A program made the position numbers and the translations under genes. Below are positions 1 to 33,415 of a stretch of 33,415 nucleotides of DNA, one piece after another (positions within the stretch are counted from its first letter, which is position 1; every line of letters starts with the position of its first letter). The notes under the pieces are model-generated. The model saw only the letters and a program-made list of their open reading frames with translations. It ran no database searches and was not told where the DNA came from. This DNA is from a virus: the IMG/VR virus record IMGVR_UViG_3300030419_001268, positions 1 through 33,415 of that record, one strand, 5' to 3'.

Positions 1-695
1 GATTGGGCAAACCTGTCATTGAAATAAACATTGATGATGATCAAATGGATGATCGCATTGATGAAGCATTAATGTATTATGGTGACTATCACTTTGATGG
101 AACAGAAAGAACATTCTTAAAACACGTTGTAACAGAAACAGATAAGACTAATGAGTACATAACAATAACAGATTCAAATACAATAGGTGTAATAAACATA
201 TTTGATATTGGAGATGCAACAAGTACTAATAATTTATTTAATGTTAGATATCAAATAGCATTAAATGATCTGTATGATTTATCAAGATATGATCTTGTTC
301 CATACTTTATGAATTTTCAAAACATAAGATTTATTGAAGAGATGCTTGTTGGTAAACAACCACTAAGATATAATAGGCATCAGAATAGATTACATATTGA
401 TATGGATTGGGGTAAAGTAACTGCAGATGATTATATAATTGCAGAAGGCTATCAAAAAATAAATCCAGATACTTATACAGATGTATATAATGATAGATGG
501 TTACAAAGATATGTGACTTGTTTGTTTAAAGTACAATGGGGATCAAACTTAACTAAATTTACTGGTATGCAATTACCAGGCGGTGTACAGTTTAATGGAG
601 AGCAAATTTTACAACAGGGATTAGATGAAAAACAAAGATTAGAAGATGAAATGATTGCTAGCTATTCTCTACCAGTACACGATATGACAGGATAA
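1..695 (+). CDS. gp13: Neck protein gp13 (5'-partial)
   Basis: Head-completion (neck) protein of T4-like phages; with gp14 it closes the packaged head and forms the site for tail attachment. The reading frame is open to the left edge of the window. A TTG at base 3 is most likely an internal leucine codon, because the family continues N-terminally of the LGKPVIEI segment, so the true start lies upstream. Visible family features are the acidic DDDQMDDRIDEAL stretch followed by a YHFDGTERTFLKH segment near the front, then an aromatic-rich C-terminal half. It is followed 5 bases later by gp14 and gp15, the order found in T4. Identification rests on recognised sequence pattern plus this gene order. 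Confidence 0.9.
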   Translation, partial: LGKPVIEINIDDDQMDDRIDEALMYYGDYHFDGTERTFLKHVVTETDKTNEYITITDSNTIGVINIFDIGDATSTNNLFNVRYQIALNDLYDLSRYDLVPYFMNFQNIRFIEEMLVGKQPLRYNRHQNRLHIDMDWGKVTADDYIIAEGYQKINPDTYTDVYNDRWLQRYVTCLFKVQWGSNLTKFTGMQLPGGVQFNGEQILQQGLDEKQRLEDEMIASYSLPVHDMTG

Positions 696-699
696 CCAA

Positions 700-1467
700 A
701 TGGCCAGAGGCACAAATCTATTTTTTAATAACTTCGCCAACAATGACGAACAAAATTTAATTAATGATTTAGTCTATGAATCAATTAAGATTTATGGAAT
801 TGATGTCGGTTATATGGCATATACAGAAGATGATACAGATGATATATTAAACGAATCAAGAAAAAAATACTATGGTAACTATACTACTACAGAGATGTAT
901 ATTAGAAATGTAGAAGGGTTTGAAGGTGAAGGAGATTTTATAAGTAGGTTTGGTCTTGAGATAAGAGACAGACTTACATTGTCTGTTGCTCGTAGATCAT
1001 TTGCAGAATCTGTACAAGCTGATCAATCAATTGATAGACCAAGAGAAGGAGATTTAATTTATCTTCCTCTTAACAAAAAGGCTTATACAATTAAATTTGT
1101 AGAGCATGAGCCAGTGTTTTATCAAATGGGATCATTACAATTTTATGATATTGTTTGTGAATTATTTGAGTATAGTGGTGAAAGACTTAATACAGGGTTT
1201 TCTGAAATTGATGTTATTGAAACTAACTTTAGTACAGACATTTATCTTGATGTACAGTTAACATCTGAAGATGGTATAACTCCAATATTTACAGAAGATA
1301 ATCTTAGAATACTATCTGAAGAAGAAGACAGAAGTGATGGAAGTACAACATCAACTAAAGATTTTGATACGGTTACAGACAGTGATAACATACAAATTGA
1401 AACAGATGCGGATGCAATACTAGACTTTAGTGATGGTGATCCGTTTAGTGAGGGTGGTACTTTCTAA
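700..1467 (+). CDS. gp14: Neck protein gp14
   Basis: Head-completion protein that works with gp13 at the neck. It is 255 residues, almost the same as T4 gp14 (256). The N-terminus (MARGTNLFFNNF) and the segment with IYGIDVGYM followed by the ILNESRKKYYG stretch are typical of the family. The middle carries a conserved RDRLTLSVARRSF motif around residues 90–101. The last 50 residues are acidic and low-complexity (Glu, Asp, Ser, Thr), which is probably a flexible tail. The gene starts 5 bases after the gp13 stop, and its stop codon overlaps the first base of the gp15 start. Confidence 0.93.
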   Translation: MARGTNLFFNNFANNDEQNLINDLVYESIKIYGIDVGYMAYTEDDTDDILNESRKKYYGNYTTTEMYIRNVEGFEGEGDFISRFGLEIRDRLTLSVARRSFAESVQADQSIDRPREGDLIYLPLNKKAYTIKFVEHEPVFYQMGSLQFYDIVCELFEYSGERLNTGFSEIDVIETNFSTDIYLDVQLTSEDGITPIFTEDNLRILSEEEDRSDGSTTSTKDFDTVTDSDNIQIETDADAILDFSDGDPFSEGGTF

Positions 1468-2360
1468 TGTTAGGACATACTTTTTATCATCAACATTTAC
1501 GTAAATATGTAATTGTTTTTGGAACATTATTCAATGATATTGTTGTACAAAGAAAAGATAACTCTGGTAATGTTGTACAAGATATTAAGGTGCCGCTAGC
1601 CTATGCACCAAGAGAAAAAGCATTAGCAAGAATACAACAAGATCCAGATCTTGCAAGAAAAGTTGGTATGGTGTTACCACGTATGTCTTTTGAGATGCAA
1701 TCGTTTAACTATGCACCAGAAAGAAAATTAAATAAAATACATAGAAATGTAGCTGCATATGCAGATGATAAAGCAAAATTATATGCAGCATATAGTCCTG
1801 TGGCATATGATATTGGTTTTGATCTAAACATATACACAAGATATGCAGAAGACTCAACACAAATATTAGAACAGATATTACCATTCTTTACACCAGAATG
1901 GTCTGTAACAATGACACTAATTCCAGATATGAGTTGGAAGCAAGATATTCCAATTGTATTAAATGGAGTTAGTGCACAAGATACTTATGATGGAGACTTT
2001 GAAACAAGACGAGCATTAATTCATACATTAAACTTTACTCTTAAAGGTTATCTATGGGGACCATTGAGAAAAACTGGTATTATTAAAACTGCTAATGTTA
2101 TGACTCATGTGGATACATCTACAGTATATGCAAACTCACATGCATCTAATACTGTAGTAGCTAATGTTAATGTGACAGATTCATCATCAAGTGGATATTA
2201 TATACATAGTAGGACTACAACAACACCAGGTTTACTAGCAAATGGTAGCCCAACATCCAACGCATCTGCATCAGTAGGTATAGCCAATATTGATGAAGAT
2301 GATGATTATGGATACATACATAACTTTGAGGAGTGGTTCAGTGCCAACACGTCAGCCTAA
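1467..2360 (+). CDS. gp15: Tail sheath stabiliser and completion protein gp15
   Basis: Proximal tail completion protein: in T4 the gp15 hexamer caps the tail tube and sheath and joins the tail to the neck. At 297 residues it is slightly longer than T4 gp15 (272). Residues 1–200 match the family, with MLGHTFYHQHLRKYV at the start, LAYAPREKALAR near 45, and the LPFFTPEWSVT segment around 140. From about residue 205 the protein becomes a Ser/Thr/Asn-rich tail ending in an acidic patch, which accounts for the extra length. Its ATG overlaps the gp14 stop by one base, and its own 3' end overlaps the gp16 start by 20 bases. Confidence 0.92.
   Translation: MLGHTFYHQHLRKYVIVFGTLFNDIVVQRKDNSGNVVQDIKVPLAYAPREKALARIQQDPDLARKVGMVLPRMSFEMQSFNYAPERKLNKIHRNVAAYADDKAKLYAAYSPVAYDIGFDLNIYTRYAEDSTQILEQILPFFTPEWSVTMTLIPDMSWKQDIPIVLNGVSAQDTYDGDFETRRALIHTLNFTLKGYLWGPLRKTGIIKTANVMTHVDTSTVYANSHASNTVVANVNVTDSSSSGYYIHSRTTTTPGLLANGSPTSNASASVGIANIDEDDDYGYIHNFEEWFSANTSA
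2328..2333 (+). promoter_or_regulatory. Ribosome binding site fixing a GTG start for gp16
   Basis: The hexamer GAGGAG lies inside the 3' end of gp15, 7 bases before a GTG at 2341. The longer frame beginning at 2290 has no comparable site, and its first residues (Met/Ile/Lys repeats) look like read-through of the gp15 acidic codons in another frame. The site therefore supports a GTG start at 2341. Confidence 0.7.
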
Positions 2361-2790
2361 AGAAGACAAGATAGCAAACAGTTTAGACCTTACACCTATA
2401 GTAGATGAGCCTAAACAAGTAACTGCTGTTATAGAAAAACCTTCAAAAGAAGGTTCTCAATCGGAACGAGATTTAGAATACTCGAGAGAAAATTTATATC
2501 ATTTAATTGAAAGAGGTAGAGATGCTTTGGAAGGTATACTTGATTTAGCAGATCAAAGTCAATCACCAAGAGCTTATGAAGTAGCTGGTCAAATAATTAA
2601 AACAATGACAGATACAAATAGAGACTTGGTTGATTTACAAAAGAAAGCAAAAGATTTATTTGATGATAAGATAGAACCTCATACAGTTAATAATAATTTA
2701 TTTGTAGGAAACACAGCAGAGCTAACTAAAATAATAGGTGGTGATGCAAGAAACGTATTAAAGGGAAAGGCAAATGGATCCGGTAAATAG
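2341..2790 (+). CDS. gp16: Small terminase subunit gp16
   Basis: Small terminase subunit, which recognises DNA and stimulates the gp17 packaging motor. From the GTG start it encodes 149 residues, close to T4 gp16 (164). The central part, about residues 35–105, is predicted as two long helices with the segments RENLYHLIERGRDALEGIL and SPRAYEVAGQIIKTM, typical of the coiled-coil oligomerisation core of T4-type small terminases. The sequence upstream of residue 35 is polar and probably disordered. It overlaps gp15 by 20 bases and the following membrane-protein gene by 17. It is separated from gp17 by two non-T4 genes. Confidence 0.87.
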   Translation: MPTRQPKEDKIANSLDLTPIVDEPKQVTAVIEKPSKEGSQSERDLEYSRENLYHLIERGRDALEGILDLADQSQSPRAYEVAGQIIKTMTDTNRDLVDLQKKAKDLFDDKIEPHTVNNNLFVGNTAELTKIIGGDARNVLKGKANGSGK

Positions 2791-3208
2791 TGCTTCACTA
2801 GAACTTACAGAATACTTAGTGCCATGGATAGCACTATTAATATCACTTGTTGTTACAATGTGGATAAAAGATTGGGTGACAGCATTTGTCAAAGGAATGC
2901 AGTTTAGAAGAAACCCAGCATTCCAAGAAGGTGATCATGTTATATTGGATGGCACACCATCAGTAATAGTTAAAATAGGAATACAAGAAACTGTATTTGG
3001 TGTATATTCTGATGCTGGGTATACATGGAGATATGTTCCTAATGTAAGAATACCTTTTCTAAAATTAGAAAAAATAGTTAATCCTGAATTGCATCTTGAT
3101 TCACCTAGAGAGAAAGCTCAGAAGATACAAGAGCTAATTGATGCAGGTCAAGATGATAGAATTAGTAAAAATAAAGATGCAATAGAACAACTGAAGAATG
3201 GAAAATAA
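2774..3208 (+). CDS. Small membrane protein with MscS-like beta domain
   Basis: The 144-residue product has one hydrophobic segment (about residues 13–31). A stretch at about 42–93 resembles the junction of TM3 and the beta domain of MscS mechanosensitive channels: a basic FRR, then FQEGDHVILDG, a beta-rich part, and a YVPNVRI ending that parallels the VIPNGKI of MscS. The C-terminus (110–144) is a charged helix. The MscS first two helices and the full TM3 Gly/Ala pattern are absent, so it would be a minimal channel-like or membrane-anchored oligomer. It starts 17 bases inside gp16 with GGGAAAGG just upstream. Function is unknown; the MscS link is my own pattern match, not a search result. 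Confidence 0.55.
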   Translation: MDPVNSASLELTEYLVPWIALLISLVVTMWIKDWVTAFVKGMQFRRNPAFQEGDHVILDGTPSVIVKIGIQETVFGVYSDAGYTWRYVPNVRIPFLKLEKIVNPELHLDSPREKAQKIQELIDAGQDDRISKNKDAIEQLKNGK

Positions 3209-3635
3209 TATGTTTGAATATAATTATAAATTAGTAAAGGTAGTTGATGGTGACACGATTGATGTTGACATTGACTTGGGGTTTGGTGTATGGTTACAGA
3301 ATCAAAGAATTAGAATGTATGGTATTGATACACCAGAATCAAGAACAAGAGATGACGAAGAAAAGAAATTTGGTTTACTAGCTAAAGATAAATTACAAAC
3401 ACTTTTAGCTAATGGTAAAGCACTTAAAACATATAAAGATGCAAAAGGTAAGTTTGGTAGAATATTGGCTGATGTTATTGTTTATCATAGTGAAGAAGAT
3501 AGATGGTGTGGAGCTACTGAAATAATGATTGCGGAAGGTTATGGAGTTAAGTATAGTGGTCAAAGCAAAGAAGACATCAAAGAAGAACATCTAGCCAACA
3601 GAGAGAAATTAAAGGCTAAGGGTATTGTTAACTAA
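3198..3635 (+). CDS. Thermonuclease-like (SNase) nuclease
   Basis: Staphylococcal-nuclease-fold, calcium-dependent phosphodiesterase cleaving DNA or RNA. The 145 residues correspond to one SNase domain without a signal peptide, so it acts in the cytoplasm. Catalytic features are kept: VDGDT at 16–20 (metal-binding Asp19), R39 in RMYGIDTPE with Glu47 eight residues later exactly as in SNase (Arg35/Glu43), and KFGR at 85–88 supplying the second arginine. A second in-frame ATG at 3210 is a possible alternative start. It overlaps the upstream membrane gene by 11 bases and gp17 by 11. Co-transcription with the terminase suggests a role late in infection; the target is unknown. Confidence 0.85.
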   Translation: MENNMFEYNYKLVKVVDGDTIDVDIDLGFGVWLQNQRIRMYGIDTPESRTRDDEEKKFGLLAKDKLQTLLANGKALKTYKDAKGKFGRILADVIVYHSEEDRWCGATEIMIAEGYGVKYSGQSKEDIKEEHLANREKLKAKGIVN

Positions 3636-5283
3636 AAACGATATATATCTTGGTAACCCAAGATTAAAAAAAGCTAATGTAAAATTAGATTACACTGAAG
3701 AGCAAATTAAAGAACTTGCTAAGTGTGCTAAAGACATACGCTATTTCTGTAACACATATATGAAAATAGTTAATGTTGATGAAGGTCTGATGAACTTTCA
3801 AACATATAGCTTCCAAGATAACATAATAAATAGCGTACAAAAGAATCGTTTTACTATATGTAAGATGCCTAGACAGTCTGGTAAGACTACTGTTATGACT
3901 GCTCTTATATTACACTTTGCATTATTCAACGAAGCATTCAATGTTGCTGTTCTTGCTAATAAGGCTGCAACTGCTAGAGAGATATTACATAGAATACAAT
4001 TAGGTTTTGAGTATCTACCATATTGGATGCAGCAAGGTATTGTAGAATGGAACAAAGGTAACATAGAATTAGAGAACGGTTCTAAAATATTAGCTGGTTC
4101 AACATCATCAGGTTCTGTTCGTGGTGGATCATTTAACTTAATATACTTAGATGAGTTTGCATTCGTACCTGCTCACCAACAAGAAGAATTCTTTGCATCA
4201 ACTTATCCTACTATTTCATCTGGTGCTACTACAAGAGTTATGATTACTTCTACACCTAGAGGTATGAATCTTTTCTATAAGATATGGACAGATGCAATTG
4301 AAGAAAGAAATGAATACGAAGCTATTGAAGTTCATTGGTCTGATGTTCCAGGTAGAGATGAAGAGTGGAAGAAACAAACTATCAAGAATACTAGTGAGGA
4401 TCAATTCAGAGTTGAGTTTGAATGTGAGTTCTTAGGTTCATCTAATACACTTATACATCCTACTAAGCTAGGAGCATTAGTATTTCACGAACCAATACAT
4501 AAAGCTGAGAGTGTAAAAATATTTGAAGAACCTAAACCTAACCATGTATACACAATAAGTGTTGATGTGTCAAGAGGTATAGGTAATGACTATTCTGCAT
4601 TTACAGTAGTTGATTGTAGTGTTGTACCATATCAAGTAGTAGCAACATTTAGAAATAATGTTATAAGTCCTATGTTATTTCCCAATATCATTCTCGAAGC
4701 TGCAAGAAAATATAATAATGCTTTCTGTCTTGTGGAAATTAATGATATAGGACAACAAGTAGCAGACATATTACATCACGATCTTGAGTATGAAAATATA
4801 ATGACAGCTCAGTGGAGAGGTAGATCAGGACAAATAGTTAATGCTGGTTTTGGTGGAGGCACACAGCAGTTAGGTGTAAGAACTACAAAACAATTGAAAA
4901 GAGTAGGTTGTGCTACATTAAAAACTATTATTGAGAATGATAAGTTAGAAATAAATGATTTTGATATACTACAAGAGCTAACAGCATTTTCAGTTAAAGG
5001 TAACAGTTATCAAGCTGAAGAAGGATATAATGATGACCTAGTAATGTGTTTAGTATTGTTTGCTTGGTTATCTAACCAAGAATATTTCAAAGAGTTAACA
5101 GATATTGATATACGTAAACGCTTACATGCATCAAATGAAAAAGCACTAGAAGAAGATACATTACCATTTGGGTTTGTGGATGATGGACAAAACCCTATAA
5201 AAGATAAAGATGAATTTATGCATGGCGATACTTTGATCACACATTCTGAATGGGAAGAGGATAATACTCACGGGTTATTTTAA
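3625..5283 (+). CDS. gp17: Large terminase subunit gp17
   Basis: Packaging ATPase and headful nuclease. The N-terminal ATPase has an unusual Walker A, RQSGKTT, at residues 83–89, Walker B LIYLDE at 172–177 with catalytic Glu177, and a TSTP coupling motif at 208–211. The RNase H-like nuclease domain shows Asp314 (SVDVSRG), Glu371 (EINDIG) and Asp470/471 (YNDD). The 57-residue Asp–Glu spacing is identical to T4 Asp401/Glu458. Length is 552 residues against 610 in T4. The start is TTG at 3625, overlapping the nuclease gene stop, with AAAGG 9 bases upstream. It is the last gene before a late promoter. Confidence 0.97.
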   Translation: MLTKNDIYLGNPRLKKANVKLDYTEEQIKELAKCAKDIRYFCNTYMKIVNVDEGLMNFQTYSFQDNIINSVQKNRFTICKMPRQSGKTTVMTALILHFALFNEAFNVAVLANKAATAREILHRIQLGFEYLPYWMQQGIVEWNKGNIELENGSKILAGSTSSGSVRGGSFNLIYLDEFAFVPAHQQEEFFASTYPTISSGATTRVMITSTPRGMNLFYKIWTDAIEERNEYEAIEVHWSDVPGRDEEWKKQTIKNTSEDQFRVEFECEFLGSSNTLIHPTKLGALVFHEPIHKAESVKIFEEPKPNHVYTISVDVSRGIGNDYSAFTVVDCSVVPYQVVATFRNNVISPMLFPNIILEAARKYNNAFCLVEINDIGQQVADILHHDLEYENIMTAQWRGRSGQIVNAGFGGGTQQLGVRTTKQLKRVGCATLKTIIENDKLEINDFDILQELTAFSVKGNSYQAEEGYNDDLVMCLVLFAWLSNQEYFKELTDIDIRKRLHASNEKALEEDTLPFGFVDDGQNPIKDKDEFMHGDTLITHSEWEEDNTHGLF

Positions 5284-5307
5284 CTTTTTTCGTGAACCCA
5301 TTGTTTT

Positions 5308-5315
5308 TATAAATA
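5308..5315 (+). promoter_or_regulatory. T4-type late promoter before gp18
   Basis: Exact TATAAATA, the T4 late -10 element read by RNA polymerase carrying gp55. It lies in the 83-base gap between gp17 and gp18, 52 bases before the gp18 ATG. A strong ribosome site (AAAGGAGAG) follows. There is no -35 element, as expected for late promoters. Confidence 0.8.
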
Positions 5316-5366
5316 AATACAAACCCCAAATACAATGGTTGCAATCGATCAAAAGGAGAGAAGAAC

Positions 5367-7568
5367 ATGGGATTTCAAGTTAGTCCAGGCGTAAACGTCT
5401 CCGAGGTGGATCTGACTGGTATTATACCTGCAGTATCTACAACAGAAGGCGCAATGGCCGGTTGGTTTAGATGGGGACCTGCTGAAGAGCGTACACTAAT
5501 TTCTTCTGAAGAGGAGTTAGCGGATACATTTGGCGAACCTGATTCTACCAACTTTAATACATTTTTTACAGCTGCAGACTTTTTATCATATGGTAACAAG
5601 TTATATGTAGCTAGAGCGATTCCAAGTGATGCATTAAATGCTACAGTTCTACAAAACCAAAGCACAACAGTTAATGGCAGCACAGGATCACATTCAGATT
5701 TAATTAAGAACGGCGAACATCACGATGGTTTGACACTTTCATCTACTGCTGGTGATGCTGCTTTCATAGCAAAGTATCCAGGAGCATTAGGTAACAGTTT
5801 AAAAATTAGTGTATGTGATAGTGCATTAGCATTCGAACAAACATTTACAGGTCAAACTAATAGTACATTTGCTGCAGATGATGCAAATTCAGGTATCACA
5901 GCAACAATTGCTGTAGGTAATACTTCACTTATCTTAACTTCTAAAGGTTATGAAGCTAGTGATGTAACAAGTCATGCTGCACATACAACACGTGTTGATA
6001 CAAACAACGTGATTAATAAAGCACAAACACACTTTACTGTAGGTGACCAAGTACGTTTAGGTAATAGTACTATTGGTTATCAGACAGTACAAGTTACTTC
6101 AATTGGTGATACAGCAATGGATGCTACTTACACAAGTGGTAACAATACTACAGAATGGACAGGTAATGTTGTTATTACTGTTGATCCAAAGTATCGTTTA
6201 TCATCAGACTTTAGTGCTAACAGTACTCAAGGTGATGACATTAACTCAGGTGGTATTACACGTTTCTGGGAATACAGAGACAATGTAGACGCAGCACCTG
6301 GCCAAACAGAATATTCAAACAACGTAGCAAACAATACTGCTAATGATGAACTTCATATAGTTATAGCAGACCAAGATGGCGACATCACAGGAGTTAAAGG
6401 ACAAATTCTAGAAGTATGGGAAGGTTTGTCAAGAGCAACTAATGCTAAGAACGAAAGTGGTGAATCAATTTATTACCAAGATGTTATAGACAATCAGTCT
6501 AAATGGGTATGGGTTGGAGGAGCTAAGATTAGAGCAACATCTAATGTTAATACTGCTGCTGAAACATATTCAAACACTGGTACTGGTCTTAACAATTATG
6601 TTAATGCTATCAATCCATTTACATCATCCTTCCAAGTTGGTTCAGATGGTACTAATCCAAATGAAACAAATATAGCAATAGGTCAATTACAAACAGCTGT
6701 TGACTTATTTAAGAGTCCAGAGGATGTTGATATATCATTAGTGCTTACTGGTTTATCCAGAGGTGGTACTAATGGAACACAGTGGACAAATTATCTAATT
6801 GATAATATTGCTGATATTAGAAAAGACTGCGTAGTGTTTACCTCACCAGAAAAAGCTGATGTAGTAAACAATGGTGGTGGAGAATTTAATGATGTTGAGG
6901 CTTTTGCTGATTCAGTAACTCCAAGTTCATACGCAGTAATGGATAGTGGATGGAAGTATCGTTACGACAAATATAATGACGTATATAGATATACTCCGCT
7001 AAATGGAGACATAGCTGGTCTATGTGTGAGAACAGATGATATAAGAGATCCATGGTTCAGTCCAGCTGGATATAATAGAGGTATAATTAAAAATGTAATT
7101 AAACTTCCATACAATCCAGATAAAGCTGACAGAGATCATCTTTATAAAAATAAAGTAAATCCTGTTATTACACAACCAGGTCAGGGAACACTGTTGTTCG
7201 GAGATAAAACAATGCTTGCTAAACCAAGTGCGTTTGACCGAATTAATGTTCGTAGGTTGTTTATTGTTCTTGAAAAAGCAATAGCAACAGCTGCTAAGTA
7301 TACTCTGTTTGAATTCAATGATGAGTTTACAAGAGCACAATTCCGTAACATGGTTGAGCCATTCCTAAGGGATGTGCAGGGCCGTCGAGGAATTTTCGAT
7401 TTCAGAGTTGTATGTGATGAAACAAACAACACTGGAGAAGTAATTGATTCAAATAGGTTTGTAGGAGATATCTACATTAAACCTGCAAGATCAATTAACT
7501 TCATTCAGTTGAACTTTGTAGCAGTGCGTACAGGAGTTGAATTCTCTGAAGTAGTTGGTCAATTCTAA
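5367..7568 (+). CDS. gp18: Tail sheath protein gp18
   Basis: Contractile tail sheath subunit. The N-terminus (MGFQVSPGVNVSEVDLTGI) and the segment that begins GAMAGWFRWGPAEE are characteristic of T4-type sheath proteins. The C-terminal domain, about residues 550–733, holds the conserved YNRGIIKNV, RLFIVLEKAI and FLRDVQGRRGI segments. It is 733 residues against 659 in T4; the extra length is in a Thr/Asn/Ser-rich central region (about residues 95–300) likely forming surface-exposed domains. It has its own late promoter and is followed 30 bases later by gp19, with a second promoter-like element between. Confidence 0.96.
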   Translation: MGFQVSPGVNVSEVDLTGIIPAVSTTEGAMAGWFRWGPAEERTLISSEEELADTFGEPDSTNFNTFFTAADFLSYGNKLYVARAIPSDALNATVLQNQSTTVNGSTGSHSDLIKNGEHHDGLTLSSTAGDAAFIAKYPGALGNSLKISVCDSALAFEQTFTGQTNSTFAADDANSGITATIAVGNTSLILTSKGYEASDVTSHAAHTTRVDTNNVINKAQTHFTVGDQVRLGNSTIGYQTVQVTSIGDTAMDATYTSGNNTTEWTGNVVITVDPKYRLSSDFSANSTQGDDINSGGITRFWEYRDNVDAAPGQTEYSNNVANNTANDELHIVIADQDGDITGVKGQILEVWEGLSRATNAKNESGESIYYQDVIDNQSKWVWVGGAKIRATSNVNTAAETYSNTGTGLNNYVNAINPFTSSFQVGSDGTNPNETNIAIGQLQTAVDLFKSPEDVDISLVLTGLSRGGTNGTQWTNYLIDNIADIRKDCVVFTSPEKADVVNNGGGEFNDVEAFADSVTPSSYAVMDSGWKYRYDKYNDVYRYTPLNGDIAGLCVRTDDIRDPWFSPAGYNRGIIKNVIKLPYNPDKADRDHLYKNKVNPVITQPGQGTLLFGDKTMLAKPSAFDRINVRRLFIVLEKAIATAAKYTLFEFNDEFTRAQFRNMVEPFLRDVQGRRGIFDFRVVCDETNNTGEVIDSNRFVGDIYIKPARSINFIQLNFVAVRTGVEFSEVVGQF

Positions 7569-7576
7569 GATAAATA
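7569..7576 (+). promoter_or_regulatory. Late promoter variant before gp19
   Basis: GATAAATA, one base different from the T4 late consensus and within the relaxed NATAAATA form reported for marine T4-like phages. It sits 22 bases before the gp19 ATG, immediately after the gp18 stop. Because the leader would be very short it is less certain than the exact matches. Confidence 0.5.
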
Positions 7577-7598
7577 GTTGTAAGAAGGAGAAGCAATA

Positions 7599-8147
7599 AT
7601 GGCTTTTAATATTAATGAAATCAAATCACAACTAGCTCTTGGAGGCGCACGCCCTAGTCTGTTCCAGGTGACATTGACAAATCCTGTTAATGCAGCTGGG
7701 GATTTAAAATTTCCATTTATGTGTAGAGCAGCTCAAATGCCTGCTTCTACACTTGGAATGATTGAGGTACCGTACTTTGGTCGTAAGATCAAGATTGCTG
7801 GTGATAGAACATTTGCTGAGTGGACAGTTACATGCATCAATGATGAAGATATGTTGATCCGTAACGCAATGGAAGAATGGAGTAACAATATCAATTCTCA
7901 TCTAGGTAACTTGAGAAGTTTTGGTACTGCAAGTCCAGCTCTTTACAAAGCAAATGCAAGCGTAACCCATTTTGGGAAAACTGGTCTTCCTTTGAGGACT
8001 TATACATTTAACGGTTTATTTCCAACAGAAGTAAGCCCGATTGATTTAGACTGGAATACTACTGATACTCTTGAAGAGTTTACAGTTACATTCCAATATG
8101 ATCACTGGGAGGTAAGTGGCGCAACCGGTAATGCCGGCGGTACATAA
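7599..8147 (+). CDS. gp19: Tail tube protein gp19
   Basis: Subunit of the inner tail tube through which DNA passes. It has 182 residues (T4: 163). The family pattern is clear: RPSLFQVTLTNP at the front, FMCRAAQMPAS around 38–48, GDRTFAEWTV around 67–76, then the helix DEDMLIRNAMEEWSN, and a closing beta strand with LEEFTVTFQYDHWEV. GAAGGAG provides a strong ribosome site 9 bases upstream. The gene sits between gp18 and gp20 as in T4. The same succession of motifs recurs in the gene at 14450, which suggests that the two are paralogues. Confidence 0.95.
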   Translation: MAFNINEIKSQLALGGARPSLFQVTLTNPVNAAGDLKFPFMCRAAQMPASTLGMIEVPYFGRKIKIAGDRTFAEWTVTCINDEDMLIRNAMEEWSNNINSHLGNLRSFGTASPALYKANASVTHFGKTGLPLRTYTFNGLFPTEVSPIDLDWNTTDTLEEFTVTFQYDHWEVSGATGNAGGT

Positions 8148-8173
8148 TATAATATTGAAAAGGTGAAATTGAT

Positions 8174-9802
8174 ATGGCAGAGTTATTTGGATTTGAGTTT
8201 AAAAGAAAAGGTGTTAAAGAAGAAGAGGACTTAGGTTCCTTCGCACCAAAAATAGATGACGAAGGTTCCGTAGTAGTTGCAGAGGGCGGCGTCTACGGAA
8301 CCTACGTTGATCTTGAAGGCTCAACCAGAACCGAATCAGAGCTAATCACAAGATATAGACGAATGGCTTTACAGCCTGAGTGTGAGTTAGCCATTGACGA
8401 TATCGTCAATGAAACGATTATCTATGACGAAATGCATAAAATTGTTGCTTTAAATTTGGATAGTGTTAACACATCTCCAAAGATTAAAGAAGTTCTAACA
8501 GAACAATTTGATGAAACATTGAAACTATTAGACTTTGGTAACAAAGGTTATGAGGTATTCAGACATTGGTACATTGATGGTAGACTATACTATCATGTAA
8601 TCATTGATCCAAAAGATACACAAGGTGGTATTCAAGAACTACGATATGTAGATCCAAGAAAAATTAAAAAAATTAGAACGGTCAATAAGAAAAGAGTTGG
8701 CCAAGGCAGTGCTGGTAGTCCAGGTGCAGTAACAATTCAAAAGTTAAAAGATGAATACTACATCTATAATGAAAAAGGATTTACTGGTTACCCAGGAGGT
8801 TCTCCAACATCCGCTGCTGGAGAGCAAGGAGTTAAGATTGCAAAAGATTCTATTGTAAATGTAACATCAGGTATGATGTCAGAAGATAATAGAATAGTAT
8901 TATCACATTTACATAAAGCAATTAAACCATTAAACCAGTTACGTATATTAGAAGATGCATCAGTCATCTATAGAATATCAAGAGCACCAGAGCGTAGAAT
9001 ATTCTATATTGATGTTGGTAATCTTCCTAAAGTAAAAGCTGAGCAGTATCTAAGAGATATGATGGCGAAGCATAAGAACAGATTAGTATATAATGCAGCC
9101 ACTGGTGAAGTAAGAGACGACCGTAAGTTTATGACTATGTTAGAAGATTATTGGTTGCCTCGTCGAGAAGGTGGAAGAGGAACAGAGATCACAACATTAC
9201 CAGGTGGACAAAACCTTGGTGAGATGGAAGATGTAAATTACTTCCAGAAGAAATTATATAGATCACTTAATGTTCCTGTATCAAGATTAGAACCTGAAAC
9301 AGGTTTCTCTCTTGGTAGAAGTGCTGAGATTAATAGAGATGAATTAAAATTCCAGAAGTTCATAACAAGAGCTCGTATGCGTTTCTCAATGTTGTTTGAA
9401 AAAATAATGGAGAAACAGTTAGTTCTTAAAGAGATAATGACTCTCGAAGAATGGAATGAAATAAAAGATCATATGCGCTATGACTTTATGGAAGATAATC
9501 ATTTCACAGAATTGAAGGAAAACGAGATCATGCAAGAGCGTGTTAATATGCTTAACAACGTTGATCCGTACATGGGTAGATATTTCTCACAGAAGTGGGC
9601 TAAGAAAAATATCCTTCGTATGACTGACGAAGAGATAGATCAGATGGAACAAGAGATACAAGACGAGCAAGATGCTGGTAGTATCCATCCAGAAATAGAA
9701 CCCGCAGGTCAACAAGCAGGTGATCCCGAAGATCCTGATGCCGAAGGTGGTGACGGACCTCCTAACGGAGGGACTGAAAATGGTCCACCCGAGCAAATAT
9801 AA
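8174..9802 (+). CDS. gp20: Portal vertex protein gp20
   Basis: Dodecameric portal through which DNA enters and leaves the head; it also nucleates prohead assembly and docks gp17. The 542 residues match T4 gp20 (524). Visible family features include SELITRYRRMALQPECELAIDD-type sequence around residues 55–76, LRYVDPRKIKKIR in the middle, the stem and crown segment with RAPERRIFYIDVGNLPK, and FQKKLYRSLNVPVSRLE further on. The last 40 residues are an acidic Gly/Pro-rich tail. Near the start the gene holds an 11-bp perfect inverted repeat (8263–8303). Confidence 0.97.
   Translation: MAELFGFEFKRKGVKEEEDLGSFAPKIDDEGSVVVAEGGVYGTYVDLEGSTRTESELITRYRRMALQPECELAIDDIVNETIIYDEMHKIVALNLDSVNTSPKIKEVLTEQFDETLKLLDFGNKGYEVFRHWYIDGRLYYHVIIDPKDTQGGIQELRYVDPRKIKKIRTVNKKRVGQGSAGSPGAVTIQKLKDEYYIYNEKGFTGYPGGSPTSAAGEQGVKIAKDSIVNVTSGMMSEDNRIVLSHLHKAIKPLNQLRILEDASVIYRISRAPERRIFYIDVGNLPKVKAEQYLRDMMAKHKNRLVYNAATGEVRDDRKFMTMLEDYWLPRREGGRGTEITTLPGGQNLGEMEDVNYFQKKLYRSLNVPVSRLEPETGFSLGRSAEINRDELKFQKFITRARMRFSMLFEKIMEKQLVLKEIMTLEEWNEIKDHMRYDFMEDNHFTELKENEIMQERVNMLNNVDPYMGRYFSQKWAKKNILRMTDEEIDQMEQEIQDEQDAGSIHPEIEPAGQQAGDPEDPDAEGGDGPPNGGTENGPPEQI
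8263..8303 (+). repeat. Perfect 11-bp inverted repeat inside gp20
   Basis: AGGTTCCGTAG at 8263–8273 is exactly complementary to CTACGGAACCT at 8293–8303, with a 19-base loop. An additional TAGGTTCC at 8232–8239 can pair with the same right arm (8297–8304), giving two mutually exclusive stems about 60–130 bases after the gp20 start. No U-run follows, so it is not a terminator. Whether the structure does anything is unknown. Confidence 0.5.
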
Positions 9803-9804
9803 CT

Positions 9805-9812
9805 TATAAATA
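9805..9812 (+). promoter_or_regulatory. T4-type late promoter after gp20
   Basis: Exact TATAAATA, 18 bases before the ATG of the acidic core protein gene and directly after the gp20 stop. A GGAGAAG ribosome site follows. It should drive the prohead core, protease and possibly scaffold genes. Confidence 0.75.
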
Positions 9813-9830
9813 ACTTAGACGGAGAAGATT

Positions 9831-10175
9831 ATGCCTGAATATAATACTGATGACTTGATTAAGTTTGCCGGAACTGGTAAACCTGCTAAATTTGGAGATG
9901 CTTTTGGCCAGATGATGTCTGGTAAGGTAAACAAAGGTGTTGAAGCAATCAGGCAAAAAGTTGCAGCTAAACTAGGTGGTCTTGATTCAACCGGTGAAGT
10001 TGGTGACGGTGCTGAAGAAGGTGGTAATAAACATAGTATTCCAGATGACGTTGAGGATACAGAAATGGAATTAACCGCTGATGAGATAGAAGCATTGGAA
10101 GCTGACGAACCAGAAGAAGAGACTACTCAAGATGAACAGGAAGATTCAAATGAAGACACTGAAACAAATAATTAA
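9831..10175 (+). CDS. Acidic prohead core protein, gp67-like by position
   Basis: The 114-residue product has a slightly basic N-terminal half (residues 1–55, with the MMSGKVNKGVEAIRQKVAAKL helix region) and a strongly acidic C-terminal half rich in Glu and Asp. In T4 the gene directly after portal gp20 is 67, a small, very acidic prohead core protein cleaved by gp21; position and composition agree, but no residue-level similarity can be claimed. Its 3' end overlaps the next gene by 26 bases. The likely role is packing of the prohead core around the scaffold (inference from synteny). Confidence 0.55.
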   Translation: MPEYNTDDLIKFAGTGKPAKFGDAFGQMMSGKVNKGVEAIRQKVAAKLGGLDSTGEVGDGAEEGGNKHSIPDDVEDTEMELTADEIEALEADEPEEETTQDEQEDSNEDTETNN

Positions 10176-10686
10176 AGAATCAGATTACACAGATCCAAAA
10201 GCCCCTGCTGATAAGGCTTTTGTTGATAAGCATGTAGTCCAAAAGACTGACTACCCACATACACCAAAAGGTGGTAGCAATGATGAGGTCTTTGCTGGAT
10301 CCAAACAAGGTAAAAAGAAAAAGAAACGTGCCGGACATGGTCACGAGCCTGGACAAGACAAAGAAGTTTACGAAAGAACATTAACTAAAGGTGAACAACG
10401 TAGAAAAGAAACAATGGTTAGAAGCATGAAAAAGAATGCTGCTGACTTTATTTCTCGCTACGGTAAAGATGCTGAATCAGTGATGCATGCTACTGCTACT
10501 AAACAAGCTAAAGCAGAAGAATCAACAATATGGGACTTGGAAGCTAGTGAAAATGAGATTGATGCTCTTAAAGGATTACATGAAACATTAAATGATGCTA
10601 ACAAAGAAGAATTCGAACAGCAAATCAAGACACCTGAAGGTTTAAAAAAGATGATTGAATTTGCTATAAAACTAGCAGGAGAGTAA
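10150..10686 (+). CDS. Prohead core/internal protein with capsid-targeting-like N-terminus
   Basis: The start at 10150 is chosen over 10132 because AGGAAG (10137–10142) is well placed and the product then begins MKTLKQIIKE. That resembles the ten-residue capsid-targeting sequence of T4 internal protein III (MKTYQEFIAE), which gp21 removes after the glutamate. The 178-residue protein has a lysine-rich patch near 50–60 (GKKKKKRAGHGHEPG), a basic segment ending with YGKDAESVMHATATKQAKA (a pattern common in marine T4-like phage structural proteins), and a helical C-terminus. The gene occupies the T4 gene 68 position between portal and protease. Role inferred: packaged or core protein. Confidence 0.55.
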   Translation: MKTLKQIIKESDYTDPKAPADKAFVDKHVVQKTDYPHTPKGGSNDEVFAGSKQGKKKKKRAGHGHEPGQDKEVYERTLTKGEQRRKETMVRSMKKNAADFISRYGKDAESVMHATATKQAKAEESTIWDLEASENEIDALKGLHETLNDANKEEFEQQIKTPEGLKKMIEFAIKLAGE

Positions 10687-10690
10687 GTAA

Positions 10691-11059
10691 ATGGCAGCCG
10701 TAGAACTATCAAATCATTTAGCCGTTGGTGGTGGTAAAGTAGTATTACTTTATAAGTCTGGTTCAACTAGCTCAATTAATAAATCATTAGCTAATTTGGC
10801 TACTGGTGGTGAGACAGTTTCTGCAGCAGACATTACACGTATATGGTACACTGGTGCTGGTACATTGACAATTAAACGTAATACCACAACAGTGTTTATT
10901 AGTGACTCTGAAGCAACATTCGATTGGGATCTTAAAGGCGCTGGTGTTTCACTTAGTGCAAATAATGACCAAGCAATTAATGTAACATTCTCAGATGCTA
11001 ATAGTACTGCAATATTAGAGATTCAGAAAACATCTAACCACAGCGCAGCTAACGCTTAG
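10691..11059 (+). CDS. Beta-rich hypothetical virion-region protein
   Basis: A 122-residue protein that I do not recognise. It is rich in Ser, Thr, Ala and Asn with alternating hydrophobic residues, suggesting a compact beta fold: KVVLLYKSG, ITRIWYTGAGTLTIKRN and the INVTFSDANSTAILEIQ strands. It has no signal peptide, membrane segment or cysteine. It lies 4 bases after the core protein gene and 9 before gp21, so it belongs to the head-assembly operon and is expected to be a head component such as a decoration or core protein. That role is inference from position only. Confidence 0.5.
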   Translation: MAAVELSNHLAVGGGKVVLLYKSGSTSSINKSLANLATGGETVSAADITRIWYTGAGTLTIKRNTTTVFISDSEATFDWDLKGAGVSLSANNDQAINVTFSDANSTAILEIQKTSNHSAANA

Positions 11060-11068
11060 GAAAAATCA

Positions 11069-11725
11069 ATGAAACTTATTACAGAACTAAACGAAAAAGT
11101 AAACTACATCTTTGAAGAAGATGAAAAAAGTGGTAAGAAAAATTATTTTATTGAAGGTGTGTTTATGCAAGGAGACATTAAGAACCGTAATGGTAGAATG
11201 TATCCTGGTCAAGTGTTAGCTAAAGAAGCTAATAGATATAACAAAGAATATATTCAAAAGAATAAGGCATATGGAGAGTTAGGACATCCACAAGGACCTA
11301 CGATTAATCTCGAAAGAGTATCTCATATGATAAAAGAATTAAAACCTGACGGATCGAACTTTATTGGTCGTGCGAAGGTTTTAGATACGCCATATGGTAA
11401 CATAGTAAAAAATCTAATTGATGAAGGGGCACAGCTAGGTGTTAGTTCCAGAGGTATGGGAACACTACGCGAGCGTGGAGGAGCCCAAGAAGTGCAATCA
11501 GACTTTATGTTATCGACAGCAGCTGACATAGTAGCAGATCCGTCTGCTCCTGACGCATTTGTCAATGGTGTTATGGAAGGTAGAGAATGGGTATACGACG
11601 CAGCTTCAAGGAGCTTCAGAAGTATGCAGGTGGTCGACGAAGTAAAATCCGTTGGAACAAAAAGCGCAAGAGAACTTGAGGAAGAGAAGTTCGCAATGTT
11701 CGATAAGTTTTTGCGTAGTTTGTAA
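11069..11725 (+). CDS. gp21: Prohead core protease gp21
   Basis: Serine protease of the herpesvirus-assemblin/U9 type that matures the prohead by cutting scaffold and capsid proteins after (Leu/Ile)-X-Glu. The length, 218 residues, matches T4 gp21 (212). The catalytic region is visible: His73 in YGELGHPQGP, and the serine in LGVSSRGMG (Ser126/127). The segment FMQGDIKNRNGRMYP near 32–46 is strongly conserved in the family. The gene is in the T4 order directly before gp22 and gp23, separated from gp22 by a gap containing a late promoter. Confidence 0.95.
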   Translation: MKLITELNEKVNYIFEEDEKSGKKNYFIEGVFMQGDIKNRNGRMYPGQVLAKEANRYNKEYIQKNKAYGELGHPQGPTINLERVSHMIKELKPDGSNFIGRAKVLDTPYGNIVKNLIDEGAQLGVSSRGMGTLRERGGAQEVQSDFMLSTAADIVADPSAPDAFVNGVMEGREWVYDAASRSFRSMQVVDEVKSVGTKSARELEEEKFAMFDKFLRSL

Positions 11726-11736
11726 GTAAAAATTTT

Positions 11737-11744
11737 TATAAATA
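11737..11744 (+). promoter_or_regulatory. T4-type late promoter before gp22
   Basis: Exact TATAAATA in the 68-base gap between gp21 and gp22, 50 bases before the gp22 ATG. An AAAGGAG ribosome site lies just before the start. This is one of the clearest late promoters of the window. Confidence 0.8.
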
Positions 11745-11793
11745 TACAATAATAGGATAATTATCCATTAAACTAAGTCAAAGGAGTCCGAAA

Positions 11794-12966
11794 ATGGCCG
11801 ATAAAGAAATCGAACAAGTCGTTGAAGAAGAAGACAACGATTTGCTAGAGGCCAGCAAGACTGAAGATACAGACGAGCAGCTTGATGAGTTCAAAGCTGA
11901 CAATACTGGCGGCGACGTAATCAAAGGAGCTGAAGTTCCTGAGCCTACTAGTACTGGAAGTAGTTCTCGTGGAGCTGACAAATCAGGTGGAGACACAAGC
12001 GCTCCGGCTGATGCTCAGAAAGCATCTGTCAGTAAGGCTAGCCTTATCTCACAAGTCATGGGCAAAATGAATAACATGAGCAAAGAAACTTTGCAGAAGC
12101 TAGCTGGTGAAGTTGGTTCTGGACAGTATGGCAAAAATAAATTGCCCGCTTCCAAACCTCAAAGCACTGGTAAAGACGCTACTCCAAAGCTCGACGCTCA
12201 AGGTAAAGCACCTCAGCAAGCCGCACCAAAAGTATCTGCTGGTGCAGCTAAAGAAGCTGTTGGTGAAATCTTTGATGGTGAAGAGCTTTCTGAAGAGTTC
12301 AAAGGTAAAGCTCAAACTATCGTAGAAGCTGTGATCAATGCTAAGTTGATTGAAGCTCATGCCCATATGCAAGAAGAATTTGATCAAAAGCTCAACGAGG
12401 AAAAGGAAACTTTCCGTGCTGAGTTAACAGATCGTGTCGACGAGTATCTCGATTATGTCACTGAAGAGTGGATGAAGCAAAATGAAGTTGCTATCGAGAA
12501 TGCATTGAAAGTTGACGTTGCTGAGACATTCATTACAGGTATCAAAAATTTGTTCCAGGAAAACTATATCAGTGTTCCTGAAGACAAAGTTGATCTTGTT
12601 GATGATTTGACAAAGCAAAAAGAAGAGCTTGAAGGAAAGCTAGACGAGCAAGTCAAGTCAATGATGGAGACTAAGAAAGAATCTGACGAACTAGAGCGGT
12701 TTAAAATATTCACAGATGCTTGCAACGGTCTTACAATGACACAAAAAGACAAGCTATCTCAGCTTTCAGAAGGAATAGAATATGAGAGCAATGAAGATTA
12801 CAAGTCTAAGATAGATTTGTTAAAAGAACATTACTTTAATAAAACAGCCAAGACTGATACAGAGGACCTTAACAGTGATCCTGTAGATGTTGACCAAGAT
12901 GAGCCGCAAACTACTGGACAAATGGCTGCATATGCTCAAGCAATCTCAAGAAGTGTTCGTAAATAA
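11794..12966 (+). CDS. gp22: Prohead scaffold protein gp22
   Basis: Major prohead core (scaffold) protein on which the capsid assembles and which gp21 degrades. The 390-residue protein is acidic at both ends and helical in the middle. Residues about 150–330 carry heptad-like stretches such as FDQKLNEEKETFRAELTD and DDLTKQKEELEGKLDEQ, consistent with the coiled-coil core of gp22, and the VEDLID-like EWMKQNEVAIENAL segment is family-typical. It is longer than T4 gp22 (269), owing to a low-complexity N-terminal 130 residues rich in Ala, Ser, Gly and Thr. Identity is supported by its place between gp21 and gp23. Confidence 0.92.
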   Translation: MADKEIEQVVEEEDNDLLEASKTEDTDEQLDEFKADNTGGDVIKGAEVPEPTSTGSSSRGADKSGGDTSAPADAQKASVSKASLISQVMGKMNNMSKETLQKLAGEVGSGQYGKNKLPASKPQSTGKDATPKLDAQGKAPQQAAPKVSAGAAKEAVGEIFDGEELSEEFKGKAQTIVEAVINAKLIEAHAHMQEEFDQKLNEEKETFRAELTDRVDEYLDYVTEEWMKQNEVAIENALKVDVAETFITGIKNLFQENYISVPEDKVDLVDDLTKQKEELEGKLDEQVKSMMETKKESDELERFKIFTDACNGLTMTQKDKLSQLSEGIEYESNEDYKSKIDLLKEHYFNKTAKTDTEDLNSDPVDVDQDEPQTTGQMAAYAQAISRSVRK

Positions 12967-12969
12967 ATA
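12962..12969 (+). promoter_or_regulatory. Possible late promoter variant before gp23
   Basis: AATAAATA overlaps the gp22 stop and lies 30 bases before the gp23 ATG, with CCAAGGAGG as a very strong ribosome site between. It fits NATAAATA but not the exact T4 consensus. Independent expression of the major capsid protein is expected in T4-like phages. Confidence 0.5.
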
Positions 12970-12999
12970 TAAACTAAAGACCCAAGGAGGGAGTCCAAA

Positions 13000-14364
13000 A
13001 TGCAATTAAATGAAGAGCTAGTCAAAAAGTGGCAGCCTATTCTTGAGCACGGGGATCTACCAGAAATTAGTGATCCACACCGCCGCCAAGTTACAGCCTG
13101 CGTACTTGAAAATACTGAAACTGCTCTAAAAGAGCAGGCTTCATTTGCTCCTCAGAGTCTACTTGAGGCAGCCCCAGCTAACGCTATGGGTGCTTCTTCT
13201 AGTACAGCTTCTGATGGTGCAGTCGATATCTACGATCCAGTTTTAATCAGTCTGGTTCGAAGAGCTATGCCAAACCTAGTAGCTTATGACATCATGGGCG
13301 TACAACCAATGACAGGTCCTACCGGACTTATCTTTGCAATGCGTTCACGTTACAGCACACAGTCTGGCACTGAAACATTCTATAACGAAGTTAACACAGC
13401 ATTTAGTGTTGACAAAGACGACCATGCCAATAGTGCTATTGGTGATGCAGCACAGAATCTAGGTGATTCTCCAGCTGATGGTTATCTAAACTCAACTAAA
13501 TCTAACCTAGAGTTGTACAACTTTATGTCTGGTATGACCACAACACAAGCTGAGCGCTTGGGTGATGGTTCTGCTAACGCTATTCCAGAAATGGCATTCA
13601 GCATTGAAAAAATTGCTGTGACAGCATTGTCACGTGCATTGAAAGCTGAGTACACAATGGAATTGGCACAAGACCTTAAAGCAATTCATGGCTTAGATGC
13701 TGAAACTGAATTAGCTAACATCCTTTCAACTGAAATTTTAGCTGAAATCAACAGGGAACTTGTTCGTACTGTTGGTACTATTGCTAAAGTTGGAGCACAG
13801 GAAGGAACAACTACTGCTGGTAAATTCGATCTTGACACCGACTCAAACGGTCGTTGGATGGTTGAAAAATTCAAAGGCTTGATGTTTGCAATCGAAAGAG
13901 AAGCAAATGCGATCGCCAGAGGAACAAGGCGTGGTAAAGGTAACATTGTGATTTGTCGTTCAGACGTAGCGTCTGCGCTTCAAATGGCAGGTGTCCTTGA
14001 CTACACTCCAGCGCTTAACTCAAACAATCTAGCTGTAGATGATACAGGTAGCACCTTTGCAGGGGTACTTAATGGCCGTACCAGAGTATATGTTGATCCG
14101 TATGCAGGAGACAACTATATGACTGTTGGCTATAAAGGCTCTAGCGCATTTGATGCTGGCTTGTTCTACTGCCCATACGTGCCGCTACAGATGGTACGTG
14201 CAGTTGGAGAGAATACTTTCCAACCAAAAATCGGATTCAAAACTCGTTACGGCGTAGTAGAAAATCCATTTGCACGTGGAACCACAGCTCTAGCAGCTAC
14301 TGGTGCACTAGCAGCAGACTCAAATGAGTACTACAGAAAAGTAGTTGTTAACAACCTAATGTAA
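13000..14364 (+). CDS. gp23: Major capsid protein gp23
   Basis: Hexameric shell protein of the T4-like head, HK97 fold. It has 454 residues (T4: 521). Signature segments include FGLAQ-type marine markers replaced here by LVRRAMPNLVAYDIMGVQPMTGPTG-type sequence near residues 86–110, then FSIEKIAVTALSRALKAEY, and a C-terminal part with RVYVDPYAGDNY and QPKIGFKTRYG. A SLLEAAP segment gives a predicted gp21 cleavage after Glu56, producing a mature N-terminus beginning Ala-Ala-Pro. Codon use is somewhat richer in G/C-ending codons than the accessory genes. It is preceded by a near-perfect Shine–Dalgarno and followed by a strong terminator. Confidence 0.97.
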   Translation: MQLNEELVKKWQPILEHGDLPEISDPHRRQVTACVLENTETALKEQASFAPQSLLEAAPANAMGASSSTASDGAVDIYDPVLISLVRRAMPNLVAYDIMGVQPMTGPTGLIFAMRSRYSTQSGTETFYNEVNTAFSVDKDDHANSAIGDAAQNLGDSPADGYLNSTKSNLELYNFMSGMTTTQAERLGDGSANAIPEMAFSIEKIAVTALSRALKAEYTMELAQDLKAIHGLDAETELANILSTEILAEINRELVRTVGTIAKVGAQEGTTTAGKFDLDTDSNGRWMVEKFKGLMFAIEREANAIARGTRRGKGNIVICRSDVASALQMAGVLDYTPALNSNNLAVDDTGSTFAGVLNGRTRVYVDPYAGDNYMTVGYKGSSAFDAGLFYCPYVPLQMVRAVGENTFQPKIGFKTRYGVVENPFARGTTALAATGALAADSNEYYRKVVVNNLM

Positions 14365-14387
14365 GATTAGGAAGTTAGTACACTTTC

Positions 14388-14415
14388 AAAGGGGGGCTTC
14401 TGCCCCCCTTTTTTT
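14388..14415 (+). terminator. Intrinsic terminator after gp23
   Basis: A perfect 10-bp stem: AAAGGGGGGC (14388–14397) pairs with GCCCCCCTTT (14402–14411) around a TTCT loop. A run of seven T follows from 14409. It lies 23 bases after the gp23 stop and is by far the strongest intrinsic terminator visible in the window. It insulates the abundant gp23 transcript from downstream genes. Confidence 0.95.
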
Positions 14416-14416
14416 A

Positions 14417-14424
14417 TATAAATA
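14417..14424 (+). promoter_or_regulatory. T4-type late promoter directly after the gp23 terminator
   Basis: Exact TATAAATA, only 2 bases after the terminator T-run and 25 bases before the ATG at 14450. It restarts late transcription for the tail-tube-fold gene after termination behind gp23. Confidence 0.8.
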
Positions 14425-14449
14425 GTACATAATAACAATAGGATGTATT

Positions 14450-15058
14450 ATGGCAGTATTACAAGACCAACCAACTAACCCTCAGTTCTTATCACCTGTA
14501 GGATTTAATTTTAATATTAGGAAACTACCTAACACAAATTACTTTGTACAGGCAGCAAACTTACCTGGTGTACAATTAGGTGAGACTCCATTAGCTACAC
14601 CCTTCCATCAGATACCTACACCTGGTGATCGTGTAACATATGGTGAACTTGCTATTACATTTAAAGTAGATGAGAACATGGAAAACTATATTGAACTATA
14701 CAATTGGTTACAGTACCTAGGTTTTCCACAGGGGTTTCATCAATCAAAAGAAATATATGAAAGTGATGGGTTAAAAGGATTAACTGGTTTAAGAAATGTA
14801 CAAAGAACAGAAAGATCCCTAGGAGAGGGTGGTACAAGTGATGCGACCCTAACTGTATTAAACTCAGCTTCTAATCCTAATCTCAGTATTGTTTTTGAAG
14901 ATTGTTTCCCAACATCAATATCAGACATAGGGCTTGATACTAGAGCTACTGATGTAGATTATGTTGAAGCCCAATGTAGTTTCAGATTCAAACTCTATCA
15001 AATTTATAGAATACAAAGTTCTGGAGTTTCTAACACATCAGTGCGAATTGCCGGTTGA
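14450..15058 (+). CDS. Second gp19-like tail tube-fold protein
   Basis: A 202-residue structural protein of the T4 gp19/gp54 tube fold. The same motif order as gp19 in this window is visible: NFNIRKLPN (gp19: FQVTLTNP), VQAANLPGVQLG (CRAAQMPASTLG), GDRVTYGELAITF (GDRTFAEWTVTC), DENMENYIELYNWLQ (DEDMLIRNAMEEWSN), and a final strand with FRFKLYQIYRI. In T4-like cyanophages the gene after gp23 is often labelled gp3 (tail completion); T4 also uses a gp19 relative, gp54, as tube initiator. It may be either of these, or a tube or baseplate variant. It has its own late promoter. Confidence 0.7.
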   Translation: MAVLQDQPTNPQFLSPVGFNFNIRKLPNTNYFVQAANLPGVQLGETPLATPFHQIPTPGDRVTYGELAITFKVDENMENYIELYNWLQYLGFPQGFHQSKEIYESDGLKGLTGLRNVQRTERSLGEGGTSDATLTVLNSASNPNLSIVFEDCFPTSISDIGLDTRATDVDYVEAQCSFRFKLYQIYRIQSSGVSNTSVRIAG

Positions 15059-15100
15059 CCTAGCCAACATTCTGTAGTACATTAACTACTGGAGGTTGCT

Positions 15101-15634
15101 ATGAACATATTTGTATTGGATAGAAATCCTAAGACTGCTGCGTACATGATGTGTGATAAGCATGTCGTTAAGATGATACTAGAATCAGCTCAGATGTTGT
15201 CTGCTGTATTAGATCATCAGTATAAGAAAGAATATAGAGGCGGTGATGGATCAGTGATAGAACAGTTTGGCCTACCAGGCTATCCTAAAGCTCATGCTAA
15301 ACATCCTTGTACATTATGGGCTAGGGCATCTAAACAAAATGCTATGTGGCTAGTAAGACATATGAGAGCTTTATGTTTTGAGTATACTGCTCGTTATGGA
15401 AAGTTTCATAAACAAGATGCGTTACCTATGGTATATGAAGCACAGTTAGAACATTGTGAATTTGAACACTCACATCAGACAGAATTTGTACAAGCAATAA
15501 CTAATACAGATCTTCATAGAGATGATCCTGTAGAAGGATACAGAGAGTACTATAGAAAAGAGAAAGCTCATTTCTGTACTTGGAAACATGGTAATGTACC
15601 ACAATGGTTTGAAGGATGTTATGCAATTAGATAG
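15101..15634 (+). CDS. Conserved marine phage protein of unknown function
   Basis: A 177-residue protein with strongly motif-like segments: MNIFVLDRNP at the start, MCDKHVVKMILESAQMLS near 17–34, HPCTLWARASKQNAMWL near 69–85, a TARYGKFHK stretch near 97–105, and a C-terminal YREYYRKEKAHFCTWK. I recall this family from many marine phages and some bacteria, without an established function. The concentration of invariant Cys, His, Lys, Arg and Trp suggests an enzyme active site, perhaps a nucleic-acid enzyme. A good ribosome site (GGAGG) precedes the ATG. It overlaps the uvsY start by 14 bases. Confidence 0.75.
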   Translation: MNIFVLDRNPKTAAYMMCDKHVVKMILESAQMLSAVLDHQYKKEYRGGDGSVIEQFGLPGYPKAHAKHPCTLWARASKQNAMWLVRHMRALCFEYTARYGKFHKQDALPMVYEAQLEHCEFEHSHQTEFVQAITNTDLHRDDPVEGYREYYRKEKAHFCTWKHGNVPQWFEGCYAIR

Positions 15635-16055
15635 TTTATTTGAGTTATGGAAAGTAGACAGTGAAATTGATAGAAGTGAATTAGGTGAAGCATCTACAAC
15701 AATTCCAAAACTACACTACAAATATTATAAGCTATACTCTCAAGAAAGATTAACCTTGAGAAAGCTAGAGGCTGAATATAAAGTATTGTTCAAAGACAAA
15801 TGGGAATATTATCAAGGTAATATGTCTGAGGAAGATTTGAAAGAAAGAGAATGGGAACCATTTCCATTGAAAGTATTGAAGACTGACATAGACAAATACA
15901 TTGATAGTGATACAGATATAGTTAAGCATAATTATAAGATTGAATATCAAAAAGAAAAAATAGACTTTTTAGAAAGTGTTATAAGGTCTATTAATAATAG
16001 AGGGTTTCAAATAAAGAATGCAATCGATTGGGAAAAGTTTAAAGTCGGCATATAA
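15621..16055 (+). CDS. uvsY: Recombination mediator UvsY
   Basis: Loads the UvsX recombinase onto gp32-coated single-stranded DNA in recombination-dependent replication. From ATG 15621 it encodes 144 residues (T4: 137); GAAGGA at 15611–15616 supports this start over the longer frame at 15588. Typical features are LFELWKVDSEIDRSELGEAS at the N-terminus, HYKYYKLYSQERLTLRKLE, KWEYYQGNMS, and the C-terminal FLESVIRSINNRGFQIKNAI preceding DWEKFKVG. Gene order gp23–(gp3 region)–uvsY–uvsW is that of marine T4-like phages. It overlaps the methyltransferase gene by 38 bases. Confidence 0.93.
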   Translation: MQLDSLFELWKVDSEIDRSELGEASTTIPKLHYKYYKLYSQERLTLRKLEAEYKVLFKDKWEYYQGNMSEEDLKEREWEPFPLKVLKTDIDKYIDSDTDIVKHNYKIEYQKEKIDFLESVIRSINNRGFQIKNAIDWEKFKVGI

Positions 16056-16752
16056 AATATGTGAACCAGATTATACAGATGATCATGTTAAAGAGTTAGA
16101 TGATTTAATGATCAGAGTTAATTTTGGTAAACATGAAAAAGCTGATAGAGGTTCATACCAACATAACTACCATAGAGCATATGGAAAGTTATTAGGTGAG
16201 GATAGATATAAAATTAAAAACGTATTAGAGTGTGGCATATGGGTAGGTTTAGGCTTACTTACATGGGCACGATACTTTCCTAATTGTATGGTTGATGGTA
16301 TTGATAAAGAGTTTCAATGGGAACGTAAAATAAAAAGGTTGTTTGAGTTAGATGGTTCATATAAGCTAAGATTAAATTGGTGTGATACTACTAACTTAGA
16401 AATGGTCAGACGTCACTTCAATATAGAAAGATATGCTAAATACTACGATATTATCTTTGATGATGGTAATCACTTTGCAAGTGGTCAAAAGGCAACGTTG
16501 ATAAATTTATGGGATTATTTAAAACCAGGAGGTTGGTATTTCATAGAAGACATACATGAGAAATTTGAACCATGTGATAAGCTATTAGAGTTTATAGAAG
16601 ATTTAAGTAGCGAGGGACATGAAGTTGGATGGTTTGAATATCCTAATGATTTAAAAGTTAATTTTGATCCAGATAAATTTGCAGGTAGTATGCACACATC
16701 AAACTTAATAGCAATAAGAAAGAAATTTTTAACTAACACAGAGGAGGTATAA
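16018..16752 (+). CDS. Class I SAM-dependent methyltransferase
   Basis: A 244-residue Rossmann-fold methyltransferase. Motif I is VLECGIWVGLGLLTWARYF (about residues 69–87; a GxG-type glycine pair with the preceding acidic residue), followed by the acidic VDGIDKEF that should bind the SAM ribose. YYDIIFDDGNHF (about 142–153) and LKPGGWYFIEDIHE correspond to motifs IV and V. The DDGNHF and EDIH arrangement resembles sugar O-methyltransferases of the macrocin/CmcI type, where the Asp/His residues bind a metal ion. The substrate is unknown. It starts within uvsY and ends exactly at the next start codon, so it is translationally coupled. Confidence 0.75.
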   Translation: MQSIGKSLKSAYKICEPDYTDDHVKELDDLMIRVNFGKHEKADRGSYQHNYHRAYGKLLGEDRYKIKNVLECGIWVGLGLLTWARYFPNCMVDGIDKEFQWERKIKRLFELDGSYKLRLNWCDTTNLEMVRRHFNIERYAKYYDIIFDDGNHFASGQKATLINLWDYLKPGGWYFIEDIHEKFEPCDKLLEFIEDLSSEGHEVGWFEYPNDLKVNFDPDKFAGSMHTSNLIAIRKKFLTNTEEV

Positions 16753-17021
16753 TGAGTTGTGTTAAACATGCAATGTACGATTCTTTAGAACAAAAATTCG
16801 AAGCTGATCGTGCAAAAGCAATAGCTACTTTAGAATTATCATTTAACCATCCTGTAGCGATTGGAGAGCATCCAACACTATTAGATGATATGGCTAAACT
16901 GATAGGTGAGGTAGCACAAGCAGAAGAAAACTTAGCGGCACTTAGAGATAATTTTGGTCCGAAGGCAAAAAATTGGGATGAGCCATCTGAAAATCCTGAC
17001 GCAAGTTGGTTGAAGGATTAA
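16752..17021 (+). CDS. Small conserved hypothetical protein
   Basis: An 89-residue acidic helical protein without signal or membrane segment. MSCVKHAMYDSLEQKFEADR at the start and GEHPTLLDDMAKLIGEVAQAEE in the middle suggest a two-helix hairpin. I recall similar short proteins in marine T4-like phages but no function. The ATG overlaps the methyltransferase stop (TAATG) and is preceded by the strong GAGGAGG site at 16741–16747. Cysteine 3 and histidine 6 are the only obvious metal-binding candidates. Confidence 0.7.
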   Translation: MSCVKHAMYDSLEQKFEADRAKAIATLELSFNHPVAIGEHPTLLDDMAKLIGEVAQAEENLAALRDNFGPKAKNWDEPSENPDASWLKD

Positions 17022-17024
17022 TAA

Positions 17025-17177
17025 ATGACTGATTGGTGGTTATATATTTTAGGTATAATTGGTTTTGCAGGATGGATTTATATAATAATAAAAGGTGGTG
17101 GTGTACCTACTATATGGTCTGTCTATCAACCAGGTGAGATTAAATGGCCGAAGTGGAAGAGAAAACAGAAAAAGTAG
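17025..17177 (+). CDS. Short single-pass membrane protein
   Basis: A 50-residue frame: ATG at 17025, stop TAG at 17175–17177. It begins MTDWWLYILGIIGFAGWIYI, an almost continuous hydrophobic helix of about 20 residues, continues with a Gly-rich turn (KGGGVPTIW), and ends in a strongly basic tail (WPKWKRKQKK). This is the layout of a small inner-membrane protein with a cytoplasmic positive tail. AAGGA lies about 10 bases upstream. It starts 3 bases after the previous stop and overlaps the next gene by 34 bases, leaving no gap in the operon. Function unknown. Confidence 0.6.
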   Translation: MTDWWLYILGIIGFAGWIYIIIKGGGVPTIWSVYQPGEIKWPKWKRKQKK

Positions 17178-17455
17178 TAGAACAACTAAAGACAATATAT
17201 GATCCAGAGATACCAATTGATATAGTTGAACTAGGTCTTATATATGATATTACTTTTGAAGAAGACAAGTGTATGATCTTAATGACATTAACAAGTGCGT
17301 GGTGTCCTGTTGCTCAAGATATGCCTGTATGGGTTAAAGATGCTGCTATGAAAGTAGAAGGCATTGAGTCTTGTATTGTTGATGTTACATTTGAACCACC
17401 ATGGGGCCAAGATAAAATATCAGAAGCTGGGCAATTAGAATTAGGTATATTATAA
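17144..17455 (+). CDS. MIP18/SufT-family iron–sulfur assembly protein
   Basis: A 103-residue single-domain DUF59 (MIP18/SufT/PaaD) protein, a family that helps mature iron–sulfur proteins. Diagnostic segments are IYDPEIPIDIVELGLIYDI at 18–36, LTSAWCPVAQDMP around 49–61 with the conserved reactive Cys54, and a C-terminal FEPPWGQDKISEAGQLELG. The Cys and the DPEIP motif are intact, so activity is plausible. An AGGTGAG site lies 5 bases before the ATG. It may support iron–sulfur enzymes made during infection, such as the radical-SAM protein QueE encoded at 24021 (inference). Confidence 0.88.
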   Translation: MAEVEEKTEKVVEQLKTIYDPEIPIDIVELGLIYDITFEEDKCMILMTLTSAWCPVAQDMPVWVKDAAMKVEGIESCIVDVTFEPPWGQDKISEAGQLELGIL

Positions 17456-18084
17456 TGAAGATAGGTGTGACTGGTTCTTTAGGTGGAATAGGTAAAGCGT
17501 TTTGTAAGTTACTTGATGAACGAGGAATAGACTATTGTGAATTGACTGAAGATATTTCAACAGCAGTAGGACAAGAAAGAATTATTGAACAATTAGAAGA
17601 CGAAGATTGTGATATGTTTTTTAATAATGCAAATGATCATAGTGGTGCTTATCAAAGCCAGATTCAATTATTGTATAAAGCCTGGGACATATTTAAATTT
17701 AAAAAAAGTAAAATAATATGTACAAGTTCTTTGAGTCCCGACGTAGAAAAATTACAAGATGAAATCCCTCCAATGGATAAAGGAACAGGAACACTTGGTT
17801 ATGATACTTATAAACATGGTTTAGACTATGCTTGCAAACAATTGAATACTTTTTCTTATATGAGTCTTGATTATAAATGTAAGGTGATAAACATTAGACC
17901 AGGTTTAGTAGACACCGACTCTACTAGTGATGAAAATTATAAATTTTATCCTTTACCCAAAAGACCACACGCCCATAAAATGGATCCTAACTATCTTGCT
18001 GGTGTTATATTATGGACGATAGAACAACCAGAACACATTATGTCAATAACAATTGCGGATGATCAACTTGCTAACAGTCAGTAA
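17455..18084 (+). CDS. Short-chain dehydrogenase/reductase
   Basis: A 209-residue NAD(P)-binding Rossmann protein. TGSLGGIG at residues 6–13 is the dinucleotide loop, NNAN at 57–60 corresponds to the NNAG motif, and the catalytic pair is the serine in CTSS (90–92) with Tyr116 and Lys120 in YDTYK. INIRPGLVDT around 146–155 is the usual post-catalytic segment. It is short for the family (about 250), missing part of the C-terminal substrate loop. The substrate is unknown. The start overlaps the upstream stop (TAATG), and the 3' end overlaps uvsW by about 26 bases. Confidence 0.85.
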   Translation: MKIGVTGSLGGIGKAFCKLLDERGIDYCELTEDISTAVGQERIIEQLEDEDCDMFFNNANDHSGAYQSQIQLLYKAWDIFKFKKSKIICTSSLSPDVEKLQDEIPPMDKGTGTLGYDTYKHGLDYACKQLNTFSYMSLDYKCKVINIRPGLVDTDSTSDENYKFYPLPKRPHAHKMDPNYLAGVILWTIEQPEHIMSITIADDQLANSQ

Positions 18085-19510
18085 ATTAGATGATGTATAT
18101 TTAAAAGTAGATTGTGATCCTGGTACAAGTCAGGAGCTGAGTGACTACTTTACTTTCACTGTTCCAGGTGCGAGGTTCATGCCTCAGGTTCAAAATAGAT
18201 TTTGGGATGGTAAGATTCGTTTGTATAACCAAATGACTAAACAAATATATTTTGGTTTATATCCTAAGATAGAAGAGTTTTGTAAACAAAGAGATTACAA
18301 ACTAAACATTGAAGAAGATAGATCATTTTATCAAACTGAGTTTGCTCTAAAAGAAGTAGATGATCTTGCTAAGAGTATAAGATTGCCTAAAAAATATACA
18401 CCAAGAGATTACCAAAAGAAAGCTATTGCTCATGCAATAAGAAACAAAAGATGTCTTCTTCTGTCTCCCACAGCATCTGGTAAATCACTTATCATTTACA
18501 TGCTTAGTAGATGGTATCCAGCAAACAAACTTATTATTGTTCCTACTACAGCATTGGTTCATCAGATGGCTTCAGACTTTGAAGACTATGGTTATGAAGA
18601 TAAAGTACATAAGATAACTGCTGGTGAAGATAAAGATTCGTTTAGTGAAATTACAGTTACTACATGGCAGTCAGTATATAAGATGCCAAAGAAATGGTTT
18701 CAAAAATTTGGTGTTGTAATAGGAGATGAAGCTCATCTTTTCAAAGCTAAGTCTTTGGTAAATATTATGACAAAGCTAACACAATGTCCATGGAGATTTG
18801 GTTTTACTGGAACATTAGATGGTACATTAACACATAAGTTAGTATTAGAAGGATTGTTTGGTCCTGTTGAAAAAGTAACAACAACAGCAGACCTTATTAA
18901 AAGCGAACATTTATCTAAGTTTAAGATAAATATTATTACACTAAAGTATTCTGAACAAACACGTAGCCAATTAAGACGTGCAAAGTATCAAGATGAAATT
19001 GATTTCCTAGTTAGAAGTGATGCACGTAATAGGTTCATTCGTAATTTATGTATGAGCTTAGAAGGTAACACATTAGCATTATTTAATTTTGTTGACAAGC
19101 ATGGTAAAGTATTATACAATATGATGCAAGATGCTAAGAGGCCCGTGTTCTTTGTCCATGGAGGAGTGAAGGGAGAAGATAGAGACGAGATAAGGCAAAT
19201 TGTTGAAAAGCAAAAGAACTCAATTATTGTGGCATCATACGGTACTTTCAGTACTGGTGTTAACATTCGCAATTTGCATAATATCGTGTTCGCCAGTCCA
19301 AGTAAGTCAAGAGTGCGAAATCTACAGTCAATTGGACGGGGACTTCGAACAGCAGACGGTAAAGATGAAGCTCGTTTGTTCGACTTGGTAGATGATTTAA
19401 GATATAAAAGTTGGAAGAATTATTCTATAGAACATTTTGGAGAAAGATTAAAAGTTTATAATGAAGAAGAGTTTCCGTATAAGATATACAAGGTAGACCT
19501 TAAGGAGTAA
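18059..19510 (+). CDS. uvsW: UvsW-type DNA/RNA helicase
   Basis: Superfamily 2 helicase that remodels replication forks and R-loops, switching T4 from origin- to recombination-dependent replication. From ATG 18059 it has 483 residues; a TTG two codons earlier is the alternative start, and neither has a strong ribosome site. Walker A is SPTASGKS (136–143) and DEAH is at 223–226; FGFTGTLDG gives motif III, and SIGRGLRTADGK motif VI. The N-terminal 100 residues hold the UvsW DNA-binding domain with RFWDGKIRLYN. It overlaps the dehydrogenase by 26 bases, which makes translational coupling likely. Confidence 0.95.
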   Translation: MINLLTVSKLDDVYLKVDCDPGTSQELSDYFTFTVPGARFMPQVQNRFWDGKIRLYNQMTKQIYFGLYPKIEEFCKQRDYKLNIEEDRSFYQTEFALKEVDDLAKSIRLPKKYTPRDYQKKAIAHAIRNKRCLLLSPTASGKSLIIYMLSRWYPANKLIIVPTTALVHQMASDFEDYGYEDKVHKITAGEDKDSFSEITVTTWQSVYKMPKKWFQKFGVVIGDEAHLFKAKSLVNIMTKLTQCPWRFGFTGTLDGTLTHKLVLEGLFGPVEKVTTTADLIKSEHLSKFKINIITLKYSEQTRSQLRRAKYQDEIDFLVRSDARNRFIRNLCMSLEGNTLALFNFVDKHGKVLYNMMQDAKRPVFFVHGGVKGEDRDEIRQIVEKQKNSIIVASYGTFSTGVNIRNLHNIVFASPSKSRVRNLQSIGRGLRTADGKDEARLFDLVDDLRYKSWKNYSIEHFGERLKVYNEEEFPYKIYKVDLKE

Positions 19511-19512
19511 AA

Positions 19513-19929
19513 ATGCAGTACGCAGTTTTCAAATTAATGAACGGTGATGAGATCATAGCTAAGGTTATAGATCAAAATAAAGAAACAATTAAGCTATATC
19601 ATCCTGTACAAATTCATAGACATATGTCACCTATCGGACATGAAATGATTCGCTGCTCGTATTGGATGTTGTTTAATAAAAGTCCTGAGGTTATAATAGA
19701 GAGACAAAATATAATAACACACGCTGAAGACGTTAATAATAATGTGATAAAACATTATGAGTTTTTTTTGAAGCATGCAGACCATCAAGAATTAGATCAC
19801 GATATGGGTGACATTGTTGAGGCTGCTGAACAGGAGTATAAAAGAAGAATGAAAAAATATGATGAGATAGAAGCAAAAGTAGATGAAGTAGATTTATTAA
19901 CAACACCAGCTAACACTACTATTCATTAA
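19513..19929 (+). CDS. Putative Sm/Hfq-fold protein
   Basis: A 138-residue protein whose first 60 residues look like an Sm barrel: QYAVFKLMNGDEIIAKVI, then ETIKLYHPVQIHR, the pattern of an Sm1 strand-turn followed by the next strand. The remainder is charged and helical (EAAEQEYKRRMKKYDEIEAKV near 105–125) with a disordered tail. Short Sm-like proteins occur in marine T4-like phages, but their role is not established; RNA binding is only inferred. It starts 2 bases after the uvsW stop behind a GGAG site and lies directly before gp55. Confidence 0.5.
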   Translation: MQYAVFKLMNGDEIIAKVIDQNKETIKLYHPVQIHRHMSPIGHEMIRCSYWMLFNKSPEVIIERQNIITHAEDVNNNVIKHYEFFLKHADHQELDHDMGDIVEAAEQEYKRRMKKYDEIEAKVDEVDLLTTPANTTIH

Positions 19930-19931
19930 CC

Positions 19932-20474
19932 ATGGCACATTATGTAGACAATAAACTACTCTACCAGGTTATGGTTCAGTACAAACAAGCAGTGAAAGAA
20001 GCAGAGGAGACAGATGATCCACCTCCAGTAGTACCCGATCTAGTTGGAGCAGCATTACTTAAAATAGCAAATAGATTATCAACTAAACCTAACTTTATAA
20101 ACTATACGTTTAGAGAAGAAATGGTTAGTGATGGTATAGAAAATTGTATAAATTATATCAACAATTTTGATCCAGAAAAATCTAAAAACCCATTTGCATA
20201 TTTCACACAGATAATTTATTATGCATTCTTACGAAGGATTCAAAAAGAGAAGAAGCAACTATACATTAAACACAAAGCAATTGAAAACTTTCAAGCGTTT
20301 GATGAATTTGTAGATCCTATAGATGGTTCTCGTATAATGGCTGACCCCCATCAATATGAACCAACAGAATACATGAAAGACTTTGTTGCAAGTTTTGAAG
20401 CAAAGGAAAAACAATCTAGTAAGAAAAAAGAAGCCCCGCCTAGAGGAGTGGAGAATTTTTATAAGGAGAAATAA
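19932..20474 (+). CDS. gp55: Late-transcription sigma factor gp55
   Basis: Divergent sigma-70 family factor that recognises the TATAAATA late promoters found at several points of this window, activated by the gp45 sliding clamp. It has 180 residues (T4: 185). Typical segments are NRLSTKPNFINYTFREEMVSD-type sequence around 48–68, IENCINYINNFDPEK, and the sigma region-2-like NPFAYFTQIIYYAFLRRIQKEKK (about 86–108). The C-terminus is Lys/Glu-rich, followed by a gp45-binding-like tail. Upstream sits uvsW with the Sm-like gene, downstream gp47, as in marine T4-like phages. Confidence 0.93.
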   Translation: MAHYVDNKLLYQVMVQYKQAVKEAEETDDPPPVVPDLVGAALLKIANRLSTKPNFINYTFREEMVSDGIENCINYINNFDPEKSKNPFAYFTQIIYYAFLRRIQKEKKQLYIKHKAIENFQAFDEFVDPIDGSRIMADPHQYEPTEYMKDFVASFEAKEKQSSKKKEAPPRGVENFYKEK

Positions 20475-20476
20475 AA

Positions 20477-21538
20477 GTGAAGGTCGCATTAGTAACCGAT
20501 TTACATTTTGGTGCTCGTAATGATAATTTAAAAGTGGCAGCACACCAAAAGAAATTTTATGATGAAGTATTTTTTCCATATCTAAAAGAACATAACATTA
20601 AAGAAGTTATTGATCTTGGAGACACCTTTGATCGAAGAAGGTATATTTCATTCACATCATTAAAAGCTGCAAAGGCTATGTTCTTTGATCCATTAGCCGA
20701 GAACGGAATCAAGACACATATGATTGTAGGTAACCATGATGCAGTCTATAAAAATACAATTGAGTTGAATTCCATATATTTGTTATTGCAAGAGTATTAT
20801 AATGTAATTGAATATGAAAAACCTACTGATGTACAAATAGGTGGTTGTGATATTCTTATGTTACCTTGGATATGTCTTGGTAACTATCAAGAGACTATGG
20901 ATAAAATAAACAATACAAAATCTCAAATTGTTATGTCACATCTTGAGTTAAAGGGGTTTGAATTTATGAGAGGTCATATCATGCATGATGGTATGGACCA
21001 CAAAGTATTTGATAAGTTTGATATGGTATGTTCAGGACACTATCATCATAAATCAACAGAAGGTAATATAAATTACTTAGGTACACCATATGAATTGACA
21101 TGGATGGATTATGAAGATCCGAAAGGATTTCATGTTTTTGATACGGAAACAAGAGAGTTGACTAGAGTACTAAACCCATATAAGATGTTTCATAAGTTAT
21201 GGTATGATGACCAGAATATGGACTTTGATGACATAGCTAAAATAGATTTCGATCAGTATAAAGATTCGTTTATAAAAGTAATCATTAAGAACAAAACCAA
21301 TCCTTATATGTTTGATAGTTATATTGAACGACTAGAAAAAAATGAATTGATCAACTTACAGATTGTTGAAGATCATTTGAATCTAGATTTAGAAGACACA
21401 GATGATATTATTAACGAGGCTGAGGACACTGTTACTATATTAGACAAATATGTAGATGGTTTGGAAATTAGTGCAGACAAAGACAAAGTTAAGACGTTGA
21501 TGAGAGAATTATATAATGAGGCTTTATCTATAGCATGA
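20477..21538 (+). CDS. gp47: Recombination nuclease subunit gp47 (Mre11/SbcD-like)
   Basis: Metallophosphatase subunit of the gp46/gp47 complex that resects DNA ends for recombination and degrades host DNA. 353 residues (T4: 339). All five phosphoesterase motifs are present: DLHFG at 8–12, GDTFD at 48–52, GNHD at 85–88, the SHLEL His155, and GHYH at 187–190. The start is GTG at 20477, preceded by AAGGAG. Its stop overlaps the ATG of gp46 (ATGA), so the two subunits are translationally coupled. Confidence 0.97.
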   Translation: MKVALVTDLHFGARNDNLKVAAHQKKFYDEVFFPYLKEHNIKEVIDLGDTFDRRRYISFTSLKAAKAMFFDPLAENGIKTHMIVGNHDAVYKNTIELNSIYLLLQEYYNVIEYEKPTDVQIGGCDILMLPWICLGNYQETMDKINNTKSQIVMSHLELKGFEFMRGHIMHDGMDHKVFDKFDMVCSGHYHHKSTEGNINYLGTPYELTWMDYEDPKGFHVFDTETRELTRVLNPYKMFHKLWYDDQNMDFDDIAKIDFDQYKDSFIKVIIKNKTNPYMFDSYIERLEKNELINLQIVEDHLNLDLEDTDDIINEAEDTVTILDKYVDGLEISADKDKVKTLMRELYNEALSIA

Positions 21539-23244
21539 TTAATTTTAATAAGATTAGATGGAAAAATTTTCTATCGTATGGTAACCATTGGACAGAAGTA
21601 AATTTAAATCAGAATAAATCAACATTGGTTATTGGAGAGAATGGAGCTGGCAAGTCGACTGTTCTTGATGCGCTTACATTTGTTTTATATAACAAACCAT
21701 TCAGAAAAGTAACAGTACAGCAATTGATCAATTCGATTAATGATAATCATATGGAAGTTGAAGTTGAGTTTAATATTGGTAAAAATAACTACAAAGTAGT
21801 TAGAGGTCAAAAGCCTAGAAAGTTTGAAGTATATTCAAACGGTGAGATGTTAAACCAAGAAGCTCATGCAAAAGATTATCAAGAAGTATTAGAAAAAAAT
21901 ATATTGAAACTTAATCATAAAAGTTTTTGTCAGGTTGTGGTATTGGGTAGCTCTTCTTTTATTCCTTTCATGCAGCTACCCAACAACCATAGAAAAGAAG
22001 TTATTGAGGACCTACTTGACATAGGTATATTTTCTATTATGAGTACTCTGTTAAAAGATAAAGCAAGTTCTAATAGAAGATTGTTAGGTGAAGTAAGTGC
22101 TAGCATTACATTGCTTGATGCACAAATAGATATGCAAAAAGAATATATTGAAAAGATGGTTCAGAAGAAAGATGAATTGATTCAAGAAAAAGAAGAAGCA
22201 ATTGAAAAGCTAACTAATACAAATGGTCTTTTGGATTTGAACTTAGCTGATGAAGAAGAAAAGTTATTTAAGTTACGTAAAGAAGTACGAGATGAAGAAA
22301 AGATAAGAAAGAAATTAAATCAATTACATAACTTAGATGAAAAGATTGGTGAGAAGGTTAAACGATTAAGAAAAGAGATTGAGTTCTTTCATTCACATGA
22401 TGATTGTCCAACTTGTAATCAAACAATTGACGAAGAGTTTAAACAACATTCGATATCAAGTAAAGAAGATACTATCAATGAATGTAATGAAGGGTTTGAT
22501 AAATTAGAAACTGAGATAACAGAGACTCAAGACAGTGTTAATCATATTGTAGAAGTATGGAAAGATATTGATAAAGTAAATCAATTAATTAACAATCTTA
22601 AATCAGAGATCAATGCTAACCAATCTGTTATAGATTCATTACAAAATGATATCAATAGAGCTGGAGAAGAAAATATTGATGAGGAAAGAAAAAAGATTAC
22701 TGATCTGAATAAAAGAAAGGGCAGTGAAGAAGAAGAGAAGAAAACATTATCAGATACACAAGAGGTATTTAATATTGCTACAACATTATTAAAAGATACA
22801 GGAATAAAATCTAGAATTATTAAACAATATGTTCCAGTAATGAACAAGTTAATTAATAAGTACTTAGCAGCAATGGATTTCTTTGTACAGTTTGAGTTAG
22901 ATGAAAACTTTAACGAAGTAATTAAGTCTAGGTTTAGAGATGAATTTACTTATGCATCTTTTAGTGAAGGTGAGAAGATGAGAATTGATCTTTCATTATT
23001 GTTTACTTGGAGAGCAATTGCTAAGTTGAAGAATAGTGCAAGCACAAACTTATTAATTATGGATGAAGTATTTGATAGTAGTTTAGATGTTAGTGGTACA
23101 GATGAGTTCTTAAAAATAATAAATGACTTGACTTTAGATACAAATGTGTTTATAATAAGTCATAAAACAGATCAACTAGTAGATAAATTCACTAACGTAA
23201 TACGATTTGAGAAACATCAAAACTTTAGCAGGATGGTAGCATGA
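21535..23244 (+). CDS. gp46: Recombination endonuclease subunit gp46 (Rad50/SbcC-like)
   Basis: SMC-like ATPase partner of gp47. It has 569 residues (T4: 560). Walker A GENGAGKST is at 34–42; a long coiled coil follows from about 175 to 410, interrupted by the zinc hook CPTC at 291–294. The ABC signature is SEGEKMRID and Walker B is LLIMDEVFD, both in the C-terminal lobe. The coiled coils are Lys/Glu-rich. The gene is coupled to gp47 and to the small gene that follows, both by ATGA overlaps. Confidence 0.97.
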   Translation: MINFNKIRWKNFLSYGNHWTEVNLNQNKSTLVIGENGAGKSTVLDALTFVLYNKPFRKVTVQQLINSINDNHMEVEVEFNIGKNNYKVVRGQKPRKFEVYSNGEMLNQEAHAKDYQEVLEKNILKLNHKSFCQVVVLGSSSFIPFMQLPNNHRKEVIEDLLDIGIFSIMSTLLKDKASSNRRLLGEVSASITLLDAQIDMQKEYIEKMVQKKDELIQEKEEAIEKLTNTNGLLDLNLADEEEKLFKLRKEVRDEEKIRKKLNQLHNLDEKIGEKVKRLRKEIEFFHSHDDCPTCNQTIDEEFKQHSISSKEDTINECNEGFDKLETEITETQDSVNHIVEVWKDIDKVNQLINNLKSEINANQSVIDSLQNDINRAGEENIDEERKKITDLNKRKGSEEEEKKTLSDTQEVFNIATTLLKDTGIKSRIIKQYVPVMNKLINKYLAAMDFFVQFELDENFNEVIKSRFRDEFTYASFSEGEKMRIDLSLLFTWRAIAKLKNSASTNLLIMDEVFDSSLDVSGTDEFLKIINDLTLDTNVFIISHKTDQLVDKFTNVIRFEKHQNFSRMVA

Positions 23245-23438
23245 GAAAATTTCATTTTACAGACGGAAAGATAAACGCAACAGTCGAAGCACTTGGTTAT
23301 AAAAGAGCTGTTAAAGACTTTCAAAGTACACCAGAAGGTAAGGGACTAAAAGAAGTAACTGTTACATGGACAACTAAAAGAGGTAAAGAAGTGGTAGATG
23401 TTCAACCACTACCAATGAAGACCAGAGGTAGATGGTAA
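23241..23438 (+). CDS. Small basic hypothetical protein
   Basis: A 65-residue basic protein: HFTDGKINATVEALGYKRA, then EVTVTWTTKRGKEVVDVQP. The short alternating strands suggest a compact beta structure, and the many Lys/Arg residues could bind nucleic acid, but I do not recognise it. The ATG overlaps the gp46 stop (ATGA) and its own stop overlaps the deformylase start (TAATG), so it is read as part of a coupled operon between recombination and metabolic genes. Confidence 0.65.
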   Translation: MRKFHFTDGKINATVEALGYKRAVKDFQSTPEGKGLKEVTVTWTTKRGKEVVDVQPLPMKTRGRW

Positions 23439-24028
23439 TGAGTAAACCAGACTACAAAAAGATAGGTGAGCAACTTAAAGATGTAATGAAGGTTGCAGAT
23501 CAAGGTCTTGAAGCTAGTGGATTTGAAATAGAAGACACAGATATAAAACTCAAGATGAATGATGATTATTTGTGGGATGAGGTTCCACAATTTGATTTTG
23601 CTAATCCTCCTGTAGATCCAGAGAAACTTTCTATGGCTATGGTATCATATATGAGAGACCAGGGTGGTATTGGTTTAGCTGCTAATCAAGTTGGATATAA
23701 TTTTAAAATGTTTGTTACAGAGGGTGAACCAGCCTTTGCTGTATTCAATCCAACAATTACATTTAGTAGTCCTAATCAAGTTATGTTAGATGAAGGATGT
23801 TTATCTTTTCCTGATTTGTTATTGAAAATAAAACGTCCAGCATCTATTCGTGTAAGGTTCCAGGACCCATATGGTAATTGGATAACAAAACAATTTGCTG
23901 GTATGTCAGCAAGAGTGTTTCAACATGAGTATGATCATTTATTTGGTGTTGACTTCACTGACAAAGTAAGTAAACTAAAATTAGATATGGCTAAAAAGAA
24001 ATTAGCAAAGAGGACAAAAGTTGGCTAA
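23438..24028 (+). CDS. def: Peptide deformylase
   Basis: Metalloenzyme removing the formyl group from nascent protein N-termini. The three motifs are intact: GIGLAANQVG at 77–86, EGCLSFP at 119–125 (metal Cys), and QHEYDHL at 162–168 (two metal His and catalytic Glu). It has 196 residues, with an unusual N-terminal extension of about 40 residues before the domain (EDTDIKLKMNDDYLWDEVP) and a short lysine-rich end instead of the usual C-terminal helix. ATG 23438 fits the TAATG overlap better than 23432. Phage deformylases are known in marine T4-like phages; they probably process phage or host-derived proteins during infection. Confidence 0.95.
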   Translation: MSKPDYKKIGEQLKDVMKVADQGLEASGFEIEDTDIKLKMNDDYLWDEVPQFDFANPPVDPEKLSMAMVSYMRDQGGIGLAANQVGYNFKMFVTEGEPAFAVFNPTITFSSPNQVMLDEGCLSFPDLLLKIKRPASIRVRFQDPYGNWITKQFAGMSARVFQHEYDHLFGVDFTDKVSKLKLDMAKKKLAKRTKVG

Positions 24029-24917
24029 GCAATATATATACAGTGAAATATTTCACTCTGCTCAAGGTGAAGGATTGTACACAGGTACACCAGGACCTTG
24101 GCTAAGATACTTTATGTGTAACCTACAGTGTAATGGTTTTGGTCAAGAAGACCCGACTAATCCGGATACATATATATTACCATACAAAGATTTAGATACA
24201 TCTAAGTATAAGACTTTAGAAGAACTTCCTGTATTCGAATACGGATGCGATAGTAGTTATTCGTGGTCTGCTATCTATAAAAAGTTTCAACATAAGGGAA
24301 CACCTAGAGAGATTACAGATAGAATATACGATAGTATGAAGAATGAACATAACCCTGAAGGTAAGTTTATTCATCCAGGTAATGGTGCTTATTGGCAACA
24401 CTTACATATTACAGGAGGCGAACCATTGATGCCTCATGCACAAGAGTGTACTACACAAGTTATACAATGTATGATGAATGATACTAATGTACCAGCTAGT
24501 ATAACATTTGAAACTAATGGTACACAAGAACTGACAGCTGACTTTATAGACCAAGTACAAAGATATGGATGTCCTATACATTGGTCTATATCACCTAAGC
24601 TATGGAATGTAGCTGGTGAAGATTCAGACAAAGCATTCAAGCCAGCAAACATACAACACTATCAAGAGGTTTCTCCACATGGTATGTTAAAGTTCGTTTG
24701 TAATGGAACAAAAGAAGCATGGGAAGAAATAGAAGAGAAGGTTGGAATACTAAGAGGTTTGAATGTACATTTTCCTGTTTCTATAATGCCTGTAGGTGCA
24801 ACAGTAGAAGGACAGAAACTAGTGGATGGTCACGTGGCCACGGAAGCTGTAGCAAGAGGTTATCACATTTCAGCTAGAGTCCACACATACTTATGGGGGA
24901 ATACAATAGGTGTTTAA
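24021..24917 (+). CDS. queE: 7-carboxy-7-deazaguanine synthase QueE (radical SAM)
   Basis: Converts 6-carboxy-tetrahydropterin to 7-carboxy-7-deazaguanine. It has 298 residues. SAM-binding TGGEP is at 131–135, and the N-terminal YSEIFHSAQGEGLYTGTPG is the classic QueE substrate loop. The cluster cysteines are odd: Cys33 and Cys37 (CNLQC) are followed by a 38-residue insertion before Cys76 (YGCDSSYSW), whereas the usual pattern is CX3CX2C. The TTG start at 24021 has AAGAGG just upstream and overlaps deformylase by 8 bases. It belongs with QueD (25523), FolE (26521) and the DpdA-like gene (27643). Confidence 0.9.
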   Translation: MAKQYIYSEIFHSAQGEGLYTGTPGPWLRYFMCNLQCNGFGQEDPTNPDTYILPYKDLDTSKYKTLEELPVFEYGCDSSYSWSAIYKKFQHKGTPREITDRIYDSMKNEHNPEGKFIHPGNGAYWQHLHITGGEPLMPHAQECTTQVIQCMMNDTNVPASITFETNGTQELTADFIDQVQRYGCPIHWSISPKLWNVAGEDSDKAFKPANIQHYQEVSPHGMLKFVCNGTKEAWEEIEEKVGILRGLNVHFPVSIMPVGATVEGQKLVDGHVATEAVARGYHISARVHTYLWGNTIGV

Positions 24918-25521
24918 ACAACTATATCAATTAAATGTTTTTCGTTCACACATAGAAGGTCTTGATAATAAACATTTAGCTAAAATTAGTATAGAGTCAG
25001 CTGATCAAAAAATTGATTCACAAGCATCGGCAACTGGTTATGAAGACTCTCCAATCAATGCAGACGATGAACAAATATTAAGACTACGTAAAACAGTTAA
25101 GAAAATTATGCACGAGCACATAGATCAAAGATTAGAAGAAGGAGAAATATGGGCTCATGTTTTAAGGTCTGGTGAAACAACAATGATACACAGTCACAGA
25201 AGTAAAAGTGATTGGGCATTCTTAGGTGTGTCATGGGTTTATTATGTATACAATCCACCTACTAAGAATAGTGGAGGTAAGATTGTTTTCCAGACACAAA
25301 TAGGAGGTACAAAAACAATCAATGCAGATTTTGATCCTAAGCATGGTGACCTAATTATCTTTCCATCATGGCTACCTCATTTCACAACACGAAATGCTTC
25401 TCCTGAGGTACGCATATCCATCTCTGGTAATTATAGAGTTCGAAGAGAAAACGAACACAGATATAATGACATTGCAAATGATAAGAAATCTGGCATTCAT
25501 AAACTAACGGGATTTTATTAA
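24910..25521 (+). CDS. 2OG-Fe(II) oxygenase-like protein
   Basis: A 203-residue cupin-type protein of the phage 2OG-Fe(II) oxygenase group. Residues MIHSHRS carry His94 and His96, the putative iron ligands; SWVYYVYNPP is the adjoining strand; FPSWLPHFT supplies the distal His157; RISISGNY holds Arg168, which would bind 2-oxoglutarate. The N-terminal 70 residues are helical. The start is GTG at 24910, overlapping queE by 8 bases. Its placement between queE and queD suggests a link with deazaguanine processing, but this is only context; related proteins are frequent in marine phages without known substrates. Confidence 0.65.
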   Translation: MFKQLYQLNVFRSHIEGLDNKHLAKISIESADQKIDSQASATGYEDSPINADDEQILRLRKTVKKIMHEHIDQRLEEGEIWAHVLRSGETTMIHSHRSKSDWAFLGVSWVYYVYNPPTKNSGGKIVFQTQIGGTKTINADFDPKHGDLIIFPSWLPHFTTRNASPEVRISISGNYRVRRENEHRYNDIANDKKSGIHKLTGFY

Positions 25522-25522
25522 T

Positions 25523-25999
25523 ATGAAATATATTTCAACAAAAACATATAAACACTTAGGACCGGTAGCTTATAGACAATGGAGGGCTGACTCCCACTGC
25601 AACCTTATCCATGGCTATGCTTTATCGTTCCACTTTGAATTTGAAGCCGATACTTTAGATGCTCGTAATTGGGTTATGGACTTTGGTGGTCTAAGACCTT
25701 TGAAACAGAATCTTGAGGATTGGTTTGATCATACACTATTAGTAGCAGATGATGATCCTAACCGTAATGATCTACTAGCTCTTGGTGAGTTGGGTCTTGC
25801 TAAGATAACACAAGTTGAGAAGACTGGTTGTGAAGGTCTTGCTACATGGTTGTATGAATATATCAATACAATATTCTTACCACAATATGGTAAAGAAGAA
25901 GCAGCACGTATTTGGTGTTGTAAAGTAGAAGTTAGAGAAACTGACAGTAACATGGCTATGAAGGTGGGACATAGAGAAGATGGAGAATTCAACGACTAG
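25523..25999 (+). CDS. queD: QueD-type 6-carboxy-tetrahydropterin synthase (divergent)
   Basis: T-fold pterin enzyme of 158 residues expected to make 6-carboxy-tetrahydropterin from dihydroneopterin triphosphate. Cys26 and His30 fit the HCNLIHG segment, and WVMDFGGLRPLK, DHTLLV and VEVRETDSNMA correspond to the substrate-binding parts. Two of the three zinc histidines of E. coli QueD appear to be replaced: AAHR is here AYR (Tyr17) and HGH is HGY (Tyr32); His25 and His37 could substitute. It shares this form with a QueD subfamily that I recall in marine phages. It starts one base after the oxygenase stop and overlaps the next gene by 20 bases. Confidence 0.8.
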   Translation: MKYISTKTYKHLGPVAYRQWRADSHCNLIHGYALSFHFEFEADTLDARNWVMDFGGLRPLKQNLEDWFDHTLLVADDDPNRNDLLALGELGLAKITQVEKTGCEGLATWLYEYINTIFLPQYGKEEAARIWCCKVEVRETDSNMAMKVGHREDGEFND

Positions 26000-26510
26000 T
26001 AAGTATTATTATACTTACGATCAATTTACTAAAGGCATAAAGTCAATTGTTGAGTGGTTACAACCTCAACGAGAAGGTTATACAAAGTATGGAGAAGACC
26101 CCTGGGAACCTGATCTAATTGTATCAATTAACAGAGGTGGGCTGGTAGCTGGTGTGTATATATCACACGCTTTAAATGTACCTCATTTTCCTATACATTA
26201 TCAAACTCGAGATGGTAGGACATCTAGTGGTCACCATAGAGAGGGTTGGTACATACCTGGAAAACCTCAGAACTTTGACTATGATGCAAAGATATTATTA
26301 ATAGATGATATCAATGACTCTGGTAAAACATTTTCAGAGGTAACAGATATCTGGAACCAAAATAACTTAGGGGATGTACCTTTTTCAAAAAGAATAAAAA
26401 CAGCCTCTCTTGTGGAAAGAAAAGGATCAAAATTTAGTGTTGACTTCAGTCCGCTGATGTTGGATGTTAAAGATTGGGTAGTCTTTCCATGGGAAAGTAG
26501 TAACGTATAG
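25980..26510 (+). CDS. Type I phosphoribosyltransferase
   Basis: A 176-residue PRTase. The PRPP-binding loop LLIDDINDSGKTF is at 106–118, and RGGLVAG at 52–58 is the PPi loop typical of purine and orotate PRTases. Base specificity cannot be told, but the length and the DLIVSINRGG entry resemble hypoxanthine/xanthine-type enzymes. The protein lacks a C-terminal hood extension. Its position inside the folE–queD–queE group raises the possibility that it acts on guanine or a deazaguanine base; that is inference. It overlaps queD by 20 bases and is followed by folE. Confidence 0.88.
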   Translation: MENSTTSKYYYTYDQFTKGIKSIVEWLQPQREGYTKYGEDPWEPDLIVSINRGGLVAGVYISHALNVPHFPIHYQTRDGRTSSGHHREGWYIPGKPQNFDYDAKILLIDDINDSGKTFSEVTDIWNQNNLGDVPFSKRIKTASLVERKGSKFSVDFSPLMLDVKDWVVFPWESSNV

Positions 26511-26520
26511 GAGAAACGAT

Positions 26521-27219
26521 TTGGCACTTACAAAATCAAAAACTGATAGTGTACTAGGTTGGGAAGTACATGATCATTTAAATTCCATAGGTATTGAAAC
26601 ACCTATGACACCCAACGCGACTGATATGTTAGAAAAGCAAAAGTTATCTTTGATAGAAGATCATTTTGAAAAGATAATGGAGATATTAGGTTTGGATTTA
26701 ATGGATGATTCTATGCAAGATACTCCTAAGCGTATGGCTAAGATGTATCTTCAAGAATTGTTTTGGGGATTAGATTATCATAACTTCCCTAAGTGTACAG
26801 CTATAAAAAATAAATTAGCTAAAGTAAATACATTTAACTCTTTTGTATTGGAAAAAGGTATTACAGTTAACTCAGTATGTGAGCATCACTTTGTTCCTAT
26901 CTATGGTAGAGCTACTGTAGCTTATGTTCCTGGGGCTAAAGTTTTAGGACTATCTAAATTAAATAGAATTGTAGAATATTTTTGTAGAAGACCTCAAGTA
27001 CAAGAAAGATTAACTGAACAGATTAAAGCTGCATTAGCATATGTTGTTGAGTCACCAGACGTGGCTGTATATTTAGATGCAGAACATTTCTGTGTTAAGA
27101 CTAGAGGTGTACAAGATGAGAATAGTTCTACAGTTACTTTATCTGTAGGTGGTATATTCGCAGAAGAGAAATCTGATATTAGAAGAGAGTTTTTAAACCT
27201 AGCAAGGATGCCTACTTAA
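26521..27219 (+). CDS. folE: GTP cyclohydrolase I FolE
   Basis: Converts GTP to dihydroneopterin triphosphate, the first step toward preQ0 and folate. The 232-residue protein keeps the zinc site: Cys120, His123 (VCEHHFVPIYGR) and Cys191 (HFCVKTRGV), with the same 71-residue spacing as Cys110/Cys181 of E. coli. GLSKLNRIVE, RRPQVQERLTEQI and the preceding VNSVCEHH are family signatures. It starts with TTG at 26521, 10 bases after the PRTase stop with TAGGAG upstream. As the entry enzyme it feeds QueD and then QueE. Confidence 0.97.
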   Translation: MALTKSKTDSVLGWEVHDHLNSIGIETPMTPNATDMLEKQKLSLIEDHFEKIMEILGLDLMDDSMQDTPKRMAKMYLQELFWGLDYHNFPKCTAIKNKLAKVNTFNSFVLEKGITVNSVCEHHFVPIYGRATVAYVPGAKVLGLSKLNRIVEYFCRRPQVQERLTEQIKAALAYVVESPDVAVYLDAEHFCVKTRGVQDENSSTVTLSVGGIFAEEKSDIRREFLNLARMPT

Positions 27220-27220
27220 A

Positions 27221-27643
27221 ATGAGCGACGTAGATTATGCAGAACAGATCTCAGATCTGGTTGGTGAACAAACATACGACTTAACTAATAAAAAAATATT
27301 TGTTACGTTTCAGAAAGAAGGTATACATAAGTATCCTAATGCACCAGATGGTGTAGAGTTCTTACAATACCCTCATAGACATATGTTTCACTTTAGGGTA
27401 GAGATAGATGTTTTTCATAATGATAGAGATATTGAGTTTATATTATTTAAGAGAGAGTTGGAAAACTTATACTCAGATGGAACACTTGAGCTCGACTATA
27501 AGTCATGTGAGATGATGGCTGATGATTTGGCTGATTATATCTATGAAAAATACCCACACCGTGACTTTGTGATAACGGTTAGTGAAGATGGAGAGAACGG
27601 TGCCATTTGTCATTATCCAAAAAATTCTAATGGAGTACATTAA
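27221..27643 (+). CDS. Possible T-fold (QueD/PTPS-like) protein
   Basis: A 140-residue protein lacking an obvious annotation. The order of elements parallels pterin synthases: a YPHRHMFHFRVEIDV strand with an HxH at 52–54 (like HGHNY), then IEFILFKRELENL in the place of the DFxxLK helix, SCEMMADDLADYIYEKYP in the place of the PTxExxA helix, and VSEDGENGA (Glu122/Glu125) where the ET...N.A segment lies. Catalytic Cys is not evident. It may therefore be a second QueD-like protein or a non-catalytic T-fold partner. It begins 1 base after folE and ends in a TAATG overlap with the DpdA-like gene. Confidence 0.45.
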   Translation: MSDVDYAEQISDLVGEQTYDLTNKKIFVTFQKEGIHKYPNAPDGVEFLQYPHRHMFHFRVEIDVFHNDRDIEFILFKRELENLYSDGTLELDYKSCEMMADDLADYIYEKYPHRDFVITVSEDGENGAICHYPKNSNGVH

Positions 27644-28515
27644 TGGCATATCAAGAAGGAATTAGATTCTGTCACATTACCCCAACACCATTCTTAGAAA
27701 AGTTTGTACCTAAGTATAACACTCAGTTAGTGTTAGCACATTTAATTGAAGAAGATGAAAGGTATGCAACTTTCTATAGAAAATATAATGGTGTAAAGAT
27801 TATGGATAATTCTGCTTTCGAAATGTATAAGCAGGGTAAACCAATGTATGCACCTAATAGATTAATTGCTATGGGTCAAAAAGTTAATGCTGACTATATT
27901 GTAATGTCAGATTATCCTGACGACGATCCTTCTACAACTATTAAAGCTGCAGAAGACCAAGCACCTACATTTAAGAAGGAAGGCTTTGGTACATTCTTCT
28001 GTCCTCAATCTAAGATAGGAGATCTCGAAGGTCTTATATCTGCTTTTGCTTGGGCAGCCAACAGTTCATTAGTAGATTATATTGGGTTTAGTATTTTAAA
28101 TATTCCGAATGCGTATGGAGTAGAACAAGATAATAAATTACAAAGATACCTTTCAAGATTAAAGTTCACTATAGAGTTAGATAAGAGAGGTGTACTTTCT
28201 CAAATTGTAAATAATGGTAAGAAGATTCACTTTTTAGGAATGGTAGATGGACCGAACGAAATTGAACTTATGGCATTTAATGGTTATGATGATTGTATTG
28301 ATACTTGGGATAGTAGCGCTGCTGTGTGGTATGGTCTTAACGGGATCAAGTTTGATAATAGCCCTACTGGTGCAGTCAATGGTAAATTTGAAAAAGAAGT
28401 TGACTTCAATCATGCAGAAGGTGATACTCAGAGTGTAGAATACAATTTAGCTTATATTGATAAATTATGTGGAGGTGAAAGTGCTAAAGAATATAGGATC
28501 GACAACGAACATTAA
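27643..28515 (+). CDS. dpdA: DpdA-like 7-deazaguanine DNA transglycosylase
   Basis: A TGT-superfamily protein of 290 residues that I read as the enzyme that exchanges guanine for a 7-deazaguanine in DNA. MDNSAFEMY (Asp55) parallels the DSGGFQ base-binding segment, NADYIVMSDYP (Asp90) the second aspartate, IHFLGMVDGPNEI the GVG loop, and CIDTWDSSAAVWYG (about 218–231) the region of the nucleophilic Asp (Asp220 or Asp223) preceding the AR.G-type helix. The zinc-binding C-terminus of tRNA enzymes is absent, as in DpdA. It is coupled to the T-fold-like gene and lies next to FolE, QueD and QueE, which fits its role. Confidence 0.75.
   Translation: MAYQEGIRFCHITPTPFLEKFVPKYNTQLVLAHLIEEDERYATFYRKYNGVKIMDNSAFEMYKQGKPMYAPNRLIAMGQKVNADYIVMSDYPDDDPSTTIKAAEDQAPTFKKEGFGTFFCPQSKIGDLEGLISAFAWAANSSLVDYIGFSILNIPNAYGVEQDNKLQRYLSRLKFTIELDKRGVLSQIVNNGKKIHFLGMVDGPNEIELMAFNGYDDCIDTWDSSAAVWYGLNGIKFDNSPTGAVNGKFEKEVDFNHAEGDTQSVEYNLAYIDKLCGGESAKEYRIDNEH
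28471..28475 (+). promoter_or_regulatory. Ribosome binding site fixing a GTG start for the dUTPase-family gene
   Basis: GGAGG at 28471–28475 lies 5 bases before a GTG at 28481, which gives a product beginning MLKNIGSTT. The longer frame beginning at a TTG at 28457 has no comparable site. Confidence 0.7.
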
Positions 28516-28942
28516 TAACATTGATGATTCATGTATACAACCCAACGCTGTTGATTTAAAGATTAATAGAGTATGGGAGATAACTAATGATGATTTCTAT
28601 CTTGGTATAGATGAAAAGCGTCACAGAAAAGGTAGGGAGATAGATCCTGAGCTTGGTGAGTTTCATTTGAAGTGGGGTAAGTCTTATCAATTTGAAACAG
28701 ATCATTTTGTTATAATACCAGAAGGTCATGCTGGCTGGTTGATTGCTAGATCAACATTAAATCGTAATGGTATCTTCATTACATCAGGTTTATATGATAG
28801 TGGTTTTCAAAACTACGTTGGTGGTGTAATGCATATCAATGGTGGTGATGCAAGAATACAAAAAGGAGCTCGAGTTGCTCAGTTCATATATGTAGAAGCT
28901 GAAACTGTAAGCATGTATGATGGTGACTACAATGCGGTTTAA
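28481..28942 (+). CDS. dUTPase/dCTP deaminase-family protein
   Basis: Trimeric jelly-roll nucleotide enzyme of 153 residues that lowers dUTP. QPNAVDL is at 20–26, ARSTLNRNG at 89–97, GLYDSGFQ with Asp107 at 103–110, and a C-terminal ARIQKGARVAQF. Asp107 matches the active-site aspartate of dUTPase motif 3. The glutamate that deaminates dCTP (VLEF motif in Dcd) is replaced by VMHIN, so hydrolysis rather than deamination is more likely, although the overall pattern looks Dcd-like. The GTG start overlaps the DpdA-like gene by 35 bases. Confidence 0.75.
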   Translation: MLKNIGSTTNINNIDDSCIQPNAVDLKINRVWEITNDDFYLGIDEKRHRKGREIDPELGEFHLKWGKSYQFETDHFVIIPEGHAGWLIARSTLNRNGIFITSGLYDSGFQNYVGGVMHINGGDARIQKGARVAQFIYVEAETVSMYDGDYNAV

Positions 28943-29213
28943 TGAAGAAAAGTTTCTACGAGAAGTAGAAAGATATATCGAAGGAACTTACAATCAACAT
29001 TATGTTGGTAAGAAAGAAATACAAACAATTGATGTATGGGACTCATTAGGTAATATTGATAGCACGTTACGTGATACTGCTATTAAGTATTTGATGAGGT
29101 ATGGAAAAAAAGGTGGCTATAATAGAAAAGATTTATTAAAGGCTGTTCATTATATTGTGCTGTTAGCACACTTTACTAATTATGGAGGACGTGGAGAAGA
29201 TAATGGAAATTAG
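28932..29213 (+). CDS. DUF3310-like small protein
   Basis: A 93-residue protein (98 if the ATG at 28917 is used). It has the layout of the phage DUF3310/nucleotide-kinase-like group: NQHYVGKKEIQTIDVWDSLG followed by a helix with AIKYLMRYGKKGGYNRKDLL and KAVHYIVLLAHF. The conserved HY, KYLxRxGKKG and DLxKAxxY positions are all present. Function is unknown; relatives lie in replication regions of many phages. It overlaps the dUTPase-like gene by about 11 bases and the glycosyltransferase by 11. Confidence 0.7.
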   Translation: MRFNEEKFLREVERYIEGTYNQHYVGKKEIQTIDVWDSLGNIDSTLRDTAIKYLMRYGKKGGYNRKDLLKAVHYIVLLAHFTNYGGRGEDNGN

Positions 29214-30237
29214 AATTGAGATAGATGAATTAAAAAAGAGAAAGCTATTCGTAGCTACTCCAATGTATGGTGGACAGTGTCATGGTATGTATACAAGAAG
29301 TACTAATGACTTAGCTGCATTGTGTATGCATTATGGAATAGAAGTAAAGTTTTATTATTTGTTTAATGAGAGTTTGATTACAAGAGCTCGTAACTATTGT
29401 TGTGATGAGTTTATGAGAAGTGATGCTACTCATATGATATTTATTGATAGTGATATTGGTTTTGATGCAAGAGATGTTATCTCTATGATGGCATTAATGA
29501 ATCACGAAGAAGAACCACAGAAGTATGATATACTTTGTGCACCTTATCCTAAGAAATGTATTGCTTGGGAGAAGATTGTAGCTGCCGTTAATCAAGGGAA
29601 AGCAGATGAAGATCCTCAGAACTTAGATAGATATGTTGGTGACTTTGTATTTAATCCTGTACCAGGTGTAGATAGAATTGAACTATCTGAACCAGCAGAA
29701 GTGTTGGAAGGTGGAACTGGATTTATGATGTTTACTAAAAAAGTTCTACAGAAGTATAAAGATGCTTATTGGGAAGATACAGAACATAGTCCTGGTGGGT
29801 TTAGATATAAACCTGATCATGTAAGAACTAAAGAGTTTGATGGTAGTAGAGAAATTATGATGTACTTCCAAGCATTAATTGATCCTGTATCAAGACGTTA
29901 TCTATCTGAAGATTATATGTTCTGTCAGTGGGCTCGTAAGATTGGTCTGAAGATATGGTTGTGTCCTTGGATGCAAACACAGCATGTTGGTACTCATGTG
30001 TTTGGTGGATCGTTAACCGATCTAGCTCAGATACAAGCAAGTGCTACAGCTGATCAAAGTAAGGTAGGTAATAGATCTGGAGTCAAAGGAGATCATATTC
30101 CTGGGCCATTAGAAAGTACTAAGGCAACAATGAAAGATTCAGGTGCTGTTCCTAATAGAGCAACAGGATCATTTGAAGATGATACAGCTAAGAAGTTAGC
30201 TGCAAAGAAGAAAGCGAAACGTAATGCAAATAAGTAG
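29203..30237 (+). CDS. GT-A fold glycosyltransferase-like protein
   Basis: A 344-residue protein with a GT-A type N-terminus: KLFVATPMYGGQCHGMYTRS, then TRARNYCCDEFMRSDATHMI, and the metal-binding DSD in FIDSDIGFDARD (residues 82–84). SEDYMFCQWARKIGLKIWL carries the expected acidic acceptor-site motif, and HVGTHVFGG is the terminal strand. The last 70 residues are a low-complexity tail ending in a lysine-rich stretch (AKKLAAKKKAKRNANK), which could bind DNA or another acidic partner. The ATG at 29203 has GGAG at 29193–29196 and is preferred to the one at 29182. The acceptor is unknown; DNA, cell-surface or protein are all possible. Confidence 0.75.
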   Translation: MEIRIEIDELKKRKLFVATPMYGGQCHGMYTRSTNDLAALCMHYGIEVKFYYLFNESLITRARNYCCDEFMRSDATHMIFIDSDIGFDARDVISMMALMNHEEEPQKYDILCAPYPKKCIAWEKIVAAVNQGKADEDPQNLDRYVGDFVFNPVPGVDRIELSEPAEVLEGGTGFMMFTKKVLQKYKDAYWEDTEHSPGGFRYKPDHVRTKEFDGSREIMMYFQALIDPVSRRYLSEDYMFCQWARKIGLKIWLCPWMQTQHVGTHVFGGSLTDLAQIQASATADQSKVGNRSGVKGDHIPGPLESTKATMKDSGAVPNRATGSFEDDTAKKLAAKKKAKRNANK

Positions 30238-30892
30238 TAGAACAATATCAATCCTAAAAAACTTTGCATTGATTAATCCATCAATAGCATTTGAACCAGG
30301 TAATGAATTACAGACAGTTGCACCATCTAAGGCTTTGATGGGCAAGGCAACTATTGATGAACAGTTTCCTACTACAGGAGCTATCTATGACTTGAGTAGG
30401 TTTCTTGGTGTAGTAAGTTTATTTGAGAAACCTGAGTTTGAATTTACTGAGACACAGGTAGTAGTTAAAGGTCCAAGAACTTCTGTTAATTATACATTTG
30501 CAGATCCATCTATGATACTAACACCACCTAAGGATAAACAGATAACTGTGGACAATCCTGATGTTGATATTAATATACCTGGTAATAAGATACAAGCTGT
30601 ATTGAAGGCAGCTGCAGTTTTAAGTTTACCAGAGATAGCTATTATGTGTGATGGTGCGAATGTTTACCTACAAGCATTAGATAGTAAGAATCCATCTAGT
30701 GATGACTATAAAGAAGAGATTATGGATTGGACAAATGAACATCAATTTAACTTTGTATTCAAGACAGAGAATTTTAAAATGATGCCATCTGATTATAATG
30801 TGAAAATAACTAGCAAAGGTATTGCTCAGTTTACAGCAAATGATAAGTTAACATATTGGGTAGCGGTAGAAGCTAATTCAAAATACGAGTAG
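30224..30892 (+). CDS. gp45: Sliding clamp gp45
   Basis: Trimeric processivity clamp for gp43 polymerase, also the activator of gp55-dependent late transcription. It has 222 residues (T4: 228). Matching segments are ISSRTISILKNFALINPSI at 3–21, TTGAIYDLSRFLGVVSLF and the FVFKTENFKMMPSDYNVKI strand in the C-terminal part. The start is an ATG overlapping the glycosyltransferase end by 14 bases. It heads the T4-like 45–44–62–regA cluster. Confidence 0.95.
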   Translation: MQISSRTISILKNFALINPSIAFEPGNELQTVAPSKALMGKATIDEQFPTTGAIYDLSRFLGVVSLFEKPEFEFTETQVVVKGPRTSVNYTFADPSMILTPPKDKQITVDNPDVDINIPGNKIQAVLKAAAVLSLPEIAIMCDGANVYLQALDSKNPSSDDYKEEIMDWTNEHQFNFVFKTENFKMMPSDYNVKITSKGIAQFTANDKLTYWVAVEANSKYE

Positions 30893-30895
30893 ATT

Positions 30896-31831
30896 ATGCA
30901 AGACGAATTTTTATGGGTAGAGAAATGGAGACCTAAGAAGGTTGAAGATGCTATCCTTCCTAAAGAACTTTATACTACATTTCAAAAATTTGTAGACAAT
31001 AAAAGCATTCCGAATTTGATTCTCGCGGGTGGTCCTGGTGTAGGTAAGACTACAATTGCTAGAGCTATGCTTGATCAATTAGATTGTGATTATATTATAA
31101 TCAACGGTAGTCTGTCAGGTAATATTGATACATTAAGAAATGATATAATGCAGTTTGCATCTTCTGTTAGTTTGTCTGGTGGAAGAAAGTATGTAATATT
31201 AGATGAGGCAGACTATCTAAATCCTAATAGTACACAGCCAGCTCTTAGAAACTTTATGGAAGAGTATAGTAAGAACTGTGGTTTTATTCTTACTTGTAAT
31301 TTTAAAAATAGAATTATACAACCATTACATTCTCGTTGTAGTGTAATTGACTTTAAGATTAATGGTGATGCTCCAAAGCTAGCTCATAAGTTTATGACTA
31401 GAGTAGAGAGTATATTAAAAGAAGAACAAGTACCATATGATAAGAATACATTAGTAGAACTTATAACAAAATACTTTCCAGATTATAGAAGAATACTAAA
31501 TGAGTTACAAAGGTACAGTGTATCAGGTAAGATTGATAGTGGTATACTTACTAATTTAACAGATGAGAATTTTAAGAATCTTATTAAGTGTTTGAAAGAT
31601 AAGAACTTTACAGATATGAGAAAATGGGTTGCTACAAATTTAGATAATGAACCTGTTGTATTATTCAGAACAATATATGATAATGCCTCATTTGTAATGG
31701 AGAAGAGTTCTATACCTCAATTGGTTTTGACATTGGCAGACTATCAATACAAAAGTGCTTTTGTAGCTGACCAAGAAATTAATATGGTAGCATGTTTAAC
31801 TCAACTAATGGCAGAATGTGAATGGACATGA
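30896..31831 (+). CDS. gp44: Clamp loader ATPase gp44
   Basis: Large subunit of the clamp loader that opens gp45 and places it on primed DNA. 311 residues (T4: 319). GGPGVGKTT (45–53) is Walker A, ILDEAD (101–106) Walker B, and SRC (146–148) provides the arginine finger. The N-terminal WVEKWRPKKVEDAILP is typical of T4-like gp44. It begins 3 bases after gp45, and its stop codon overlaps the ATG of the next gene. The partner subunit gp62 lies two genes further on. Confidence 0.97.
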   Translation: MQDEFLWVEKWRPKKVEDAILPKELYTTFQKFVDNKSIPNLILAGGPGVGKTTIARAMLDQLDCDYIIINGSLSGNIDTLRNDIMQFASSVSLSGGRKYVILDEADYLNPNSTQPALRNFMEEYSKNCGFILTCNFKNRIIQPLHSRCSVIDFKINGDAPKLAHKFMTRVESILKEEQVPYDKNTLVELITKYFPDYRRILNELQRYSVSGKIDSGILTNLTDENFKNLIKCLKDKNFTDMRKWVATNLDNEPVVLFRTIYDNASFVMEKSSIPQLVLTLADYQYKSAFVADQEINMVACLTQLMAECEWT

Positions 31832-32058
31832 TCAAACGCATTCACGTTAACATGCACCACATTAGACATAATAATAAACACGAGGATAAGAAACCAGTAA
31901 TTACAGTTAAGACTAGTAAAAGTAATACCTATGGTAACGAAGTTCAAATACATGGACCAAGTAAGGTAATTTATAGTCCAGACAAGCCACTATCTTGTGG
32001 TGCTAAAGTTTGGATAGAGACTAAAAGTGAGGTTGGAATAGATGGGAAAATTATATAG
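31828..32058 (+). CDS. Conserved small protein between gp44 and the oxygenase
   Basis: A 76-residue basic protein of the marine T4-like phages; I recall the family but no function. ATG at 31828 gives an ATGA overlap with gp44, and the product begins MIKRIHVNMHHIRHNN. The rest is beta-rich: PVITVKTSKSNTYGNEVQIH, then SKVIYSPDKPLSCGAKVWI, with a single cysteine. It fits a small beta-barrel. Tight coupling to gp44 suggests a link with the replisome, but this is only inferred from context. Confidence 0.75.
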   Translation: MIKRIHVNMHHIRHNNKHEDKKPVITVKTSKSNTYGNEVQIHGPSKVIYSPDKPLSCGAKVWIETKSEVGIDGKII

Positions 32059-32707
32059 TTTCTTTCCAACACCAGTTGGTGTAGAATATTATGGAGATAC
32101 TGATATTAATAAAGAAATATTAAGAGATGTAAAAACAATTACAGAAAATGAAGAACCAGAAAAGAGAACTGGTGTCGGACACTTTCAAAGTGTACCTCGA
32201 GGTAGACATGATCCCACTTACCCTAGTTTTGATAAACTAGCAGAGCTTCTTCGTCCAGCAGTACTTACTTTTATGGCGCAATCTGGTTATCGTGAAGATT
32301 GTTTAGTTAATTATGACCTCACTAATATTTGGATTAACTATAATACTAATCCTGAGGGTTACCACATGCCACATATACATGAGAATGCAGATTGGACAGG
32401 AATATATTATCCTAGTGGTGACGGGGATTTTGAAATTACAGCTACCAATCATCCAGAACCAGGTTCTTTAGTCATGCATGATCCAAGTGGTTTTGTAAAA
32501 CAATTGGTTAATGGTGGTGATAGAGTTGACTTGCATCCATATTATGGTTTACCACTTACACTTCAACCCAAAGCGGGGTTGATGATCTGTTTTCCACCAT
32601 GGGTAGCACACAGTGTTACACCAAAAGGTAAAGGTGGCCCAAGGCTGAGTTTATCATTTGATGTTGTTGATATGAAATATGGACGCGGATGGTATGGAAG
32701 AGAATAA
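32042..32707 (+). CDS. 2OG-Fe(II) oxygenase (TIGR02466-type)
   Basis: A 221-residue putative dioxygenase. YHMPHIHENADWTGIYYP places iron ligands at His111/His113, followed by the distal His190 in FPPWVAHSV and Arg201 in RLSLSF that binds 2-oxoglutarate. LTNIWINYN at 93–101 corresponds to the family CWxN strand. The substrate is unknown; cyanophages often carry such genes in the clamp-loader area. It overlaps the upstream small gene by 17 bases, and its stop overlaps the gp62 ATG by one. It is distinct from the oxygenase at 24910 in length and motif order. Confidence 0.8.
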   Translation: MGKLYSFFPTPVGVEYYGDTDINKEILRDVKTITENEEPEKRTGVGHFQSVPRGRHDPTYPSFDKLAELLRPAVLTFMAQSGYREDCLVNYDLTNIWINYNTNPEGYHMPHIHENADWTGIYYPSGDGDFEITATNHPEPGSLVMHDPSGFVKQLVNGGDRVDLHPYYGLPLTLQPKAGLMICFPPWVAHSVTPKGKGGPRLSLSFDVVDMKYGRGWYGRE

Positions 32708-33105
32708 TGAAACCATTTGACTATGTAAACTCTATTAATTTTACTAAGAAAAATCTTATGAGAAACTCTGATAATGATGAGTTAGCTGAGTCAGGTTATG
32801 TTCCATACATAACAAATAAATCATTGTCATACTTTACAGATACTGTATTTTATAGCAATGAAATCAATCAGTTTCACCATGCAGACAACAAACTCCAATA
32901 TGAATATCTCCTAAATAGCATCAGACCTAAGAAAAGATTTGCGAAATGGGTTAAGACTATGGATAGTGATGATTTGGAGATTGTTAAATTATACTTCAAC
33001 TACTCAACACAAAAAGCAATACAAGCTCTAAACATCTTATCCCCCAGGCAGCTAAAAGAAATAACTAATAAAGTTACTAGGGGAAGAAAAGATGAGCACA
33101 ATTGA
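32707..33105 (+). CDS. gp62: Clamp loader small subunit gp62
   Basis: Small subunit of the gp44/gp62 clamp loader. The start at 32707 (TAATG overlap) gives MKPFDYVNSINFTKKNLM, typical of marine T4-like gp62. KSLSYFTDTVFYSNEIN, KLQYEYLLNSIRPKKRFAKW and DSDDLEIVKLYFNYS follow. With 132 residues it is much shorter than T4 gp62 (187), apparently lacking the C-terminal part. It is separated from gp44 by two inserted genes and overlaps regA by 14 bases. Confidence 0.92.
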   Translation: MKPFDYVNSINFTKKNLMRNSDNDELAESGYVPYITNKSLSYFTDTVFYSNEINQFHHADNKLQYEYLLNSIRPKKRFAKWVKTMDSDDLEIVKLYFNYSTQKAIQALNILSPRQLKEITNKVTRGRKDEHN

Positions 33106-33415
33106 TACAATGGTTGAGGTCACCCTCAAAGAAGAAGAAGATTTTCTAAAGGTAAGAGAAACACTTACCCGTATCGGTGTTGCGTCCCGCAAAGATAAAA
33201 CTCTTTATCAGAGTTGTCACATACTTCACAAGCAAGGGAAATATTATATTGTACATTTCAAAGAACTGTTTGCTTTAGATGGTAAGCCAACAGACTTTAC
33301 TGACGAAGATAAAGGACGAAGAAATACAATAACAAATCTGTTGACTGAGTGGGGGCTAGTTAGTATAGTAGATACTAATTCGACAGCGGAGCCAATTGCA
33401 CCACTGAGTCAAGTA
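33092..33415 (+). CDS. regA: Translational repressor RegA (3'-partial)
   Basis: RegA binds AU-rich start regions of early mRNAs and represses their translation. The frame runs past the right edge of the window, so about 108 of the roughly 120+ expected residues are visible. VEVTLKEEEDFLKVRETLTR (9–28), KDKTLYQSCHILHKQGKYYI-type sequence (35–54), and VHFKELFALDGKP match the T4 protein closely. The ATG at 33092 has a GGGG site 8 bases upstream; a second ATG at 33110 would give a start nearer to T4 RegA. It overlaps gp62 by 14 bases. Confidence 0.93.
   Translation, partial: MSTIDTMVEVTLKEEEDFLKVRETLTRIGVASRKDKTLYQSCHILHKQGKYYIVHFKELFALDGKPTDFTDEDKGRRNTITNLLTEWGLVSIVDTNSTAEPIAPLSQV

Follow-up and report, generated by a model that had tools for sequence, protein, structure and literature searches.

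What is a gene for a small membrane protein doing among the DNA-packaging genes of a marine phage? The stretch analysed here (the window), 33,415 bases recorded from an uncultivated marine virus of bacteria, carries T4-type packaging and tail genes, and the gene in question, which we call mini-MscS, is part of a tightly packed run of four:

2290-2790, + strand: terS ORF, gp16-type small terminase (PF11053 E 4e-11, phrog_445 E 3.9e-41; extent taken from the ORF)
2774-3208, + strand: mini-MscS gene, ATG start, 144 amino acids, one transmembrane (TM) segment (basis: ORF, homologues, dN/dS, MscS profile match)
3198-3635, + strand: SNase-type nuclease gene (PF00565 E 3.1e-12, phrog_452)
3625-5283, + strand: terL gene, gp17-type large terminase (PF03237 E 1.4e-32)

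Mini-MscS overlaps terS by 17 bases at its start and the SNase gene by 11 bases at its end. A first-pass annotation had placed it between the terminase genes, which holds in that terS lies upstream and terL downstream, but in this lineage the SNase gene intervenes before terL. Ten homologue pairs give dN/dS values of 0.08-0.26, indicative of purifying selection, and the order terS, mini-MscS, SNase, terL recurs in near relatives; mini-MscS is therefore a real gene. It is present wherever terL identity is 80% or more and the terS-terL gap is readable, whereas at about 60% terL identity the gap is closed or filled by other genes, so that mini-MscS is stable in the window's clade while the site varies among T4-type phage groups. 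Named cyanophages and a Methylophilales phage have other genes or none in this gap. SNase genes also occur near mini-MscS genes outside the terminase context, at +2 in one locus (L049:5831-6334) and about 4 kb upstream in another (L040:720-1163). Elsewhere in the window, positions 17025-17177 hold an unannotated 50-amino-acid ORF with one predicted TM segment (MTDWWLYILGIIGFAGWIYIIIKGGG...).

The relationship of the protein to the mechanosensitive channel MscS is visible through its family. As the sole query, the window protein matches no Pfam or PHROGs model, PF00924 included, and searches of Pfam, PHROGs, NCBIfam and PDB sequences with the protein or its first profile returned nothing useful; the best PDB sequence match, YdhK (4mdw), reached only E 0.075-0.11 and was dismissed as chance. 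The PF00924 search that the first-pass annotation had proposed thus fails for the window protein by itself but succeeds for relatives, two of which exceed the cut-off of 20.2 bits (L050, 41% identical to the window protein, at 31.9 bits; L020, 44% identical, at 23.2 bits), and 5 of 39 non-redundant members match PF00924 at E <=0.01. Using hhalign, we aligned the 39-member family profile with a profile of six MscS proteins, namely E. coli MscS and five PF00924-positive proteins out of three MAGs, and obtained a match over residues 22-99 with a probability of 96.3% and E 1.7e-9. Since the reversed profile and eight column-shuffled profiles all gave E 0.1 or worse, the resemblance is above chance. 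The match is confined to one part of the channel: MscS 93-178 alone gives E 4.4e-11, and both the beta part (E 8.7e-6) and the TM part (E 3.2e-4) of the family match MscS separately, while the family finds no match in MscS 1-88 (TM1-TM2) or MscS 179-286 (the C-terminal domain), nor do residues 103-144 of the window protein match MscS. The family HMM also matches one PF00924-positive bacterial MscS, a MAG gene, at E 1.4e-5. The evidence supports a subfamily of phage proteins in which only the pore helix and beta domain of MscS are left, and we take the homology as shown.

The anatomy of the protein follows from this register. Behind an acidic tail (residues 1-13) the window protein is made up of four parts:

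2813-2866, + strand: TM segment, counterpart of MscS TM3a, residues ~14-31 (hydropathy and charges in 40 members; hhalign register)
2867-2914, + strand: amphipathic helix, counterpart of MscS TM3b, with invariant G41 (=G121), residues 32-47 (alignment A7, hhalign, AlphaFold helix 3-46)
2915-3079, + strand: MscS-type beta domain with the signature TVFG...YxWRYxPN, residues 48-102 (AlphaFold strands, beta-only hhalign, PF00924 in relatives)
3104-3196, + strand: variable C-terminal helix, with no MscS counterpart, residues 111-141 (AlphaFold; no MscS match)

The first-pass annotation had described a single TM segment followed by FRR, FQEGDHVILDG and VPNVRI, in an order mirroring MscS from TM3 through the beta domain. 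All of these are found in the ORF in that order, the motifs at residues 44-46, 50-60 and 88-93, and they lie in register with E. coli MscS (K32=Q112, D33=G113, G41=G121, F50=F130, G53=G133; hhalign). Residues 25 and 29, which align with the MscS seal residues L105 and L109, are mostly hydrophobic across the family. The N-tail carries a net negative charge, and the stretch following the TM segment a net positive one, in 39 of 40 members, from which an N-out, C-in topology is predicted, like that of MscS TM3. Invariant throughout the family are G41, F50, E52, G69, F75, G76, Y83, W85, R86 and N90, and the signature TVFG...YxWRYxPN is the family's own.

An AlphaFold monomer model built from 39 sequences has a mean pLDDT of 91 and places the strands of the beta domain at residues 55-58, 61-68, 72-79, 82-89 and 98-100. 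Its pTM, at 0.59, is modest and its long helix is straight, so the pore geometry is to be read as a prediction. Foldseek searches of the PDB with this model return almost exclusively MscS-type structures (MscS, YnaI, MscK, MSL, TcMscS), the best at E 3.1e-4, with TM-scores by query of 0.42-0.48, and a first, poorer model gave matches of the same kind. What would have spoken against the initial proposal, a protein with no similarity to MscS and a fold without the beta domain, is thus not what the profile match and the model reveal.

Comparison with known systems shows how little of the channel is left. E. coli MscS and YnaI share TM3 and the beta domain with mini-MscS, in register over residues 22-99, but MscS has a TM1-TM2 paddle, YnaI has more TM segments, and both carry a C-terminal alpha/beta cage, all of which are missing here. 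The family therefore belongs to the core of the MscS superfamily while lacking two features of canonical channels: one TM segment takes the place of the paddle, and a C-terminal helix that of the cage with its side portals. The closest parallel in reduction is MscS2 of the microsporidian Nematocida displodere, the most compact MscS known, which likewise consists of a TM3-like helix and a beta domain with neither TM1 nor the alpha/beta cage; it forms heptamers, and its authors could not show tension sensing (PMC11262690). Unlike mini-MscS, it is a eukaryotic parasite gene of bacterial origin with no phage or lysis link and, by its description, has neither the TVFG...YxWRYxPN signature nor the phage helix 111-141 (PMC11262690). 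TcMscS of Trypanosoma cruzi (Foldseek 9bgt) is also a miniature with no TM1 and no cage, a heptamer whose whole pore is formed by TM3 and the beta domain, but it is slightly larger, keeps TM2 and an N helix, and is a proven mechanosensitive channel (PMC12334622). Large eukaryotic viruses, too, are reported to carry MscS-type genes (PMC6163359), and our BFVD matches include such giant-virus proteins. These are virus-borne like mini-MscS, but they serve viruses of eukaryote hosts and have no lysis-gene link, and the protein of Aureococcus anophagefferens virus, for example, has 261 amino acids and three TM segments (PMC6163359).

The family is common among viral contigs. A scan with a diverse alignment confirmed at least 562 relatives, of which 80 were retained, and further scans added more; three extra members lie on MAG contigs among phage-like neighbouring genes. 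One locus (L062) is on contig PBPT01000016.1, 335 kb long and labelled as a Neomarinimicrobiota MAG, where mini-MscS is surrounded by genes typical of a large phage; this contig probably represents phage or prophage DNA that was grouped into a bacterial MAG during binning. None of seven members searched had a significant match among 50,697 phage records (the single hit reached E 0.5), in a collection that may omit records near the window. The same search returned 357 records for a neighbouring two-TM protein, which indicates that the phage-record search works.

To place the gene in its genomic context, we clustered the neighbours of 40 non-redundant members and sorted the contexts by hand. Fifteen members, among them neither the window nor its clade, lie in or beside a lysis module, as judged by the presence of spanins, a PF11351 holin or an endolysin of one of five types. 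The remaining contexts are the terminase site (9), a baseplate-type module (5), the two-TM family only (4) and elsewhere (7). Ten of the 15 lysis-linked members have Rz/Rz1-type spanins, half of these with a clustered GH19 endolysin, and endolysin and Rz/Rz1-type spanins adjoin mini-MscS in four loci (L046, L049, L050 and L062), with lysis-gene families verified on L046, L049 and L062. Four others carry the PF11351 holin directly downstream, overlapping the end of mini-MscS (L061, L278, L234, L293), followed by a phage lysozyme in L234 and a peptidase M15 in L278 and L293. One of the 15 has a SleB-type hydrolase five genes off; this type of hydrolase is seen in L060 and L307. To explain the lysis label on a maximum-likelihood tree, six or more changes on well-supported branches are required, gains and losses pooled, so the lysis linkage is recurrent, with some contexts sharing descent. 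In a raw, redundant count of 225 loci, a lysis enzyme or spanin lies within six genes in 84 and a PF11351-type holin within two genes in 68. Within the 33,415-base window no lysis genes were recognised, and a search of two long contigs that have mini-MscS in the terminase site revealed neither GH19-type (phrog_181) nor GH108 endolysins.

A PF11351 holin or a conserved two-TM protein adjoins mini-MscS in 22 of 40 members, the two-TM family (phrog_10198) lying no more than two genes away in 18 and the holin in 4, and mini-MscS often overlaps or nearly overlaps the gene concerned. The two-TM protein (for example L145:6419-6763, and at 17 other non-redundant loci) has an invariant end GAGAAxFGLY (signature GAGAAWFGLY), and its 357 phage records are mostly Vibrio phages of the KVP40 type. 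We tried it as a PF11351-type holin and found no similarity; recognisable spanins do not lie beside the two-TM gene in KVP40, and on one contig (G004) the gene stands alone inside a tail-type module. For these reasons we call it a candidate membrane partner.

Several loci have further neighbours of their own. Downstream of the two-TM gene, the lysis module is followed by DnaJ-like and ClpA/B-like chaperone genes in an order shared by several diverged contigs (L046, L049, L050 and L062). Directly upstream of mini-MscS on a further viral contig (L201:4401-5953) lie genes for an ammonium transporter (PF00909, E 5.4e-101) and a P-II nitrogen regulator (PF00543), with an o-spanin-type gene farther upstream, and L210 and L215 have similar-sized genes at the place of the transporter and P-II genes. 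A secreted or membrane glycine-zipper protein is encoded directly upstream of mini-MscS in two otherwise different loci, L043:4548-4997 (PF05433, E 1.1e-5) and L051:4405-4854 (similar by eye).

There are several possible explanations for these patterns. We tentatively favour, at somewhat short of even confidence, a late, lysis-linked pore or valve in the inner membrane that tunes lysis timing. The pore-lining TM3 helix and beta domain, oriented N-out and C-in, would assemble into a predicted ring in the host inner membrane. The protein would be made late in infection and, as lysis sets in, serve as a small pore or valve next to the holin, where it may leak ions or relieve turgor; this would tune the membrane potential and hence the moment of holin triggering. 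Homology, conservation and the repeated lysis-gene linkage in relatives speak for this reading. Against it, 25 of the 40 members lie outside a recognised lysis module and the window's clade occupies the terminase site; with sensor paddle and cage both absent, tension gating is also doubtful. The lysis-timing role already raised by the first-pass annotation gains contextual support from relatives but not from the window's own clade, and for the other two roles it raised, osmotic stress and infection exclusion, the analysis tips the balance neither way. Late expression is the norm for terminase, baseplate and lysis modules alike. Oligomer formation, conductance, late timing and the same use in the window's phage, with its terminase context, are what we infer. 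Phage holins, pinholins and PF11351 (GTA_holin_3TM) proteins are likewise small inner-membrane proteins encoded beside endolysin and spanin genes, and by analogy with holins a small-pore role is plausible. The Pfam and PHROGs holin models find no match in the family members tested, and to our knowledge no described holin has the MscS fold. Lysis-linked members usually carry another holin or holin candidate at +1, so mini-MscS need not be the holin itself.

Bacterial MscS is an osmotic safety valve, and the main rival, which we consider possible though unlikely, gives mini-MscS that same protective job: as a tension-gated channel it would prevent premature bursting, under osmolyte build-up or a weakened wall, until virions are ready. 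A fixed terminase site needs no lysis partner under this reading, and TcMscS stays mechanosensitive without TM1 and the cage (PMC12334622). The TM1-TM2 paddle is nevertheless missing, as seen in the lack of a match to MscS 1-88. Hosts, moreover, usually own an MscS, as do three of the three MAGs tested, though bins need not be hosts, and general osmoprotection leaves the repeated lysis linkage unexplained, which a valve used only at lysis would fit.

Another reading is a non-conducting scaffold or antiholin, in which a ring of beta domains would bind the holin or two-TM protein encoded next to it and hold that protein in check in the membrane. The adjacent, often (nearly) overlapping partners (phrog_10198 in 18 of 40, PF11351 holin in 4 of 40) fit this idea, as do the invariant, surface-type Y83, W85 and R86, which MscS does not have. 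The TM3 register and the hydrophobic seal positions are retained, however, as they would be in a pore, and the window's clade has no such partner alongside; we regard this reading as improbable. Less probable still is a component of the virion or ejection apparatus, a tail-carried membrane pore that helps the genome across the inner membrane: the gene does occupy structural regions in the five members with a baseplate-type context and the nine with a terminase one, but the pore of MscS is narrow for duplex DNA, this reading does not account for the spanin, endolysin and holin neighbours, and the Pfam and PHROGs searches yield no tail or baseplate homology. Superinfection exclusion, in which mini-MscS blocks a second phage's entry at the inner membrane, is very improbable, for although small phage membrane proteins often exclude superinfecting phages and one relative has a very weak SieB match (E 0.073, below its cut-off), that match is not significant and the contexts are terminase, baseplate and lysis modules rather than early or defence regions.

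Returning to the late pore or valve, a bolder form of it, which we think rather unlikely, is that the core of a bacterial tension channel has been remodelled by marine phages into a ring for timing lysis; late in infection this ring would sense or release membrane stress and so set off or hold back the holin, a mechanism with no counterpart among described holins or antiholins. In the open-access papers searched, we found none on phage MscS, on lysis by MscS or on MscS-type proteins encoded in the lysis cassettes of phages, and the gene context in relatives, that is the lysis linkage, is what is new here.

If the lysis-linked reading is right, it gives an identity to a common and unnamed family of marine phage proteins and makes membrane mechanics a possible factor in lysis timing, by which burst size and marine carbon release are shaped. 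As one of the smallest MscS cores, mini-MscS could serve to test which parts of MscS are required for conducting or for sensing tension, and it offers a bacterial-virus parallel to the unexplained microsporidian MscS2.
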